Assembly (NCBI GenBank): GCA_015067585.1
Contig: SVMC01000005.1
Coordinates: 1 to 64,000 of the forward strand
Source of the DNA: Oscillospiraceae bacterium
GTDB lineage: Bacteria; Bacillota; Clostridia; Oscillospirales; Oscillospiraceae
DNA: 64,000 nucleotides
Direction of reading: 5' to 3'
Below the pieces are notes generated by a model. That model was not told the origin of the DNA. It worked only from the letters and a program-made list of their open reading frames with translations, and made no database searches. The position numbers and the translations under genes were made by a program. How positions within the stretch are numbered: position 1 is the stretch's first letter; every line of letters begins with the position of its first letter. This document shows, piece after piece, positions 1-64,000 of this stretch.

Positions 1-1023
1 GAACTGTTCCAGGAAGCGGACATCGTTTTCATAGATCAGGCGAAGATCGTCGATCTTGAACTTCTGCAGTGCCGCACGCTCCAGGCCCATACCAAAGGCC
101 CAGCCGGAATATTCATCGGGATCAATGCCGCTGGCCTTCAGCACCAGAGGATTGCAGGTGCCTGCGCCGAGCAGCTCGATCCAGCCTTCGCCCTTGCAGG
201 TGGGGCAGCCCTTGCCGCCGCACTTGTGGCACTGAACGTCCATTTCGCAGGAGGGCTCAGTGAAGGGGAAGTGATGGGGACGGAAGCGGGTCACGGTGCC
301 GGGACCGTAAAGCTGGACAGCCATATTGTGCAGGGCGCCCTTCAAATCGGCAAAGGTGATGTTCTTGTCCACCACCAGACCTTCCATCTGATGGAACATG
401 GGAGAATGGGTGGCGTCTACCTCGTCCTTGCGGTAGCAGCGACCGGGTACGATATAGCGGATGGGCAGCTCATGGGTCTCCATGATGCGGGGCTCCATGG
501 GAGAGGTGTGGGTACGCAGCAGCACCTCGCTGTTTTCATCCAGATAGAAGGTGTCCGTCCATTCACGGGCGGGATGGCCTTCATCGGTATTCAGACGGTC
601 AAAGTTATAGGTGGAGTATTCGATCTCGTTGCCTTCATCCACAGCAAAACCCATGCCGATGAAGATATTCTTCAGTTCTTCAAGGGAAACATTCATGGGA
701 TGGCGATGGCCCACAGCCAGAGGCTTGCCGGGTACGGTGACGTCCAGGGCTTCGGCTTCCAGCTTTGCGTTCAGTGCTTCCACCTGCAGCTCGGCTCTGC
801 GAGCTTCCAGCTTCTCCTCGATGGCAGCGCGCACAGTGTTGGCCACCTGACCCACGATGGGGCGCTCCTCTGCGGACAGCTTGCCCATCTGCTTCAGGAT
901 GGCGGTCAGTTCGCCCTTCTTGCCCAGAAGACGGATGCGAAGCGCTTCCAGATCTTCAAAACTCTTTGCCTGCTCCAGTTCCCCGAGTGCCTGCACTCGG
1001 AGGCTTTCCAGATGCTCTTTCAT
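1..1023 (-). CDS. pheS: Phenylalanine--tRNA ligase alpha subunit (partial, 3' end cut)
   Basis: Charges tRNA-Phe as the alpha half of the cytoplasmic alpha2beta2 enzyme; pheT would be expected next, outside the window. Read on the minus strand it starts MKEHLESLRVQ, with an N-terminal coiled coil over roughly the first 90 residues. The class II core follows: motif 2 around THTSPMEPR and motif 3 near the end (SGWAFGMGLERAALQ). The frame is open to base 1 (341 codons, ending RFLEQF), so only the last few residues should be missing. The start is ATG with AAGGAG upstream. A CxxCxGxGCxxC-like cysteine cluster (QCHKCGGKGCPTCKG) sits in the catalytic domain; I believe related Clostridia have it and it could bind zinc. 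The ORF track omits this gene because it runs off the edge. It is controlled by the T-box upstream. Confidence 0.97.
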   Translation of the reverse strand, partial: MKEHLESLRVQALGELEQAKSFEDLEALRIRLLGKKGELTAILKQMGKLSAEERPIVGQVANTVRAAIEEKLEARRAELQVEALNAKLEAEALDVTVPGKPLAVGHRHPMNVSLEELKNIFIGMGFAVDEGNEIEYSTYNFDRLNTDEGHPAREWTDTFYLDENSEVLLRTHTSPMEPRIMETHELPIRYIVPGRCYRKDEVDATHSPMFHQMEGLVVDKNITFADLKGALHNMAVQLYGPGTVTRFRPHHFPFTEPSCEMDVQCHKCGGKGCPTCKGEGWIELLGAGTCNPLVLKASGIDPDEYSGWAFGMGLERAALQKFKIDDLRLIYENDVRFLEQF

Positions 1024-1063
1024 TTGGTTTTCTCCTTTTTTCAGTAGTGTTGCGCCATCGGGC

Positions 1064-1310
1064 AAAGAAAAACAGCCCTCCATCCCAAGGGGACGAAAGA
1101 CCAAACTTCCGCGGTACCACCCGCAATTCGCCAAACAGCGCTCTTAGACCCTTAACGGAGTTACCCGGCCCACCCTACTGTGCCAAAGCTGTTCAGGCGG
1201 CAGCTCACGGGGGAACGCCCTGTTTTATGCAGCAAGCGGCTCCCAGCACCCCGCTCTCTCTGAACCTGCGACCAAAAACACGACAACCCGGTCATCGCTT
1301 TTCACGATAT
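1064..1310 (-). promoter_or_regulatory. T-box leader of pheS
   Basis: The minus strand carries the hallmark T-box sequence GGGTGGTACCGCGG (around 1110-1123), the antiterminator bulge that pairs with the uncharged tRNA acceptor end. It lies about 90 nt upstream of the pheS start. A stretch with runs of T (complement of 1064-1072) follows and is probably the terminator tail. Further upstream, GCTGGGAG and a GTGAGC-like element fit Stem I. A TTC triplet (complement of 1213-1215) lies where the specifier is expected and would read Phe; that assignment is by eye only. Low charged tRNA-Phe should promote antitermination and pheS expression. Confidence 0.92.
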
Positions 1311-1317
1311 TGGGAAT

Positions 1318-1346
1318 ATCTTACCACGGAGCGGAGTAATTTGCAA
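1318..1346 (-). promoter_or_regulatory. Putative sigma-A promoter of pheS
   Basis: On the minus strand TTGCAA is followed after 17 bp by TAAGAT. The predicted start lies just upstream of the T-box leader. The -10 match is only moderate (4 of 6). Confidence 0.5.
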
Positions 1347-1434
1347 CATTTTTTTCAAAAAATGTGTGGGAAAGTAAAAATAGTTGGCGGGTGAAGAATC
1401 GGCATCGTTTTGGCGCATCAAAAGCTCAAAACAC

Positions 1435-1467
1435 AGGGCGGCAGCATATCTAAACTGCTGCCGCCCT
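1435..1467 (-). terminator. Terminator of the zinc-ribbon/repeat gene
   Basis: Perfect 12-bp stem (AGGGCGGCAGCA with its complement) around a 9-nt loop, about 34 bp past the stop of the minus-strand gene at 1501. A short T-containing tail follows on the minus strand. Confidence 0.75.
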
Positions 1468-1500
1468 TTGGGGATTATTGCAGATTGTAAAAAGGTTTTG

Positions 1501-2379
1501 TCATTCTACCAAAGTGCCATATGCACCAAACTCATAAGTCTCCCCATCAATTACTTGTGTTCCTGTCAACATCCTACCATCCTGATCAAAATAGTACCAG
1601 GCAGTACCAAGGTTCTGCCAACCAGTATGCATACTGCCATCAGCATCAAAAAAGTAAGTATCACCGTCAATAGTCTGCCAAGCAGTCTGCATATGTCCAT
1701 CAATGTCAAAGTAGTAGGTGTCGCCATCAATATGCTGCCGACCGGTTTGCATAGCACCTGCAATACTAAAATAGTAGGTATCGCCAGCAATGGTTTGCCA
1801 ACCAATCTGCATGATTCCTTCATCATCGAAATAGTATGTCTTGCCATCAATGCTTTGCAATCCGGTCACTCTCTGCATATTATCATAATAACATGTTGCA
1901 CCATTTTCAGTCTCCCAACCCGAAGGAACACATAGGAGGACAATGGCAATGACCGCAACAGTTATCATTACTATCATACCAATCGCCCATATTAGCCATC
2001 TGGGGTATTTTTCCTTTATTGTCTCCTCAGCCGGGATCTCTTCCGACACAGTTGCAGCTTCTGCAACAACCAATTCTGCTTTACCGCCCATTGCATCAGG
2101 CGCAGACTCGTTTTCTTTTATCACATTCTGATCAAAGATGATACCACACTGGAGACATTCAATTCTTTGCTCAGCAACAAGCAAAGAAAACGCCTTACTG
2201 CCGCAATTTGGGCAACGGAGGGCAGAATTATCCGCCTCTTTCTGCCGAGAGAAAACAGCTTTTCCCGCGGGATATCTTGTGATGGTAGGATAGCGCTCAT
2301 AATCGCAGCTTCCGTCAAAGCTGCAATTCCCACACACCATGGTGGGGTTCTCTTTGCCGCAGACCGGGCAGCTCCACAC
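1501..2379 (-). CDS. Zinc-ribbon membrane protein with cell-wall-binding-type repeats
   Basis: Function unknown. The N-terminus has two zinc-ribbon pairs (CPVCG...CGNC and CPNCG...CLQCG) in about the first 80 residues. An acidic linker and one transmembrane helix (about residues 127-151 from the chosen start) follow. The C-terminal half is six or so 20-residue repeats of the form IDGxTYYFDxxGxMxTGWQ, the glucan/choline-binding type seen in clostridial surface proteins and toxins. There is no N-terminal signal peptide, so I infer a cytoplasmic zinc domain and an external repeat domain. The ORF-track TTG start lies upstream of a good AGGAGG; the GTG at 2379, 9 nt after it, is the better start (292 aa). 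The gene is monocistronic with its own terminator. The repeats are visible at DNA level as a roughly 60-bp period between 1530 and 1870. Confidence 0.85.
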   Translation of the reverse strand: MWSCPVCGKENPTMVCGNCSFDGSCDYERYPTITRYPAGKAVFSRQKEADNSALRCPNCGSKAFSLLVAEQRIECLQCGIIFDQNVIKENESAPDAMGGKAELVVAEAATVSEEIPAEETIKEKYPRWLIWAIGMIVMITVAVIAIVLLCVPSGWETENGATCYYDNMQRVTGLQSIDGKTYYFDDEGIMQIGWQTIAGDTYYFSIAGAMQTGRQHIDGDTYYFDIDGHMQTAWQTIDGDTYFFDADGSMHTGWQNLGTAWYYFDQDGRMLTGTQVIDGETYEFGAYGTLVE

Positions 2380-2552
2380 GATTCTCTTCCTCCTTTGTCT
2401 CAAACCGGAGAATTCTATCTCTTCTCTGTTTTATTTTAGCACGAAGAAAAAGGGAACACAAGACAAAACCGGATGAAAATACCACTTATTCACCCCATCC
2501 GAATCAAAAGGCAGATTGCCGCAAAAATGATGACACATTTTTCAAAAAACAG

Positions 2553-2580
2553 ATGACATATTTCCATCTTCTGCTATAAT
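2553..2580 (+). promoter_or_regulatory. Sigma-A-type promoter of nnrD
   Basis: ATGACA, a 16-bp spacer, then TATAAT, ending 46 bp before the nnrD start codon. Confidence 0.65.
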
Positions 2581-2625
2581 AGAACCATAATTTCTTATCT
2601 GTCAAAAGAAACGGAGGTGCAAAGG

Positions 2626-3525
2626 ATGAAACGGAAGACTCTGACGGAAAAATTGGATGTTCGCGTTTTGGAGCGGGAGGATATTTCCTCCTTACTTCGT
2701 CCGCGGAATGTCTTTGCTCACAAGGGGGATTTTGGAAAGGTGATGCTGCTTTGCGGCGCGGTGGGTTACACCGGGGCTGCGGCGATGGCATCGCAGGCGG
2801 CCCTTCGCTGCGGCAGCGGGCTGGTGTTCACCCTGGTGCCGGAATCGGTTTGGGTCATTCTGGCCTCCAAGCTTACAGAGGCGATGGTATTTCCCCTGCC
2901 CTGTGACAAGGCAGGCCGGGTGAGCCTGCGTTCAAAGGATCTGATCCTCTCCCACCTTGCCGGGTGCGACTGCGCCCTGCTTGGCCCGGGTCTTGGCAGG
3001 AGCGAGGAACTAAACAGCCTGCTTTGGGAATTGGTGGAGCGCTCCGAAATTCCTCTCATTTTAGATGCCGACGGTCTAAACGCCTTCTCAGGGCATATAG
3101 ATAGATTGCGTGGGGCTGCCTGTCCCCTGATCCTCACCCCCCATGACGGGGAATTTGCCCGCCTGATGCCGGAGGAACCGCCCCTTCCCAAGGAGGACAT
3201 CGTCGCCCGCTGCGAAGCGGCTGCCCGCCTTGCCCGCATGGCCAAAGCGGTTGTGCTGCTGAAGGGGTATCGTACCATCATCACCGACGGCAGAACATTC
3301 TATGTAAACACCACCGGAAATCCCGGCATGGCCACCGGCGGAAGCGGCGATGTATTGGCAGGCATGATCCTGTCCCTGCTGGGTCAGGGTGTTGCCCCAT
3401 TGGAGGCCGCGGCACTGGGTGCCTACCTTCACGGCGCGGCGGGAGACCTGTGCGCCCAGGAATATGGGCAGCGGGGTATGCTGCCGGGGGACATGATCAT
3501 AGCAGTCACGCGACTACTGAAATAA
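2626..3525 (+). CDS. nnrD: ADP/ATP-dependent NAD(P)H-hydrate dehydratase
   Basis: Repairs hydrated NAD(P)H in the cytoplasm by nucleotide-dependent dehydration. The 299-aa protein is a ribokinase-like YjeF C-terminal domain. GDFGKVMLLCGAVGYTGAA lies near residue 35, an acidic DADGLN motif near 145, and the family signature NPGMATGGSGDVLAG near 230, with the catalytic Asp in GSGD. The YjeF N-terminal epimerase domain that is often fused is absent here. The track start GTG at 2617 overlaps the Shine-Dalgarno GGAGG; ATG 2626, 8 nt after it, is the likely start. A lipoprotein gene follows immediately and probably shares the transcript. Confidence 0.93.
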   Translation: MKRKTLTEKLDVRVLEREDISSLLRPRNVFAHKGDFGKVMLLCGAVGYTGAAAMASQAALRCGSGLVFTLVPESVWVILASKLTEAMVFPLPCDKAGRVSLRSKDLILSHLAGCDCALLGPGLGRSEELNSLLWELVERSEIPLILDADGLNAFSGHIDRLRGAACPLILTPHDGEFARLMPEEPPLPKEDIVARCEAAARLARMAKAVVLLKGYRTIITDGRTFYVNTTGNPGMATGGSGDVLAGMILSLLGQGVAPLEAAALGAYLHGAAGDLCAQEYGQRGMLPGDMIIAVTRLLK

Positions 3526-3537
3526 GGATGTGAGCCT

Positions 3538-4101
3538 ATCAAACGAATCGCGGCAATCTCCCTGTGCTTTCTGATGCTCATCGGCTGCAGCAGGCAGGAC
3601 AGGGCCATGCAAACCGCCATGGACCTTCGTACCGCCCTTCTGGAACAGGGCTGCAGCTTTACTGCGGAAATCCAAGCCCATCTGCCCGAGGGTACGGCAG
3701 AATTCACCCTGCAGTGTGCCTGCGCTCCGGATGGCACCACCACACTTGAGGTCAGCACACCGGACACCATTGCCGGTATTTCGGCAACGGTACAGCCGGA
3801 TGGTGAAAACATCAGCTTTGACGATGTGGCGCTGGAGTTTGGTCTGCTGGCAGACGGTCAGGTGGCTCCTATGGTACTGCCGCAGCTTCTGTTCTCCTGC
3901 TGGACCGGCGGGTATATCCGGGAAGCGGGAGCGGACAAGGAGCTTCTCAGCGCCGTCTATCTCAGCGGCTACGGCGACCGGGAGCTGGCGGTGGAGCAGT
4001 GGTTTACCTCGGAGGGTATCCCTACAGGGGCAGACTTCTGGTTCGGCGTGGACAATATCGCCTCCGTCGCCATCAGCGATTTCAACCTTGGTACCAACTG
4101 A
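3538..4101 (+). CDS. Putative lipoprotein, possibly using a non-canonical ATC start
   Basis: Unrecognised secreted lipoprotein of about 187 aa. The frame contains a lipobox (LMLIGC, acylated Cys expected) preceded by KRIAAISLCF, a normal lipoprotein signal peptide. The only ATG in the track (3574) lies inside the hydrophobic core and would leave a useless MLIGC leader. Upstream in frame there is no ATG, GTG or TTG before the nnrD stop. ATC at 3538 would give a 16-residue leader plus Cys and lies 7 nt after GGATG within GGATGTGA, one mismatch from GGAGGTGA. I therefore tentatively use ATC; a sequencing error or an internal CTG start are alternatives. The mature part is acidic and beta-rich with no motif I know. 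It lies 12 bp after nnrD in the same frame and is followed by a terminator. Confidence 0.7.
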   Translation: MKRIAAISLCFLMLIGCSRQDRAMQTAMDLRTALLEQGCSFTAEIQAHLPEGTAEFTLQCACAPDGTTTLEVSTPDTIAGISATVQPDGENISFDDVALEFGLLADGQVAPMVLPQLLFSCWTGGYIREAGADKELLSAVYLSGYGDRELAVEQWFTSEGIPTGADFWFGVDNIASVAISDFNLGTN

Positions 4102-4111
4102 ATACAAAGCA

Positions 4112-4156
4112 AGGCAGAGGTTCCTTTGGTTTCCTCTGCCTCGTCTTATATTTTTG
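4112..4156 (+). terminator. Intrinsic terminator after the lipoprotein gene
   Basis: GGCAGAGG...CCTCTGCC stem-loop (4113-4140) followed by a T-rich tail ending in TTTTT. Confidence 0.8.
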
Positions 4157-4177
4157 ATAAAAATTTTACAGACATCG

Positions 4178-4206
4178 TTGCTATTTTCGTGAAGAAATAC
4201 TATAAT
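4178..4206 (+). promoter_or_regulatory. Sigma-A promoter of the SLH deacetylase gene
   Basis: TTGCTA, 17-bp spacer, perfect TATAAT, 39 bp upstream of the start codon. Confidence 0.8.
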
Positions 4207-4244
4207 GTATGCAGACCAATTAAAACACGAAAGGGGCAGTACTT

Positions 4245-5933
4245 ATGTTCAAAAGAATTTGCAGCTTAATTTGCGTATTATCTCTGCTTGTGGGGCTGTT
4301 CAGCTTCCTCGGCATGGGCGTTCAGGCAGAAGAACCCCTGGAAACTGAACCTTGGAAAAACAAGGTGGATGTTTCCTGGATCGATTCTTCCAAAAAGTTA
4401 GTGGCCTTCACCTTTGACGATGGCCCCATCGGCACCTATGCCTCCGCCCCCTCCCAGAGAATTCTGGATGTGATGGAAGAATATGGCATGCACTGCACCT
4501 TCTTCTACTGGGGCAACAAGATCAACAATTCCAACATTGGCGAGATCGAAAGAGCCTATTCTCTCGGCTGCGAGATCGGCAACCATTCCTACACCCATCC
4601 CTATCTGACCAACATGAACCAGAGCCAGATTCAGGAGGAGATCAAGAAGACCAACGATCTTCTTGCTCCTGTCTCCGGCAACAGCGCCACCCTGATCCGT
4701 CCTCCCTACGGCAGCGTAAACAACACCGTCTCCTCCAGTGTCAACGGCCCCCTGATCAACTGGAGCGTTGACAGCGCCGACTGGAACAACGGCAACTACA
4801 ACAGCGTGCTGAGCAAGCTGAGAAATGTCAAGGACGGCGACATCGTCCTGATGCACGAAAACTATGAGTTCACCGCGCAGGCTGTGGAGACCGTGGTTCC
4901 CGAACTGATCGAAAAGGGCTTTGTCATCGTCAGTGTTTCCGAGCTGATGATGATGAAGGGCATCGAGATGCAGGTCGGCACGAAGTACGACTATCAGGCC
5001 GTGGGCAAGCCCAATGTTTACAAACCTTCTCCCAGCAGACTGGTAGAAAATCAGATCGACGCCATCGGCAAAGTTACCCTGGAAAGCGAAGCCGTTATTC
5101 AGGAAGTAAGAGCAGCTTATGACGCACTGTCCGAGGAAGAAAAAGCAAAAGTCGGAAACTACGACAGGCTGATCGCTGCCGAAGATACTCTGGCAGAGTT
5201 AAAGAAAGACGCTGCAGCAGTATCCGCGGTGGAGCAGATGATTGCTGACATTGGCGAAGTTACATTGGAGAGTTTTGATGCGATCAATGACGCAAGAAAA
5301 GCCTATGAGAAGCTGAGCAATGAACTTCGGGCACAGGTAAAGAACCTGGATGTGCTGGATGAAGCTTTGGCCACATGGACAGATCTGAAGATGAACTATT
5401 TCCCCTTCACCGATGTTTCCGGCTGGTATGAAGAAGCTGCCCGCTTTGCCTTTAGTCATGACCTGATGAAGGGCACCTCGGATACCACCTTCAATCCCGA
5501 CGGCATCGTCACCCGTGCCCAGCTTGTCACCATCCTTCACCGCCTGGAAGGCGAACCGGAAGTACCCATCGAATGCACCTTTACGGATGTGCCCGAAGGT
5601 CAGTGGTACTCCAAGGCCATCAAATGGGCCGCTGCCATGGGCATCGTCAACGGTGTTGGTAACAATAAGTTCAACCCCGATGATGAGATCACCCGCGAGC
5701 AGATTGCAACTATCCTCCACCGCTATTCCGGCCTTCCCAATGCAGAGGGTAGCCTTGGCGCATTCCCCGATAAAAACAGTGTCAGCAGCTTTGCCACCGA
5801 CGGCATGGCATGGGCCGTGGGCAAGGGTCTGATCAACGGCGTTACCGTGAACGGCGAAACCAAGCTGGCTCCTCTGGACAATGCCACCCGCGCTCAGATC
5901 GCTGCCATCATGATGCGCTATCAGCAGGGATAA
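4245..5933 (+). CDS. SLH-anchored polysaccharide deacetylase
   Basis: Cell-surface carbohydrate esterase family 4 enzyme, likely N-deacetylating peptidoglycan or another wall glycan. A Sec signal peptide (MFKRICSLICVL..., cleavage near AEE at about 30) precedes the NodB domain (about residues 50-240). Its motifs are present: TFDDGP, HSYTHP (metal-binding His pair), RPPYG and DIVLMHE. A linker holds two related helical repeats (about 275-385; KVTLESEAV.. and EVTLESFDA..). Three SLH domains end the protein (about 385-562), the usual non-covalent anchor to secondary cell-wall polymer. The start has AAAGGGG at good spacing. It is monocistronic between its own promoter and a strong hairpin. Which glycan it acts on is not visible from sequence. 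Confidence 0.93.
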   Translation: MFKRICSLICVLSLLVGLFSFLGMGVQAEEPLETEPWKNKVDVSWIDSSKKLVAFTFDDGPIGTYASAPSQRILDVMEEYGMHCTFFYWGNKINNSNIGEIERAYSLGCEIGNHSYTHPYLTNMNQSQIQEEIKKTNDLLAPVSGNSATLIRPPYGSVNNTVSSSVNGPLINWSVDSADWNNGNYNSVLSKLRNVKDGDIVLMHENYEFTAQAVETVVPELIEKGFVIVSVSELMMMKGIEMQVGTKYDYQAVGKPNVYKPSPSRLVENQIDAIGKVTLESEAVIQEVRAAYDALSEEEKAKVGNYDRLIAAEDTLAELKKDAAAVSAVEQMIADIGEVTLESFDAINDARKAYEKLSNELRAQVKNLDVLDEALATWTDLKMNYFPFTDVSGWYEEAARFAFSHDLMKGTSDTTFNPDGIVTRAQLVTILHRLEGEPEVPIECTFTDVPEGQWYSKAIKWAAAMGIVNGVGNNKFNPDDEITREQIATILHRYSGLPNAEGSLGAFPDKNSVSSFATDGMAWAVGKGLINGVTVNGETKLAPLDNATRAQIAAIMMRYQQG

Positions 5934-5970
5934 TACACCATTTTCAATCAAGCGCTTATTATATCAAACT

Positions 5971-6000
5971 GCGACCCTCCCGGCATCCCGGGAGGGTCGC
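5971..6000 (+). terminator. Strong hairpin after the SLH deacetylase gene
   Basis: Perfect 13-bp stem GCGACCCTCCCGG with loop CATC. Only a short T tail follows, so the termination call rests mainly on position. Confidence 0.65.
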
Positions 6001-6036
6001 TTCAGCATATCGAAAAGTCTTTTCGCCCCGCTGTGC

Positions 6037-6070
6037 GGTTTTCTGAATTTTTGAAAAAATTCAGAAAACC
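6037..6070. repeat. 14-bp inverted repeat in the 5934-6297 gap
   Basis: GGTTTTCTGAATTT and its exact complement around TTGAAA. The rest of this 364-bp gap holds only the two terminator hairpins; I see no gene in 6071-6240. It may be a second terminator or a small structured repeat. Confidence 0.6.
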
Positions 6071-6227
6071 TGTTTGATTGAACGAGAAGGATGGGCTTTT
6101 CGCCCCCTTTGCGCGTCCCCCGCTGCTCAGTTGCGGAGGCCTATATGATATTTTTTTGACAGTCTCCCGCGTCCCTTCCGAACTTTCCGGAAGGAAGCCT
6201 TTATGCTGTAATGCGGCATGGATGTCT

Positions 6228-6275
6228 AAAAGCGCACAAAACGGCGGTTCTTTGCATATAAGCAAAGAACCGCCG
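6228..6275 (-). terminator. Terminator of the TM2 gene
   Basis: Perfect 14-bp stem CGGCGGTTCTTTGC with a 6-nt loop (6242-6275), followed on the minus strand by TTTTG and a later TTTT. Confidence 0.85.
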
Positions 6276-6297
6276 CTCGATTTACAAAACAAAAGAA

Positions 6298-6681
6298 TCA
6301 GATCAGCTTGGTGGGGTCAACAACATAGTTGCCCATGGCGATCTTGATCAGATCGATCAGCGCAAGGATGCCGCCGATGCCGCAGCACAGGGACATAATG
6401 ATCTTGAAGACGCCCTTCTTGGTCTCGCCCATCATGAAGTTATGGACACCGAAACCACCGAGGAACAGGCAAATCAGGATCATCACGGTCTTGTCCTGAC
6501 CGTTCAGGTCGCTGTTGGCCTTCTTCACTGCAAAGCCGCAGTTCATGCAGACAGCTGCGTTGGGCTGAACTACCTGACCGCAGTTTGCGCAGAAGGAAGT
6601 GCCTTCGCCTACTTTGACACCGCACTTGACGCAGATGGCCTGATTGGCATTGATTGCTTCGCCGCAATTCTTACAATACAT
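6298..6681 (-). CDS. Zinc-ribbon TM2-domain membrane protein
   Basis: Small 127-aa membrane protein of unknown function. The N-terminus carries three CxxC pairs arranged as zinc ribbons (YCKNCG, CVKCG, FCANCG, CMNCG). The C-terminal half is a TM2 domain: two hydrophobic helices with FLGGFGVHNFMMG before and ALIDLIKIAMG after, the two-pass hairpin that defines the family. The chosen ATG at 6681 follows AAGGGGG; the upstream start in the track (6726) would put the Shine-Dalgarno inside the gene. It lies 70 bp downstream of a DUF2752 gene on the same strand, a partnership I believe is common, which suggests one transcript. Confidence 0.88.
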   Translation of the reverse strand: MYCKNCGEAINANQAICVKCGVKVGEGTSFCANCGQVVQPNAAVCMNCGFAVKKANSDLNGQDKTVMILICLFLGGFGVHNFMMGETKKGVFKIIMSLCCGIGGILALIDLIKIAMGNYVVDPTKLI

Positions 6682-6751
6682 TTGGAAATCCCCCTTTTCT
6701 AATATAAGGCATTCATATGTTAACATTTTTTGAACGCAATGTCAATATTTA

Positions 6752-7102
6752 TTAAAAAAATGTCGAAGAGAGGAGTTTCATTAGCCAATTTATCAAAAAT
6801 CCCGCGAAGATCAAGGCATAGAACACCCAATTGCACCATGCCTTTTTGAATAGTCCGCCATCGAGAAGGAAGCAAAGGTACAAAAGAGGCACCGACCAGA
6901 ACATTGCATGCCACGAAAACGCCTCTTGGAAGCGAAACTGCACAGCCGCAATCAGCGCGCGGGTCATGCCGCAGCCCGGGCAGGGAATTCCTGTCAATTC
7001 CAGCAGGAAGCAGGTGATCTCAAAATACCGCATCAGCGCAACCACGATCAAAATGATCCCGGTGATGGCGAGCTTATATGGAAGATTTTTGATTTTCCGC
7101 AC
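6752..7102 (-). CDS. DUF2752 membrane protein
   Basis: 116-aa integral membrane protein with three or four hydrophobic helices and the DUF2752 signature CPGCGMTRA near residue 40. The molecular role of the family is unknown. Two start codons compete: GTG 7111 overlaps the GGAGG, whereas GTG 7102 lies 8 nt after it and is preferred. It leads the two-gene unit with the TM2 protein. Confidence 0.85.
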   Translation of the reverse strand: MRKIKNLPYKLAITGIILIVVALMRYFEITCFLLELTGIPCPGCGMTRALIAAVQFRFQEAFSWHAMFWSVPLLYLCFLLDGGLFKKAWCNWVFYALIFAGFLINWLMKLLSSTFF

Positions 7103-7122
7103 ATTCCCCACCTCCTCCCTTC

Positions 7123-7151
7123 ATTATAGCGCACTATTCCGACAAAGTCTA
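7123..7151 (-). promoter_or_regulatory. Putative promoter of the DUF2752-TM2 unit
   Basis: On the minus strand TAGACT, 17 bp, TATAAT. The -10 is perfect and the -35 matches 4 of 6. Confidence 0.55.
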
Positions 7152-7153
7152 TC

Positions 7154-7193
7154 AAAAACGAGGCAGAGAATACTCAAAGAGCTTCTCTGCCTC
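7154..7193 (-). terminator. Terminator of the HTH-glmM operon
   Basis: GAGGCAGAGAA/TTCTCTGCCTC stem (7160-7193) followed on the minus strand by GTTTTTG; it sits 16 bp past the acetyltransferase stop. The opposite strand also has a T run, so it may work both ways. Confidence 0.8.
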
Positions 7194-7208
7194 AGTTTGA
7201 TTTTTTGT

Positions 7209-7883
7209 TTACAGGATGGGCACAATTTTGTCCGCCTGCTTAAAGATGTGCTTTTCCGGAACGATGCCCCGGACGCAGCTCAGGGGATAGACTCTGCTTT
7301 CCCTGCCGATGATGGTGCCGGGATTGAGGACGCTGCCGCAGCCCACTTCCACCCAATCCCCCACCATGGCGCCGAATTTCCGCAGGCCGGTCTCCAGCGT
7401 TTCACCGTTCATAGAGAGGACGATGTTCTTCTTATCGCTTTTCAGGTTGGAAATGATGGAACCTGCGCCAAGATGCGCACCCTTTCCAAGGATGGCATCG
7501 CCCACATAATTATAATGGGGCACCTGCACCAGGTCAAACAGGACGCAGTTTTTCAGTTCAGAAGAATTGCCCACCACGCACTTGCTGCCGATCAGCACAT
7601 TACCGCGGATATAGGCGCAGTGGCGGATCTCCGTGCCCGCGCCGATGATGCAGGGGCCTTGAATGCTGGCAGAGGGGGCAATGGTGACATCCTCCGCGAC
7701 CCATACCTGCGGGGCGATCTCCTGATAGCCCTGCTCCTTCATCGCTTCGCCAAGGGCAGGCAGAATTTTCTTCAGTTGGGGCAGGATCTCCCAGGGGAAG
7801 GTATATTCCCGCAGCTTCTCTCCCAGCACAGAGCCTCCGAGATCAAACAGGTTTTCCGCCTTCAGCGTATTGATATCCATCAT
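7209..7883 (-). CDS. Left-handed beta-helix (hexapeptide) acetyltransferase, GlmU C-domain-like
   Basis: 224-aa protein whose middle (about 55-200) is a run of hexapeptide turns (IAPSASIQGPCIIGAGTEIRHCAYIRGNVLIG and onward). The HYNYVGDAILGKGAHLGAGS stretch resembles the sugar-1-phosphate acetyltransferase domain of GlmU and archaeal homologues. It lacks a nucleotidyltransferase domain. Its start overlaps the stop of the phosphoglucosamine mutase (ATGA), so the two are translationally coupled. I infer acetylation of glucosamine-1-phosphate, the product of that mutase, in UDP-GlcNAc synthesis. A serine/sugar acetyltransferase of other specificity cannot be excluded. Confidence 0.82.
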   Translation of the reverse strand: MMDINTLKAENLFDLGGSVLGEKLREYTFPWEILPQLKKILPALGEAMKEQGYQEIAPQVWVAEDVTIAPSASIQGPCIIGAGTEIRHCAYIRGNVLIGSKCVVGNSSELKNCVLFDLVQVPHYNYVGDAILGKGAHLGAGSIISNLKSDKKNIVLSMNGETLETGLRKFGAMVGDWVEVGCGSVLNPGTIIGRESRVYPLSCVRGIVPEKHIFKQADKIVPIL

Positions 7884-9505
7884 ACGCCGCACCGCTCTTT
7901 CAGCAGCTCCGCCATTTCATTTGCCAGCCGGTGGCAGCGGGATTCACTCTCTGCCTCCACCATGACGCGGATATAAGGCTCCGTTCCGCTGGGACGCAGC
8001 AGGAGTCTGCCCTCATCTCCCAGTTCCTCAGAGATCGCCTGTGCCAGCTTACTGACTTCAGGATCGTTCATCGCCTCACTCTTATCCTTTACGGTGACAT
8101 TGATGAGGATCTGGGGATAGATCACCACAGGAGAAGCCAGCTTGCCAAGGGTGGTTTTGCAGTCAAGGATCTCCATCATCAGCATAAGGGCTGTGAGAAT
8201 GCCGTCGCCGGTGGTAGCATATTTCTGAATGATGATATGACCGGATTGCTCACCGCCCAGAGCATAACCATCCTGCAGCATGGCTTCGTAAACATAGCGG
8301 TCACCCACGCGGGTCTGGACTGTATCGATGTCTGCCTTCTGCAGTGCCTTGAACAGGCCTTTGTTGGACATAACGGTGGTGACCAGGGTGTTGTTCTTCA
8401 GCATATTCTTTCGCTTCATGCGCTTGGAAAGAATATACAGGATATGGTCGCCGGAAACGATCTCGCCGTTTTCGTCCACGGCAATGCAGCGGTCGGCATC
8501 GCCGTCAAAGGCAAAGCCCACATCCAGCTTCTTCTCCTTTACCAGCTTCTGCAGACCCTCAATGTGGGTGGAGCCGGCATCTTTATTGATGTTCATGCCA
8601 TCTGGCTGAGAATTGATCACATAGGTGCGGGCGCCAAGGGCATCAAAAATGGCGGGAGCAATCATCCAGGAAGCACCGTTGGCACAGTCCAGACCTACCC
8701 GCATGGAACGGAAGGAATGTGTCACAATGGAGATAAGGTAGCCCATATAACGATTTCTGCCGGAAACATGGTCGTAGATTGCGCCGACTCTTTCCCGATG
8801 CGCCAGAGGCAAATCAGAAGCACCCGGCAGCAGTACATCTATATTTCCATCCAGATAAGCCTCCACCAGTGCCAGAGTTTCATCGCCCAGCTTTTCGCCG
8901 CTTCGGCTGATCAGCTTGATTCCGTTATCCTGATAGGCATTATGGGAGGCGGAGATCATAATGCCGCAGTCAAATTCATCCTGCTTGGTGACATAGGACA
9001 CACTGGGGGTGGTAGTGACATGGAGCATATACACATCGCCGCCGGAAGCGGTGATACCGGCCGCAATGGCATATTCCAGCATATAGCTGGAGCGGCGGGT
9101 GTCCTTGCCGATGACAAAGCGGGGACGATAGGTCTTGTCATAGCAGCCGGACTTCGGGGAAGCATAGAACCAGCCCAGGAAACGACCCACTTTATAAGCC
9201 TGCTCCGCCGTCAGGTCCAGATTTGCCTCACCACGGAAGCCGTCTGTTCCGAAATAATGACCGTTACCGGAGTAACCGGTACGCTTCTGAGGAGCATCCT
9301 CCAAAGAGATCTCCGGGCGGAGAAGCTCATCCGTACTGATATGGAACAGATCGCATAACAGCACCATCTTATCAATGCGGGGATAGGCCTGATCCACTTC
9401 CCACTTGGAGATCGTCTGTCTGGAAACAGACAGCTTTTCTGCCAGGTCCTCCTGAGAAAGGCCGTCACGGTTTCTCAGCCATGTGATTTTTTCACCAATC
9501 GTCAT
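7880..9505 (-). CDS. glmM: XRE helix-turn-helix domain fused to phosphoglucosamine mutase
   Basis: 541-aa fusion. Residues 5-60 form an XRE/Cro-type HTH with a textbook recognition segment (LSQEDLAEKLSVSRQTISKWE). After a short linker, the alpha-D-phosphohexomutase begins at HYFGTDGFRGEAN (about 83). Its four motifs are intact: phosphoserine loop GIMISASHN (Ser187), metal loop FDGDADR, sugar loop GGEQSGH and phosphate loop RPSGTEPYIR. The enzyme should therefore be active, interconverting GlcN-6-P and GlcN-1-P; a phosphomannomutase role is an alternative. Standard GlmM has about 450 residues and no HTH. The start ATG 9505 lies 8 nt after AGGAGG, and a TTGTAG-17-TATAAT promoter precedes it. 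The fusion is not an ORF-calling artefact: HTH and enzyme share one uninterrupted frame with the ribosome site before the HTH. Confidence 0.9.
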   Translation of the reverse strand: MTIGEKITWLRNRDGLSQEDLAEKLSVSRQTISKWEVDQAYPRIDKMVLLCDLFHISTDELLRPEISLEDAPQKRTGYSGNGHYFGTDGFRGEANLDLTAEQAYKVGRFLGWFYASPKSGCYDKTYRPRFVIGKDTRRSSYMLEYAIAAGITASGGDVYMLHVTTTPSVSYVTKQDEFDCGIMISASHNAYQDNGIKLISRSGEKLGDETLALVEAYLDGNIDVLLPGASDLPLAHRERVGAIYDHVSGRNRYMGYLISIVTHSFRSMRVGLDCANGASWMIAPAIFDALGARTYVINSQPDGMNINKDAGSTHIEGLQKLVKEKKLDVGFAFDGDADRCIAVDENGEIVSGDHILYILSKRMKRKNMLKNNTLVTTVMSNKGLFKALQKADIDTVQTRVGDRYVYEAMLQDGYALGGEQSGHIIIQKYATTGDGILTALMLMMEILDCKTTLGKLASPVVIYPQILINVTVKDKSEAMNDPEVSKLAQAISEELGDEGRLLLRPSGTEPYIRVMVEAESESRCHRLANEMAELLKERCGV

Positions 9506-9560
9506 TGTGTACCTCCTGTACAATAAACCTGTTAAAATATCATAGTATTGCAGTGTAATT

Positions 9561-9589
9561 ATTATACGACGATGCCACAGTTACTACAA
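9561..9589 (-). promoter_or_regulatory. Sigma-A promoter of the HTH-glmM operon
   Basis: Minus strand TTGTAG, 17-bp spacer, perfect TATAAT. The leader also contains ATTGTAC..GTAC(A)CAAT, an imperfect palindrome enclosing the Shine-Dalgarno. Confidence 0.8.
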
Positions 9590-9603
9590 CCAACTTTTCT
9601 TGG

Positions 9604-9634
9604 AATTATCTGCAACCATTAGTTGCGGATAATT
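9604..9634. promoter_or_regulatory. Operator-like inverted repeat between HTH-glmM and spoVAD
   Basis: 13-bp arms AATTATCTGCAAC and GTTGCGGATAATT around CATTA, with one mismatch. It sits 14 bp upstream of the HTH-glmM -35 box and about 45 bp upstream of the putative spoVAD -35. Its size suits a dimeric HTH regulator; the HTH-GlmM protein itself is the obvious candidate, by inference only. Confidence 0.55.
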
Positions 9635-9679
9635 TGATAAAAACCCCCGGATTTCCGCAGTTTTTCCGCAACCAATTTT

Positions 9680-9709
9680 GTCATATTTTTTCCACAGCAC
9701 CGCATACTA
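9680..9709 (+). promoter_or_regulatory. Putative sigma-G promoter of spoVAD
   Basis: CATACTA, a perfect forespore -10, preceded after 17 bp by GTCATA (4 of 6 for the sigma-G -35). It lies 32 bp before the spoVAD start, which fits known forespore expression of spoVA genes. Confidence 0.6.
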
Positions 9710-9741
9710 AAGAGGAATCATCACAGAAAGCAGGAAACACT

Positions 9742-10758
9742 ATGTCACAAATACAAAAACGGCAATCCTTCCTTTTCTCGTCGCCGCCGGTGGTGGAGAG
9801 CCATGCCTGCGTTGTGGGGAAAAAGGAAAGCGAAGGACCACTCATCGACTATTTTGACGAAACCAGTCAGGACACCTACTTTGGAGAAACCACCTGGGAA
9901 AAGGCGGAAAGCAAAATGCAGCAGCTCACCCTGCAGGCCGCACTGAAAAAAGCAAACCTGAACAAAAAGGATATCTCCATGGCCTTTTCCGGCGACCTTC
10001 TGAACCAGTGCATTGGCTCCTCCTTCAGCCTGCGGGACACCGGCATTCCCACCTTCGGGCTGTACGGTGCCTGCTCTACCATGGCGGAGAGCCTTCTGCT
10101 GGCCGGGATGAGTGTGGCGGGGGGATTTTCCCGGCGAAGCCTTGCCATGACCTCCTCCCATTTTGCCTCCTCCGAGCGGCAGTACCGCTTCCCTCTTGGC
10201 TACGGCGGGCAGCGCCCGCCCACATCCCAGTGGACAGTTACCGGGGCAGGTTGTGCCATTTTAGGCTGCGGAGAGGGTGAGATCTATGTCCGCGGAGGTA
10301 CTGTGGGGCACATCGTGGACTTTGGCATCAAAGATGCCAACAACATGGGGGCCGCCATGGCGCCCGCTGCCATTTCCACCCTGCAGGCACATTTTAAGGA
10401 GCTGGGGAAGCGGCCTGCGGATTACGACCGCATTGTCACCGGTGATTTGGGCAGGATCGGGCGAAAGATCGTATACGAGCAGATGGAGCACGACAGCTAT
10501 CCGCTGGAATGCCGCTACTCTGATTGCGGCGAACTGATTTTTGATTGTGTCCGCCAGGATGTTCACGCAGGCGGCTCCGGCTGCGGCTGCAGCGCGGTGG
10601 TGCTGTGCGGCTATCTGATGCAGCTGATGAAAGAGCAAAAAATCAACGATCTTTTGTTCTGCGGCACCGGGGCGCTGCTCTCCCCCGTGTCCACCAATCA
10701 GGGAGAATCGGTGCCCGGCATCTGCCATGCGGTGTGGCTCAGTACAAAAAAGGAGTAA
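9742..10758 (+). CDS. spoVAD: Stage V sporulation protein AD
   Basis: 338 aa, the usual SpoVAD length. It is a thiolase-fold protein of the SpoVA channel in the spore inner membrane, which imports dipicolinic acid during sporulation and releases it at germination; SpoVAD binds DPA. Recognisable segments are FSGDLLNQCIGSSFSLRD, the GACSTMAES motif holding the thiolase-like Cys, GYGGQRPPTSQWTVTGAG and GSGCGCSAVVL. The track start at 9634 is too early; ATG 9742 gives the normal N-terminus (MSQIQKRQSF) and lies just after the sigma-G-like promoter, though the Shine-Dalgarno (CAGGAA) is modest. spoVAE follows 3 bp later. The usual upstream spoVAC is not here. Confidence 0.96.
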   Translation: MSQIQKRQSFLFSSPPVVESHACVVGKKESEGPLIDYFDETSQDTYFGETTWEKAESKMQQLTLQAALKKANLNKKDISMAFSGDLLNQCIGSSFSLRDTGIPTFGLYGACSTMAESLLLAGMSVAGGFSRRSLAMTSSHFASSERQYRFPLGYGGQRPPTSQWTVTGAGCAILGCGEGEIYVRGGTVGHIVDFGIKDANNMGAAMAPAAISTLQAHFKELGKRPADYDRIVTGDLGRIGRKIVYEQMEHDSYPLECRYSDCGELIFDCVRQDVHAGGSGCGCSAVVLCGYLMQLMKEQKINDLLFCGTGALLSPVSTNQGESVPGICHAVWLSTKKE

Positions 10759-10761
10759 AAT

Positions 10762-11118
10762 ATGGATTATCTCAAAGCTTTTTTGCTTGGCGGTCTTTTT
10801 TGCGTCATCGGCCAGATCCTCATTGACAAAACGAAACTGACCCCGGCACGGATTCTGGTTGCCTATGTGGTGTGCGGTGTGATCCTGAGCGCTGTGGGTA
10901 TCTATGAACCCCTTGCAGAATGGGGCGGCGCCGGTGCCACGGTACCTCTGACCGGATTCGGCCATCTGCTGGCAAAGGGTGTCAGGAATGCGGTGGATGT
11001 GAAAGGACTATTGGGCGCGCTCACCGGCGGCTTGAAAGCTGCTGCAGGCGGCATTGCCGCCGCCATCTTCTTTGGCCTTCTGGCTGCGCTCATTTTCCGT
11101 CCCCGGGACAAATGCTGA
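10762..11118 (+). CDS. spoVAE: Stage V sporulation protein AE (SpoVAEb type)
   Basis: 118-aa integral membrane protein with about four hydrophobic helices, the size and pattern of SpoVAEb, part of the DPA channel. Conserved pieces include GGLFCVIGQILID, the VPLTGFGHLLAKG segment and a GGLKAAAGGIAAAIFFG helix. It begins 3 bp after spoVAD, and its AAGGAG lies inside the end of that gene, so the two are co-translated. No spoVAF or gerA-type gene follows. Confidence 0.94.
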   Translation: MDYLKAFLLGGLFCVIGQILIDKTKLTPARILVAYVVCGVILSAVGIYEPLAEWGGAGATVPLTGFGHLLAKGVRNAVDVKGLLGALTGGLKAAAGGIAAAIFFGLLAALIFRPRDKC

Positions 11119-11189
11119 ATGATGCGCCCATTGATGGGTATACTAAGCCTGCGGCACGCCGCAAATACTTTATAAGAGGAGTATATACC

Positions 11190-11309
11190 ATGGAAAATCG
11201 TAACCAGAACAACAATCAGAACAACAACCAGAACAGCCAGAACAACAATCAGAACAACAGCTACAACAGCAACAACCAGAGCAACAGCCAGAACCGTAAC
11301 CAGAAGTAA
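11190..11309 (+). CDS. Asn/Gln-rich microprotein (39 aa)
   Basis: Almost entirely Asn and Gln (MENRNQNNNQ... to RNQK), with AGAGGAG 11 nt before the ATG and an intrinsic terminator after it, so it looks like a real gene. It lies 71 bp after spoVAE and may be co-transcribed in the forespore. Composition recalls gamma-type small acid-soluble spore proteins, which are Gln/Asn-rich, but their typical repeats are absent, so this is only a suggestion. Low-complexity CAGAACAAC repeats are visible in the DNA. Confidence 0.7.
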   Translation: MENRNQNNNQNNNQNSQNNNQNNSYNSNNQSNSQNRNQK

Positions 11310-11325
11310 TTCTCTTCAGGTAAAA

Positions 11326-11363
11326 AATGCCTGCTGTGATCAAACGATCACGGCAGGCATTTG
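11326..11363. terminator. Bidirectional terminator
   Basis: AAATGCCTGC..GTGATC / GATCAC..GCAGGCATTT hairpin between convergent genes, with A-rich and T-rich flanks on both sides. Confidence 0.8.
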
Positions 11364-11366
11364 ACT

Positions 11367-11912
11367 TTATTCATAAAAGCTCTGCATGGCCTTGAGGGTT
11401 CGGTCCAGCAGTTCGTCGATGCTCCAGCCAAGCCGGTCAGCACCCCGCTGGATAACATCACGGCTGCAGCCAGCGGCAAACTTTTTATCCTTATATTTTT
11501 TCTTCAGGCTCTTCAGTTCCATATCCTGCACGCTCTTGCTGGGGCGCATCAGGGCAGCGGCGCCAATGAGGCCGGTAAGCTCGTCCGTAGCAAAGAGGAT
11601 CTTTTCCATCTCATGTTCCGGCTCCACATCGGCACACAGGCCGTAGCCATGGCTCACCACCGCATGGATGGTGCGCTGGTCCACACCCGCTTCTTCCAGC
11701 AGTTCCCGGCACTTTACGCAGTGCTGCTCCGGCCACTGCTCAAAATCAATGTCGTGGAGCAGGCCCACATTGGCCCAGAAATCCGCCTCGTCGCCATAAC
11801 CCAGCTCTGCGGCGAAATAGCGCATCACACCCTCCACCGTTTCGGCATGCTTCAGGTGGAATGCTTCCTGATTATACTTGGTGAGAAGTTCCCATGCTGC
11901 TTGTCTTGTCAT
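11367..11912 (-). CDS. HD-domain hydrolase
   Basis: 181-aa single HD domain. Metal ligands appear in order as HLKHAETV (first His), LLHDID (HD) and HAVVSHG. Such proteins are phosphohydrolases; the substrate cannot be told. The ATG at 11912 follows GGGAGGAAAGG; the track start at 11927 lies within that site. It follows the phosphoribosyltransferase gene after 14 bp, so the two form a two-gene operon and may act on related nucleotides (inference). Confidence 0.87.
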   Translation of the reverse strand: MTRQAAWELLTKYNQEAFHLKHAETVEGVMRYFAAELGYGDEADFWANVGLLHDIDFEQWPEQHCVKCRELLEEAGVDQRTIHAVVSHGYGLCADVEPEHEMEKILFATDELTGLIGAAALMRPSKSVQDMELKSLKKKYKDKKFAAGCSRDVIQRGADRLGWSIDELLDRTLKAMQSFYE

Positions 11913-11926
11913 GTCCTTTCCTCCCA

Positions 11927-12481
11927 TCAGCCGATGATCTCGCCCTTGGCATTAAACAGGGGCAGTTTTTCAAGATAAATGATGTCCTCACGATCCTGGG
12001 CATCGCCCTCAGCAAGAATGGCCATGCGACCTGCGATCACGCCGCCTGCCTTCTCTACCAGCGCCTCAATGGCAAGGAGGGATTCACCTGTGGAAATCAC
12101 ATCGTCCACGATGAGGATCTTTTTGCCACGGATCAGCTCCGCGTCGGCGCTGTCCAGATAAAGATGCTGCTCTTTTTCCGTGGAGATGGAATGGACGGTG
12201 GATTCAAACACACCGGTCATATAGAGCTTCACACCCTTTCGGGCAAGGAAATACTTCTGATTGCCGGACTGGCGGGCCATCTCATGGATCAGGGGAATTC
12301 CCTTGGCCTCTGCGGTGATCATATAGTCATGCTCCGGTGCCCGCTTCAGAAGCTCTGCCGCTGCCGCTACCGTCAGCTCGGGATCACCAAAAATAACAAA
12401 AGCGCCAATGTAAAGGGAATCATTGATGGGACATAGGGGCAGGTTTCGTTCCAGCCCTGCGATCTTCATGGTGTAATACAC
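11927..12481 (-). CDS. Type I phosphoribosyltransferase (adenine PRT-like)
   Basis: 184 aa. The PRPP-binding loop ILIVDDVISTGES (about 120-132) is the type I signature, and the TAEAKGIPLIHEMA region earlier resembles adenine and xanthine phosphoribosyltransferases. It is probably purine salvage or a purine-responsive regulator-like PRT; the exact base is not deducible. The GTG start lies 9 nt after AGGAG; the next ATG is too far from it. Expression is from TTGACT-17-TATAAT. Confidence 0.88.
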   Translation of the reverse strand: MYYTMKIAGLERNLPLCPINDSLYIGAFVIFGDPELTVAAAAELLKRAPEHDYMITAEAKGIPLIHEMARQSGNQKYFLARKGVKLYMTGVFESTVHSISTEKEQHLYLDSADAELIRGKKILIVDDVISTGESLLAIEALVEKAGGVIAGRMAILAEGDAQDREDIIYLEKLPLFNAKGEIIG

Positions 12482-12511
12482 AGCTATGCTCTCCTTTTCG
12501 GTGTTTTTTTC

Positions 12512-12540
12512 ATTATATTCTTTTAGAAAAGGAAAGTCAA
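12512..12540 (-). promoter_or_regulatory. Sigma-A promoter of the PRT-HD operon
   Basis: Minus strand TTGACT, 17 bp, TATAAT: one mismatch from consensus, 31 bp before the start codon. Confidence 0.85.
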
Positions 12541-12634
12541 CGAATCATCATGTGTTTGTCGCCATTTATTTCCATAGACTTTTCCCCTTCTCCGGGGCAA
12601 ACTAAGAAAAATTCCCACCCCAAGGAGGCTTTTC

Positions 12635-13048
12635 ATGGATCACGATGTGAAGATGCTGCAGGAGCTCTGCCAATGCGCCCAATGGGGGCAAAACGACCTC
12701 CGTGCCGCCATGAAAAAGGCAGACGATCCTGCCATGCGGCAGGCCCTTTCCTCCCAGCTTCGGGAATATGAGGCCATCCACCGGCAGGCGCAAAGGCTTC
12801 TGGCAGATCGGGGCTGTGATGAGAAAAAGATTTCTCCCCTCCTTCTGACCCTTTCCCGGATGGACGCGGGAAGAAAAATGGCAGGGGATTCTCCTGCCAT
12901 TGCAAAGTGGATGACGGAGCATCATGCCCGGATACTGCCGCAAAATCGGGACACACTCCCGCTGGACCCCAAGGTATCCACCCTTTCCAACCGCCTGCTG
13001 CAGACAGAGCAGGAAACCATAGGGCAGATGCGGCCCTTTTTATCATAA
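12635..13048 (+). CDS. Uncharacterised helical-bundle protein
   Basis: 137 aa, no signal peptide or membrane segment. Almost wholly alpha-helical with heptad-like spacing (ALSSQLREYEAIHRQAQRLLADRG). The layout recalls a small uncharacterised ferritin-like family I have seen in Clostridia, but the usual metal ligands are not obvious. AAGGAGG lies 8 nt before the ATG. It has its own terminator and stands between the PRT promoter and the cortex-lytic cluster. Function unknown. Confidence 0.75.
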   Translation: MDHDVKMLQELCQCAQWGQNDLRAAMKKADDPAMRQALSSQLREYEAIHRQAQRLLADRGCDEKKISPLLLTLSRMDAGRKMAGDSPAIAKWMTEHHARILPQNRDTLPLDPKVSTLSNRLLQTEQETIGQMRPFLS

Positions 13049-13050
13049 TT

Positions 13051-13083
13051 CCCGTTCCACAGACCGTGGGGCGGGTCTTTTTC
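13051..13083 (+). terminator. Terminator after the helical-bundle gene
   Basis: 10-bp stem with G-U pairs (CCCGTTCCAC / GTGGGGCGGG), loop AGACC, then TCTTTTT. Confidence 0.8.
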
Positions 13084-13133
13084 GCTTCTCCGCAGCATAA
13101 GCTGTCTCATCTATCTATGTAAGGAGGAGTGCT

Positions 13134-13529
13134 ATGGCTTCGGGCACCGTCATCACCCAAACCCGCACATCCAATGCCAGCCTTCCTGTGGAAAATGCCA
13201 CCGTTGCCTACTTTGAGCCGGGAAACATGGAAAAAATGCGCCTTCTGGCCCTGCAAAAAAGCGATTCCAGCGGAAAAACTCCACCTCTCGTACTGGAAAC
13301 CCCGGACCCCGCCGCCAGCCGCCAGCCGGAGGACGGCAGTGGGCCGCCGCCCTTCCGCCTTGTGAACATCGTGGCAGACCATCCGGACTATGAGAGGGTC
13401 TCCATTGACAATGTACAGGTGTTCGCCGGAGTGGTGACACTTCAGAATATCAATTTCGTTCCCCTGCCCGCGCCCATGATGGGGGCATCGCCCGAAGAGT
13501 TCATCGACACACCGGCGCAGAATTTGTAA
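13134..13529 (+). CDS. Hypothetical protein of the cortex-lytic cluster
   Basis: 131 aa, soluble. The first 40 and last 60 residues are ordered-looking beta sequence (ASLPVENATVAYF; FRLVNIVADHPDYERVSIDNVQVFAGVVTLQNI), and the middle is Pro/Ser-rich. The beta parts look like a small carboxypeptidase-regulatory/transthyretin-like fold. The start has AAGGAGG. It lies 17 bp upstream of a SleC-like gene, so a role in spore cortex hydrolysis or assembly is inferred from context only. Confidence 0.75.
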   Translation: MASGTVITQTRTSNASLPVENATVAYFEPGNMEKMRLLALQKSDSSGKTPPLVLETPDPAASRQPEDGSGPPPFRLVNIVADHPDYERVSIDNVQVFAGVVTLQNINFVPLPAPMMGASPEEFIDTPAQNL

Positions 13530-13546
13530 TCCAAGGGAGGTTCGCT

Positions 13547-14737
13547 ATGCTTCAAACCATACCTTCCATCCCGGAAACCATCACCGTCCATCTGGGTGCT
13601 CCTTCCGCCGATGCCCCCAATGTGACGGTGCCCTTTATTGACTATGTAAAAAATGTGGCCTCCAGTGAGGTCTATCCCACATGGGAACCCAGTGCCCTGC
13701 GGGCCAATATTCTGGCCATTGTTTCTTTTGCGCTGAACCGGGTGTATCTGGAATACTATCGCAGCCGTGGCTATGACTTTGACATCACCTCCTCCACCGC
13801 CTATGACCAGAGCTTCGTCAATGGGCGCAGCACCTTTGAAGACATTGACCGCATCGTGGATGAGGTGTTCAACGACTATCTGCGACGGCAGGGCTTTGTA
13901 GAGCCGCTGGCAGCCAAATTCTGCAACGGCACCACCGTCACCTGCGCCGGTCTCAGCCAGTGGGGTTCCCAATCTCTCGCCCAGCAGGGATATGATTCCG
14001 TGCAGATCCTTCGTACTTATTACGGCGACGATGTGGAGATCGTCCCCAATGCGCCCATTCAGAGTCCCGCCCCCTCCTATCCCGGCACACCCCTCAGGCG
14101 GGGTGACACCGGGGCAGATGTTGCAAGGATGCAGTTTATCCTCAACCGTGTTTCTCAAAACTACCCCGCGATTCCGAAGATCAACCCCGTAGACGGCATT
14201 TTCGGCCAGCAGACAGAGGACGCAGTGCGGGCCTTCCAGAGCATTTTTAATCTCACTGTAGACGGCATCGTAGGGAAGGCCACCTGGAACGCAATGACCC
14301 GGATCTATGTGGCAGTGAACCGTCTGGCGGAGCTGCAATCCCTTGGGGTACAGTTTACCGCCGCCAACTGGGAGTTTCCGGATGTTCTGCAGGAGGGCAA
14401 CAACGGGGAGTATGTGCGGCAGCTGCAATATATGCTGTCGGTGCTGTCTCAGTTTATTGATGAGATTCCCGCACCTGAAATTACCGGTAATTTCGACAAT
14501 GCCACCCGGCAGGCAGTGCTGGCCTTCCAGCGTTGGGCAGGGCTGAACCAGACCGGTCTCGTGGGGGATGCCACATGGAACCGGATGTACCGCGAGTTTG
14601 AAGCCGTGGAGGGAACCCTGCAGCAGGCAAATGCCTCCCCATCCAACGAAGGGGCGCAGCGAAGCCGGATGATGCAGTTCCCGGGCTATGACCTGTCCCC
14701 GGGTGCAAATGATCCGCCACAGGAGGTGTCGCAATGA
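13547..14737 (+). CDS. SleC-like spore cortex-lytic protein (SpoIID-fold domain plus peptidoglycan-binding repeats)
   Basis: 396 aa. The N-terminal half (about 20-170) contains VPFIDYVKNVASSEVYPTW and YRSRGYDFDITSSTAYDQSF, then a SpoIID/LytB-type stretch (VTCAGLSQWGSQSLAQQGY .. ILRTYYG), features I associate with clostridial SleC, a lytic enzyme of the germination-specific cortex. Two PG_binding_1 domains follow (about 183-265 and 285-355; LRRGDTGADVARMQ and VDGIFGQQTEDAVRAFQ). No signal peptide is evident. SleC is normally made as a proenzyme and activated by Csp proteases, not seen here. The next gene overlaps it by ATGA. Whether this is SleC itself or a paralogue is unresolved. Confidence 0.85.
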   Translation: MLQTIPSIPETITVHLGAPSADAPNVTVPFIDYVKNVASSEVYPTWEPSALRANILAIVSFALNRVYLEYYRSRGYDFDITSSTAYDQSFVNGRSTFEDIDRIVDEVFNDYLRRQGFVEPLAAKFCNGTTVTCAGLSQWGSQSLAQQGYDSVQILRTYYGDDVEIVPNAPIQSPAPSYPGTPLRRGDTGADVARMQFILNRVSQNYPAIPKINPVDGIFGQQTEDAVRAFQSIFNLTVDGIVGKATWNAMTRIYVAVNRLAELQSLGVQFTAANWEFPDVLQEGNNGEYVRQLQYMLSVLSQFIDEIPAPEITGNFDNATRQAVLAFQRWAGLNQTGLVGDATWNRMYREFEAVEGTLQQANASPSNEGAQRSRMMQFPGYDLSPGANDPPQEVSQ

Positions 14738-15282
14738 ACGAAGAATCCGCCTACCTCGGAAGACCGGTACGCAGCCTGCAGACCATGCTGCGGCTGATCT
14801 CCATAGTCGTTCCCGAAATTTCCCCGGTGATCCCGGATGGGGTCTATGGTATGAGTACCATGCGCTCTGTGACCGCTCTACAGCGCTATCTGCGTCTGCC
14901 CGCCACCGGGGTGGTGGATCTTGCCACATGGAATGAGATCATCGCCCTTTACTATGACGCCGTGGAAGAGCTTCTGTCCCCGCAGGCGTTGGAAATCTTC
15001 CTCCAGCCCGGGCAACGCATTGTTCCCGGCGAGGAAAATCAGCACATCCATCTGGTGCAGGCAATCTTCCGCTCGATAGGAACGATGGTGGATGAAGTAC
15101 CTCCGGTGGAGCTGAATGGTCGCAACGACGAAGCCACCACCCGGGCCATCATCTGGCTGCAGCAAAGCGCCGACCTTCCCGCCACCGGAGAACTGGACCG
15201 CCGCACATGGCGGTATTTGGTGGGTCTATACCGCCTGATCGCCTTTGACGGAAAATCCTCAAACAACCAATATCCCCGCTGA
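14734..15282 (+). CDS. Stand-alone tandem peptidoglycan-binding protein
   Basis: 182 aa made of two PG_binding_1 domains (about 8-75: VYGMSTMRSVTALQRYLRLPATGVVDLATW; about 95-170: GRNDEATTRAIIWLQ). There is no catalytic domain and no signal peptide. ATGA overlap with the SleC-like gene shows translational coupling. It extends the binding modules of the upstream protein, so it may be a split-off C-terminal part or an accessory cortex-binding subunit. Confidence 0.88.
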   Translation: MNEESAYLGRPVRSLQTMLRLISIVVPEISPVIPDGVYGMSTMRSVTALQRYLRLPATGVVDLATWNEIIALYYDAVEELLSPQALEIFLQPGQRIVPGEENQHIHLVQAIFRSIGTMVDEVPPVELNGRNDEATTRAIIWLQQSADLPATGELDRRTWRYLVGLYRLIAFDGKSSNNQYPR

Positions 15283-15287
15283 TCTGC

Positions 15288-15318
15288 TTCGCTGCCTTCA
15301 TTGGCAGCGAATTTTTTA
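15288..15318 (+). terminator. Terminator of the cortex-lytic cluster
   Basis: TTCGCTGCC / GGCAGCGAA 9-bp stem followed directly by TTTTTTATTTTT. Confidence 0.9.
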
Positions 15319-15337
15319 TTTTTCGAAAGATGGCAAC

Positions 15338-15366
15338 TAAACATTGGTTTTAAAATGTGATATAAT
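15338..15366 (+). promoter_or_regulatory. Putative promoter of addBA
   Basis: TAAACA, 17 bp, perfect TATAAT, 29 bp before the addB start. Confidence 0.6.
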
Positions 15367-15395
15367 ATCGAAAAACAGACAAAGGAGGAAACGCC

Positions 15396-18300
15396 ATGCT
15401 GCACATCATCCACTGCCCGGATTGGCATACCCTGCACTGCCATGCCATTGACGAGATCGTTCTGGCGGCGAAGGAACAGCAGGGAAACCGTGTGCTTATC
15501 GTGCCGGAGCAGTTTTCCTTTGAAGCAGAGAAAGCCCTGTGCGAAGCAGGCGGCGTACAGATCAGCCGTTTCGCCGAAGTTCTGAGCTTTTCCCGCCTGG
15601 CAGAGCGCTCCCTTGCCCTGTGCGGCGGTATCGCCCACCCGGTGATGGATCAGGGCGGACGGATCATGGCTCTGGCCAGAGCCGTGGATCAGGTACGCTC
15701 CCGCCTGCAGTTCTATGCCCGCAGCGCCCAAAGAGGCGATTTCCTGCTGCAGATGCTTTCCATCGTGGATGAGCTGAAAAGCTACCGCATCGACAGCGCC
15801 CGACTGCAGGAGGCCGCAGGATATCTTGAGGGAACACTGGCAGTCAAGACCCAGGAGCTTGCCCTGCTGCTGGAAGCTTACGAGGGCGTCTGTAGGCATG
15901 GCAAGCAGGATCCCCGGGACCGACTGAGTCTGCTCTGCGAACATATTGAGAAGAAACAATTCGGCAAGGAACTTCACATTTATGTGGAGGGCTTCCTGGG
16001 TTTCACCGCCATCGAGCTGGAGATCTTATCTAAATTCCTCTCCATTGGCGTGGAGATCACGATATATCTTTGTTGTGACGGCTTGTTTGAAGGTCAGCAG
16101 GTCTTTTCCGCTGTGCGAAAGTCCGCAGGTCAGCTGATCCGTGAGGCAGACCGTCAGGGGGCAAAGATCATCCCCCATGCTCTGCCCGTTTCTCCCGCTC
16201 CCCTTCGCGCTGCCGCCCTCTCCGCCTTTACCCGGCAGAGGAGCGAAGAGAGTGAAGCACTCCGGCTCTATACCTGCGCCGGGGCGCAGGAAGAGGTGGC
16301 ATCCATCTGCGCCGACATTCTCCACCATGTGCGAAGCGGCGGCCGCTTCCGGGATATCGCCATCGCCTGTGCTGATGAGGATGCCCTGCTGCCCCTACTG
16401 GAAGCGGAATTTGACCGCTGCAACATTCCCGCCTTCTTTGCTGGCAAGCATCCTGCCCTGCGTACTCCCCTTCTCAGCGCCGTGCTGTGTGCCCTTCGGG
16501 CGGCAGTGGGCCAGATGGAGCGGGAGGATGTGCTGGCATGGCTCAAATCTGATTGCGCTCCCCTGAGTGCGACAGAATGCGATATTTTAGAAAACTATGT
16601 GCTGCTGTGGGAGTTTTCCGGTAATCAGTGGGAGCGGGAATTCACCCTGCACCCCAGAGGCTTCGGCCTTTCCATGGAGGAAAGCGACCGTGCCCTTCTG
16701 GTACGGCTCAACGATTTGCGGCAGCGCTGCATCACCCCCCTGATCGATCTTGGCAAAGCTCTGCAGCGCACCGACACCGTGGGCGGCTATGTGCTGGCGG
16801 TTTATGATTTTTTACAGCGTACCGATTTTTCCCGCCGTGTGGCGCAAAAAATTGAGATCCTTGAAAAAGAAAACGATCAAAATGCCCTTCAGGTGACCCG
16901 GCAGCTTTATGACCTGCTCATAGATGCCCTGGAACAGCTCTACAGCGTGCAGTTTGATGCCAAGTGCAGCCCGGAAGAATTCCTGCGCCTGATGGAGATC
17001 ATCCTCTCCCAGTATCAGGTGGGCAGGATCCCTGCCGTCATGGACGCTGTCACCGTAGGATCTCCCGCAGCATTGCAGCATAAAAGCACAAAGCACCTTT
17101 ATATCTGCGGCTGCAAAGACGGCTGCTTCCCCCAGCTTCCCACGGGCGGGAGCCTGCTGAACGAAGCCGAGCGAAACCGCCTGCGGGAGCTTGGGGTCTG
17201 TCTGGCCCCCGACGAAAATGAGCAGATGGATCGCAATCTTATGGGCACCTATGCCCTTTTGTGCGCGCCCCGGGAAAAGCTGTGCCTGAGTGTGGGCACG
17301 GAGCAAAGCGCCTATTTGTTCCAGACCCTATGCAGGCTTTACCCCGAAAGCGTCCGCTCCAATTCCGATGCCCTTTCCCCGGAGTTTGCCACCGCCAAGA
17401 CCTTCGGCTTGTGGCTTGCCCGGAACAAAAGCGAATTTAACGCACCGGAAGAAGCGGAAAACTATCGTAATTTCCTTGCTTCCGCCCAAAAATATTCCTT
17501 TGGCGCACTTTCTTCTCCCACGGTACTGGGACTTTACGGCAGTCCCATCCGACTGTCCGCCTCCCGCATTGACCGCTATGCCTCCTGCCGCTTCGCCTTC
17601 TTCCTGCACGACGGCCTGAAGGCGGAGGAACGAAAGGCCGCCGCCTTTGATGCCCCAATTTACGGCACCTTTGTCCACTATGTTTTAGAGCATACACTGG
17701 GACAAGTGAAGGCAGAAGGGGGCATTGCACAGGTGGACGATGAACGGCTGCAGACCATCGCAAAAAAACACATGGAAGACTTCCTCTGCTCAGAGGTAGA
17801 CCCGGTTCTGATGGAATCGGAGCGGTTTTCCTACCTGCTGCGTCGAAACTTCGAGGAAGTCGCTGAGGTCGTAGCCGTTTTGGGGCGGGAGCTGCGTGCC
17901 AGCCAATTTGTTCCCACAGATTTTGAGCTGGTCTTTGCCAACGGCGGCACTCTTCCCCCGGTGGAAATCAAAACCGACAAGGTCAGTGCCCGGATCTCCG
18001 GCGCGGTGGACCGGGTGGACCTCTTCGAGGAGGGCGGTCACACCTTCTTCCGGGTGGTGGACTACAAGACCGGCAAAAAAGACTTTGATTATACCGAGCT
18101 TTTAGAGCGCCGTGGGCTGCAGATGCTCATCTACCTCTTTGCGCTGCAGCAAAATGGCGAGAAATATTATGGTAAACCAATTCATCCCGCCGGGGTGCTC
18201 TATGTACCTGCCCGGGATGAGGTGCTTTACCTGTCCCAGAAGCCGCAGGAGGAAAATGCGGAGGCTGAACGGTTGAAAAACCATCGCCGTCAGGGACTTT

Positions 18301-18656
18301 TGCTGAATGATAACATTCTCCTGCAGGCCATGGAGCCTTGTGGAGATACCTCTCCCCTGCTGATGCCCTATAAAATGCGAAAGGACGGCCCCAGTGGAGA
18401 TCTGATGGATTTAGAGCAGCTCGGGATGCTTCGTCGTTATGTAAACCAAGAACTGTCTGCGCTGACGGATGAGATCTTTGAAGGTACTGTCACTCCCAAC
18501 CCCTATATCCGGGGCACCTTCGGCTCCTGCAGCTATTGTCCTTATCAAAGTGTCTGCCATCCTGATCTGTGCGGCGCGGAAATGCGCTCTTTGAAGGCAA
18601 CGGCAGCAAAGGAATTCTGGCAGCGGCTGATCTGGAAGGAGGAACAACATGGCTGA
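15396..18656 (+). CDS. addB: ATP-dependent helicase/nuclease subunit B
   Basis: 1086-aa partner of AddA in double-strand break resection and Chi recognition. The RecB-like nuclease domain is at the C-terminus: Asp in the VDRVDLFEEGG/VVDYKTGKKDFDY stretch (about 870-900), and the four iron-sulfur cysteines, one in SRIDRYASC (about 730) and three in CSYCPYQSVC (about 1045). The N-terminal helicase-like part lacks the Walker A loop found in Bacillus AddB; the protein begins MLHIIHCPDW and moves straight to VLIVPEQFSFEAE. The start has AAAGGAGG at good spacing. addA overlaps by 8 bp. Confidence 0.93.
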   Translation: MLHIIHCPDWHTLHCHAIDEIVLAAKEQQGNRVLIVPEQFSFEAEKALCEAGGVQISRFAEVLSFSRLAERSLALCGGIAHPVMDQGGRIMALARAVDQVRSRLQFYARSAQRGDFLLQMLSIVDELKSYRIDSARLQEAAGYLEGTLAVKTQELALLLEAYEGVCRHGKQDPRDRLSLLCEHIEKKQFGKELHIYVEGFLGFTAIELEILSKFLSIGVEITIYLCCDGLFEGQQVFSAVRKSAGQLIREADRQGAKIIPHALPVSPAPLRAAALSAFTRQRSEESEALRLYTCAGAQEEVASICADILHHVRSGGRFRDIAIACADEDALLPLLEAEFDRCNIPAFFAGKHPALRTPLLSAVLCALRAAVGQMEREDVLAWLKSDCAPLSATECDILENYVLLWEFSGNQWEREFTLHPRGFGLSMEESDRALLVRLNDLRQRCITPLIDLGKALQRTDTVGGYVLAVYDFLQRTDFSRRVAQKIEILEKENDQNALQVTRQLYDLLIDALEQLYSVQFDAKCSPEEFLRLMEIILSQYQVGRIPAVMDAVTVGSPAALQHKSTKHLYICGCKDGCFPQLPTGGSLLNEAERNRLRELGVCLAPDENEQMDRNLMGTYALLCAPREKLCLSVGTEQSAYLFQTLCRLYPESVRSNSDALSPEFATAKTFGLWLARNKSEFNAPEEAENYRNFLASAQKYSFGALSSPTVLGLYGSPIRLSASRIDRYASCRFAFFLHDGLKAEERKAAAFDAPIYGTFVHYVLEHTLGQVKAEGGIAQVDDERLQTIAKKHMEDFLCSEVDPVLMESERFSYLLRRNFEEVAEVVAVLGRELRASQFVPTDFELVFANGGTLPPVEIKTDKVSARISGAVDRVDLFEEGGHTFFRVVDYKTGKKDFDYTELLERRGLQMLIYLFALQQNGEKYYGKPIHPAGVLYVPARDEVLYLSQKPQEENAEAERLKNHRRQGLLLNDNILLQAMEPCGDTSPLLMPYKMRKDGPSGDLMDLEQLGMLRRYVNQELSALTDEIFEGTVTPNPYIRGTFGSCSYCPYQSVCHPDLCGAEMRSLKATAAKEFWQRLIWKEEQHG

Positions 18657-21600
18657 GATCAAACTGACAGCGCAGCAGCAGCTTGCGGTGGATAATGAAG
18701 GCGGCGCTCTTTTGGTCAGCGCTGCCGCCGGTTCCGGCAAGACCAAGGTGCTGGTGGATCGCGTGATGCGCCGCCTTTGCGACCCGGACGAACCGAAGGA
18801 CATTACCTCCTTCCTGATCATCACCTATACCAAGGCCGCCGCCGCGGAGCTGCGGGGCAAGATCGCCTCCGCCATTGGGCAGGAACTCTCTCTGCAGCCG
18901 GAAAACCGGCATTTGCAGCGGCAGCTCAGCCACATCTATCTGGCGCAGATCTCCACGGTGCATTCCTTCTGTACCGCAATTTTGCGGGACTATGCCCATG
19001 AGCTGGGCATCTACCCGGATTTCCGTGTGGTGGAGGAGCAGGAAAGCGTGCTCTGGCAGCAGCAGGCCATGGAGGAAACTCTGGCGGAAGCCTATGAGCT
19101 GCTGGAGCAGCACCCGGAATACCGGGCATTTCTGGATCATTTGGGTGCCGGGCGGGATGACCGCCGTGCCACCGCCATCCTGATGCAGGCCTTCCGCAGT
19201 GTGCAGTGCCACCCCGATCCCGAAGGCTGGATCGAAGAATGCCTCAAAGGACTCTCTCCGGAAGATTGCAGCGATATTGCCCAAACCCCCTGGGGCAAGC
19301 TTCTGATGGAGGACTTCATGGAGCGGCTGGATGAACAGATCGCCATGATGGAGCGGGGTCTTTCCCTCCTTGCGGAGGACGAAAAATTAGAGGCAAGCTA
19401 CGGCCCCACCTACCTCCAGAATCTGGAGGATATGCGCCGACTTCGCGCGGCCCAAAGCTGGGACGAGCTTTTGGAACGGAAAATTCTGGACTTCGGCCGC
19501 TTGAAGGCTGCCCCAAGGGGCATGGATAAGGAATTTGTGGAGCGGTGCAAGCGTCCCCGGGTCAAATGCCTCGACTGGCTGAAAAAGGCGCAAAGCAGCT
19601 TTTCCATGACTTCTGATGAGGCATTGGAAGAGCTGCGGCAAAGCGAACCCGTCATCCGTGGGATGTTTGCCCTGCTGCAGGAGTTCACCGCCCGCTACCG
19701 GTCCATCAAGCAGCGCCGCAGATCGCTGGATTTTGGCGATTTGGAGCATGAGGCCCTTCGGCTTCTGCGCTACGGCAAAAGCGGTACGCCCACCCCGGCA
19801 GCCCGGGAGATCAGCCGCCGCTACTACGAGATCATGGTGGACGAATATCAGGACAGCAACGCGGTACAGGAAGCCATCTTCACCGCCATCTCCCGGAATG
19901 GCGAGAATCTTTTCATGGTGGGCGATGTGAAGCAGTCCATCTACCGCTTCCGTCTGGCAGAGCCGGGGATCTTCCTGAAAAAATATCACAGCTATGCCGA
20001 CGCACTTCATGCCGCCCCGGGTCAGCCGCGGCGGGTGGTGCTGTCGAAGAATTTCCGCTCCCGTGACCGCATCCTTTCGGCAGTAAATGACATTTTCCGC
20101 TTGACCATGACCCCACAGGTGGGTGACCTGCGCTACGGCCCGGATGAGGCCCTCTATCCCGGTCTGCAGCTTCCGGAGGTGGAGCGGCCCTGCGTGGAGC
20201 TGCACTGCCTCGACACATCTGACAAGGCGGATGACATTTCCAAGCGGGATTTAGAGGCCGGATTGGTTGCCAAGCGGATCTCTCAGCTGCTGAAGGACGG
20301 CACACAGATCACAGGAAAAGAGGGCCTTCGCCTTGTGGAGCCGTCGGATATCGTGATTCTGCTGCGCTCCATGCGCTCGCAGGCTCCGGCTTTTCTTGCT
20401 GCCCTGCAGGATATGGGCATTGCTGCCGTCAGCGATCAAAGCGAGGACATTCTGCAAAGTACGGAGGTACAGCTTCTGCTGTCCTGCCTGCAGATCATGG
20501 ACAATCCCCATCAGGATATCCCTCTGGCAAGTGTTCTGCTGAGTCCTATCTACAGTTATTCCGCAGAGGAACTGGCCCAGCTTCGGGTGGAACGCCGCAT
20601 TGGCGATCTCTATGACGCACTTCTGGCCTATTCCAAACAGCATGACACCTTCGCCCCCTTCCTCTCTCAGCTTGCCCACCTCCGTTCCGCCGCACGGCAG
20701 GAGCACGCAGGTGTCCTTGTGCGCCGGGTGCTGGAGGAGACGGGTTTGCGGGATATCTTCCACGCCATGGAAGACGGCAATCAAAGACTTCAAAACCTGC
20801 AGGCCATCTATCTGATGGCCGCCGCCTTCGACCCGGATGGCCCGGGTAGACTCCACGACTTCCTGCAGAAGATCGAACAGCAGAAAGAGCGGGGCATCAC
20901 CGGCGGCGGTGCGGGGGGAGGAAACGCAGTACACATCATGTCCATCCACAAGTCCAAGGGTTTGGAATTCCCCGTGGTCATCGTGGCGGGACTCTCCACC
21001 AAATTTAACACCGCCGACGAGCGTCAGCCGGTACAAATTCACCCGGAGCTTGGCACCGGCTGCGATGTGGTAGACCTTGTAAAGCGGATCAAATACCCCT
21101 CCCTTGCCAAGCAGGCCATTTTAGCCAAGCTGCGGCAAGAGCATCTGTCCGAAGAGCTGCGGGTTTTGTATGTTGCCCTGACAAGACCCAAGGATCTTCT
21201 GATCATGACCTACGCCTCTGCCCATCTGGCCACACAGCTTCGGGACATAGCGGAGCTTCGCACTCCTGACGGTCCTGTGAGCCTGTCCCGCAGGGCAGGC
21301 TGCCTTGGGCACTGGGTGCTGATGGAAGCCATGGGACGAGGGGAAGCCGGGGCACTGTTTGCCTTAGCCGGAAAACCTGAGGAAACCACCCTCAGCGACA
21401 ACCCGTGGCACATTCGGCTCTGGACCCCGGAGGAACTGCCCAAAGTGCAGATTTCCGAGGTTCCTGCGGAGAAGAATGAGATTTCTGTGGACAGCGAAGA
21501 AATCGCAAAGGCGGTAGCTTTCCGCTATCCCCATGACGCTGCCACCACCGCTCCCGCCAAGCTAACCGCCACCCAACTCAAGGGCCGTTTTCTGGACACG

Positions 21601-22191
21601 GAAAGTGCTGACGGTGCACCGGAACACCGTCCCCGGGAGAAGACCCTCCGTCAGCCTTTATTCCTGCAAGATCAAAAACCTCTGAGCAGTACAGAACAGG
21701 GCACAGCGGTGCACCTTGCCATGCAGTACATTCGCTATGAAAGCTGCCTGACGGAGGATGGAGTAGCGCAGGAGCTTCGCCGCCTTGTGGAGGAAGGCTT
21801 CCTTCTGCCCCAACAGGCACAGTGCGTCCTTCCTGAAAAGATCTGCGCCCTGTTCCGCTCCGAACTTGGCAGGCGGATCCTTCGCGCACCGGAAATGGTA
21901 AGAGAGTTTAAGTTCTCCCTTCTCACGGAAGGCGAAAATTACGATCCTGCCCTTGCGGGGGAGCAGCTTCTTCTGCAGGGCGTGACGGACTGCTGCCTTT
22001 TGGAGCCGGACGGACTTTGCGTCATCGACTTCAAGACCGATCGGGTCACTCCGGGTGGGGAAGCATTCCGTGCAGAGCATTACCGCGGACAATTGGATGC
22101 CTACAGCGAGGCTTTGTCCAAAATTTTTGACCGCCCGGTGAAGGAAAAGCTGCTTTACTTCTTCGCCACGGATACCGCGTTTCCTCTTTAA
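18649..22191 (+). CDS. addA: ATP-dependent helicase/nuclease subunit A
   Basis: 1180-aa UvrD/Rep-type 3'-5' helicase with a C-terminal RecB-family nuclease. Motifs in order: Q-motif LTAQQQLAVD, Walker A AAAGSGKT (about 25-32), Walker B VDEYQDSN, FMVGDVKQSIYRFR, IMSIHKSKGLEFPVV and VLYVALTRPKD, then nuclease VIDFKTDRV with GQLDAY (about 1125-1155). AddAB degrades broken ends to give 3' tails for RecA. GGAGG at the addB 3' end provides the ribosome site. No Chi sequence can be deduced. Confidence 0.96.
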   Translation: MAEIKLTAQQQLAVDNEGGALLVSAAAGSGKTKVLVDRVMRRLCDPDEPKDITSFLIITYTKAAAAELRGKIASAIGQELSLQPENRHLQRQLSHIYLAQISTVHSFCTAILRDYAHELGIYPDFRVVEEQESVLWQQQAMEETLAEAYELLEQHPEYRAFLDHLGAGRDDRRATAILMQAFRSVQCHPDPEGWIEECLKGLSPEDCSDIAQTPWGKLLMEDFMERLDEQIAMMERGLSLLAEDEKLEASYGPTYLQNLEDMRRLRAAQSWDELLERKILDFGRLKAAPRGMDKEFVERCKRPRVKCLDWLKKAQSSFSMTSDEALEELRQSEPVIRGMFALLQEFTARYRSIKQRRRSLDFGDLEHEALRLLRYGKSGTPTPAAREISRRYYEIMVDEYQDSNAVQEAIFTAISRNGENLFMVGDVKQSIYRFRLAEPGIFLKKYHSYADALHAAPGQPRRVVLSKNFRSRDRILSAVNDIFRLTMTPQVGDLRYGPDEALYPGLQLPEVERPCVELHCLDTSDKADDISKRDLEAGLVAKRISQLLKDGTQITGKEGLRLVEPSDIVILLRSMRSQAPAFLAALQDMGIAAVSDQSEDILQSTEVQLLLSCLQIMDNPHQDIPLASVLLSPIYSYSAEELAQLRVERRIGDLYDALLAYSKQHDTFAPFLSQLAHLRSAARQEHAGVLVRRVLEETGLRDIFHAMEDGNQRLQNLQAIYLMAAAFDPDGPGRLHDFLQKIEQQKERGITGGGAGGGNAVHIMSIHKSKGLEFPVVIVAGLSTKFNTADERQPVQIHPELGTGCDVVDLVKRIKYPSLAKQAILAKLRQEHLSEELRVLYVALTRPKDLLIMTYASAHLATQLRDIAELRTPDGPVSLSRRAGCLGHWVLMEAMGRGEAGALFALAGKPEETTLSDNPWHIRLWTPEELPKVQISEVPAEKNEISVDSEEIAKAVAFRYPHDAATTAPAKLTATQLKGRFLDTESADGAPEHRPREKTLRQPLFLQDQKPLSSTEQGTAVHLAMQYIRYESCLTEDGVAQELRRLVEEGFLLPQQAQCVLPEKICALFRSELGRRILRAPEMVREFKFSLLTEGENYDPALAGEQLLLQGVTDCCLLEPDGLCVIDFKTDRVTPGGEAFRAEHYRGQLDAYSEALSKIFDRPVKEKLLYFFATDTAFPL

Positions 22192-22309
22192 CCCGAAATC
22201 TTTTTTACAAATCGAAAAAAAGAAAAGACTTTTTGCCCATTATGTGGTATAGTAATATATCAGCGGTATCCTTTGCCGCAAGCACTCTAAGAAAGGGGCA
22301 GATATTTGC

Positions 22310-23404
22310 ATGAAAATCGTCCGCCGCTTTATATTTACCGCCGCCTTTCTGTTTGCGGCCATTCTGATGATCCGGGCCGCAAAGGAGCACGGGGATTTCC
22401 TGTTTATGTTCTATCCCGGCATCATGCGCGAGATCCAGGTCATTCTCTCCGAGCTGACCATTGAACTGGATTATCTTCTCTGGGAGCGCATCGCTTTGGT
22501 CGCCCTGATCTGGGCGGGCGTTACCCTGCTTTTGGATATCATCCTGCAGGAAAATATCCTGCGCTGGATCTCCGGCGTCACCGCCGTGCTCGCCTTTGTA
22601 TTCTGTGTGTATGTGGGGCTTTCGGGTCTGAACCACTATGCTCCTTCCGTAGCGGAGGGAATGCGCATGGAGGTTCGGCAGGATTACACCGTCGCAGAAC
22701 TGAGCAAGGCCGCCGCCTATTACCGTGATGGTGCCAACCAGTTTGCCCCCTATGTGGAGCGGGATGACAACGGTGTCTTTGAGGCTGATGACGATTTTGA
22801 AGCCATGGGCCAGCAGCTTGGCAGCGGCATGAAAAACATGATCAAAACCAGCTATGTGTTCGGCGGCAGCACCGTGGCCCCTAAGGAGCTTGGCTACCTC
22901 TCCCGTTATGACATTCCCAGTGTTTACAGCTGCTTCACCGGAGAATGCTGCATCAACCCCAATGTAGAAGACATTGCCATGCCCTTCCTGATGAGCCGGG
23001 AAGCCGCCCGACGGATGTCCATCGTGCGGGACAGCGATGCGGAATTCGTCGCCTCCCTCGCCTGCATCGCCTCCGACAGCCGGGACTATCGCTATTCCGG
23101 TAACTTCATGGCCTACCGCTTCTGCATGGAAGCCTTGACCGCTCTGGATGCGGATGCCGCGGCAGAGGTGGCCGAAGGCGAATGCGAAGAGCTGAAGGCA
23201 GACCTTGCCGCCAGCACCTTTATGCCGGAGGAATCTCTTGGCGCTCAGTGGCTTGGACGGATGGAAGAGCTTGATGAAAAAGAGCAGGCAAAGCTCCCTG
23301 TAACCACCGAATATCCGGATGTGGCCTCCCTGCTTGTGGGCTGGCACATCCATCTGACCACACCGAAGGTGGTGGAGGAGGACGCGACTCCCGCCGCTGC
23401 ATGA
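22310..23404 (+). CDS. DUF3810-like membrane protein lacking the zinc motif
   Basis: 364 aa with three N-terminal membrane helices (about 5-25, 62-80, 86-106) and a large extracellular-side domain. The later part follows DUF3810 closely: FTGE near 209, a PF...E helix near 225-235, an acidic D-A-E-F stretch, SLACIASDS and RYSGNFMAYR. In the family as I know it the helix reads AHEMAH (HExxH zinc motif) followed by EANF; here it is SREAARR and DAEF, so both His are replaced by Arg. Catalysis is therefore unlikely, and a scaffolding or regulatory role is inferred. AAAGGGG precedes the ATG. It is monocistronic with a terminator. Confidence 0.82.
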   Translation: MKIVRRFIFTAAFLFAAILMIRAAKEHGDFLFMFYPGIMREIQVILSELTIELDYLLWERIALVALIWAGVTLLLDIILQENILRWISGVTAVLAFVFCVYVGLSGLNHYAPSVAEGMRMEVRQDYTVAELSKAAAYYRDGANQFAPYVERDDNGVFEADDDFEAMGQQLGSGMKNMIKTSYVFGGSTVAPKELGYLSRYDIPSVYSCFTGECCINPNVEDIAMPFLMSREAARRMSIVRDSDAEFVASLACIASDSRDYRYSGNFMAYRFCMEALTALDADAAAEVAEGECEELKADLAASTFMPEESLGAQWLGRMEELDEKEQAKLPVTTEYPDVASLLVGWHIHLTTPKVVEEDATPAAA

Positions 23405-23418
23405 TACAACGCCAATGC

Positions 23419-23455
23419 AATGCGGCGTGTCGAGCTGCACTCGACACGCCGCATT
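23419..23455 (+). terminator. Hairpin after the DUF3810-like gene
   Basis: Perfect 16-bp stem AATGCGGCGTGTCGAG with loop CTGCA, starting 14 bp past the stop. The T tail is short. Confidence 0.75.
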
Positions 23456-23481
23456 TATCGCCCAAAGGAAGGAAGATCAAA

Positions 23482-24159
23482 ATGATAGAGATCCTGTATG
23501 AAGACAACGCCCTTCTGGTTTGTCGCAAGCCCGTGGGTGTGCTGTCTGAACCCAGCAACGGCAAGGGAATGCCGGAGCTGCTCAGTGCCCAGTTGAAAGA
23601 GGCCGAAAAAAAGGATTTCATCGCCGGGGTACACCGCCTTGACAAAAATGTGGGCGGTCTCATGGTATTCTCCCGCCGGAAGGACATCACCGGTAAGCTG
23701 ATCGAACAGGTGGCCCAGCGGCAGATGGAAAAGGAATACCTTGCCATCGTTCGTGGCTGCCCCAAAGAAACGGAAGGTATTTTTGAAGATCTCCTGTTCC
23801 ACGATTCCCGCTGCAACAAGACCTTTGTGGTCAAGCGGCAGCGAAAAGGTGTGCGGGATGCCAAGCTTTCCTACCGGGTTTTAGCGAGCATCCGGCAGGA
23901 AGAAACCACTCTGACTCTGGTGCGGGTACGCCTGCACACCGGGCGCACCCATCAGATCCGGGTGCAGTTCGCCTCCCGTGGGATGCCCCTGCTGGGGGAC
24001 ATCCGCTACGGCAGCCGTGACCGCCGCTGTGACGCCGCCCTGTGGTCCTGCAGGCTGTGCTTCACCCACCCCGTCACGAATCAGACGGTAGATATCAGTT
24101 GCCTGCCCCCGGAGCAGTACCCCTGGGATCTTTTCAAAAGAGAGGAGCTTTCCTTATGA
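23482..24159 (+). CDS. RluA-family pseudouridine synthase
   Basis: 225 aa, isomerises uridine in RNA. The catalytic Asp is in HRLDKNVGG (about 52-60), followed by family motifs KEYLAIVRG and LHTGRTHQIRVQFA. No S4 domain is present, so it is a short RluA type; target rRNA or tRNA position is not predictable. The true start is ATG 23482 after AAAGGAAGGAAG; the 252-aa ORF in the track begins inside the previous terminator. It overlaps the next gene by ATGA. Confidence 0.92.
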   Translation: MIEILYEDNALLVCRKPVGVLSEPSNGKGMPELLSAQLKEAEKKDFIAGVHRLDKNVGGLMVFSRRKDITGKLIEQVAQRQMEKEYLAIVRGCPKETEGIFEDLLFHDSRCNKTFVVKRQRKGVRDAKLSYRVLASIRQEETTLTLVRVRLHTGRTHQIRVQFASRGMPLLGDIRYGSRDRRCDAALWSCRLCFTHPVTNQTVDISCLPPEQYPWDLFKREELSL

Positions 24160-25034
24160 ATAAAACCACATTAGCCCGCTGGCAAATCATCATCTCCATG
24201 GTCATGTTCGGCACCATCAGCATTTTCGTCAAGGGCATCGACCTTCCTTCCTCAGAGCTTTCTCTCTACCGGGCGGTCATTGCCTGTCTGGTGCTGTTTT
24301 TCTATCTTCTTATCACCGGAAGAATCCGCAAGCTGGCAGCGCTTCGCAGTAAACTCTTTGTTCTGTTTCTTTCCGGCGCTGCCATGGGTTTTAACTGGAT
24401 CTTGCTCTTTACTGCCTATCAATACACCACCGTGGCGCTTTCTACGCTGGCCTACTATTTTGCTCCCACGCTGATCATTGCAGGAAGTGTTGTTTTCTTC
24501 AAAGAAAGGCTGACCCTGAAGCAGATCATCTGTTTCATTGCCTCCTCTGCCGGCCTTGTGCTGATCATCGGTGTCAGCGGCGGCGGCAGCAGCGATGTGA
24601 TCGGCTTGCTCTTTGGTCTCGGCGCTGCCCTTTTGTATTCCATCGTGGTGCTGCTGAACAAAAAAGCAGGGGATGTGGACGGCATCACCCGCACCTGGGT
24701 GCAGTTTGCCTCCGCGGTACTGGTGCTGACCCCCTATGTAGCCCTGACCGGCGGCTTCCATCCCGGCAGCCTCTCGGCAGCAGGGTGGACGAACCTCCTG
24801 ATCCTCGGCGTGGTACATACCGGCATCATTTATGTGCTGTATTTTTCTTCCCTGTCCCATTTGGATGGCGAAACCTCTGCCATTCTGAGCTACATCGACC
24901 CGGCGGTATCGGTTTTGGTGTCGGTGTTCTTCCTGCATGAGCCCATCACGGCACTGCAGCTTTTGGGCGGTGCCATGATCATCGTATTTGCCATGCTCAA
25001 CGAGATCAGGCTCCCCGGAAAGGGCAAAAAATGA
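24156..25034 (+). CDS. EamA-family (DMT) transporter
   Basis: 292-aa inner-membrane protein with about ten hydrophobic helices in two EamA repeats (about 8-140 and 150-287). Typical segments are MFGTISIFVKG, SLYRAVIACLVLFF and the second-repeat LSYIDPAVSVLVSVFFLHEP. The family exports metabolites or amino acids; the substrate is unknown. It is sandwiched with ATGA overlaps between two pseudouridine synthase genes, so the three are one operon. Confidence 0.9.
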   Translation: MNKTTLARWQIIISMVMFGTISIFVKGIDLPSSELSLYRAVIACLVLFFYLLITGRIRKLAALRSKLFVLFLSGAAMGFNWILLFTAYQYTTVALSTLAYYFAPTLIIAGSVVFFKERLTLKQIICFIASSAGLVLIIGVSGGGSSDVIGLLFGLGAALLYSIVVLLNKKAGDVDGITRTWVQFASAVLVLTPYVALTGGFHPGSLSAAGWTNLLILGVVHTGIIYVLYFSSLSHLDGETSAILSYIDPAVSVLVSVFFLHEPITALQLLGGAMIIVFAMLNEIRLPGKGKK

Positions 25035-25642
25035 CATACTATATGCTCAATAAGCCATCCGGCTGTGTCAGCGCAAGGATCGACCGGGAGCATCCTACGG
25101 TGATGGAGCTGTTCCCGGAGGAAGAACGGAAAACCTTATTTCCTCTTGGTCGGTTGGATAAGAATACCGAAGGTCTGCTTCTGGTGACGGATGACGGCAA
25201 GCTGAACCGCCGCCTTCTGGATCCGGAATGCCATGTGGAAAAGAAATACCATCTCTGGGCAACAGGCGTTCCCACGGTGGAAATGGAAGCTGCCTTCGCC
25301 CGGGGGCTTTGGCTCAAGGGCATCCCACAGCCCACGCGCCCTGCCCGCTTTGAAGTGCTGAAAACAGGGCAGCTGCAGGACATTGCCCCCATCCTTTTCC
25401 CAAGCCGCCGGGGACTATTGGAGGATGATCCGGAAATGCCTGTATTCAGCGCCTACCTCTGGCTCACAGAGGGCAAGCGCCATCAGGTGAAGCGAATGTT
25501 GGAGGCGGTGGGAAGCTGCGTAGTGGCCCTGCGCCGGGTGGGCTTTGGTCCTCTGACATTGGACGAAACACTCCGTCCCGGCCAATACCGTACCCTTCGG
25601 GAGGAGGAAGTGCGGCTTCTCCGTGAGGCTGCGGGGTTATAA
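25031..25642 (+). CDS. RsuA/RluE-family pseudouridine synthase
   Basis: 203 aa. The catalytic Asp is in PLGRLDKNTEGLLLVT (about 38-53); GKRHQVKRMLEAVG and LGPLTLDE-like FGPLTLDE near the end are family motifs. There is no N-terminal S4 domain. The most likely target is small-subunit rRNA (RsuA type), but RluE- or RluF-type large-subunit sites are possible. It is translationally coupled to the transporter through an ATGA overlap. Confidence 0.9.
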   Translation: MTYYMLNKPSGCVSARIDREHPTVMELFPEEERKTLFPLGRLDKNTEGLLLVTDDGKLNRRLLDPECHVEKKYHLWATGVPTVEMEAAFARGLWLKGIPQPTRPARFEVLKTGQLQDIAPILFPSRRGLLEDDPEMPVFSAYLWLTEGKRHQVKRMLEAVGSCVVALRRVGFGPLTLDETLRPGQYRTLREEEVRLLREAAGL

Positions 25643-25648
25643 TCAAAA

Positions 25649-25682
25649 AAGAGGTTGTCTCAGCTCAGCGAGACAACCTCTT
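25649..25682. terminator. Terminator between convergent operons
   Basis: AAGAGGTTGTCTC / GAGACAACCTCTT 13-bp stem. On the minus strand it is followed by TTTTTT, so it mainly ends the rimP-ribF operon; on the plus strand the tail is weak. Confidence 0.85.
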
Positions 25683-25686
25683 CTGA

Positions 25687-26424
25687 TTATACAGTTTCTT
25701 GTTCTTCCGGTGCTTCGGGTCTGGGCAGATAGGGCCAGCATTCCGCTGCCAGATAAAGGGCAATGGCTACCGTGTGCAGGATGCTCTTCACGCCGCCGTC
25801 TGCCAGTACAGGGCCTGCGAAGATCAGCGCGCAGGCGGTATAGAAGAGAGCGGTACGGCGCTTACCCTTGCCCGCACGGAAGCCTGCCAGATGATAGGCC
25901 GACAGCATGGCTACCACAAGGAACAGGAGCTTGAAGCTGTAGTCCACCACCATGGGGTCCTGGCTCCACGCCCGATAGTCCACGATCAGGGACAGTGCCA
26001 GATACACCGGCAGCACACAGCCGCCAAGCAGCGCCCCGGTCTGGCCCTGCATATGGAACACACCTTCGATGGCAATGGCGCAGGCTGCCGCAAAAGCAAG
26101 CACCAGCGCAACGAGGGCAATGGTATCGCCGCCAAAATCAGGGGGCATATGAGAACCAAGCAGTCCCAGCGCAGCCAGAACCACCAGAACGCCCCGCACC
26201 TTCATCTTTTCGCTTAGGACCGGAACCTCCCGCTTCGGTTCCCGCAGGCACAGAAGCATAACCAGGATCACTGCCACCGCGTACAGGCAATATAGCGCAA
26301 TGGAGATGCCATCGTTTTTTGCAAGAAGTCCGGCATTGTCAAAGGAATTCGCAAGCTGCAGCCGACGCAGCACAAAGCCGCCAATGGCTGCCGGTGCGGA
26401 GATCGCGATCATTGTTTTTTTCAT
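25687..26424 (-). CDS. Uncharacterised polytopic membrane protein
   Basis: 245 aa with about seven hydrophobic helices and no motif I recognise. Conspicuous short loops include HMPPDFGGD and DYRAWSQDP. It starts with an ATGA overlap on the ribF stop and ends at the operon terminator, so it is the last gene of the long rimP operon. No function can be assigned. Confidence 0.8.
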   Translation of the reverse strand: MKKTMIAISAPAAIGGFVLRRLQLANSFDNAGLLAKNDGISIALYCLYAVAVILVMLLCLREPKREVPVLSEKMKVRGVLVVLAALGLLGSHMPPDFGGDTIALVALVLAFAAACAIAIEGVFHMQGQTGALLGGCVLPVYLALSLIVDYRAWSQDPMVVDYSFKLLFLVVAMLSAYHLAGFRAGKGKRRTALFYTACALIFAGPVLADGGVKSILHTVAIALYLAAECWPYLPRPEAPEEQETV

Positions 26425-27338
26425 ATCTGCTCCTCCGTTTCTAAACCAGGATGAGTTTCAAAATAAGCCACGGTCTGACGGGCATTCCTGAGAATTTCCG
26501 CCTTCAGATCCGCCAATGTATCAAATTTTTGCTCCGGACGAAGGAATTCGCACAAAGCAAGGCGAATGGGCTGTCCGTAAAGGTCGCCGGAGTAGTCAAG
26601 CAGCCACGGCTCGACGGTAAGCTCTGTCCCGCCCACGGTGGGGCGGCGGCCGATGTTGGTCACCGCCGGGAAGCTGCCCTGGGGCGTATGGGCCAGAGAG
26701 ATATATACGCCGCTTTTGGGCAGAAGGATCTCCGGCGGGATCTGGAGGTTTGCCGTTGGCGTTCCCAGTGTCCTTCCCAGACCGCTGCCATGGATGACCG
26801 TTCCTGAAAGGAAGGGAAAATGCCCCAGAAACTGCCGCGCTTTTGCCACATCGCCATCTGAAATGAGTTGCCGGATGCGGGTGGAGGACACGGTTTCTCC
26901 GTTCACCTCCACCTTTTCGATCACTTCGCAGCCAAGGCCACGGTCACGGCAGGCTTTTTGCAGCATTTGCGCGGTTCCTTCTCCACGATAACCGAAGCGG
27001 TAATCATAGCCGCACACAAGGCAGGCTGCATGAAGGGTCCCGATGAGATAATCATCCAAAAACCGCTCCCAAGGCATCTGCATCATGTCCCGGTCGAAAT
27101 GAAGGAACACAACATCATCCATGCCGTGGGCCTTCAGAAGTCGCTGCCGTTCTTCCCGGGGATAGAGCAGAGGAACCGACTTTCCCCGCACCAGTTCGTC
27201 CGGGTGAATATCAAAGGTCATTGCTACGGCGGGAATTCCCAAAACATCCGCCTGTGCCCGTGCCTTTCTCAAAAGCGCCGCGTGGCCCAAATGGACACCG
27301 TCAAAAAAGCCCAAAGCCACAACAGTAGGCTGTTTCAA
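26421..27338 (-). CDS. ribF: Bifunctional riboflavin kinase / FAD synthetase
   Basis: 305 aa; makes FMN and FAD from riboflavin. N-terminal FAD synthetase motifs are GFFDGVHLGH (about 10) and SSTRIRQLISDGDV (about 155). The C-terminal riboflavin kinase has GTPTANLQIP and KSGVYIS (about 190-215). It starts 1 bp after the truB stop. This location after truB is conserved in Firmicutes. Confidence 0.96.
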   Translation of the reverse strand: MKQPTVVALGFFDGVHLGHAALLRKARAQADVLGIPAVAMTFDIHPDELVRGKSVPLLYPREERQRLLKAHGMDDVVFLHFDRDMMQMPWERFLDDYLIGTLHAACLVCGYDYRFGYRGEGTAQMLQKACRDRGLGCEVIEKVEVNGETVSSTRIRQLISDGDVAKARQFLGHFPFLSGTVIHGSGLGRTLGTPTANLQIPPEILLPKSGVYISLAHTPQGSFPAVTNIGRRPTVGGTELTVEPWLLDYSGDLYGQPIRLALCEFLRPEQKFDTLADLKAEILRNARQTVAYFETHPGLETEEQI

Positions 27339-27339
27339 A

Positions 27340-28212
27340 TCAGTTCACCTCAAAAAAGCTTTTGATTCCCTGCGCCATACCCTCTTTGATCTGGCCCAGA
27401 GCCAAAAAGCTGCCATCCGCACCGTAAAAACGGTAGGTTCCCTCAGAATTGTGGGCGGTAAACCGTCCACCGTTGCGGATGCAGCGGGTCTGATTCTCGC
27501 TCAGATGTAAAGCCGGGTACTGCAGGAACATACTGTCCACCGGCAGAAGCAGGGCCTGCCGCTCTTCCGGAGACAGTGAGAGCAGTTCCTCAATGGTATG
27601 GGCACCGCTCAGGTCGTAGCGGCCTGCCCGGGTGCGGCGAAGGGAATGCATACACCCGCCGCAGCCAAGGCGCTTACCCAGTTCTGCGCACAGAGTGCGC
27701 ACATAGGTGCCCTTGGAGCAGTGCACCCGAAACTGCCAGAGTTCGCCGTCCCCCTCCAAAAGTTCGGTTTCGTGAATGACGATCTTTCTGGCAGGACGCT
27801 CCACCTGCTTGCCGGCTCTTGCCAGCTCATAGAGCTTTTTGCCGTGGATCTTCACGGCGGAGTACATGGGCGGCACCTGCATCTGCTCTCCGTTCAGGGA
27901 GGACAGAGCGACTTCTACCTGAGAACGGGTCACCTGCACCGGTGCTTCCCGCAGCACCTCGCCGGTGATGTCCTCGGTATCCGTCTCCATACCGAGGCGA
28001 AGCCCGGCAACATATTCCTTATCGGCGGATTCAAAGAATTCCACCGCCCGGGTAGCTCTGCCAAGGAAAATGGGCAGCACTCCCGTAGCCATGGGATCGA
28101 GGGTACCGCCATGACCCACCCGGCGCTCGGAGAAGATGCCCCGCAGCTTTGCGGCCACATCCTGGGAAGTCCAGCCGGGACTTTTGTCAATGATAATAAT
28201 TCCGCTGGCCAT
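27340..28212 (-). CDS. truB: tRNA pseudouridine(55) synthase
   Basis: 290 aa; forms pseudouridine 55 in the T-loop of tRNAs. It begins SGIIIIDKSPGWTSQDV and contains the catalytic segment GHGGTLDPMATGVLPI, with Asp near residue 40, then SKGTYVRTLCAELG. The C-terminal PUA-like extension is of normal size. It lies 9 bp after nrnA. Confidence 0.97.
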   Translation of the reverse strand: MASGIIIIDKSPGWTSQDVAAKLRGIFSERRVGHGGTLDPMATGVLPIFLGRATRAVEFFESADKEYVAGLRLGMETDTEDITGEVLREAPVQVTRSQVEVALSSLNGEQMQVPPMYSAVKIHGKKLYELARAGKQVERPARKIVIHETELLEGDGELWQFRVHCSKGTYVRTLCAELGKRLGCGGCMHSLRRTRAGRYDLSGAHTIEELLSLSPEERQALLLPVDSMFLQYPALHLSENQTRCIRNGGRFTAHNSEGTYRFYGADGSFLALGQIKEGMAQGIKSFFEVN

Positions 28213-28221
28213 GGTGCCACC

Positions 28222-29178
28222 TCAATCCTTCAGCTCGGGGTAATAGGTGTAAATGGCCTGCAGAAGGGCACTCGTTGCCTCTTCCGGGGTGCCGCGCACA
28301 CTGGCACCGGCAGCGCAGACATGGCCGCCGCCGCCAAGGCTTTTGCAGATGGCGCCCGCGTCAAAGCAGCGGTCGGTGCGAAGGGAGATCTTTACCCCCT
28401 CATCGGGAAGCTGCCGCAGCATGGCAGCGATCTCTACGCCCTCGATCATCCGGGCAAAGCCGGAAATATCGTCCACATCGTCCTCTGTCAGGCCCAGCTC
28501 TTCCCGAAGGGCATGGGGAATGCAGCAGATGCCGATGCGGTTCTCAGAATAGAACGCCATGGATTCGGTGAGATAGGCTTCCAGCTTTAATCTTGCATAG
28601 CGCTTGATCTCAAAGAGGCTGCGGTTGATGGGATAGACCTCCACACCGGTGCGCAGCAGCTCTGCCGCCACCCGGAAGGTGTTCTCGGTGACATTGGAAT
28701 AGCGGAAGCAGCCGGTGTCTGTGGACAGTGCCACATACAAAGCCGCTGCCATGTCCTTTGTGATCTCCACATCCATGCTTTTCAGCACATCGTAGATGAT
28801 CTCGCCGCAGGCTGCCCGCTCGGGTCGCACAAGACTCTGCTTTGCGTAGCCGGAATTGGTGCCGTGATGGTCAATGGCAAGGACGATTTCCGCATTTTCC
28901 GGAAGGCCCTTGAGGAGCATATCCTCCGCTGCCACATCCACGGACACAAGGCTTGCGCCCCGGGGGATCTCGTCGCAGCAAAGGCCCTCCAGCCAGGGAC
29001 TGTACTTTTCCGTCAGCTGGGGATTCTTGAGCACCCAAGCCTGCTTGCCCTTCTGGCGAAGGCCAAGGCACAGAGCTGCCGCAGACCCTACGGTGTCCCC
29101 GTCGGGACGGCGGTGGGTCAGGATCACGATGCGGTCAAGGGCCAGAAGTGCCCCGGCCATGCGTGCTTCATTCATCAT
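28222..29178 (-). CDS. nrnA: DHH/DHHA1 phosphoesterase (NrnA-type nanoRNase / pAp phosphatase)
   Basis: About 318 aa. It degrades short oligoribonucleotides and probably 3',5'-bisphosphoadenosine. DHH-domain metal motifs are THRRPDGDTVGS (about 20), VSVDVAAED, AIDHHGTNSGYA (the DHH motif) and ALSTDTGCFRYSN; the DHHA1 end has GGGGHVCAAGAS. The track GTG start at 29187 is possible, but ATG 29178 or 29175 after AGGGTGG looks better. It overlaps the rbfA stop. Placement between rbfA and truB is typical. Confidence 0.94.
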   Translation of the reverse strand: MMNEARMAGALLALDRIVILTHRRPDGDTVGSAAALCLGLRQKGKQAWVLKNPQLTEKYSPWLEGLCCDEIPRGASLVSVDVAAEDMLLKGLPENAEIVLAIDHHGTNSGYAKQSLVRPERAACGEIIYDVLKSMDVEITKDMAAALYVALSTDTGCFRYSNVTENTFRVAAELLRTGVEVYPINRSLFEIKRYARLKLEAYLTESMAFYSENRIGICCIPHALREELGLTEDDVDDISGFARMIEGVEIAAMLRQLPDEGVKISLRTDRCFDAGAICKSLGGGGHVCAAGASVRGTPEEATSALLQAIYTYYPELKD

Positions 29179-29533
29179 CTTCGCCACCCTGAGGGATGTC
29201 CAGCTTGGAAAGCAGATCGAGAATATGGGCGCCGTGGGTGATGGAGTCGTCCTCGGCCCAGTGCAGTTCCGGGGTATAGCGAAGCTGCAGGCGGGCGCTC
29301 AGTTCACGGCGAAGGAAGCCGCCTGCGGACTTGAGGCCCTGCAGCGCTTCCTTTGCACAGGTCTTGTCGAAAAAGCTGACAAAGATCTTGGCATAGCGAA
29401 GATCCGGGGTGGTCTGCACCCGGGTGATGGAGATCATGGTTTTCTGGACGCGGGGATCCTTCAGGCTGCGGATGAGCTCGCTCAGCTCCCGCTGGATCTC
29501 TTCGTTGATGCGTCCGATACGATTGGATGCCAT
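29168..29533 (-). CDS. rbfA: 30S ribosome-binding factor A
   Basis: 121 aa, single KH-like domain acting in late 16S rRNA/30S maturation. It begins ASNRIGRINEEIQRELSELI and contains DPRVQKTMISITRVQTTPDLRYAKIFVS, the family core. AAGGAGG lies upstream. It overlaps nrnA. A terminator-like hairpin lies between infB and this gene. Confidence 0.96.
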   Translation of the reverse strand: MASNRIGRINEEIQRELSELIRSLKDPRVQKTMISITRVQTTPDLRYAKIFVSFFDKTCAKEALQGLKSAGGFLRRELSARLQLRYTPELHWAEDDSITHGAHILDLLSKLDIPQGGEDDE

Positions 29534-29576
29534 GTGATTTCCTCCTTAGGATAATGGTTCGGTTCCGCGATTGCGG

Positions 29577-29627
29577 ATGAAAAAAGGCGCTGGGCAGGGA
29601 CGGTTTGCGCCGACGCTGCCCTGCGCC
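29577..29627 (-). terminator. Intercistronic terminator between infB and rbfA
   Basis: Minus strand GGCGCAGGGCAG / CTGCCCAGCGCC stem (one A-A mismatch) followed immediately by TTTTTT, inside the operon. It may lower rbfA-truB-ribF expression relative to infB. Confidence 0.75.
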
Positions 29628-29669
29628 CTATTGACATTTTGATTTTGTATCAGGGATCTTATGCCCTCA

Positions 29670-32090
29670 TCAGCGGGGAATTTCCTCCATGATGAAGCAT
29701 TCAAACACATCGCCTTCCTTGATATCATTGAAGCGGTCGATGCTCATGCCGCATTCGTACTTCTCCTGCACCTCACGGACGGAGTCCTTGAAGCGCTGCA
29801 GGGAGCCGATCTTGCCTTCGTGGATGACGATGTTGTCACGCAGGACACGGACCTGACCGTCACGGGTGATGCGGCCGTCCTTGACATAGCAGCCGGCGAT
29901 GGTGCCGATGGCACTGACACGGTAGGTCTGGCGGACTTCGGCATGGCCGATGACGGCTTCACGGAACTTAGGTGCCAGCATACCCTTCATGGCAGATTCG
30001 ATCTCGCCGATGGCATCGTAGATGACGCGGTACATACGCAAATCCACATGGTCGCGCTTGGCGGCTGCCTGCGCGGCATCGTTGGGACGGACATTGAAAC
30101 CGACCACGATGGCATTGGCGGTGGAAGCCAGAACCACATCGGTCTCGTTGATGGCGCCGACACCGGCATGGATGACCTTGACGCGGACTTCTTCGTTGTT
30201 CAGCTTCTCCAGAGAAGCCTTGACGGCTTCGGCGGAGCCCTGCACATCGGCCTTGACGATGAGGTTCAGTTCCTTCATCTCGCCTTCCTGCATCTTGGCG
30301 AACAGGTTGTCCAGCGTGACCTTCTGGGTCAGCTTGGCAGCGGCGTCCTTGATCTTCTGCTTGCGCTGTTCCACCAGCTGGCGGGCCATGCGCTCGTCTT
30401 CTACGGAGTTGAATTCGTCACCGGGGGAGGGAACTTCCGCAAGGCCTGTGATCTCCACGGGAATGGAGGGGCCGGCCTGCTTGACAGTTCTGCCCTTATC
30501 GTTGGTCATCACACGGACACGGCCAACGGCGGTACCGGCAATGATGATATCGCTCTGATTCAGGGTGCCGTTCTGCACCAGCAGGGTGGCGATGGGGCCG
30601 CGGTTCTTATCCAGACGGGCCTCAATGACGGTACCCTTGGCAGCACGGTTGGGGTTGGCGCGCAGCTCTGCCAGCTCTGCAGTCATGATGACGATCTCCA
30701 GCAGGTCGTCGATGCCTTCCCGGGTCTTGGCGGAAATGCGGCAAACCTCGGTGTCTCCGCCCCAATCGGAGGGCACGAGACCATGCTCGGTAAGCTGAGT
30801 GAGGATACGGTCGGGGTTTGCGCCGGGCTTATCCATCTTGTTGACCGCCACGATGATGGGGATCTCCGCAGCCTTGGCATGGTTGATGGCCTCAATGGTC
30901 TGGGGCATGATGCCGTCGTCTGCTGCCACCACCAAGATGGCGATGTCGGTGCAAAGGGCACCACGGGCACGCATTTCGGTGAATGCGGCATGGCCCGGGG
31001 TATCCAGGAAGGTGATAGGCTGGCCGTTAATTTCAACGGTGTAAGCGCCAATGTGCTGGGTAATGCCGCCGGCTTCGCCGGAAGCCACATTGGTCTGACG
31101 GACAGCATCCAGAAGGCTGGTCTTGCCGTGGTCAACATGACCCATGACGACCACAACGGGGGGACGGGATACCAGTTCTTCATCCGTATCCACATGATCG
31201 TCAAACAGGCGCTCTTCGATGGTGACAACGATCTCCCGCTCTACCTTGCAACCCATTTCCGTGGCCACATATTCTGCGGTATCAAAGTCGATGTTCTGGT
31301 TGATGCCTGCCATGACGCCGTTGCGCATGAGGCACTTGATGACCTCGGCGGCGGTCTTCTTCATGCGGGAAGCCAGTTCTCCAACGGTGATCTCATCGGG
31401 GATCTTGACAGTGAGGGGGGCCTTTTTGGCAATCTCAAGCTGCAGACGGCGCATCTTTTCCTGCTCTTCGTTGCGGGATTTGTTGCCGCCAACAAATTTG
31501 CCCTTCTTTTGCTGCTGCTGTTTTTTCTTGGAACCGCGGCCGCCGATGCGCTGCTTGCCACCGGTGAAGTTCTGCTCACGCTCGGTGACCAGCACATCCA
31601 CACGGTCGTCAAAACGCTCGGAGTTTACGGTGACGGCAGAGGTATCCACCACGCGGCGCTCACGCTTGCGGGGTGCCTCAGCAGGCTTTTCGGCGTTCTT
31701 GGGAGCCTCAGGCTGCTTTTCTGCCGCGGGAGCGGCCTTGGGTGCCTGCTGCTGGGATTGAGGACGGTTTTCGCCGTTCTTCGGACGGTTTGCGCCCTGA
31801 TTCTGATTTCCCCCGTTTTTGGCGGGGGCACTCTTGGGCGCGGCCGCGGCCTTCTGCTCGGCCTTTTCTTCCTTCTTCGGCGCCATGGCTGCGGCAAAGA
31901 CCTGCTCAATGGAGCTGATCTGGTGCTTCTGGGTCATATAATCGAACAGCACATTGAGCTGCTCTTCCGTCAGCACCTGCATATTGCTCTTCGGCTTTTC
32001 AAAATATTTGGAAACGATCTGAGAGACTTCCTTCGCCTCAATGCCAAAATCATTGGCCACATCTCTGACTCTGTATTTCACAATACTCAT
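29670..32090 (-). CDS. infB: Translation initiation factor IF-2
   Basis: 806 aa. Places fMet-tRNA on the 30S subunit. Two IF2_N domains (about 1-55 and 225-280) flank a long charged linker rich in Ala, Lys, Pro and Gln. The GTPase domain has [15 protein letters not shown] (about 317), [15 protein letters not shown] and [10 protein letters not shown]; domains II to IV follow. Start follows GGAGGTGGCTAT. It is in the conserved order rnpM-ylxQ-infB. The 836-aa plus-strand ORF over it is a shadow. Confidence 0.98.
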
Positions 32091-32107
32091 ATAGCCACCT
32101 CCATACG

Positions 32108-32533
32108 CTACGATTTCTTTTTCCCGTGCCGGATATTGTCTCTGTGTGCTTTTTCTTCAGCCTGTCGCTGACGAATGCGGCGTGCTTTTTGCTCCAAAAG
32201 GGCCAAAAGCTCCGCGTGCTCCTCCGGCATACCCAAGGCCTTTACAAAGGCCAGCGCCAACTGCCCATCGGTCAGGGCGGCAATGGCGCAGGCTGTGCGC
32301 CCTACCGACCGACCTAACGCATCCTTATCAAAGGGGATCTGCAGATAGGGCTGCCCGGTGCCTGCCACAAAGCTCTGCACCCGCCGCACCGTATGCCCGG
32401 AGGCATCTGACGCGATCACGATCAGCCGTGCCTTTCCGGCTCTGGCGGCTGCGCCCACCGGCTCTTCTCCCACTTCGATTCTTCTGCCCTTGCGGGCCAA
32501 AGATAACAGATTCAGTGCCTTATTCTGCTCCAT
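32108..32533 (-). CDS. ylxQ: L7Ae-family ribosomal protein YlxQ
   Basis: 141 aa. An L7Ae/L30e RNA-binding fold occupies about residues 5-100 ([47 protein letters not shown]), with a basic C-terminal tail. Kink-turn RNA binding is expected from the family. It overlaps the rnpM gene and precedes infB by 17 bp. Confidence 0.92.
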
Positions 32534-32795
32534 CCGGCACCTCCATCTGCGCGATCAGCGCGTCATATATTTCCTGGGGGATGGGGGTATCCAGGTTGCG
32601 CTCAATGGCCTTGCTGCGCAGTGCCTGCTTGAGGCATGCCGTATCCCGGCATACATAGGCACCCCTACCGGAGGCCTTGCCCCGAAGGTCTACAGCAATC
32701 TCTCCCTGGGGCGAACGGACGACCCGCACCAGCTCGCGCTTTGGCTTCATTTCACGACAGCCCAGGCATTGCCGCATAGGTATTTTCTTTGCCAT
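32520..32795 (-). CDS. rnpM: RNase P modulator RnpM (YlxR, DUF448)
   Basis: 91 aa, small basic protein of the YlxR family. The family motifs MRQCLGCREMKPKRELVRVVR and GRGAYVCRDTACLKQA are present. In Bacillus subtilis the protein has been reported to bind the RNase P RNA; the same role is inferred here. It sits in the nusA-infB operon as usual and overlaps ylxQ by 14 bp. Confidence 0.94.
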   Translation of the reverse strand: MAKKIPMRQCLGCREMKPKRELVRVVRSPQGEIAVDLRGKASGRGAYVCRDTACLKQALRSKAIERNLDTPIPQEIYDALIAQMEVPDGAE

Positions 32796-32856
32796 GGTAC
32801 TCCCTCCCTGCTTTCCGGCACTGCTGCGCCGGGTAAAACTCTGATTTGAGCGGTCC

Positions 32857-33927
32857 TTATTCCTCCGCGGCCGATTCTTCCTGCGCCTGAGAGGCAGGCT
32901 TGATATCGATCTTATAGCCGGTCAGATGGGCGGCCAGACGAGCATTCTGACCCACCTTGCCAATGGCAAGGGAAAGCTGATCGTCAGGAACCACCACACG
33001 GCAGGCCTTGACGCCGGGCTGCAGAGTGACGGAGATCACATCTGCCGGAGAAAGCGCAGAAGCAACAAACTCCTCAGGATCTTCGGACCAGACAACGATG
33101 TCCATCTTTTCGCCCCGCAGCTCATCGACCACCGCGCCCACACGACCGCCTCTGGGTCCGACACAGGCACCCACGGGATCAATGTTTTCCTGTGTGGCAT
33201 GTACCGCCAGCTTGGTGCGGGAACCGGCCTCACGGGCAATGGACTTGACTTCCACCAGCCCCTGCTCAATTTCAGGGACATTCATTTCAAACAGGCGCTT
33301 GACCAGACCGGGATGCGTGCGGGACACAAGGATCTGCGGGCCACGGTTGCTGCGGCGCACATCTGCCACATAAACGCGGATCAGATCGCCTTCGCGATAA
33401 TGCTCGCCACGCACCTGCTCATTGGCATTCAAGTAAGCATCGGTCTTGTCGCTGCCCTGGCCGATGCGGACGGTGATATCGCCGGTATCGGGGGTGATGC
33501 GAAGGACGGTACCGGTGAGGATCTCGTGCTGCTTGGAGGAGAAGCTGTCATAGATCATGCCATGCTCTGCCTCGCGAATGCCCTGAATGATGACCTGCTT
33601 TGCAGTCTGGGCAGCAATGCGGCCAAAGCCCTTGGGCTGAATGTCCACATTCACAAGGTCGCCAATCTGGGCGGTGGGTTCCAGTTCCCGGGCCGCTTCC
33701 AGAGAGATCTCGGTGAGAGGTGACAGAACTTCGTCCACGACCTCCCGCTGGGCATACATGGAAATGCCATCCTCAGTGAGCGCAACATGGATATTTTCCT
33801 TATAGCCCTCGCAGTTCTTTTTATAGGCTGCGGTCAGGGCCTGGGTGATCTTTTCAACCATATAGTCGGTGGGAATGCCGCGTTCGCGTTCCAGCTGCTT
33901 GAGAGCTGCAAAAATTTCAGCGTTCAT
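32857..33927 (-). CDS. nusA: Transcription termination/antitermination protein NusA
   Basis: 356 aa: N-terminal RNA polymerase-binding domain (about 1-125), S1 domain (about 135-200; GTVLRITPDTGDITVRIG), then KH1 and KH2 (VGPRGGRVGAVVDEL; LAIGKVGQNARLAAHLTGYKIDI). It stimulates pausing and intrinsic termination. ATG 33927 lies 6 nt after AGGAGG; the longer track start lacks a ribosome site. It has no C-terminal acidic repeats, as is normal for Firmicutes. Confidence 0.98.
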   Translation of the reverse strand: MNAEIFAALKQLERERGIPTDYMVEKITQALTAAYKKNCEGYKENIHVALTEDGISMYAQREVVDEVLSPLTEISLEAARELEPTAQIGDLVNVDIQPKGFGRIAAQTAKQVIIQGIREAEHGMIYDSFSSKQHEILTGTVLRITPDTGDITVRIGQGSDKTDAYLNANEQVRGEHYREGDLIRVYVADVRRSNRGPQILVSRTHPGLVKRLFEMNVPEIEQGLVEVKSIAREAGSRTKLAVHATQENIDPVGACVGPRGGRVGAVVDELRGEKMDIVVWSEDPEEFVASALSPADVISVTLQPGVKACRVVVPDDQLSLAIGKVGQNARLAAHLTGYKIDIKPASQAQEESAAEE

Positions 33928-33940
33928 GATAATCCTCCTG

Positions 33941-34393
33941 TCAGAAGTCCACACGAAGCCGGACCTGTGCGACTTCGGCTTTCGTAAAACTCATAATTGT
34001 ATCGCCGATGGTGATGGTGACATCGCCATTACAGTAACCGGTCAGAACGCCGGCAAACTCTTTGGAACCATTATGGGGCCGGTACAGCCGTACCAGCACA
34101 TCCGCGCCCATAAAGCGCTCAAAATCGCCGGGGCGCTTGAGGGTGCGCTCCAGACCCGCAGAGCAAACCTCAAAGGTATAGCTGTCCGGGATGGGATCGG
34201 CCTCATCCAAAATGGGATCCATTGCCCGGGAGACCGCTTCGCAGTCATTGATATCCACGCCGCCTTCCTTGTCAAGATAAAGGCGCAGGTACCATGTGCT
34301 GCCCTCACGGACATATTCCACATCCCACAGCTCGCAGTTCTTTTCCGCCACCACCGGTTCGGCAAGCTGACGGACCTGATCTGTAATTTTCAT
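33941..34393 (-). CDS. rimP: Ribosome maturation factor RimP
   Basis: 150 aa. Needed for 30S assembly. Family features are ELWDVEYVREGSTWYLRLYLDKEGGVDINDCEAVSRAMDPILDE in the N-terminal domain, the CSAGLERTLKRPGDFERFMG hinge and an Sm-like C-terminal domain. It is first in the operon, 13 bp before nusA, and is preceded by a leader terminator. Confidence 0.97.
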   Translation of the reverse strand: MKITDQVRQLAEPVVAEKNCELWDVEYVREGSTWYLRLYLDKEGGVDINDCEAVSRAMDPILDEADPIPDSYTFEVCSAGLERTLKRPGDFERFMGADVLVRLYRPHNGSKEFAGVLTGYCNGDVTITIGDTIMSFTKAEVAQVRLRVDF

Positions 34394-34414
34394 AATATTC
34401 TGCCTTTCTCAATC

Positions 34415-34441
34415 AAAAAGAGAGGGGGGAGCCCCCTCTCT
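34415..34441 (-). terminator. Leader terminator (attenuator) of the rimP-nusA operon
   Basis: Minus strand: perfect 10-bp stem AGAGAGGGGG / CCCCCTCTCT with a 3-nt loop followed by TTTTT. It lies between the operon promoter and rimP, 22 bp before the start codon. No gene upstream needs it, so it should act as an attenuator. Bacillus subtilis nusA is known to autoregulate through a NusA-dependent leader terminator. Confidence 0.8.
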
Positions 34442-34470
34442 CTGGTAAAACATACTCTAAGATCATAGAG

Positions 34471-34499
34471 ATTATAGCATCTTCCTCTTAAAAATGCAA
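34471..34499 (-). promoter_or_regulatory. Sigma-A promoter of the rimP-nusA operon
   Basis: Minus strand TTGCAT, 17 bp, TATAAT; the predicted leader is about 70 nt and includes the hairpin at 34415-34441. Confidence 0.85.
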
Positions 34500-34644
34500 G
34501 TGTTTTTCTCAGAAAATCTTCGACTTTTTTCCGCTTTTTGAAATCTTCCCCGGGTTTTCCGCGCCATATGGATGACCCGCAGACATCAAATGGGAGACAG
34601 CCTTCCAAAATCGTATTTTCCCATTAGAAAACCTCATATTCCTG

Positions 34645-34673
34645 TTGCTTTTTTCTCAGGCGGTCAGTATAAT
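34645..34673 (+). promoter_or_regulatory. Sigma-A promoter of the LysR gene
   Basis: TTGCTT, 17 bp, TATAAT, followed by an AT-rich leader with the dyad ATATTTGAATAT. Confidence 0.75.
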
Positions 34674-34727
34674 AAAATAAAAGAAATATTTGAATATTAT
34701 ACATGTTTTCCAGAAAGGGAGGGTATT

Positions 34728-35624
34728 ATGGACACAAAGAAATACGAAGCCATGGTTGTTTCCATCCAGCAGGGAAGCTTCACCCGTGCCTCCGATCTTT
34801 TAGGCTATACCCAATCCGGCCTGACCCATATGATGAACGCACTGGAAACCGAAGTGGGATTTCAGCTTCTGCAGCGGGGCCATTTTGGCATCCGTCTGAC
34901 ACCGGACGGTGAGCGGATCCTGCCCATGATCACAGAGTTCCTCCAGGCTGCGGAGCGCCTGCGGGAGGAGATCCGCGCCATTAATGACCGAGCCAGCGAG
35001 ACCATAACCATCGGCTCCTATTCCAGCATTGCCAGCCATTGGCTGCCCGCCATCCTTGATGCCTTCAAAAAGGATTATCCCAATGTGCAGGTCAACATTC
35101 ACGATGAATCCCGACCGCAGCTTTTTCAGGATGTGCAGAACGGGCGCTTTGACATGGCTTTTACCAGCGCACCAACAGAGGAAAATGTGGATTGGCATCC
35201 CCTGCATGACGACCCGCTGCTGGCGCTCCTGCCCAAGAGTTCTCTCATGCCGCAGGAGTCGGCATTTGCGCCGGAAAAATATGCTGGAATGCAGTTTTTG
35301 ATGCCCGCAGACGGCTATGATACCGATATTCTGAAGGTCCTGAAGGCCCACAACATCCGGCCTGAGATCCTCACTTCATCCGTCAGCGATCAGGCCATCA
35401 TTTCAATGGTGGCGCATGGTCTTGGCGTGAGCATGCTCTCAGAGCTGTCGATCCGTGGATACGAGGAGGCCGTATGCGCTCTGCCGCTGAAACCCGGGTA
35501 TTCCCGAAGTCTTGGCATCATTATGAGGAAAAATGCGATCATGAAACCAGCAATCGTAAAGCTGATCGAATGCGCCCGCACCACAGTCAATGCGCTGTAT
35601 CAGACTGCAGACGCACAGAAGTAA
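34728..35624 (+). CDS. LysR-family transcriptional regulator
   Basis: 298 aa. Winged HTH at 1-60 (GSFTRASDLLGYTQSGLTHMMNALETEVGFQLLQRG), then a two-lobed periplasmic-binding-protein-like effector domain (about 90-295; TITIGSYSSIASHWLPAIL). The start ATG 34728 follows AAAGGGAGGG; the track ORF starts too early. LysR genes often regulate a divergent neighbour, but the divergent unit here is the rimP operon over 230 bp away, so the target is not evident. It ends at a strong terminator. Confidence 0.92.
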   Translation: MDTKKYEAMVVSIQQGSFTRASDLLGYTQSGLTHMMNALETEVGFQLLQRGHFGIRLTPDGERILPMITEFLQAAERLREEIRAINDRASETITIGSYSSIASHWLPAILDAFKKDYPNVQVNIHDESRPQLFQDVQNGRFDMAFTSAPTEENVDWHPLHDDPLLALLPKSSLMPQESAFAPEKYAGMQFLMPADGYDTDILKVLKAHNIRPEILTSSVSDQAIISMVAHGLGVSMLSELSIRGYEEAVCALPLKPGYSRSLGIIMRKNAIMKPAIVKLIECARTTVNALYQTADAQK

Positions 35625-35636
35625 GAGATAATCGAA

Positions 35637-35668
35637 CCCGCCCCGGCTGTGCCGGGGCGGGCCATTTT
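35637..35668 (+). terminator. Terminator of the LysR gene
   Basis: CCCGCCCCGGC / GCCGGGGCGGG 11-bp stem with TGT loop, then CCATTTTATT. Confidence 0.85.
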
Positions 35669-35676
35669 ATTCTGTA

Positions 35677-35874
35677 TCAGCAGCCACAACCGTTGTCGCA
35701 GTTGTTACAGCCGCAACCACAATTGCAGCCACTGTTCCAGCCGCAGCCATTGCCGCAGCCATTGCCGCAGCCGCCAAGCAGTACCACTGCCACAATCAGG
35801 ATGATGATCCACCACCAGTTGCTGCCGTAAGCAAAGATACCGCTGCCGCAGTTATTGCAGGAATTACAAGACAT
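35677..35874 (-). CDS. Cys/Gly/Asn-rich single-pass membrane peptide
   Basis: 65 aa with one central helix (NWWWIIILIVAVVLLGG) flanked by Cys-rich tails (MSCNSCNNCGSG; CGNGCGNGCGWNSGCNCGCGCNN). About 15 cysteines are present. AGGAGGT lies before the ATG. Size and layout recall small sporulation (YjcZ-like) membrane peptides, but the Cys content is unusual. Metal binding or disulfide cross-linking in the spore coat would fit; neither is shown. Confidence 0.75.
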   Translation of the reverse strand: MSCNSCNNCGSGIFAYGSNWWWIIILIVAVVLLGGCGNGCGNGCGWNSGCNCGCGCNNCDNGCGC

Positions 35875-35978
35875 AGAATTGACCTCCTGTTTGAATAGTC
35901 AGCGTTGCCGCTCATTCCATGTTATGCATTCTCCACCGGTTGGTGCAAAGAGAAACCGCAAGAAAGTCAAAACGGTTA

Positions 35979-36007
35979 TTGATTCTGTTGCTTTTTTTCA
36001 GTATACT
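35979..36007 (+). promoter_or_regulatory. Sigma-A promoter of the SLH L,D-transpeptidase gene
   Basis: TTGATT, 17 bp, TATACT, about 70 bp before the start codon. Confidence 0.7.
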
Positions 36008-36077
36008 ATATTCAAATCAAACCGCTGCCCGCGCCGACCCGACCATCGGCAACGGCATCCCGCAAGGAGGATGAAAT

Positions 36078-38765
36078 ATGAGAAAAATGACCCGACTTGT
36101 TGCCCTGCTTCTTGCAATGATTCTGATGCTGCAATGTACCGTGGCAGCATCTTACATCACAGACAGCACCGACAACCAAGCCGAGCTTTCGCCCCTGCCC
36201 CTGTCGGATACCTCCGAAACAATTAGCCAGGCGGAGTCTGTCACACCTGCTGAGGAATCTGCTCCGTCAGAGCCTTCGGACCCTCCTGCAGCACCTGATA
36301 CGGACGATCCCATCGATCCCCCTGCGGACCCCGACACAGATGAGCCTGTGCCGCCCGTTGTTGAGATCACCATTTCCGCCGATCTGGAGGATGGTCAGAT
36401 CGTACATAATCCAATGCAGCTCCTGCACATCACCGCAGTGGAAGGTGAAACCGCGCTGGAGTCCGAAGCCATCACCGTCAAGCTGAACGGCGAAGCTGTG
36501 TCCGCAGCAGAAGGTGCCTACTCCCTGAGCCTTCTGAAGGGCGACAATACCGTTGAGATCACCGCTGCCGGCAGCGAGGAATCCAAAACCCTCACCTTGA
36601 CTGTGCGTTTTGAGATCCTGATCCCGGAAGGCTGGGCGCACGATGCTTTGGCGTTCTGTGTGCAATATGACATTCTGAACGGCAATGCCTCCGGTGACCT
36701 TCTTCCCACTGCCCACGCCTCCCGTGCCCAGCTTGCCGCAATGCTGGTTCGCCTGTTTGCAGCCGAAAACGCCGCAGACCTTTCCGGCTATACTGATATG
36801 TCTGCGGATGCCTGGTATTACAATGAAATGGCCCGTGCGGTTGCCATGGGTATCTTTGAAGGCAGCGGCGGTAAGCTGACCCCTGAGCAGTTCATTACCC
36901 GTGAGCAGGCCTTCACGGTGCTGGCCCGTGCCTTCGGCGTATCTGCCGCAACACTTGATTCGCTGAATAAGTTCTCTGACGGACAGAATGTCAGCTCCTG
37001 GGCCGCAGCCGGTGTTGCCGGTATGCTGGAGGCAGGCTATGTCAACGGCACCAACGCAGGCACGCTGAACCCCAAAGGCTTGATCACCCGCCAAGAACTG
37101 GCGCAGGTGCTCTACAACGCGCTTGACTGCATCACTGACGACCCCGAAGCTTTGGACGGCAATCGTATGCTCTATACCGGTTCGGTCGAAGCCCTTGCCG
37201 GAAAACGCATCTCCGGTGACCTGATCCTGAGCTGTGAAACAGAAAACGAGGTCACTGTGAAGGATTTCATTGTGGATGGCCGGCTGGTGCTGCATCTGCA
37301 CAATGCGAAGGACATTATTTTAGAAGAAGTCTGTAAGGATGTAAGCATCTGCACACCTGCCACTGTAGACTTGGAAGCCCCTGTAGACACGCTTTTGTGC
37401 CTTCGTGACAATGCCTTTGTCCGTGGTAATGCAGGCAAGGTCATCATGCTGGCGGATGCCGCCATCAGCGGTGAATTTGGTTCCGTCTACTGTCAGGGCG
37501 GTAACCCCACCATCTCCAGCATCTCCACCGCTGAGAATCTTTACCTTTCTGACACGATGTCAGGAAGCACCGTGCACCTGTACGGCAATGCTGAAAATGT
37601 TTATGCAGAAAGCCGAAATCTGACCATCAGCGAAAACGGTCGGATCGAAACGCTGTATCAGTATCACCTTGACCTGAAGAACTCCTGTACCGTCATCAAC
37701 ACGGTGGACCGCATTGATGCAGGTCTGCATGGTGTCAGCGTTGTTCCCGGCAGCAAGCCCATCGCGTACTACGACAAGCTGGATCTTGTTGTCACCGGTA
37801 CCATCACCGGCGTTAACACCGAAAAAGTCTATGGCGTACCGGACGGTGTGCGCAAATGCACCGTCACCTACACCTATAACGGCAAGGTCCTCAAGACTGA
37901 GAACGACTTCCTTCTGACGGAGGGTGCCAAGCTGACCTGCCCTGTCACCGCTGCCCTGCGTTATAATATTGAGGAGACGCAGAATGTGGTGGTCACCATC
38001 CGCTACGGTGATGAAACTATGACAGCAAATCTGCCCTTTACCTCCACCGGCCGCTATTCTGATTACCATATCGCCAAGAATTCAGTAAGAACCATTCATG
38101 TCATCGCCGTGGTGAATTATTCCACCTCCATTTACTCCTCCAGTTCTCTGAGCGGCTATCTCACCTCTGTTCCCGCAGGCTCCCATGTCTATTTCCTGAA
38201 ATATGTCACGGACAGCGGCAGTATCGCACTGGTAGAAACCCAGAGCGGTGTGCGGGGCTATATCTCCGGTTACGCCATCCGCATCTCCTGGCAGAATTAC
38301 CACAATAACGATGTGGTCTACTCCGACGGCGTCAAGGAAGCCTTTGTCAACGAGGTCAACAACTATTCCAGTAAGACCAAATATCTGATCTGGTGCAACC
38401 TCTACACCACCACCGTCAACATCTTTGAAGGCAGCCAGGGCAACTGGAAGCTCATCAAGTCCTGCGAATGCGTCATCGGCGCACCCAACTCCCCTACCCG
38501 TCCCGGCGTTTATTCCATCTACTCCCACGCCTACTACTGGAGCTTTGACAGCGGCGCCCATCTGGATCAATCCCGCTGCTATTACGCATCTTTGTTTGAC
38601 GGCGGCATCGCTTTCCACACCAGACTTTATTACACCGGCACCAACACCTATGTCAATTCTTCCCTCAGCGCCGCCATCAGCCACGGTTGTGTCCGCTGCC
38701 CGGATGAGATCGCAAAGTTCATCTACAACGAATGTCCCAACGGCACAACTGTCGTGGTTTACTAA
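36078..38765 (+). CDS. SLH-domain L,D-transpeptidase (YkuD)
   Basis: 895-aa secreted protein. A signal peptide (1 to about 25) is followed by a Pro/Asp/Glu-rich stretch (about 45-95), an Ig-like segment (about 95-175), then three SLH-like domains (about 180-350). A large beta region with right-handed repeat character (about 370-560) comes next. A beta segment and an SH3-like segment (about 670-735) lead to a C-terminal YkuD domain (about 750-895). The catalytic motif SHGCVRC is intact (Cys871), with upstream H in AFHTR. The enzyme should form 3-3 peptidoglycan cross-links or attach proteins to the wall. AAGGAGG lies before the ATG. It is monocistronic with a terminator. Confidence 0.9.
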   Translation: MRKMTRLVALLLAMILMLQCTVAASYITDSTDNQAELSPLPLSDTSETISQAESVTPAEESAPSEPSDPPAAPDTDDPIDPPADPDTDEPVPPVVEITISADLEDGQIVHNPMQLLHITAVEGETALESEAITVKLNGEAVSAAEGAYSLSLLKGDNTVEITAAGSEESKTLTLTVRFEILIPEGWAHDALAFCVQYDILNGNASGDLLPTAHASRAQLAAMLVRLFAAENAADLSGYTDMSADAWYYNEMARAVAMGIFEGSGGKLTPEQFITREQAFTVLARAFGVSAATLDSLNKFSDGQNVSSWAAAGVAGMLEAGYVNGTNAGTLNPKGLITRQELAQVLYNALDCITDDPEALDGNRMLYTGSVEALAGKRISGDLILSCETENEVTVKDFIVDGRLVLHLHNAKDIILEEVCKDVSICTPATVDLEAPVDTLLCLRDNAFVRGNAGKVIMLADAAISGEFGSVYCQGGNPTISSISTAENLYLSDTMSGSTVHLYGNAENVYAESRNLTISENGRIETLYQYHLDLKNSCTVINTVDRIDAGLHGVSVVPGSKPIAYYDKLDLVVTGTITGVNTEKVYGVPDGVRKCTVTYTYNGKVLKTENDFLLTEGAKLTCPVTAALRYNIEETQNVVVTIRYGDETMTANLPFTSTGRYSDYHIAKNSVRTIHVIAVVNYSTSIYSSSSLSGYLTSVPAGSHVYFLKYVTDSGSIALVETQSGVRGYISGYAIRISWQNYHNNDVVYSDGVKEAFVNEVNNYSSKTKYLIWCNLYTTTVNIFEGSQGNWKLIKSCECVIGAPNSPTRPGVYSIYSHAYYWSFDSGAHLDQSRCYYASLFDGGIAFHTRLYYTGTNTYVNSSLSAAISHGCVRCPDEIAKFIYNECPNGTTVVVY

Positions 38766-38779
38766 TCTTCCAATAGCAA

Positions 38780-38815
38780 AAAGACGCCGCTGCATTTTGC
38801 ATCGGCGTCTTTATA
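38780..38815 (+). terminator. Terminator of the L,D-transpeptidase gene
   Basis: AAAGACGCCG / CGGCGTCTTT stem, then TATATT. Confidence 0.75.
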
Positions 38816-38831
38816 TTGGTTGACCAAAGTT

Positions 38832-38873
38832 GATGGTACTGCTGCAAAACTTGCGTTTTACAGCAGTACCATC
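38832..38873 (-). terminator. Terminator of the TetR-linked membrane gene pair
   Basis: 19-bp stem (one wobble) GATGGTACTGCTG(C/T)AAAAC with a 4-nt loop, just past the stop of the gene at 38884. Confidence 0.75.
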
Positions 38874-38883
38874 TGTTTAGGGG

Positions 38884-39705
38884 TTATTCCTCGGGTGTAT
38901 GCTTCAGGCGGGCCTTTGCTTCCTCCGGAGTTTCGTTTTCGCGGGTGAGGAAGCGGGCAATGAAGCGGTCTTCGACTTTTTCATAGCCTTCTACCACACC
39001 TTCTTCTACCTTTTTGTAGCCGGTGACGACGCCTTTTTCAATTTTTTTATAACCATCCACCACAGCTTCCGCGATTTTTTCGTTTGCTTTTACAAATTTG
39101 GATTCTGCCATAATGATACTTTTACCTCCGATCAGATGAAGTCCCATCAGGAACACCAGAAGATATACTCCGGTGCCGGTGAGAATATTGAAGATCCGGA
39201 TCTCGTCGACAGTCAGATCTCCGAAGGAGACCAGCATAGACCGCTGCAGAGAGAAGATGGATGCCAGCGCTTCTGCAAAGGAGATACTTCTCAAGGTGTT
39301 CAGGAGGGGAGAGTGGGTTTTGCGAACTTTTACAAGATTTATGATGGCAAGGGTGATTTTCGTGAAAGCATACAGCGCCATCGTGATCATGACGATCTCA
39401 TGATGCGGCACACCCTCTTCCACTTCCACTGCAAGATAGGCGGTTCCTGCCAGTACGATGGAGAGGAACAGGAACATAACGCCGGTAAAGCGCCTGATAA
39501 AGCTGCCATCTGCGGCACCCTCCGCCGGTTTTCTTCCGGAAAGTAAAATGGCAAAACGCATCATGCTCAATACCATGTAATAGGCTGCAAGAGTGACAAA
39601 CCACCAGGAGTGGCTTGAGATACCGACAATGCCGGTGTAAAGGCCGTAGGCAAAGTTGATCACAAGACTGCTCAGGGCAGTCTTTGCCATCTTGTCCGGT
39701 TTCAT
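38884..39705 (-). CDS. Membrane protein with heptad-like C-terminal repeats
   Basis: 273 aa; about six hydrophobic helices in the first 190 residues, then a charged cytoplasmic tail containing three near-copies of an 11-residue unit (VVDGYKKIEKG, VVTGYKKVEEG, VVEGYEKVEDR). The tail ends TPEEAKARLKHTPEE. The start ATG 39705 overlaps the upstream stop (ATGA); the 365-aa track ORF includes 92 residues of another frame. No family is recognised. It is co-transcribed with the small membrane protein upstream and presumably controlled by the divergent TetR. Confidence 0.82.
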   Translation of the reverse strand: MKPDKMAKTALSSLVINFAYGLYTGIVGISSHSWWFVTLAAYYMVLSMMRFAILLSGRKPAEGAADGSFIRRFTGVMFLFLSIVLAGTAYLAVEVEEGVPHHEIVMITMALYAFTKITLAIINLVKVRKTHSPLLNTLRSISFAEALASIFSLQRSMLVSFGDLTVDEIRIFNILTGTGVYLLVFLMGLHLIGGKSIIMAESKFVKANEKIAEAVVDGYKKIEKGVVTGYKKVEEGVVEGYEKVEDRFIARFLTRENETPEEAKARLKHTPEE

Positions 39706-40070
39706 TTCAGGCCCTTTGTAATGGGGATCAGACCAAGCAGCAGGAGAATGCCCACAAGACCGATCAGAATGCCGATGATGTAACTTTCCCACACCAGACA
39801 GAAGCACATTCCGATCCCAAGTGCCAGAGCGCCCATCAGGGAGAAGATGAGGACCATGAATCCTTTGGGACTCAGCTTGAGGGGGGCTTTGTTCTCCATT
39901 TTGCGCCAGACAAAAATGGTGATCAGGCCCAGCACCAGACCTACCGCACCAAAGATAATTCCTTCCGTGAAGGCATTCCACTCAGGAAGCAGAGCCATAC
40001 ACATGCCCAGAGCGAACAGCACACCGCTGACGGTGCCCAGCATCATTGCCACAAAACTGCTTTTTTTCAT
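39702..40070 (-). CDS. Small four-helix membrane protein
   Basis: 122 aa with four hydrophobic helices, no signature motif. The start ATG 40070 lies after AAAGGAG; the track start (40085) precedes that site. First gene of a pair divergent from a TetR regulator, suggesting both are the regulator's targets and possibly involved in efflux or membrane stress. Confidence 0.82.
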   Translation of the reverse strand: MKKSSFVAMMLGTVSGVLFALGMCMALLPEWNAFTEGIIFGAVGLVLGLITIFVWRKMENKAPLKLSPKGFMVLIFSLMGALALGIGMCFCLVWESYIIGILIGLVGILLLLGLIPITKGLK

Positions 40071-40089
40071 AGTGTCTCCTTTCATTAAA

Positions 40090-40170
40090 ACAACAGTTGT
40101 ATTCTTAATACGATTGCAGTATAATACTTTTTGAAAAAAGAAACAATCATCAATTTCGCAACAAGTGTTG
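40090..40170. promoter_or_regulatory. Overlapping divergent promoters with two TetR-operator-like palindromes
   Basis: Plus strand: TTGTAT (40097-40102), 17 bp, TATAAT (40120-40125), toward the TetR gene. Minus strand: TTGTTT (40141-40146), 17 bp, TATACT (40118-40123), toward the membrane genes. The two -10 boxes overlap. ACAACAGTTGT (40090-40100) overlaps the plus -35, and CAACAAGTGTTG (40159-40170) lies upstream of the minus -35. They share the half-site CAAC/GTTG. Confidence 0.7.
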
Positions 40171-40186
40171 GAATAATGGAGATGCT

Positions 40187-40705
40187 ATGAATACCAAGAA
40201 TAACAAACGACGCAGAGAGTCCATTGAGAGAATCGAAAAAGCCTTTGTCGCGCTGCTGCAGACCCGGGAACTGAAGGACATCACCGTTTCCGATATCTGT
40301 AAGCAGACGGGACTGAACCGCAGCACCTTCTATGCCAATTTTCTGGATATCTATGACCTTGCGGATCAGGTGCGGGCGACTCTGGAGCGGGATTTTGCTT
40401 CCGTTTTTCGGGATGACCACAGCACAAGGGAGCAAAACGGCGCCCTCAAGATGTTTACCCACATCAAGGAAAATCAGTTGTTTTATAAAACCTATTTCAA
40501 GCTGGCTTACGATGAATCTCATCAGGTCTTGATTTATGATACGGCAAGAGCGGAAAAGGATTTTGAAAACAAGCACATCAAGTATCATATCGAATTCTTC
40601 CGCAATGGCATCAATGCCATCATAAAAATGTGGCTGGCAGGAGGCTGCGTAGAATCTCCTGAGGAAATGGCCGAGATCCTGAAGCAGGAATACAAAGGAA
40701 GATAG
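40187..40705 (+). CDS. TetR/AcrR-family regulator
   Basis: 172 aa. The N-terminal HTH (about 10-60) reads RIEKAFVALLQTRELKDITVSDICKQTGLNRSTFYANFLDIYDL, a clear TetR signature; the C-terminal helical ligand domain is short and divergent. It likely represses itself and the divergent membrane pair through the palindromes between them. A long hairpin follows the gene. Confidence 0.92.
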   Translation: MNTKNNKRRRESIERIEKAFVALLQTRELKDITVSDICKQTGLNRSTFYANFLDIYDLADQVRATLERDFASVFRDDHSTREQNGALKMFTHIKENQLFYKTYFKLAYDESHQVLIYDTARAEKDFENKHIKYHIEFFRNGINAIIKMWLAGGCVESPEEMAEILKQEYKGR

Positions 40706-40714
40706 CATAAGCAA

Positions 40715-40746
40715 TGCCGCAATCCGGAGCATTCCGGATTGCGGCA
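40715..40746. terminator. Hairpin between convergent genes
   Basis: Perfect 14-bp stem TGCCGCAATCCGGA with GCAT loop, between the TetR gene and the SLH beta-helix gene. Neither side has a good T run. Confidence 0.55.
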
Positions 40747-40771
40747 AAATGCATGATAAAGAGAGAAAATG

Positions 40772-42406
40772 TTATGCTTTGTCTACCAGATTGGTGCAGT
40801 AGCGGGTCAGAACGGTGGCGACTTCTGCGCGGGAGGCATCGGCGGTAGGTGCCAGCAGACCGCCGGTCTTGCCGGAGAGCAGGCCCTCTGCCACGGCCCA
40901 GCGGACATTTTCCACGGCCCAGGAGCCTGTCTGACCGCCGTCGGGGAAGGAATCCAGGCTCTGTCTTGCGGTGACATCGTAACCCTTATACTCAGAATAG
41001 CGGTAGATGATGGCGGACAGCTCCTGACGGGTGATGGCCTGATTGGGGCGGAAGGTGCCGTCGGTGAAGCCTTTGACGATGCCCTCTTCCGCTGCCCAGT
41101 TCACCGCGTCGGTATACCACTGGCCGGAGTAGACATCCTTGAAATCGCAGCGGCTGGCGGCAGGCTCACCCTCCTGACGGAACAAAATGGTGACCACCAT
41201 GCCGCGGCTGGTCTCTAAGTTGGGGCCGAAGGTATCGTTGGTGGTGCCGTTCATCAGGCCGTTGTCATAGACATACTTGACCTCGTCATAGTACCAGTCC
41301 TCCGGCTTCACATCCTCGAAGGTTTCCTCGGTGAGCACCAAAATGGAGGGGATCAGATCCAGTTCCAGATAGGGCAGGCCGTCATGCTGATACCAGTCCT
41401 GATAGGCGATATTGTCGGTACGGCCGGTCTGCCATGCGTTGAGGGCCTGACGGGCGGTGGTGCATTCTCTGCCGTTCACCATGACCGGGGTATCCAGCAC
41501 CGCGTCCACATCCGAGAAGGTGGAGCAGCCTTCCACGCGGGAGCTGGAAATATTGATGTTGGGATTATGATTCTCGTTTTTCAGGGCATAGCAGTTATCG
41601 ATGTCCCGGTCACCGGCGCCGCCGGCGATGAGATAGCGGTCAGAGCCGCGAAGCTCACCGGCATTGAGGCAGTTTTCGATGTCCGCGCTGGTGGTACCGC
41701 CGGAAATGCCGCCCACAAGGCTCCTGCCCTCCACGATGCCGTAGTTGGCGCAGTTGTAGATCTTGCCGTTGCGGTAATTGTCGCCGCAGATGCCGCCGGT
41801 GCAGCGGGAGCCTGCCTTGATATAGCCGTAGTTGGAGCAGTTGAAGACATTGCTGTAATGCACCTGCCCCACAACGCCGCCGGCCCGCTGATATTCGGCG
41901 TATACCGTGGTGTTGTAGTTATGGCAGTTGGTAATCATGGAGTCATCCTTGGCATAGCCCATGACCGCACCCACCTCACTGTAGCCGGAAACATAGCTGT
42001 CCTTCACAATGATATTGTAGATGGTGGTCTTGGACACCACACCGAACAGTGCCTTGTTGGATTCCTTGGTACCGCTGATGTAAAGGCCGGATACGGTATG
42101 ACCCTTGCCGTCAAACACGCCCACAAAGGGATGCTCGCTGGTTCCGATGGGGATCCACTCCTCCGCATCGGTGCGGAGCAGATTACCCTCGCTGTCCACT
42201 AAATTTTCATTCAGAATGATATCCTCGGTCAGGACCACCTTGTACTGGGTGAAATCCTTACCCGCATTCACATCCAGAGCAAACTGTTTGAGTTCCTCCG
42301 CGTTGGTGATGTAATAGTTGGAAGCCGCCGAAACTGTGAATGCGCCGCCCAGCATGGACAGCACCAGCACAAAGACCAGCAGCATGGAGATCAAACGCTT
42401 TTTCAT
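40772..42406 (-). CDS. SLH-anchored beta-helix (GLUG-type) surface protein
   Basis: 544 aa. Signal peptide (1-28, cleavage after VSA). A beta-helix-like domain (about 30-270) has GLUG-type turns such as GGVVGQVHYSNVFNCSNYG and VGGISGGTTSADIENCLNAG, with regularly placed Cys and Asn. A linker and three SLH domains follow (about 350-544; DVKPEDWYYDEVKYVYDNGLMNGT, KGFTDGTFRPNQAITRQE). It is probably an adhesin-like S-layer-associated protein. ATG 42406 follows AAGGAGG; the promoter is TTGAAA-17-TATACT. Confidence 0.9.
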   Translation of the reverse strand: MKKRLISMLLVFVLVLSMLGGAFTVSAASNYYITNAEELKQFALDVNAGKDFTQYKVVLTEDIILNENLVDSEGNLLRTDAEEWIPIGTSEHPFVGVFDGKGHTVSGLYISGTKESNKALFGVVSKTTIYNIIVKDSYVSGYSEVGAVMGYAKDDSMITNCHNYNTTVYAEYQRAGGVVGQVHYSNVFNCSNYGYIKAGSRCTGGICGDNYRNGKIYNCANYGIVEGRSLVGGISGGTTSADIENCLNAGELRGSDRYLIAGGAGDRDIDNCYALKNENHNPNINISSSRVEGCSTFSDVDAVLDTPVMVNGRECTTARQALNAWQTGRTDNIAYQDWYQHDGLPYLELDLIPSILVLTEETFEDVKPEDWYYDEVKYVYDNGLMNGTTNDTFGPNLETSRGMVVTILFRQEGEPAASRCDFKDVYSGQWYTDAVNWAAEEGIVKGFTDGTFRPNQAITRQELSAIIYRYSEYKGYDVTARQSLDSFPDGGQTGSWAVENVRWAVAEGLLSGKTGGLLAPTADASRAEVATVLTRYCTNLVDKA

Positions 42407-42435
42407 GAAAATTCCTCCTTGCATTGTTTGTTGAA

Positions 42436-42464
42436 AGTATACCATTCCTTGCGCTGTTTTTCAA
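42436..42464 (-). promoter_or_regulatory. Sigma-A promoter of the SLH beta-helix gene
   Basis: Minus strand TTGAAA, 17 bp, TATACT. Confidence 0.75.
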
Positions 42465-42479
42465 CCATTCTCAATCGAA

Positions 42480-42506
42480 AACGGGGAACAATTCCTGTCC
42501 CCCGTT
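42480..42506 (-). terminator. Terminator of the 42537-43389 small-gene unit
   Basis: 11-bp stem (one G-U) AACGGGG(G/A)ACA with a 5-nt loop, then TTCGATTG. Confidence 0.65.
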
Positions 42507-42536
42507 AGCATGGTTATTCAGAAAGCCTTGCCGGAA

Positions 42537-42848
42537 TCAATCCTCTATCCAAGGGCAGCGGCGCTTTTCGTCTGCACACTGTTGATCCAGCAAAGTGATA
42601 TCTTCGTCACGATAACCGTTATTTCTCAGATATTCTACCACATTCGGTATTTTCTCGCCATAATACAGATTCTGGAATGTTACAACATTTTCCAAGCAAT
42701 GGTACACTGTATTTGCGGAATATTCCGGGTCATTCGGGTCATTTGCCAGCACTTTGTCGAGAAGAATAAATGTTTCCGAGCAATAACGCCCTACAATTCT
42801 TTCGATGCACTCGCACAGTTCAGGATTGTTCCATTTGTTATCCGGCAT
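42537..42848 (-). CDS. Small hypothetical protein
   Basis: 103 aa from the chosen ATG (108 from the earlier ATG at 42863, whose codon overlaps the GAGGTG). Acidic, soluble, with several Cys (CECIERIVGRYC; QQCADEKRRCPW) and predicted helices. No family recognised. Its start lies about 25 bp after the lipoprotein gene stop, so they probably share a transcript. Confidence 0.6.
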   Translation of the reverse strand: MPDNKWNNPELCECIERIVGRYCSETFILLDKVLANDPNDPEYSANTVYHCLENVVTFQNLYYGEKIPNVVEYLRNNGYRDEDITLLDQQCADEKRRCPWIED

Positions 42849-42873
42849 ACTGTCGCACCTCATTGCTGTGTAT

Positions 42874-43389
42874 TTATAACGCTTTCTCTGAAATCAGCTT
42901 GAGCGCATCTTCCCGGGAAATCTCACCCATACACAAAAATACTGGATTGTTCGGGTCAAAGCTGCCGGTGCGGGTATCTTCCGTTTCCACATAGTCGTTG
43001 TACAATACCATGACGAGACTTTGGGTATCTGGATTCCGCAAAACAGAATGGATCTGAGGCGTATACTGGTAGCCTAAGTCCGTTTTCGCCGTGGGGATGG
43101 CGATATCGCCATCAAACCGCAGCTCCATGGTGACATCATCCGGCTTCGTGAGGGTTGAATTCCGGATCACGATCTGTCCCTGATAGGAATCTGCAGAGAA
43201 AATCGATTCATGATAAATCCCGCAGAAGGAAACCTCACACGCCTCCTGAAAGGCCGCATCCTCCGCTTTATAGGCAGTTGCGCTTACCGTCACATCTACA
43301 GCCTGTTGCCCGCAACCGGAGAGAAACAGCACAAGCAGCATAATCGATAGAAACAGCCATAAGGGTGTAGTTTTTCTTTTCAAAAACAT
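42874..43389 (-). CDS. Putative lipoprotein
   Basis: 171 aa. Signal peptide with lipobox LSGC (Cys about 26), then a beta-rich domain of unknown family containing an EVSFCGIYHESIF stretch and an acidic C-terminus. ATG 43389 lies after GGGAGGG; the track start is 27 nt too early. It is followed closely by the small hypothetical gene. Confidence 0.8.
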   Translation of the reverse strand: MFLKRKTTPLWLFLSIMLLVLFLSGCGQQAVDVTVSATAYKAEDAAFQEACEVSFCGIYHESIFSADSYQGQIVIRNSTLTKPDDVTMELRFDGDIAIPTAKTDLGYQYTPQIHSVLRNPDTQSLVMVLYNDYVETEDTRTGSFDPNNPVFLCMGEISREDALKLISEKAL

Positions 43390-43450
43390 ATTTTCCCTCC
43401 CAACCGCAGAGCGCAAAAACTAAGAGTGCCGTCCTCCTGTTTTTGCTGAT

Positions 43451-43672
43451 TTATTTGGTTTCTTCATTGAGCTTCGAGATCAGAACCTGGCATTTTTTGC
43501 ACAAATGCGCCTTAAATCCAAGGGCATCCACAAGAGAAATTTTCTTTGTCAGAGCCATTCCTTCGCTGGAAGGTATAATGAGACCGGACAGGATTTCCTT
43601 ATCCCACATCACTGCTCTGGAACTCTGCACATAGCCCAAAACCATTTCTTCTCCACAATACGGGCATTTCAT
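43451..43672 (-). CDS. Small zinc-ribbon protein (DUF6487-like)
   Basis: 73 aa with CPYCG near the start and CKKC near the end, the paired knuckles of a zinc ribbon, separated by a predicted beta segment (MVLGYVQSSRAVMWDKE). It resembles small PF20097/DUF6487-type proteins. No partner gene suggests its role. Confidence 0.72.
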   Translation of the reverse strand: MKCPYCGEEMVLGYVQSSRAVMWDKEILSGLIIPSSEGMALTKKISLVDALGFKAHLCKKCQVLISKLNEETK

Positions 43673-43759
43673 GGATGATCACCCTTCCTATCACACGAAT
43701 ATAACAGACGAATATAACGGAACGACGAGGACGGGACGGCGCTCTTGTTAAAAATGCAA

Positions 43760-44590
43760 TTACAGATTCGAACCCAACTGCCAGAATGCCACCGCACTGG
43801 CAGCAGCCACATTCAGGGAGTCTACACCATGGGACATAGGGATGCGGACGGTATAGTCGCAGGCGCAGATGGTGCCGTCGGACAGGCCGTCCCCTTCGGT
43901 GCCTAAAATGATGGCCAGCTTTTCCTCCGCCATCAGAGAAGGCTCCCGGATGGACACGGAATCGTCACTCAAAGCCATGGCAGCGGTGGCGAAGCCCATT
44001 TCTTTTAATTTGTCTATGCCGGGATGGGGCCAGTCGGCAAGCTCCGACCCAATGTAAGTCCACGGCACTTGAAACACCGTACCCATGCTCACCCGAATGG
44101 CTCTGCGGTACAGGGGATTGCTGCAGGCGGGGGTCAGCAGCACCGCGTCAATGCCCAAGGCGGCAGCCGAGCGGAAAATGGCACCCACATTGGTGGGATT
44201 CATCACATCCTCCAGCACCGCAATGCGCTTTGCTCCTTTGCAGACCTCCTCCACCGTGGGAAGGGGCGGGCGGCGCATGGCGCAGAGCATACCCCGGGTC
44301 AGCTTATAGCCGATCATGTTGGCAAGCACATCCAGCTCCGCCGTATACACCGGGATATCCCCGCAGCGGTCGATGACCTCCGCGGCTTCCCCACGCACAA
44401 GGCGGGTTTCTGCCAGAAAGGAGATAGGCTCATAGCCTGCGTCCAGCGCCCGATTGATCACCTTGGGACTTTCCGCAATGAAGCGGCCTTCCGACAGATC
44501 CTGCCGGTTCAGAAGCTGCACCTCCGTGAGCCTTGCATATACATCCAGCTCCGGGGCGGCAAAATCTGTGATTTCGATGAGATTTGCCAT
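43760..44590 (-). CDS. SpoU/TrmH-family RNA methyltransferase
   Basis: 276 aa. An N-terminal substrate-binding domain (about 1-110) precedes the SPOUT knot. Motif 1 is VLEDVMNPTNVGAIFRSAAALG, motif 2 LGTEGDGLS and motif 3 IPMSHGVDSLNVAAASAVAFW. It should 2'-O-methylate ribose in tRNA or rRNA using SAM. The specific site cannot be set from sequence. Next gene upstream on the strand is a nucleotidyltransferase, 6 bp away. Confidence 0.92.
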   Translation of the reverse strand: MANLIEITDFAAPELDVYARLTEVQLLNRQDLSEGRFIAESPKVINRALDAGYEPISFLAETRLVRGEAAEVIDRCGDIPVYTAELDVLANMIGYKLTRGMLCAMRRPPLPTVEEVCKGAKRIAVLEDVMNPTNVGAIFRSAAALGIDAVLLTPACSNPLYRRAIRVSMGTVFQVPWTYIGSELADWPHPGIDKLKEMGFATAAMALSDDSVSIREPSLMAEEKLAIILGTEGDGLSDGTICACDYTVRIPMSHGVDSLNVAAASAVAFWQLGSNL

Positions 44591-44596
44591 ATTCCT

Positions 44597-45508
44597 TTAT
44601 CGCTCCCAGAGCTTTTCGGGATAGGCACCCGCTGCGCGAAGGTCGGCAATGGCCTGCTTCACTTCCGCAAGGTCTTCCTTATAGGTCATGCCGTGCCACA
44701 CGGAATCCGTGGACAGCACCCGGATGGTGCCGATGCCCTCCTGAATCTGGGCATTTGCCACAGCAGGCAGGAAGTATTCCCCCTTCAGGGGATTGGTTTT
44801 CAGTGCTTTGTCCAAAAATGCAGGGAAACGATCCCAAAGCTCCCGCATGATCTTTTGGCTGAAACCCCAGAGATTCATGGAGACGATGGTATCGCCGGAA
44901 AGATCATAGAAGGTCTCGCCATCCTCGGTATAGGCGGCATCGTTGCCCCGCTTTTCAATGTGGGTATGCTCCACCACATCCGTCAGGAAGCCATCGACCA
45001 TGCGGCAGACGCCTCTGGCCACATGTCCGTATTCCGTGACGGTGTTGCGAAGGTGATAGCCAACCATGGCGTGTTCACTTTCCGGGCGATCCTGGGCTAA
45101 GAATTCATAGATCTTCCGGAAGGCGTCTGTGCCATAGTAATCGTCCGCGTTGATGACCGCAAAGGGGCCATCCACCTCGGATGCGGCACAGGCCACCGCA
45201 TGACCGGTGCCCCAAGGCTTTACACGGCCTTCCGGCACACTGTAGCCTTCGGGCAGGGCATCCAATGTCTGATAGGCATAGCGCACATCAAAAAACGGTG
45301 CGATCTTATTGCCAATGCGTTCCCGGAAATCCGCTTCCATCTCCTGCTTGATGACGAAGACCACCTTGCGGAAGCCCGCCTGCCATGCGTCAAACAGGGA
45401 AAAATCGATGATAATATGTCCCATGTCGTCCACGGGAATGATCTGCTTGGGGCCGCCGAACCGGCTGCCCATGCCTGCGGCCATAATGACCAATGCCGGA
45501 TTACTCAT
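44597..45508 (-). CDS. Sugar-phosphate nucleotidyltransferase
   Basis: 303 aa. GT-A-type nucleotidyltransferase fold: nucleotide loop VIMAAGMGSRFGGPKQ (about 6-21), VINADDYYG (metal Asp) near 110 and VSMNLWGF near 215. It probably activates a sugar phosphate with UTP or another NTP. No acyltransferase domain is fused. The ATG at 45508 follows GGAG; the track start is 12 nt earlier. The product could feed wall polymers; a UDP-GlcNAc role is only a possibility. Confidence 0.85.
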   Translation of the reverse strand: MSNPALVIMAAGMGSRFGGPKQIIPVDDMGHIIIDFSLFDAWQAGFRKVVFVIKQEMEADFRERIGNKIAPFFDVRYAYQTLDALPEGYSVPEGRVKPWGTGHAVACAASEVDGPFAVINADDYYGTDAFRKIYEFLAQDRPESEHAMVGYHLRNTVTEYGHVARGVCRMVDGFLTDVVEHTHIEKRGNDAAYTEDGETFYDLSGDTIVSMNLWGFSQKIMRELWDRFPAFLDKALKTNPLKGEYFLPAVANAQIQEGIGTIRVLSTDSVWHGMTYKEDLAEVKQAIADLRAAGAYPEKLWER

Positions 45509-45544
45509 ATTCTTCTCCATCCTACCTGCTCTTGGCAGGTTGTG

Positions 45545-46354
45545 TTATTTTTGATTGGGTTTTCCAAGCTCCATTCCCCGCTTGCAGGCAGCTTCCACTG
45601 CCTCCATGGCGGCGGCACGGAAGCCGCCCTGCTCCAAGGCCCGGACACCTGCGATGGTGCTGCCGCCGGGGCTGCACACCGCATCCTTCATGGCGCCGGG
45701 ATGAGTTCTTGTTTCAAGATAAAGCTGCGCGGTGCCCGCAATGGCCTGCGCCGCGTATTCCAGCGCCTTCTGCCGGGGCAGACCGCAGGCAACGCCGCCG
45801 TCCGCCAATGCCTCTAAAAACAGGCACACAAAGGCGGGGGTGCAGCCTGTCAGGGCGCAGCCTGCATCCATCTGCGCCTCTGAAATTTCATCAAAGCGTC
45901 CCGCAGCGGCGCAGGCATCCAAGAACGCATCCAACTCCTGCTTCGTCAGTTCCGGGCTGGTGCTGTAGATGCTCATGCCCGCCCCGATGGACACCGGGGT
46001 ATTGGGCAGAATGCGAAGTACAGGATAATTATTGCCCGCCATTTCCTGTAGGGTCTGGATGGTCAATCCCGCCGCCACGGATACCAGCACGAACCGGTCC
46101 TGCCGTGCCTTCAGCACCGGGCGAAGGGAGGAAAGCAGCTCACCCATCATCTGCGGCTTCACCGCCAGCACCACATAGGTGCAGCGGGCAGCGGTCTCGT
46201 TGTCAGCGGGAGTTGCCCCCAATTCCCGGGCAAGGGTCTCAGCTTTCGCCGGTGTGCGGTTGGCAAGGAAGACATCCTTCCCATCCACCCGGACGCACAG
46301 GGCCTTTGCAATGGCACTGCCCATATTGCCGGTACCGATGATTCCAAAGGTCAT
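45545..46354 (-). CDS. proC: Pyrroline-5-carboxylate reductase
   Basis: 269 aa; last step of proline synthesis. N-terminal Rossmann motif GIIGTGNMGSAIA, then VVLAVKPQMMGELL and the C-terminal dimer signature GSTIAGVRALEQGGFRAA. It overlaps plsC by ATGA (46351-46354). Confidence 0.96.
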   Translation of the reverse strand: MTFGIIGTGNMGSAIAKALCVRVDGKDVFLANRTPAKAETLARELGATPADNETAARCTYVVLAVKPQMMGELLSSLRPVLKARQDRFVLVSVAAGLTIQTLQEMAGNNYPVLRILPNTPVSIGAGMSIYSTSPELTKQELDAFLDACAAAGRFDEISEAQMDAGCALTGCTPAFVCLFLEALADGGVACGLPRQKALEYAAQAIAGTAQLYLETRTHPGAMKDAVCSPGGSTIAGVRALEQGGFRAAAMEAVEAACKRGMELGKPNQK

Positions 46355-47175
46355 ACCGCAGCCTCCCTTGCCAAAGCTTCTTCCATCATGGCATGGATGC
46401 GGTCGCCCACTTCCTGTGTCATAACGCCTTTCAGTTCCTCCACCGGTACCACACCAAGGAACTCGATGCTCACATCGGTGCGGCGGCGGAACATGTTATC
46501 CATGAGCTTTCGGTCGCCTCGGATCACTGCCACCACAATGGGTACCTCTGCCCGCTGGGCGATTTTGAATACACCGTTGCGGAAGGGCAGCAGCTTGCCT
46601 TCCTTATTCTCATAGCCTTCGGGGAATACTGCCATGCTGTGCTCGCCGGTTTTGAGGATCTGAGCGGTCCGGATGATGGTCTTGAGGGCGGCGCGGTCGT
46701 TCTCACGGTCCACCGGCAGGCAGTGCAGCGCATGCATGGCCCGGTTCACCAGGAACATATCATAGGCTTCCTTCTTTGCAATGAATCCCAGCTTTGCCCA
46801 GGGCATCACACTCATAAACATGACCGGGTCCAGTGCGAAAATATGATTGCTGACCAGAAGGAAGTTCCGGTCACGGGGTACCATCTCCAGACCCTCGGTA
46901 TGGATACGCACCCGGAGCATACGAATTACAATGGCAAGGAACTGATCCACAAGGAAGGTAAGCCAGGGACTTCTGTGCTTTTGCTCCTTCTTGAGGTCCA
47001 CCAGCATGATGGAAACGAACAGCACCACAGCAAACAGCAGAAGCAGTGCCAGAAGAATGCCGAAATACAGACCGACGGTCAGAAGGCCCGCATTCAGAGG
47101 GCTGCTGCCAAACTGAATGCCCAGGGTGACCGAACAGGCAGTACTGATAAAAAGAAAAATATAAAACAGCAGCAT
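46351..47175 (-). CDS. plsC: 1-acyl-sn-glycerol-3-phosphate acyltransferase (PlsC family)
   Basis: 274 aa. Two N-terminal membrane helices (about 1-60), then the acyltransferase with SNHIFALDP (the HxxxxD catalytic motif, about 110), VDRENDRAALK and FPEGYENKEGK. It makes phosphatidic acid for membrane lipids. The longer N-terminal membrane part is somewhat unusual compared with short PlsC proteins. It is coupled to proC. Confidence 0.9.
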   Translation of the reverse strand: MLLFYIFLFISTACSVTLGIQFGSSPLNAGLLTVGLYFGILLALLLLFAVVLFVSIMLVDLKKEQKHRSPWLTFLVDQFLAIVIRMLRVRIHTEGLEMVPRDRNFLLVSNHIFALDPVMFMSVMPWAKLGFIAKKEAYDMFLVNRAMHALHCLPVDRENDRAALKTIIRTAQILKTGEHSMAVFPEGYENKEGKLLPFRNGVFKIAQRAEVPIVVAVIRGDRKLMDNMFRRRTDVSIEFLGVVPVEELKGVMTQEVGDRIHAMMEEALAREAAV

Positions 47176-47197
47176 AGGTTATGCAGCCTCCTTATGC

Positions 47198-47767
47198 TTA
47201 GTGATCGAAGGGAAAAGCCCGCAGCTTTTCCATGAGTTTGCGGTAAACCACCTGCATATCCGGTTCAGAAGAACGCTCAATTACTTCCGCTGCCGGGATC
47301 CAGGCCACCGCGCTGTTTTCGTCCGGCTTTACCCGCAAAGGCTGCGCCGGGTCTGCCTCCAGCAGGAAGGTGGCATTCAGATGAAGGTGGGTGGAGACAT
47401 GGTGTCCCCGCTTCACATGGGCATTCACACCCAGAATTTCAAGGGAAAAAATATCAGAAAACAGAGGGCGAACATCCAAAAGGCCTGTCTCCTCCCGCAC
47501 CTCCCGCAGGGCAACGGACAAAAGGTCTTCCTCTCCGTCCGCATGGCCGCCGGTCCAGGACCAGGAACGGTAAATATTATGGTAAACCATTAACACCTGT
47601 TCCCGATCAGGAGCTACCACCCAGGCGGAGGCGGTAAAGTGCATCACGGGATTCTCCCGGGTCAGAAGATCATCATACCGGGCCAGATGCTGCAGCATCA
47701 GTTCCTGGTCTGCTGCTTCCTGGGCATTTGATGGGGAAAATGCCCGAATTTTCTCAGGAAGTCGCAT
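47198..47767 (-). CDS. Nudix hydrolase
   Basis: 189 aa. The Nudix box GGHADGEEDLLSVALREVREETGL is complete (about 74-97). The domain is central, with a helical N-terminal extension of about 45 residues. It hydrolyses a nucleoside diphosphate linked to some moiety; the substrate is unknown. Confidence 0.92.
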   Translation of the reverse strand: MRLPEKIRAFSPSNAQEAADQELMLQHLARYDDLLTRENPVMHFTASAWVVAPDREQVLMVYHNIYRSWSWTGGHADGEEDLLSVALREVREETGLLDVRPLFSDIFSLEILGVNAHVKRGHHVSTHLHLNATFLLEADPAQPLRVKPDENSAVAWIPAAEVIERSSEPDMQVVYRKLMEKLRAFPFDH

Positions 47768-47787
47768 AAAACCCTCCGTTCATAGGT

Positions 47788-47817
47788 CTGCCCCAAGGCG
47801 CAAAGCGCCCGGGGCAG
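47788..47817 (-). terminator. Hairpin after the P-loop gene
   Basis: CTGCCCC..GGGGCAG with an inner GGCGC/GCGCC stem, between the P-loop gene and the Nudix gene. There is no T run. Confidence 0.5.
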
Positions 47818-47827
47818 CATGGATGTA

Positions 47828-48235
47828 TCAGAAATACTTGCGCAGCCGTTCGTCCGCGCTGTCAGGGTCATCAGAAATTGCGATGGTGAATTTCAGGTTG
47901 TTCTGCTCGCCGAACACCTCACACCACTGGCAGAAATCCACAGCCTGAGAAGCATCATTTCCCAGAAGCTTGCAAAGATTGTCAATAAAAATGTGTGTAA
48001 TGTCAAAATTTCCTGCATGCAGACCGCTGATAAAGCCGATCATCTGGTCATATGTTTTGATTCCATATTCCTTCGCATCCACAAGACGGACACGATAGCT
48101 GATATCATAACGCAGGCTATTGCCCTTTTCGATGCAGACAATGCTGCCACTTTCCTGCTCCACCGCAAGTTGAATGGACTCGATCAGTTCCTTGGTTTTG
48201 CCGGAACCTTTCTGGCCCACGATGACCTTAACCAT
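47828..48235 (-). CDS. Small P-loop ATPase-like protein
   Basis: 135 aa. Walker A GQKGSGKT (about 7-14) and a Walker B-like strand ITHIFIDNL near 82. No other conserved domain. It is compact, like a minimal P-loop NTPase or a deoxynucleoside-kinase-sized fold, but the family is not known to me. It has its own promoter (TTGCAT-17-TAAAAT) and AAGGAGG. Confidence 0.82.
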   Translation of the reverse strand: MVKVIVGQKGSGKTKELIESIQLAVEQESGSIVCIEKGNSLRYDISYRVRLVDAKEYGIKTYDQMIGFISGLHAGNFDITHIFIDNLCKLLGNDASQAVDFCQWCEVFGEQNNLKFTIAISDDPDSADERLRKYF

Positions 48236-48270
48236 AGCAAATTCCTCCTTTTAGGTCAAATTGCATCTTC

Positions 48271-48299
48271 ATTTTAACAGGCATCTGCCATGGATGCAA
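48271..48299 (-). promoter_or_regulatory. Promoter of the P-loop gene
   Basis: Minus strand TTGCAT, 17 bp, TAAAAT. Confidence 0.65.
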
Positions 48300-48324
48300 G
48301 CTTTTTCACGAATTGTTCAATAAA

Positions 48325-49617
48325 TTAATAGCCCGGCTTGCCCAGCAGCTTGAACATATTACGCTTATAGAACTCCACACCCGGCTGATTGAAGGGGTTG
48401 ACGCCCAGCATATAGGCGGAAATACCGCAGGAAAGCTGGAAGAAATAGAACAATTCGCCAATGGTTTCCTCGCAGATCTCGCCAAAGCTGATGGGGATGA
48501 CGGGAACACCGCCGTCTACATGGGCACTGAGGGTGCCAAGGAAAGCCTTCTCTTCCACAAAGTCGAGGGTTCTGCCTTCGAGGTAGTTGAGGCCGTCCAG
48601 GTCCTTCCAGTCTACTTCGATGGTGGTCTTGTTCTTGGGAGGCGCGAAGCGCAGCACGGTCTCAAAGATGTTGCGCTGACCCTGCTGGATCATCTGGCCC
48701 AAAGAGTGAAGGTCTGCAGTGAATTCCGCAGTGACGGGGAACAGACCCTTGCCGTCCTTGCCTTCGGATTCGCCGAAGAGCTGCTGCCACCAGCCGCCCA
48801 GCATTCTGGCGTCCGGTTCATAGAAGCAGAGCAGTTCCATTGCCTTGCCTGCACGGTACTGCAGATTGCGCAGGGCAGCATACTGCCATGCGGGATTCTC
48901 AAAGGAACGCACATCCAGTTCCTTTGCAGCCTTGGCGGCGCCGCGCATCATGGCGGTGATATCGATGCCGGCCACTGCCATGGGCAGCAGACCAACGGCA
49001 GTCAGCACGCTGAAGCGGCCGCCCACATTGGGGGGGATGATGAAGGATTCCCACCCCTCTTCATTGGCCATCTGACGCAGAGCGCCGTTTGCCGGGTCAG
49101 TGGTGACATAGGTGCGCTTTCTTGCCTTCTCGGTGCCGTATCTGCGCTCAAGAAGCCAGCGAAGGGCACGGGTGGCAATGGCAGGTTCGGTGGTGGTGCC
49201 GGATTTGGAGATGATGTTCAGGGAGAAATCCTTGCCCTCCAGCAGCTCACACAGTTCCTGATATGCGCGGGTGGAGAGGTTATTGCCCGCAAAGAAGATC
49301 TGGGGATCGGAATTTTTCAGATTGTGGTTCTGACCGCGGAGCAGTTCGATGGCTGCGCGGGGGCCAAGATAGCTGCCGCCAATGCCAATGACCACCAGAA
49401 CATCAGAGTCCTGACGGATGCGCTCTGCAGCCTGCTTGATGCGGATCATTTCGGCGGTATCCTCCATCACGGGAAGATCCAGCCAGCCAATGAAATCATT
49501 GCCGGGACCTTTGCCCTCTGCAAGGAGCTGATGGGCAGCAAAAACTTCCTTTTCCGTCTCAAGAAGCTGGGGGAGGGACAGTTCGCCCCATACATTTGAC
49601 ATATCGAGTTCTATCAT
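48325..49617 (-). CDS. pgi: Glucose-6-phosphate isomerase
   Basis: 430 aa, the short Firmicutes-type enzyme interconverting glucose-6-P and fructose-6-P. It contains VVIGIGGSYLGPRAAIELL, the family motif ISKSGTTTEPAIATR and GGRFSVLTAVGLLP. The C-terminal active-site region ELFYFFQLSCGISAYMLGVNPFNQPGVE is present. It is divergent from glucokinase, so both early glycolytic genes are read away from a shared 184-bp region. Confidence 0.97.
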   Translation of the reverse strand: MIELDMSNVWGELSLPQLLETEKEVFAAHQLLAEGKGPGNDFIGWLDLPVMEDTAEMIRIKQAAERIRQDSDVLVVIGIGGSYLGPRAAIELLRGQNHNLKNSDPQIFFAGNNLSTRAYQELCELLEGKDFSLNIISKSGTTTEPAIATRALRWLLERRYGTEKARKRTYVTTDPANGALRQMANEEGWESFIIPPNVGGRFSVLTAVGLLPMAVAGIDITAMMRGAAKAAKELDVRSFENPAWQYAALRNLQYRAGKAMELLCFYEPDARMLGGWWQQLFGESEGKDGKGLFPVTAEFTADLHSLGQMIQQGQRNIFETVLRFAPPKNKTTIEVDWKDLDGLNYLEGRTLDFVEEKAFLGTLSAHVDGGVPVIPISFGEICEETIGELFYFFQLSCGISAYMLGVNPFNQPGVEFYKRNMFKLLGKPGY

Positions 49618-49658
49618 AAAATCACATTTCCTTTCAAAGTGTGTAGTTGCCTGACTAT

Positions 49659-49689
49659 ATGTTACCGCATATTGAGCAAAAACTCAATA
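49659..49689 (-). promoter_or_regulatory. Putative pgi promoter overlapped by an inverted repeat
   Basis: Minus strand TTGAGT, 17 bp, TAACAT. A 7-bp inverted repeat TATTGAG-CAAAAA-CTCAATA (49670-49689) covers the -35 and could be an operator. Confidence 0.45.
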
Positions 49690-49801
49690 AGTCTTTTGAA
49701 AAAATTGTAGCATTTTTCACGGAAATCCTTTATAATGTATCCGTACAATCATTCTTCCGGAATTTTGAGCGCTTCCGGAGCAGAAAGAAAAGGTGAAATA
49801 T

Positions 49802-50758
49802 ATGAAATACGGTTTTGGTATTGATGTTGGCGGCACCAGTGTCAAGCTTGGTTTTTTTAATGAAGAAGGTGTGCTCCTGGAAAAATGGGAGATCCCTACC
49901 CGCACCCAGAACGGCGGCGTTCTGATCCTGCCGGATATTTCCGAAGCCATTGACGCCTGTCTTGCCCGGCATAATGTGGCAAAGTCTCAGGTGATGGGCA
50001 TCGGCATCGGCGTTCCCGGCCCCGTGGCCAACAACGGCGTGGTCAACCGCTGCGTCAACCTGGGTTGGGGCGTGTTCAATCTCCATGAGGCCCTGTCCGC
50101 ACTGACAGGTCTGCCGGTCAAGGCTGGCAATGATGCCAATGTGGCAGCCCTGGGTGAATATTGGCGCGGCGGCGGCGCAGGCTGCAGCAGCATCGTTATG
50201 GCCACCCTCGGCACCGGCATCGGCGGCGGCATTATCATTAACGGCCAGATCCTCAGCGGCGCCCACGGCGTTGGCGGCGAGATCGGCCACATCGTGCTGG
50301 ACAAGGAAGAGACGGAGCAGTGCGGCTGCGGCAAGTACGGCTGTGCCGAGCAGTACGGCAGTGCCACCGGCATCGTCCGCACCGCAAAGCGGTACCTCAA
50401 GAAGTCTCAGCTTCCCTCCACCCTGCGGAATCTGGAAACCATCACCTGCAAGGATGTGTTCGACCATGCCGCACAGGGCGACTATCTGGCAAAGGACATC
50501 CTGGAATTCGTCTACGATCGGCTGGGAGAGTTCCTTGCGGATGTTTGCTGCGTGTGTGACCCGGAATTGGTGGTCATCGGCGGCGGCGTATCCAAGGCAG
50601 GTCAGGTTCTGCTGGACGGCATCGGCCGCTACTTCCCCCACTATATGTTCCACGCCTGCAAGGAAACCCGTTTCGCCCTCGCCCAGCTGGGCAACGATGC
50701 CGGCATGTACGGCTGCTTCCGCCTGGTGCTGGATCACCTGACGGCTTCTTATGCGTAA
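49802..50758 (+). CDS. glk: ROK-family glucokinase
   Basis: 318 aa. Phosphorylates glucose with ATP. The ATP-binding start is GFGIDVGGTSVKLGFF; LGTGIGGGIIINGQ and GEIGHI follow, with the zinc-site ROK signature CGCGKYGCAEQYGSATGI (about 180). A TATAAT (49731-49736) lies 65 bp upstream, but I see no good -35. The ATG at 49802 follows AAAAGGTGA; the GTG in the track is 9 nt earlier. The last 15 or so codons of the gene are part of a duplicated segment (see 51798). Confidence 0.95.
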   Translation: MKYGFGIDVGGTSVKLGFFNEEGVLLEKWEIPTRTQNGGVLILPDISEAIDACLARHNVAKSQVMGIGIGVPGPVANNGVVNRCVNLGWGVFNLHEALSALTGLPVKAGNDANVAALGEYWRGGGAGCSSIVMATLGTGIGGGIIINGQILSGAHGVGGEIGHIVLDKEETEQCGCGKYGCAEQYGSATGIVRTAKRYLKKSQLPSTLRNLETITCKDVFDHAAQGDYLAKDILEFVYDRLGEFLADVCCVCDPELVVIGGGVSKAGQVLLDGIGRYFPHYMFHACKETRFALAQLGNDAGMYGCFRLVLDHLTASYA

Positions 50759-51147
50759 ACAATAATTTATTTATGTAAACTTAGAAAGGATACATAAGGG
50801 GACAGGAGAAGATTCTCGCTGTCCCCTTTGCGTTAAACTGACCTCCGTACAGGGAGTATTGCGTTTATATCGAATATACCGGCAAATTCGCAGCCTTTTC
50901 ATGGACAGCCGGGGACGGCTGTCCCTACGGCAAGACCTGACGATTTATGCACAAAGCTACATCCGCAGATGTAGGGGACGGGTTTCCCGTCCCGGCAGGA
51001 TCGCTTTGTTTTTGATGAGGTTGCGGCGAATTCGTAACATTTTGGGACAGAAAATCCGTCCCCTACAGTGTGGACTGTTGGTTTTTGCGCAAAATTCGTC
51101 CTCGCGTAGGGAACGGCCTGCGTGCCGTTCCGGCAGAAATGGCTGCA
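50713..51147 (+). repeat. Long direct repeat, copy 1 (includes glucokinase 3' end)
   Basis: About 435 bp, nearly identical (roughly 95% by eye) to 51798-52233. It starts in the last codons of the glucokinase gene and continues into intergenic DNA with hairpin repeats. Weaker similarity extends to about 51206. Copies are 1085 bp apart. Confidence 0.9.
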
Positions 51148-51206
51148 GTTATATCTGCGCCATGGCGAATTCGCAGCCTTTCCACAGACAGCCGGGGACG
51201 GCTGTC
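50903..51206. repeat. Ordered REP-like hairpin array, copy 1
   Basis: Three palindrome types in the order A-B-(B)-C-A. A: GGACAGCC..GGCTGTCC at 50903-50924 and 51187-51206. B: GGGACGGG-TTT-CCCGTCCC at 50975-50993, with a decayed B near 51045. C: GGAACGGC..GCCGTTCC at 51110-51131. No real gene is seen in 50759-51303; the ORFs drawn across it come from the repeats. Confidence 0.85.
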
Positions 51207-51303
51207 CCTACATTTATGCGGCGGTACCCGGCAAGTGCGCAGGGCCGCCGCATTCGCACGATTCTCTTACCGTATATTCCTGCTTTCCGGAAATACGAAA
51301 CAC

Positions 51304-51513
51304 TTACTCACAGCCATCGTCCACATACTCCGCAATCTCCGTAAGAGAGCATTTCAGCACAGAGCAAAGCTTATTCAGTGTCTTTGTTTCTATATTTTCG
51401 TTGGCCCGAAGACGGCGGATCGTTTTACTGTCTATACCACACTTCTCCCGTAATGTATATGTGGTAATGCCCTTTTCTTCCATGGTCTTCCAAAGTTTAT
51501 CAAATCGGATCAT
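51304..51513 (-). CDS. Small XRE-family regulator
   Basis: 69 aa, one Cro/CI-type HTH (TYTLREKCGIDSKTIRRLRANENIETKTLNKLCSVLKCSL) and little else. Proteins like this regulate prophages or integrative elements and toxin-antitoxin-like modules. The Shine-Dalgarno GGGGGTG lies within an ACCCCCAT half-site. It is divergent from a 55-aa gene over a clear operator. Located between the two copies of the long repeat. Confidence 0.9.
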   Translation of the reverse strand: MIRFDKLWKTMEEKGITTYTLREKCGIDSKTIRRLRANENIETKTLNKLCSVLKCSLTEIAEYVDDGCE

Positions 51514-51521
51514 AGGATCAC

Positions 51522-51588
51522 ACCCCCATATTGACTTTTATCATTATGGGGGTTATAATCTTTAATATTAAGGGGATATAACCCCCAT
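51522..51588 (+). promoter_or_regulatory. Promoter with XRE-operator inverted repeat
   Basis: TTGACT (51531-51536), 17 bp, TATAAT (51554-51559). A perfect 12-bp inverted repeat ATGGGGGTTATA (51546-51557) / TATAACCCCCAT (51577-51588) overlaps the -10, and a third half-site ACCCCCATA lies at 51522-51530. Confidence 0.8.
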
Positions 51589-51607
51589 ATCCATAAGGAG
51601 TACCGAT

Positions 51608-51775
51608 ATGCCGGATTACAAAGAGATGTACCTGAAGCTTTTTCGTGCGACAGAATCTGCAATATCCTGTCTCATAGCTGCGCAACAAGAATGCGAGGAA
51701 CTGTATATCCGCTCGTCAGAGGCTGAGAACCAGCCTTCGGAGCAACAAGGCAACGATTCTCTCGGTGCCTTCTGA
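51608..51775 (+). CDS. Small element-associated protein (55 aa)
   Basis: Starts MPDYKEMYLKLFRATESAI and ends NDSLGAF. AAGGAG lies 7 nt before the ATG. It resembles a short protein often seen beside XRE regulators in Clostridia mobile or prophage-like regions; function unknown. Probably helical. It is driven by the promoter/operator just upstream. Confidence 0.7.
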   Translation: MPDYKEMYLKLFRATESAISCLIAAQQECEELYIRSSEAENQPSEQQGNDSLGAF

Positions 51776-51797
51776 TCTATGTAAGATCTATGTAAGA

Positions 51798-51844
51798 CTG
51801 CTTCCGCCTGGTGCCGGATCACCTGACAGGCTTCTTATGCGTAA
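51798..51844 (+). pseudogene. Duplicated 3' fragment of glucokinase
   Basis: Matches the last codons of the glucokinase gene (CTGCTTCCGCCTGGTG...), with one inserted A that breaks the frame. It has no start or ribosome site. It marks copy 2 as the derived one. Two tandem GATCTATGTAA units (51774-51795) sit right at its left edge. Confidence 0.8.
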
Positions 51845-52233
51845 ACAATAATTTATTTATGTAAACTTAGAAGGGATACATAAGGGGACAGGAGAAGATT
51901 CTCGCTGTCTCCTTTGCGTTAAACTGACCTCCGCACAGGGAGTATTGCGTTTATATCGAATATACCGGCAAATTCGCAGCCTTTCCACGGACAGCCGGGG
52001 ACGGCTGTCCCTACGGCAAGACCTGACGATTATTGCACAAAGCCATATCCGCAGATGTAGGGGACGGGTTTCCCGTCCCGGCAGGATCGCTTTGTTTTTG
52101 ATGAGGTTGCGGCGAATTCGTAACATTTTGGGACGGGTTTCCCGTCCCCTACGGTGTGGACTGTTGGTTTTTGCGCAAAATTCGTCCTCGCGTAGGGAAC
52201 GGCCTGCGTGCCGTTCCGGCAGAAATGGCTGCA
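51798..52233 (+). repeat. Long direct repeat, copy 2
   Basis: Copy of 50713-51147. Differences include C for T in the glucokinase tail, the extra A, and a second intact B hairpin (52130-52148) where copy 1 has a decayed one. Weaker similarity continues to 52291. Confidence 0.9.
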
Positions 52234-52291
52234 TCAACATCTGAGCCACAGAAAATTTGCGACCATTCCATGGACAGCCGGGGACGGCTGT
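51989..52291. repeat. Ordered REP-like hairpin array, copy 2
   Basis: A at 51989-52010 and 52272-52291, B at 52061-52079 and 52130-52148, C at 52196-52217, in the same order as copy 1. No gene is supported in 51776-52519. Other features there are AAGCGCTT (52320-52327) and the symporter promoter. Confidence 0.85.
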
Positions 52292-52397
52292 TTCTGTATC
52301 AGGACAAATGTACCAATTGAAGCGCTTTTAAAATGTGCATCATTGACAAATGTTTGCCGGAAACCAACTTATTATTCAACAGGGTGAATAAAAATAC

Positions 52398-52453
52398 TTT
52401 ACATTTGATTGAAGTGTTGTTATAATGTGCATGGTGGCGAAATTTGTCACCAT
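52398..52453 (+). promoter_or_regulatory. Promoter and leader hairpin of the symporter gene
   Basis: TTTACA (52398-52403), 17 bp, TATAAT (52421-52426). The leader has ATGGTGGCGAAATTTGTCACCAT, a 6-bp stem at 52431-52453. A perfect AAGCGCTT at 52320-52327, about 70 bp upstream, could be part of a LacI/CcpA-type site, but the flanks do not match well. Confidence 0.65.
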
Positions 52454-52519
52454 GGATGAGGTTTCCCGACCCAGCGTCCGGACGGCCGCGTTCATAAACA
52501 TATTATAGGAGGAGAAAAC

Positions 52520-53950
52520 ATGCAAACTTTACCCCTGATTATTGTTGTTGTGTACATGGTCGCCATGCTGATCGTTGGTTTGATCGTTGGCAAGAAGCAG
52601 ATCAACGACAGTAAGGACTACATGATCGCAGGCCGCAGAATGGGCCTGTTCATGGTCGCATTTTCCCTGTCCGCCAATAACGTTGGCGGCGGTTCCACCA
52701 CCGGTCTGGCCCAGAAGGCCTTCGGCGAGTGGGGCATGAGTGCCTGCTGGTATGTTCTGGCAGCCGCAATCGCAATGATCCCCCTGGCTTATTTCGCACC
52801 CAAGATCCGCAAGACCATGGCTGTCACCATCCCCGAGGTTGTCGGCCGCCGCTTCGGCAAGCTGTCCTGCAACTTCACTGCCATTCTGAACGCCGTGTCT
52901 CTGTTCTGCCTGACCGCTTCTCAGATCGCAGCTTCCGGCGTGGTCATCGCCACCCTGACCGGTATGCAGCAGAATGTTGCTCTGCTCATTGCCGGCCTCG
53001 TCGTGATCCTGTACACCACCTTCGGCGGCATGATCGCTGACCAGATCTCCGATATGGTTCAGTTCGTCATCATTCTGGTTGGCCTGGCAATCGCCACTCC
53101 CTTTGTTATCAACGGTGTCGGCGGCTGGAATGCCATTGCCGAGGCACTTCCCCCCGTGCAGCTGAGCTTCACCAAGATCGGCTGGGTCACCATCATCGGC
53201 TACATCTTCAATTATTTCTGCACCTTCCTGTCCGGTCCTGAAATGGTCTCCCGTTTCTCCACCGCCAAGGACGAGAAGACCGCCCAGCGTGCTTCCCTGC
53301 TGTCCGGCGTTCTGATGGCTGCCATGTCCCTGTTCCCCACCCTTCTGGGTCTGGCCGCTCTGTCCGTGCAGGATATGCTGCCCGGTCTGGCTGAGAACGG
53401 CTCCAACGCCATGATGGCAGTTACCTCTGCCTACTCTCCCCAGTTCATTGTCGGTATGGTTTCCGCTGCTATCATCTGCGCAACCATGTCCTCTGCTGAC
53501 TCCAACCTGCTGTGCATGTCCACCATCGTCATGAACGACCTGTTCTTTGCCAACGGACTGTTCAAGGGCATGAGCGAGAAGAAGATCATCCTCGTTACCC
53601 GTATCCTAAACATCGTTTTCGCCATCATCGCTATGCTGATCTCTCTGTTCGGCATCGATATCGTTTCTATGAATACCTTCGCCTTCGGCATCCGCTGTGC
53701 AGGTCCGTTTGCTGCTTACGGTCTGGGCATGATGATCGAGAAGGTCACCAAGAATGCCGGTATCTGGTCCATCATCACCGGTACCATCGGCTTCATTGTA
53801 TGGCAGATCCTTTCCAAGGGCGGCTTCCTGTATGGCATCCTGCCCGTCGTCTTCGGCTGCGCCGTTGGCGTCGTCACCTTCTTCGTGATCAATGCCATCG
53901 AACTGAAGATGGGCGTTGCCCCCGCTCCCTCTGCCTACCTTGAGAAGTAA
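52520..53950 (+). CDS. Sodium:solute symporter (SSS family)
   Basis: 476 aa with about 13 membrane helices. The N-terminus KDYMIAGRRMGLFMVAFSLSANNVGGGSTTG is characteristic of the SSS superfamily, and sodium-site residues are likely in helix 1 and helix 8 (MVSAAIICATMSSADSNLL). Substrate (sugar, amino acid, nucleoside or carboxylate) is not deducible. It has AGGAGG, its own promoter and a strong terminator. The glucokinase neighbourhood hints at sugar uptake, weakly. Confidence 0.92.
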   Translation: MQTLPLIIVVVYMVAMLIVGLIVGKKQINDSKDYMIAGRRMGLFMVAFSLSANNVGGGSTTGLAQKAFGEWGMSACWYVLAAAIAMIPLAYFAPKIRKTMAVTIPEVVGRRFGKLSCNFTAILNAVSLFCLTASQIAASGVVIATLTGMQQNVALLIAGLVVILYTTFGGMIADQISDMVQFVIILVGLAIATPFVINGVGGWNAIAEALPPVQLSFTKIGWVTIIGYIFNYFCTFLSGPEMVSRFSTAKDEKTAQRASLLSGVLMAAMSLFPTLLGLAALSVQDMLPGLAENGSNAMMAVTSAYSPQFIVGMVSAAIICATMSSADSNLLCMSTIVMNDLFFANGLFKGMSEKKIILVTRILNIVFAIIAMLISLFGIDIVSMNTFAFGIRCAGPFAAYGLGMMIEKVTKNAGIWSIITGTIGFIVWQILSKGGFLYGILPVVFGCAVGVVTFFVINAIELKMGVAPAPSAYLEK

Positions 53951-53994
53951 TATCAAAGCTTAGGCAGCCAAGTAAACAAATCCCACAAAAGAAC

Positions 53995-54027
53995 CACCCT
54001 CCGACTTCCTCGGAGGGTGATTTTTTT
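53995..54027 (+). terminator. Terminator of the symporter gene
   Basis: CACCCTCCGA / TCGGAGGGTG 10-bp stem then ATTTTTTT. Confidence 0.92.
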
Positions 54028-54096
54028 GTAGGAAAGGACGAAAGTGTTTTGATCTGCCCATTTTTCTTTCCATTATGTTATAATTAAAAATATAGA

Positions 54097-54117
54097 GACA
54101 GCCGTCCCCGGCTGCCC
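54097..54117 (-). repeat. Single REP-like A hairpin (inverted orientation)
   Basis: GACAGCC-GTCCCC-GGCTGCC, the A-type palindrome of the 50.9-52.3 kb arrays in the opposite orientation, 34 bp before a start codon. Confidence 0.7.
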
Positions 54118-54151
54118 GCAGAGCATCCACTTGATAAAGGAGATGATCCCT

Positions 54152-54538
54152 ATGAACAACAAAAAATGGCTCGTTCTCGTTGTACCGATCGTTATGCTTG
54201 CGGCCTTATGGTTTACGGGCATCATTCCGAAGCAGATCGCAAGGATCGCGGGAACAAGCTATGTTGAAAAGCATTTCCCCGAAATGCAGCTGGAGTGCGT
54301 TGGCGTAGAGTACGCGGAGGCCTTCGGGGATTATTTGATTTCTTTCAAAGATAAGAATGGGAATGCCTACAGCTGCGTCATCGGCCCGGAACTTTTCCCG
54401 GTCTCTCTGGGGCAAGGGCTGTTTGCCATAGAATGTGATTATGCGGAATACAAGCTGATTTACGGCGCTGTTCCTGACGCGGAACGCAGCGAGCAGGCAA
54501 TCAACGGCAGAGGCGGACCACTTATCCTCGCGGAATAA
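54152..54538 (+). CDS. Hypothetical membrane-anchored protein
   Basis: 128 aa. One N-terminal helix (about 5-25, WLVLVVPIVMLAALWFTG) anchors a soluble alpha/beta domain of unknown family. AAAGGAG lies 9 nt before ATG 54152; the longer track start is a TTG inside the leader. A single-gene or two-gene unit with the following membrane protein, 27 bp away. Confidence 0.75.
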   Translation: MNNKKWLVLVVPIVMLAALWFTGIIPKQIARIAGTSYVEKHFPEMQLECVGVEYAEAFGDYLISFKDKNGNAYSCVIGPELFPVSLGQGLFAIECDYAEYKLIYGAVPDAERSEQAINGRGGPLILAE

Positions 54539-54565
54539 AGAACGATCGATCAGGAGGGCGGACAT

Positions 54566-54844
54566 ATGAAATTTGTGTTTGACATAAACCCGGCCGCAGC
54601 AACATCTTCGACCATTCTTGCAATCATTATTGCAATTATTATGTTCATTGTTGTGCCTGTTGTGCTGGCGGTCACTGAATACCGATTGACAAAAAAGAAC
54701 AAAAACTTCGGTCTCTACCTTTTGGCCGGGATATTTGCCGGCGCAGTCCTGTTTGGGCTGTATGCACTGTTTCTTGGCCTTGTATTGCTGATCGTGTATT
54801 TTTCAGCATTGCGCCACGGGCAAATAAAGGACAAGCCCATGTAG
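54566..54844 (+). CDS. Small membrane protein
   Basis: 92 aa with three hydrophobic stretches (about 17-38, 50-66, 65-83) and a basic cytoplasmic tail. No family recognised. AGGAGGG lies before the ATG. Confidence 0.7.
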   Translation: MKFVFDINPAAATSSTILAIIIAIIMFIVVPVVLAVTEYRLTKKNKNFGLYLLAGIFAGAVLFGLYALFLGLVLLIVYFSALRHGQIKDKPM

Positions 54845-54943
54845 CATCAGATTTCCTGGCTGATTTTGTATAAAGTCGTAGTTCCAAATATAGGAGCATC
54901 ATCCCCCGTCCCGGCCGGCTTGGTTCATTTTGTCTCATAGATT

Positions 54944-55324
54944 CTAAAGAAGATTGCGCCAGATGGGGCGTTCCATTTCGGTCAGGTGTTCCACCATAGC
55001 AAGGAGCTTGGCGCAGCTGGATAGAAATTCTTCCCGCTTGCCGGTTTCGGCATAAACCATCAGGTCAGAAAACTCCCGGTGGATGTCATCCGTTTCCTCG
55101 TGGCTCATGACTATATCGATGAAGCCCTCGTTTTCCTCCCATGCGCGCTGCGCTTCGGCGCTGCGGCGAAGTGCAGAAGCGCGGTCCTCCCTTTCAGCTG
55201 CAGCCTGTGCCTGTTCTAAAAAAAGGAGTGTCTGCTGGGTTTTTGCCTGCAGGAGATAGAAGGATCCAATGCAAACCGCAAACAATAATATCATGATACC
55301 AAGCGCAAACCAAAGGTGCTTCAT
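54944..55324 (-). CDS. DUF4363 protein
   Basis: 126 aa: one N-terminal membrane helix, then a helical domain (TQQTLLFLEQAQAAAEREDRASALRRSAEAQRAWEE). Proteins of this family are usually encoded next to DUF421 membrane proteins in spore formers, as here. The start ATG 55324 is 15 nt inside the track ORF and follows GGGGAG. Its role is unknown. Confidence 0.85.
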   Translation of the reverse strand: MKHLWFALGIMILLFAVCIGSFYLLQAKTQQTLLFLEQAQAAAEREDRASALRRSAEAQRAWEENEGFIDIVMSHEETDDIHREFSDLMVYAETGKREEFLSSCAKLLAMVEHLTEMERPIWRNLL

Positions 55325-55355
55325 TCCACCACTCCCCATAATTTAAAGTGTTATG

Positions 55356-56030
55356 TCAACCGTCATCCCGTTTGCAAAAATATATACTGTCCGCCTTGTC
55401 CACCGTCAGGAGAAGCACCTCTTTTTGCCGGCACTTGTGCCGGTGCAGTAATTGCTCCAGCCATACCCGGTCTTTTCCGGATTTTTGAAGATTATCTGTC
55501 AGAAGCCGTCCATCGCTGATGATGGTGTAGGGAAGATCGTCGTCCTTTGCCGAAATGCCCGCCTCCATCGCCTTGGGCGGCTGATACTTTGCGTAGGGAA
55601 AGGCGGAGATCTGTCCGTTTGTTTCTAAAATGGCATATTTCACCGTAGAAAGATCCATGATGCCCTGCTCCCGAAGCTGCCCTGTCAGCTCATCCAGATG
55701 GATGCGGGTTCGGCGCAGATTGTTCTGGATCAGCGTTCCGTTTTCAATCAGGATCACCGGCTTGCCGCAAAGCAGCCGACGCACGGCAATGCTCTTCATA
55801 CTCGCCACCGCTAAGATCAGCTCCAGCGCTAAAATGGCCAAAATGGGTACAAGGCCGGAAAACAGCGGAATGGCATTGTCCTGCATGGGAATGGAGGCAA
55901 GGTCGGCAATGATCATCGCCACCACAAATTCCGAAGGCTCCATCTCCCCAAGCTCCCGTTTCCCCATCAGGCGGATGACCACGATGAGGATCAGATACAG
56001 TATGATGGTACGGATCAGCGAAATCAGCAT
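55356..56030 (-). CDS. DUF421 (YetF/YcaP-type) membrane protein
   Basis: 224 aa. Three N-terminal membrane helices (LIRTIILYLILIVVIRLMGKRELGEMEPSEFVVAMIIADLAS is the family signature), then the cytoplasmic DUF421 domain with ILIENGTLIQNNLRRTRIHLDEL. Related proteins localise to the inner spore membrane in Bacillus. ATG 56030 lies after GGGAGGTG. Co-transcribed with DUF4363. Confidence 0.92.
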   Translation of the reverse strand: MLISLIRTIILYLILIVVIRLMGKRELGEMEPSEFVVAMIIADLASIPMQDNAIPLFSGLVPILAILALELILAVASMKSIAVRRLLCGKPVILIENGTLIQNNLRRTRIHLDELTGQLREQGIMDLSTVKYAILETNGQISAFPYAKYQPPKAMEAGISAKDDDLPYTIISDGRLLTDNLQKSGKDRVWLEQLLHRHKCRQKEVLLLTVDKADSIYFCKRDDG

Positions 56031-56094
56031 TTTCCCACCTCCCAAAGCAGTATTTGCCCGTTCTGTCCGGATTATGCTTTGCGGGAAATTTCAG

Positions 56095-56123
56095 TTTACC
56101 TCGGGACAATTCTGCGCTATAAT
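56095..56123 (+). promoter_or_regulatory. Promoter of the DUF5662 gene
   Basis: TTTACC, 17 bp, TATAAT. Confidence 0.75.
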
Positions 56124-56154
56124 GAAAGAAATCCATGGAAAGGAAGGCTGCGGC

Positions 56155-56718
56155 ATGAAGGCTTGGGGACATTTTAAGACCGTCAATCACCACCGTTTTC
56201 TTGTAATGAAGCACTGCTTTCAGGTGGGGCTTTATTGGCAGGGCCTGACCCATGACCTGTCCAAGTATTCTCCCACAGAATTTGTAGTGGGCATCCGCTA
56301 TTACACCGGTACCCGCAGCCCCAATGCGGTGGAGCGGAGCATCAAGGGCTACTCTGAGGCATGGATGCACCACAAGGGCCGCAACCGCCACCACTATGAA
56401 TACTGGACCGACCTTGATCTGAAAACCGGGCAGTACCGGGCCTACCCCATGCCCCGACGCTACCTTGTGGAAATGGTGATGGACCGCATCGCCGCCTGCA
56501 AGACCTACCACGGGAAGGACTATACCGATGCCGATGCCCTGAACTATTACCTCAGGGCAAGGGAAACCCCGCTTCTTCACCCCGAAACCTCCCTGCAGCT
56601 TCGCCATATCCTGAAGATGCTTGCGGATTACGGCGAAAAGACAACCTTCCGCTTCCTTCGGGATGTGGTGCTGGCGGGCAAGCCTTTTCCCTTTGAGGAT
56701 ACCTCTGCTAAATTTTAA
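56155..56718 (+). CDS. DUF5662 family protein
   Basis: 187 aa, soluble, rich in His and Arg. The pattern THDLSKYSPTEFVVGIRYYTG and EAWMHHKGRNRHHYEYW suggests an HD-like metal site. Databases often label the family catalase without evidence. A hydrolase role is only a guess. ATG 56155 follows AAAGGAAGG; the 362-aa track ORF is a readthrough of other sequence. Confidence 0.8.
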   Translation: MKAWGHFKTVNHHRFLVMKHCFQVGLYWQGLTHDLSKYSPTEFVVGIRYYTGTRSPNAVERSIKGYSEAWMHHKGRNRHHYEYWTDLDLKTGQYRAYPMPRRYLVEMVMDRIAACKTYHGKDYTDADALNYYLRARETPLLHPETSLQLRHILKMLADYGEKTTFRFLRDVVLAGKPFPFEDTSAKF

Positions 56719-56736
56719 GATAATTTACAATTATTC

Positions 56737-56765
56737 TTGCATATTCAGAGGTTCTGTGGTATATT
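56737..56765 (+). promoter_or_regulatory. Promoter of the permease gene
   Basis: TTGCAT, 17 bp, TATATT. Confidence 0.65.
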
Positions 56766-56803
56766 TATCAGGATTTCCCACCACTGATGAAAGGGGATTT
56801 CCT

Positions 56804-57685
56804 ATGGAAATGATCCTCCATGCCCTGCTTCATGCCCTGAAGGATGGCCTTCTCAGCATTCCGGTGCTGTTCATCGCCTATGTGCTGATGGAGCTGCTGG
56901 AACGAAGCGAGCGGCTGAATGAAACAAAAATTCTGAATTCCACCCGGAAGACCGGCCCCTTGCTGGGCGGTATTTTAGGCATCGTGCCCCAGTGCGGCAT
57001 CTCCGGCGCTGCCGCCAGCCTGTTCTCCACCGGTTCCATCACCGTTGGCACCATGCTGGCCGTATTCTTCGCCACCTCCGATGAGATGCTCCCCATCCTG
57101 CTGACCTCTCTGACCGACAGCTCTTCCACGGTGACCCTGCCCAAGATCGTGCTGATCGTTCTGTCCAAGGCTGCCTGTGCCATCGTGCTGGGTTATCTGG
57201 CAGACCTGATCCTGCGCCGTGCGGTCAAGGCTGACCGGGATATTCACAGCTTCTGCGAGCGGGAACACTGCTCCTGTGAGGAGGAAGAGGGCAATGTATT
57301 CCTCTCCGCCCTGAAGCACACCCTGAAGATCGCAGGTATGCTGATCGGCGTAGGCTTTGCGCTGAGCTTGTTCTTTGAACTGGTGGGTACGGAGGCCATC
57401 TCCCGCCTGTTCATTCAGCTTCCTGTGGTGGGTGAGTTGGTGATCGGTGCCTTCGGTCTGATCCCCAACTGTGCGGTGTCTGTGATCCTGACGGAGTTTT
57501 ATCTGGAAGGCGTTCTGTCCATCGGCTGCCTGTTCTCGGGCCTTCTGGCCAATGCGGGCATCGGCCTTTTGGTGCTGCTGCGGAACAACAAAAAGCCGAA
57601 AGAAAATCTGGCCATCATTGCGGTGCTCTATTCCCTCTCTGTGGTGACCGGTATTCTTATCACCTTCGGCCAAATGCTTCTGTAA
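56804..57685 (+). CDS. ArsP_2-like putative heavy-metal permease
   Basis: 293 aa with about ten membrane helices in two halves, each with a Cys in a P-x-C motif: GIVPQCGISGAAASLFSTG and GLIPNCAVSVILTEFYLEG. The cytosolic loop (about 145-165) contains HSFCEREHCSCEEEEG, a Cys/His/Glu patch likely to bind metal. It matches the PF11449 ArsP_2 family of putative heavy-metal exporters by layout. The transported ion is unknown. AAAGGGG lies before the ATG. Confidence 0.85.
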   Translation: MEMILHALLHALKDGLLSIPVLFIAYVLMELLERSERLNETKILNSTRKTGPLLGGILGIVPQCGISGAAASLFSTGSITVGTMLAVFFATSDEMLPILLTSLTDSSSTVTLPKIVLIVLSKAACAIVLGYLADLILRRAVKADRDIHSFCEREHCSCEEEEGNVFLSALKHTLKIAGMLIGVGFALSLFFELVGTEAISRLFIQLPVVGELVIGAFGLIPNCAVSVILTEFYLEGVLSIGCLFSGLLANAGIGLLVLLRNNKKPKENLAIIAVLYSLSVVTGILITFGQMLL

Positions 57686-57691
57686 ATTATC

Positions 57692-57728
57692 ATGCCCTGA
57701 TCGCTACAAACGATCAGGGCATTGTTTT
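57692..57728 (+). terminator. Terminator of the permease gene
   Basis: ATGCCCTGATCG / CGATCAGGGCAT 12-bp stem then TGTTTTATT; also placed to end the convergent dprA. Confidence 0.85.
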
Positions 57729-58626
57729 ATTCAAATAAGGAACACTGTGCAGATTGAAGCGCTGACAGGGAGCGCAGGTCCTCCTCTCTCAGCAGGTTTG
57801 CGCCCCGGTCACACAGGGCATGCATGGCCTCTGAGCCATCATCACACACATAGACCTCCGACCAGCCACGGCGGAGATTCTCCGTGGTGCCGCTCCATGT
57901 GCCGCCTTGGTTTGCGGCACACTGGGCAACGAAGGTCTTTTCCCCCAGCGCATGGATAAGGTGATTGCGGTGCAGTGCACGGGCGGGAGAGAAGGGAAGA
58001 TCATATCCTGACTCCGAGAGTATCAGCTGATGGCTTTCGTCCCGGGGCACATGGCGGGATAGCTCATCTGCCACAAAAGCAATGATGCTGCCTCCGGCCT
58101 GCAGGCAGGCCGTTTGTCCTTCCCGGTCCGCACCCGCTGCGTTGCCGGACACCAGCACAAAGCCTTCTCTTGCCGCAAGGCTGCCCACCCTGCGGGCAAA
58201 GCGCTTGCCCGCCTCTTTTAGTGCCCTTGACCCCACCAAGCTGATGGCAGGACGGTTCAAAAGCTCTAAATTCCCGGCGGCGAACAGCAGCGGCGGTGCA
58301 TTGGTTCCAAGCAGGTGGTGGAGCCGTTCCGGGTATTCCGGCGAAAGTCGGGTCAGCAGGGTGATGTTTCTGGCTCTTGCGCCATCAAGGTAATGCTCTA
58401 ATCTGAGCTCCCGGTCAAGCAGGGCGCAGATGCGCCATGCCTCTTCCTCAGTATAGCCCATGGCGGCCAGATCTGTCTCCCGAAGGATCGCACTTGGCTG
58501 CGCAGGCATTCCCATGGCCCTGACCCGCTGCCCAAGGGTGCGAAGCTGCGCTGTGGTGAGAGGGCGCAGGTCATCACCCGGAATCACGCAGCACAGCAGG
58601 GCAATGCCCCACTCCCGGGCGTTCAT
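57727..58626 (-). CDS. dprA: DNA-processing protein DprA (divergent)
   Basis: 299 aa. It has the DprA/Smf Rossmann core: LSPEYPERLHHLLGTNAPPLLFAAGN, SLVGSR (GSR motif) and VLVSGNAAGADREG in place of the usual SGMARGID. A PFSPARALHRNHLIHALGEKTFVA stretch follows, equivalent to the NRLIA region. DprA loads RecA on single-stranded DNA in transformation. The C-terminal winged domain is missing or very short. The changed SGxAxGxD motif makes function less certain. It overlaps the DEAD helicase gene. Confidence 0.85.
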   Translation of the reverse strand: MNAREWGIALLCCVIPGDDLRPLTTAQLRTLGQRVRAMGMPAQPSAILRETDLAAMGYTEEEAWRICALLDRELRLEHYLDGARARNITLLTRLSPEYPERLHHLLGTNAPPLLFAAGNLELLNRPAISLVGSRALKEAGKRFARRVGSLAAREGFVLVSGNAAGADREGQTACLQAGGSIIAFVADELSRHVPRDESHQLILSESGYDLPFSPARALHRNHLIHALGEKTFVAQCAANQGGTWSGTTENLRRGWSEVYVCDDGSEAMHALCDRGANLLREEDLRSLSALQSAQCSLFE

Positions 58627-59816
58627 CTGTAACGGCGGCGCGGTGTCTGAGGCGCTTTGCGGACTTCCGCCTGCACCAGAGTATCATCCGGGCCGAAGGC
58701 AATGGGCTGCACGGTGAAATGGGAATATTTTGCGATCTCATCCAGCTTGGCCTGCTCCGGGAAGGAGCCGATGACGGAAATGGCGATGCCCTTGCGGCGG
58801 GCACGCCCGGTGCGGCCAATGCGGTGGATGTAATACTCGTTTTCCGCGGGAATGTCGTAGTTGATGACCAGTTCCACATCGTCCACATCGATGCCCCGGG
58901 AGGCCACATCCGTGGCGATGAGCACAGGAATTTCGCCCTTGCGGAAGGCGTTCATGTTCTTTTCGCGGGTCTGCTGGCGGATATCGCCGTGGATGCATTC
59001 CACACGGATGCCGCTGCGGCGCAGATCATCGCAAAGCCGCTGGCACATATGCTTGGTATTGCAGAATACCAGGGCCTTTTCATAACCCAGCATGGTCAAA
59101 AGCTTCCGGGCGGCCATCTCCTTTTCCAGCGCGGGCACTGCGATGGAATACTGGTCGATGTCCGGCTTGTTCTCCTCGTCGGCGGGCACGGTAATCTCCA
59201 CCTCGTCCCGCTGGTACATCCAGGAGACAGTCATGACCTCCTGGGAAATGGTGGCGGAGAACAGACCCAACTGGCGGCGGTTTTTGATCATGTTCAGGAT
59301 CTTCGTCACATCGTTGAAGAAGCCCATGTCCAGCATTCGGTCGGCTTCGTCCAGAATGACGGTGTGGATCTTATTGAGCTTCAGGTTTCCACGGTTATAG
59401 TGATCCATCAGGCGGCCGGGCGTGGCCACCACGATCTGAGGGTGTTTCTTTAACTGGCGGATCTGCCCGTCCATTTTCGCACCGCCGTACACCACGGCAA
59501 CACGGATGCCCTCCCAGCAGGAAAGCAGTCCCCGCAGCTCGTCACCGATCTGGATGGCAAGCTCACGTGTAGGAGCGAGGATCAGCCCCTGCAGGTCTTC
59601 GCTTTTTGCGTCCACATGGACCAGCATGGGAATGCCAAAGGCGAAGGTCTTGCCTGTGCCGGTGGGTGCCTTGGCGATCACATCCCGCCACGCCAGCAGC
59701 GGGGGGATGGCTTCCGCCTGTATCCGGGTGGGATAACCGTAACCTTTCTTTTCCAGCGCCTTCAGGATCGGCTCCGGCAGGCCAAGTGCCTGAAATGTGA
59801 GATTCGTATCTTGCAT
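58623..59816 (-). CDS. DEAD-box RNA helicase
   Basis: 397 aa. Q-motif phenylalanine region FQALGLPEPILKALEKKGY, Walker A APTGTGKT, PTRELAIQ, DEADRMLDMGFF, SAT, then domain 2 with VLIATDVASRGIDV and HRIGRTGR. A compact core helicase with no long C-terminal extension; likely in ribosome assembly or RNA turnover. AAAGGAAA precedes the ATG. It is divergent from thyA. Confidence 0.95.
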   Translation of the reverse strand: MQDTNLTFQALGLPEPILKALEKKGYGYPTRIQAEAIPPLLAWRDVIAKAPTGTGKTFAFGIPMLVHVDAKSEDLQGLILAPTRELAIQIGDELRGLLSCWEGIRVAVVYGGAKMDGQIRQLKKHPQIVVATPGRLMDHYNRGNLKLNKIHTVILDEADRMLDMGFFNDVTKILNMIKNRRQLGLFSATISQEVMTVSWMYQRDEVEITVPADEENKPDIDQYSIAVPALEKEMAARKLLTMLGYEKALVFCNTKHMCQRLCDDLRRSGIRVECIHGDIRQQTREKNMNAFRKGEIPVLIATDVASRGIDVDDVELVINYDIPAENEYYIHRIGRTGRARRKGIAISVIGSFPEQAKLDEIAKYSHFTVQPIAFGPDDTLVQAEVRKAPQTPRRRYR

Positions 59817-59855
59817 TGCAGTTTCCTTTTCTTTCTGACCAAATTTTTCAATTTT

Positions 59856-59905
59856 ATTATAGCAGTTTTTTTGCTATTTTCAACCGGTGAAAAATATGGT
59901 ATGAT
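59856..59905. promoter_or_regulatory. Divergent promoters of the DEAD helicase and thyA
   Basis: Minus strand TTGAAA (59878-59883), 16 bp, TATAAT (59856-59861). Plus strand TTTTCA (59877-59882), 17 bp, TATGAT (59900-59905). The -35 boxes overlap, so the two may compete. Confidence 0.6.
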
Positions 59906-59935
59906 AATATAAATACTATGTGAAGGAGAATCGCC

Positions 59936-60766
59936 ATGAGCAAAGCTGACCTGATCTATCGGGAAAACTGCCGCGCCATTTTAGAGCACGGTGTGTGGGA
60001 TACCGACCGGGAAGTGCGTCCCCGCTGGGATGACGGAACCCCTGCCCATACCGTGAAGGCCTTCGGCATCGTCAACCGCTATGACCTGCGGGAGGAATTC
60101 CCCATCATGACCCTGCGGCGCACCTTCTACCGCTCCTGCGTGGATGAGCTGCTGTGGATCTGGCAGAAGAAGTCTAACAATGTCCGGGATCTTTCCAGCC
60201 ATATCTGGGACAGCTGGGCAGACGAGAACGGCTCCATCGGCAAGGCCTACGGCTATCAGCTTGGTGTCAAGCATCAATACCGCGAGGGCGCGTTCGATCA
60301 GGTGGACCGGGTGCTGTACGACCTGAAGCATAACCCCGCCAGCCGCCGCATCCTCACGAATCTTTACAATTTCTCCGACCTTCATGAGATGGCCCTGTAC
60401 CCCTGTGCCTACTCCATGACCTTCAATGTCTCCGGCAACACCCTGAACGCCATTTTGAATCAGCGCTCGCAGGATATGCTCACCGCCAACAACTGGAATG
60501 TGGTGCAGTATGCGGTGCTGGTGCATATGCTGGCGCAGGTCTCCGGTCTTGAGGCAGGCGAGCTTGTCCATGTGATCGCCGACTGCCATATTTATGACCG
60601 CCATGTACCTTTAGTGGAAAAAATGCTGGAGAATGAGCCGCTGCCCGCACCGAAGTTCTGCCTTGACCCCAATGTGACGAGCTTCTACGATTTCACCCGG
60701 GACAGTGTGAAGTTTGAAAACTACCAGTATCACAATTTTGACGCGAAAATTCCGGTGGCTGTATGA
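59936..60766 (+). CDS. thyA: Thymidylate synthase (ThyA, divergent)
   Basis: 276 aa; methylates dUMP to dTMP with methylene-THF. The family core is recognisable: LRRTFYRSCVDELLWIWQ, NQRSQDML, NWNVVQYAVLVHMLAQVSGL and HVIADCHIYDRHV. The catalytic Cys lies in LYPCAYSM, where the normal PCH motif has Ala in place of His. It is followed by folA with ATGA overlap. AAGGAG lies upstream. Confidence 0.93.
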   Translation: MSKADLIYRENCRAILEHGVWDTDREVRPRWDDGTPAHTVKAFGIVNRYDLREEFPIMTLRRTFYRSCVDELLWIWQKKSNNVRDLSSHIWDSWADENGSIGKAYGYQLGVKHQYREGAFDQVDRVLYDLKHNPASRRILTNLYNFSDLHEMALYPCAYSMTFNVSGNTLNAILNQRSQDMLTANNWNVVQYAVLVHMLAQVSGLEAGELVHVIADCHIYDRHVPLVEKMLENEPLPAPKFCLDPNVTSFYDFTRDSVKFENYQYHNFDAKIPVAV

Positions 60767-61284
60767 TGGAACTGATTGTAAATGTATCGGAAAACTGGGG
60801 CATCGGCATGGGCGACCGGCTGTTGGTGAGCATCCGGGCAGACCTGCTGCGCTTCCGTGAACTGACCATGGGCGGCACCGTGATCTTAGGCCGCAAGACC
60901 CTGCAGACCTTCCCGGGCGGCCGTCCCCTGAAGGGAAGAAGAAACATCATCCTCTCCACCAGTGCAGATTATCAGGTGGAAAATGCCGAAGTGGCGCACA
61001 ATTTGGAAGAGCTGCTCAGCCTCCTGCGCCCGGAGGAAAACACCTTCGTCATCGGCGGCGAAAGCATCTACCGCCTGCTGCTGCCCTACTGTGAGCGGGC
61101 AAGGGTGACAAAATCTTATGTCAACCTACCCGCCGACCGTTTCTTCCCAAAATTGGATGAGATGCCCAACTGGAAGGTTGAAAACACGGAAGAACTGCTG
61201 GAAGAAAACGGCGTGTCCTTCCAATATATAGATTATGTCAACTCCAACCTCCTGCCCCTTCCCGCTGCACAGTTGAATGCTTGA
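60763..61284 (+). CDS. folA: Dihydrofolate reductase
   Basis: 173 aa; regenerates tetrahydrofolate used up by thymidylate synthase. NWGIGMGDRLLVSIRADLLRFRELTMGGTVILGRKT matches the family N-terminus, although the usual acidic residue in the LPWxLPED region is replaced here (SIRADL). FVIGGESIYRLLLPYC is the NADPH-site motif. The gene overlaps thyA by ATGA and ends at a strong terminator. Confidence 0.93.
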   Translation: MMELIVNVSENWGIGMGDRLLVSIRADLLRFRELTMGGTVILGRKTLQTFPGGRPLKGRRNIILSTSADYQVENAEVAHNLEELLSLLRPEENTFVIGGESIYRLLLPYCERARVTKSYVNLPADRFFPKLDEMPNWKVENTEELLEENGVSFQYIDYVNSNLLPLPAAQLNA

Positions 61285-61291
61285 TTTCCAC

Positions 61292-61327
61292 GCCCGGTTC
61301 GCTCTACAGCGAACCGGGCACGGTTTT
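61292..61327 (+). terminator. Terminator of thyA-folA
   Basis: GCCCGGTTCGCT / AGCGAACCGGGC 12-bp stem then ACGGTTTTTT. Confidence 0.92.
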
Positions 61328-61406
61328 TTATCAAGAACATGGAATCTTTTCTTCCATTTTACAAAAACAGATGCTATCATAAAGAAAAATGCAAAGGGTG
61401 ATGGTC

Positions 61407-61823
61407 ATGAGGATCTATATTCATCTGAAAAAGCTGGGGAAGAGGCTGCGGCAGGTGGAAGCCTGCGCCTATGAGCTGCAGCGCTGCCCCGATACCCTGC
61501 GGGAGCTGATCTGCGAACTGGTGCAAAAAAGTGTGGAGGACTATCACAGCCGGATGGACAAGCAATCCGCTGCTGTGCTGACGGGTGAGGCCCTTGCGGG
61601 CATGGCGCAGGTGGGCAAGATCGGCTTTGGCATCAGCTATGGCACAAAGCGGGCAAACCTGGATGACGCGATCGAAACCGCCCTCACCGGCTTTGCCGAT
61701 GGCCTGTACCGTTTTTTCCTCAATGACTGCGAAGTGACGGCGCTAAATGCACCATTGAAGCTTCAGGAGAACGACACCGTTACCATCCTCCGTCTGGTCA
61801 TGCTGACCGGCGGGATGCTCTAA
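61407..61823 (+). CDS. Beta-grasp (MoaD/ubiquitin-like) candidate protein with C-terminal Gly-Gly
   Basis: 138 aa from ATG 61407, the one best placed after AAAGGGTG; earlier ATGs at 61389 and 61401 are in frame. The N-terminus (MRIYIHLKKLGKRLRQVEACAYEL) looks like two beta strands, and PDTLRELICELVQKSVEDY like the following helix. The C-terminus (FFLNDCEVTALNAPLKLQENDTVTILRLVMLTGGML) has the strand-loop-strand pattern that ends MoaD/ThiS proteins, with GG at 135-136. Between is about 50 residues not found in MoaD. The similarity is pattern-level only. It is directly upstream of and in operon with a giant helical-repeat gene (15 bp gap). Confidence 0.7.
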   Translation: MRIYIHLKKLGKRLRQVEACAYELQRCPDTLRELICELVQKSVEDYHSRMDKQSAAVLTGEALAGMAQVGKIGFGISYGTKRANLDDAIETALTGFADGLYRFFLNDCEVTALNAPLKLQENDTVTILRLVMLTGGML

Positions 61824-61838
61824 GAAAGGAGGATCACC

Positions 61839-64000
61839 ATGCCTCAGATGAATGCGCAGCTTCGCCACGAGCTGGATCTGGCCAGCAGTTATCGGCAGAA
61901 AATGAAGGAGCGGGACGGCATCATCAACCGCCGCCTCATGCAGGCTTCTGAGTTCGGAAAGACCCGGGGCGCACAACTCTATGCCGCCTTTACCGGCGGC
62001 ATGATCGATGCCTTTTCCTCCGGAAAGTACGAAAAACCCTCGGAATTCTGCAAAAAGGAAAAGCCGTGGCTCTTTGAGCAGGTGGTCTATCCCCGGTTCC
62101 GCACCGCCTTTCTCACCATGGCAGATCAGATGCTGGAATACCCCTATGCCGTTTCCTACGGCCGAAGGAGTTACCGCGCCAAAAGCTATCTGTCCTATGT
62201 GGGCAGGCTGCAGCACATGGCCCTCGCCTTCTGGCATCAGGCCAACATTGACGCGGACATCCGCGATATCCTTACTGGGAATCTGCCGGAGGAGGTGCTG
62301 TGCTATCTTCGCCATCACCAGTGGCGGCCCGCAGGCTTTGCCGCGGAGGTTCTGGCCTACGAGCTGGATCAGAACGATCCCAGGTTAGAGGCCATTGTGA
62401 CCGATATCATCAACGGAGAGGGCAGCTTCGCCACCGTATCCCATGAACTGATCCGGGGCATCGTCATGAGCCACAATCCCCGGATGCATCAGCTTCTGTG
62501 CAGGCTTCTGCTGGCGGCAAGGCTGCAGGAGGGTCTTCGCCAATCCATCTGCGAGAATGCCGATCAGGGCACGAAGGAAGCCTTCTTTGCCATCCTTAGC
62601 ACCATTGCGGAAAACGGCCTGATCCGCTATTCCTCCGTGAAGCGGGCGGTGGGCACTTGGCTGGGATTGATCGCGGATGAAATGGGTGATCTGAATCGGG
62701 TCAGTGAAAAAAGCGCGGAGCTGATCTGCCGCTGCCTTTCAGACCATGCCTTCCGGGATGAATGCATCCGCTCTGAGGATGCCATGAAGATCTACATTGC
62801 CCTTTGGAGCCATGCCTTTGACAACGTGGAGGAAGCGGTGGAGATCCTGAAGGAGATCATCGTCTCCGGCACCCACCATCAGCTCCTGACCGCAAGCTAT
62901 CTTGTACACAATCTGGACAGCGACCTTCTGAAGCACAAGACTGCAAAAGCAGTGCTGCACCACCATCGGGACAAAGAGGACATTCTGGCGGTCTATCTGC
63001 CCGAATTCATCCCGTACCATGCCGGTATTGTCCATTCGATCGTTACAAAGCAGCCCTATGAGTCGGCAAAATATTTATTTGAAACCAATGAGGAAGCCAC
63101 AGAATTCTGCGATTGGCTGATCGCGGCCCACCGCTCCATGAAAAAGCGGGAGCACATATTTGAACCCTGCATCTTCCCGTGGCATAAGGCAGTGCTGAAA
63201 AAGTCGGATTTTGTGGAGAAGGCCATTGTAATCGCCGTCGCCATGCAGGATCAATCCCGTATCGATGCCCTTTGCCCCATGCTATCCGATTGCGAGGCAT
63301 GGGGCAGAGAGACCTTCTTCAAGGCGCTCACCATGGGGAAGAAGACACCTGCTGTCCGCGCTGCCGTGATCAAGGGCTTGTCGGACAAGGCTGAGAATAC
63401 CCGTCTGGCGGCCTGTCAGTGCTGCGAGGGAATGGCGCTGACAGGAGAAGAATATCTGCAGCTTGAGGATCTGCTGCGGCTTCGCTATGATGATCTTCGA
63501 AAGAATGTGATCGCGCTGCTGCTGAAGCAGCCGGAGGCTGCGGTGGAGGCTGCCATCGGGCGGCTGCTTGGCGCATCCAAAACGGAAAAGCGAACTGCAG
63601 CCTTGGATATGCTGATCCAGCTTCAGAAGGAAAAGTCGGCGCTGGTGCAGCGGTGTATGCCCCTTGTCCACGCCATCCCCAAGCCCACCACACAGGAGAA
63701 GGTGCTGATGGAGGCACTGCTTCCCAAGGAAAAAGCCGCCGAAGCGCAGCCTCTCTTCACCGAGGCGGATCGCTATCAGCCTGTGGTGGAGATCGATGAG
63801 GAACTGGCAAACTGCCTGCGTGAATTTACCACCTTCTTCCCGGATTCCAAGTTAGAACAGCAGGTGCTTGCAGGCATCCCCATGGCACCCCGCAAGACTC
63901 TTTTCCGGGGCAAAGCCTGCGTACAGGTGAAGGAAGCCGGAAAAAGGCTGCAGGATCTGTCCGATTTCTTCGTGCAGCATGAGACGGAGCAATTTGATAC
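61839..64000 (+). CDS. Very large helical-repeat protein, DUF5724/DUF4132-like (partial)
   Basis: Only the first 720 codons are visible; the frame is open to the window edge. AAAGGAGG lies 7 nt before ATG 61839. The sequence (MPQMNAQLRHELDLASSYRQ...) is nearly all alpha-helical with HEAT-like repeats, for example AVRAAVIKGLSDKAENTRLAACQCCEGMAL. No membrane segment or signal peptide is seen. Layout fits the large DUF5724/DUF4132 proteins that, in YehL-type clusters, occur with MoxR AAA ATPases, VWA and SWIM proteins. Those partners would lie beyond 64000. The ORF track omits it because it has no stop in the window. Confidence 0.8.
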   Translation, partial: MPQMNAQLRHELDLASSYRQKMKERDGIINRRLMQASEFGKTRGAQLYAAFTGGMIDAFSSGKYEKPSEFCKKEKPWLFEQVVYPRFRTAFLTMADQMLEYPYAVSYGRRSYRAKSYLSYVGRLQHMALAFWHQANIDADIRDILTGNLPEEVLCYLRHHQWRPAGFAAEVLAYELDQNDPRLEAIVTDIINGEGSFATVSHELIRGIVMSHNPRMHQLLCRLLLAARLQEGLRQSICENADQGTKEAFFAILSTIAENGLIRYSSVKRAVGTWLGLIADEMGDLNRVSEKSAELICRCLSDHAFRDECIRSEDAMKIYIALWSHAFDNVEEAVEILKEIIVSGTHHQLLTASYLVHNLDSDLLKHKTAKAVLHHHRDKEDILAVYLPEFIPYHAGIVHSIVTKQPYESAKYLFETNEEATEFCDWLIAAHRSMKKREHIFEPCIFPWHKAVLKKSDFVEKAIVIAVAMQDQSRIDALCPMLSDCEAWGRETFFKALTMGKKTPAVRAAVIKGLSDKAENTRLAACQCCEGMALTGEEYLQLEDLLRLRYDDLRKNVIALLLKQPEAAVEAAIGRLLGASKTEKRTAALDMLIQLQKEKSALVQRCMPLVHAIPKPTTQEKVLMEALLPKEKAAEAQPLFTEADRYQPVVEIDEELANCLREFTTFFPDSKLEQQVLAGIPMAPRKTLFRGKACVQVKEAGKRLQDLSDFFVQHETEQFD

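Follow-up and report, generated by a model that had tools for sequence, protein, structure and literature searches.

A small protein ending in ...RLVMLTGGML, encoded directly before a giant gene in the 64,000-nt stretch of DNA analysed here (the window), raises the question of whether this locus specifies a bacterial ubiquitin-like (Ubl) modifier. An initial annotation had proposed a ubiquitin-like fold for the 138-aa product, regarded its diglycine as a possible conjugation signal and linked the giant gene to clusters of the MoxR-VWA-SWIM (YehL) type. Our analyses favour, with a probability of roughly 0.55, a reading in which the small protein is a beta-grasp subunit encoded with the giant DUF5724-DUF4132-DUF7737 protein, to which it would most likely bind non-covalently.

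Both annotated open reading frames were recovered: the 138-aa frame with its GG-ML end is intact, and the giant frame begins at 61839, 15 bp past the Ubl stop codon (Table 1). The window end (64000) interrupts the giant frame, and the contig, 72,091 bases long, supplies 8 kb of further sequence. A hairpin with a 12-pair stem (61292-61319; shuffled sequence also yields one such match) separates the unit from thyA- and folA-like genes on its 5' side, and TlpA- and CcdA-like genes in convergent orientation lie 3' of the giant gene. From the hairpin before and the convergent genes after, we take the unit to comprise two genes here. A possible operator is the inverted repeat that lies 5' of the Ubl gene. 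Inspection of the contig past 64000 revealed no MoxR, VWA, SWIM, E1 or JAB genes next to the unit. Among sampled genomes of the host's genus and family the Ubl was found in 0 of 150 and DUF5724 in 0 of 300; because neither gene was found in these relatives, the unit was probably acquired horizontally, from outside the host family.

Table 1. Features of the two-gene locus at the 3' end of the window.
Feature	Position	Strand	Basis or remark
Ubl gene, 138 aa, tail TGGML	61407..61823	+	intact ORF; family alignment, AF2, Foldseek, hhalign
Codons of the GG-ML tail, GGC GGG ATG CTC	61809..61820	+	counterpart of GRMW in relatives
Giant partner DUF5724-DUF4132-DUF7737, 1762 aa	61839..64000, on to contig 67127	+	
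Ribosome-binding site of the giant gene, AGAAAGGAGG, strong	61824..61833	+	read directly
Terminator-like hairpin and T-run, between thyA-folA-like genes and the Ubl unit	61292..61329	+	
Perfect inverted repeat ATGGAA-N7-TTCCAT, 5' of the Ubl gene	61339..61357	.	read directly

Structure prediction agreed with the annotated fold, and the 138-aa protein likely has a ubiquitin-like beta-grasp architecture. The AlphaFold2 (AF2) model, built with 55 sequences (pLDDT 77, pTM 0.67), places strands at residues 2-9 and 19-23, a helix at 31-52 and strands at 101-105, 108-110 and 124-129, giving a predicted beta-beta-alpha-(insert)-beta-beta-beta topology with a poorly conserved helical insert and a disordered tail (pLDDT 41). 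Foldseek against the PDB ranked MoaD first (probability 0.96), then ubiquitin, SAMP1 and MOCS2, with Urm1 lower; probabilities were mostly 0.6-0.98, E-values ran from 0.01 up (about 0.01-0.1 at probabilities of 0.9-0.98) and TM-scores by query length were 0.34-0.41. With hhalign, the last strands of the Ubl fell in register with ThiS/MoaD at a score of 20.8 (P=0.003), against 8.8-12.0 for reversed and column-shuffled controls, and scattered weak Pfam matches to ThiS and Urm1 are consistent with a beta-grasp. An independent group found a MoaD/SAMP1/Urm1-like structure for the Deinococcus homologue (PMC9650054). Profile searches with the Ubl against Pfam and PDB sequences gave no significant match, and this, together with the modest Foldseek E-values, would suit a mistaken fold call, the protein being instead a chaperone or antitoxin-like alpha+beta protein, unrelated to the beta-grasp, that accompanies the giant. 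We consider that very improbable, as nearly all of the top 50 structural matches are beta-grasp proteins, the ThiS register scores above the controls, the independent study agrees and a sister branch of the family, described below, has GG termini and an E1.

The downstream gene encodes a giant DUF5724-type protein, as annotated. Pfam matches above cut-off were obtained for DUF5724 (PF18991; 4e-289, 962.9 bits), DUF4132 (PF13569; 2e-49, 168.8 bits) and DUF7737 (PF24879; 5e-35, 120.1 bits). DUF4132 proteins are widely annotated, and we know of no biochemical function assigned to them. In the C-terminal core common to short and long partners, 41 positions have the same residue in at least 22 of 23 sequences; no Cys is among them, which makes a role of the partner as an E2-like thioester enzyme unlikely. 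Residues of the conserved core include H1501, K1528, R1532, E1533, R1636, D1637 and H1697. For the DUF4132-DUF7737 region a good model was predicted (pLDDT 86); it had no convincing structural match, and a profile search of PDB sequences with this region returned nothing significant. Kinetochore and Mediator structures matched by the model were rejected because probability and TM-scores were low.

The Ubl gene and the giant gene are a real module, found in the same order in several phyla. In a phylum-wide sample a homologue of the small protein lay directly 5' of DUF5724 in 8/8 other genomes above cut-off, and one Bacteroides plasmid and four Deinococcus replicons carry the same gene order. 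Scanning 85,462 species genomes for the small protein alone returned 191 relatives, of which 80 were kept; DUF5724 is directly downstream in 77, one locus stops at the end of its contig, and the remaining two are orphan copies with no giant gene beside them. Among the plasmids, the records with the small protein and those with a full-length giant are the same five. As the homologues co-occur, in the same order, across several phyla, the pairing is more than chance. No relative was detected in viral contigs (single-protein and alignment scans) or in phage records (tblastn with a giant homologue), and neither protein matched the PADLOC anti-phage defence models. The genomes that hold the two orphan Ubl copies (L058 10001-10420 and L086 10001-10420) both carry two DUF5724 genes elsewhere.

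The link to MoxR-VWA-SWIM systems stood only in part. The gene order yehI-yehK-yehL-yehM-yehP-yehQ exists in E. coli and YehI does contain DUF4132, but homologues of YehL, YehM, YehP and YehQ were found in 0/96 loci of the window's branch (tblastn, E<=1e-4; flanks of about 5-10 kb, 9-10 kb in most loci, a reach that misses more distant partners). YehI shares only the DUF4132 part with the window giant and is distantly similar to the short partner of the sister branch; no Ubl is annotated in the yeh cluster, and its MoxR/VWA/SWIM genes are absent from all loci examined here.

Profile searches in Bacteroidota revealed divergent Ubl relatives that end exactly in PLVGG. Each branch's profile retrieves members of the other (E 4e-11 to 2e-6 in one direction, 4e-10 to 2e-7 in the other), and this sister branch is present in Bacteroidota, Alphaproteobacteria and Actinomycetota, including Novosphingobium and Nonomuraea. 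Its partner is short (~690-870 aa), and the two that were tested have DUF4132 and DUF7737 with no DUF5724 match. In 6 of the 14 sister loci with usable flanks, mostly from Bacteroidota, a third gene on the same strand and directly next to the pair encodes a ThiF-family E1 (Pfam ThiF, 1e-59 to 9e-66 for five of them that were scanned). Among solved structures its nearest relatives are Uba4, ThiF and MoeB, and the Uba4 catalytic Cys region is conserved in it. The best reading of these sequences is that they represent a new family of Ubls in bacteria that have DUF4132 proteins as partners and keep an E1 in one branch. The notion of an E1-served Ubl in this family finds support in the sister branch, with its -GG ends and adjacent E1. 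Integrase-like genes near sister-branch units (L163 13350-14594, L164 14696-15904 and L165 9986-11305; tyrosine recombinase type, judged by eye) suggest mobility.

Alignment of homologues revealed a tail of another kind in the window's branch. Its first Gly is invariant, the next residue is Arg in 86/94 relatives (a count biased by a genome-scan pattern that contained LAGR) and Trp is usually last; in samples chosen without this pattern, most members still follow the G with R, S, A or T and end in Trp. The window's GG-ML aligns with GRMW, and one base, CGG to GGG, turns Arg to Gly. The sister branch has the diglycine, as do the four Deinococcus sequences within the long family, which end in -AGG despite their long partner; across the window's branch it is not conserved. 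In a DUF4132-DUF7737 tree, for which the short branch was assumed as outgroup, the short GG branch falls on one side of the root and the long branch as a whole has support of 0.96; Deinococcus (-AGG) is the first split of the long branch, and all G-x-x-W members group together, with the window inside, adjoining an AGRMW member. On this assumed rooting the diglycine is likely ancestral in the family. Because the window protein nests inside the G-x-x-W group, its own GG is probably a secondary Arg-to-Gly change, which argues against the annotated role as a conjugation signal.

The window protein could nevertheless be a working modifier or sulfur carrier if an unlinked protease trimmed ML, a housekeeping E1 activated the product and DUF4132 acted as acceptor or ligase. 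Its GG sits at the exact site of the sister branch's terminal GG, and the adjacent E1 of that branch and the -AGG ends of Deinococcus are in line with this idea. We judge it improbable, given the Arg-x-Trp tails among which the window nests and the neighbourhood of the unit: the E1- and protease-like genes that would have accompanied a modifier were not seen at the window, no E1 was found near any of the 96 window-branch loci (1.74 Mb), and no JAB or E2-like gene was seen, JAB being sought by a crude motif and a Pfam neighbour survey (25 families listed). The only clear ThiF-family gene found in the host genome, a draft that is 82% complete, is TcdA-like by motif and size, and TcdA is not known to activate Ubls. 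A MoaE-like domain is present in this genome and no ThiS/MoaD-family match was obtained, a result that bears on a MoaD for the molybdenum cofactor and is given no weight at this completeness.

Alternatively, the whole G-x-x-W branch could consist of pro-proteins, the last three residues being cut and the exposed Gly activated by an unlinked E1. Ubiquitin-like precursors bear short C-terminal extensions, and the tail stops exactly three residues past the invariant Gly in nearly all members. Extensions that are discarded do not usually show the conservation seen in the tail Trp and Arg, however; only one Gly would remain after trimming, and the 96 loci have no protease or E1 neighbour. We consider processing of this kind distinctly unlikely, and a subunit that binds its partner non-covalently remains the preferred reading.

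Genomic neighbours also bear on a possible role as a MoaD/ThiS-like sulfur carrier for the molybdenum cofactor or a related pathway, with the DUF4132 (MolR-like) protein as acceptor. The fold, the weak ThiS/Urm1 profile matches and the Uba4/MoeB-kind E1 of the sister branch would agree with such a role, as would a molybdenum nitrate reductase adjoining the unit in 15 Paenibacillus loci and modA near the Deinococcus unit. Yet most of the window's branch is without GG, neighbours differ in other lineages and moeA/moeB were unchanged on DdrO depletion (PMC8533742), so that we give this role a small chance. No neighbour is conserved across distant lineages, and the recurring ones track relatedness within Paenibacillus; the proximity of the nitrate reductase may reflect shared ancestry rather than function. 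The gene in question, assimilatory-nitrate-reductase-like, lies ~275-340 bp 5' of the Ubl in most of the 15 loci (e.g. L045 7490-9661). Genes for RlaP RNA-repair nucleotidyltransferases were seen near the pair in two distant Firmicutes (L094 15448-16218, L042 14787-15677), and a published network places the Deinococcus homologue in one cluster with the Ro protein Rsr (PMC9650054).

The DRA0165-DRA0166 pair of D. radiodurans, in which the small protein goes by the name SEP068184, has the same order as the window pair, 35% identity in the small protein and the same DUF5724-DUF4132-DUF7737 domains; DRA0165 ends in -AGG whereas the window protein ends in TGGML, and its RDRM/DdrO operator was not seen in the window. 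Depletion of DdrO derepresses the D. radiodurans pair, which carries an RDRM operator, and mitomycin C raises DRA0166 through a response that depends on IrrE (PMC8533742). DR_A0165 rises after gamma rays and peroxide and binds thioredoxin, 157 co-purified proteins have been listed for it, and its deletion raises peroxide survival (PMC9650054). Its induction by DNA damage makes a part of the unit in the stress response likely, at least in Deinococcus. PMC9650054 states that an RDRM is absent and limits the protein to Deinococcus. Of four Deinococcus loci, three have the RDRM TTATG-N7-CATAA ~80-93 bp 5' of the pair and one has a variant, in support of PMC8533742 and against PMC9650054; the small protein has homologues in several other phyla, and its published restriction to the genus is corrected here. 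The four loci are L027 (upstream of 7117), L026, L028 and L029. Sites for LexA, PerR, CtsR, Fur, Zur and CymR 5' of the Ubl genes gave no pattern outside Deinococcus.

Under the preferred subunit reading, the family would have originated from an E1-activated Ubl that passed sulfur, or itself, to a DUF4132 partner, and in the long branch Gly-Gly would have been replaced by G-x-x-W and the E1 lost. The conserved G-x-x-W tail may dock into the conserved core of the giant partner, in the manner of the MoaD tail in MoaE; the C-terminal core would be the active part and the long helical DUF5724 region a scaffold. Activation of the tail by E1 probably precedes docking in the short branch and probably does not occur in the window's branch. 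Both steps, like any reaction that follows, are inferred. Several points speak against the subunit reading: thioredoxin binding and the 157 co-purified proteins (PMC9650054) could fit a free-standing role, Deinococcus keeps -GG with a long partner, and the long branch might rely on an E1 encoded elsewhere. A possible, if unlikely, broader picture is a widespread unnamed Ubl pathway that has no E2 or JAB genes nearby: the Ubl would be activated by a Uba4/MoeB-like E1, DUF4132-DUF7737 would receive the Ubl or its sulfur, and the window's branch would be a derived form with a tail that is still catalytic, being either trimmed or engaged in new G-x-x-W chemistry.

The window Ubl resembles MoaD, ThiS, Urm1 and SAMP in its predicted fold and in a C-terminal strand followed by a Gly-containing tail, and the sister branch additionally shares with them the -GG end and a Uba4/MoeB/ThiF-like E1. 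Unlike these proteins, the family has a helical insert of ~45 residues that separates helix 1 from strand 3, an obligate DUF4132 partner and no significant family match, and the window's branch is without a conserved GG or an E1 neighbour. Bacterial Ubl operons with E1, E2-like and JAB genes (PMC1779556; FtsH-ternary, PMC7159879) likewise place a Ubl beside a large helical protein, and the sister branch has the E1 in common with them; here the partner is a DUF4132 protein, and JAB and E2-like genes were not seen. MolR is not mentioned in the text of PMC1779556.

The association of DUF4132 with a Ubl partner and, in one branch, a dedicated E1 provides a first testable mechanism for DUF4132. The family resembles a natural case in which a Ubl loses its diglycine and E1 and keeps its partner, and such a loss would shed light on how beta-grasp proteins switch between covalent and non-covalent action.
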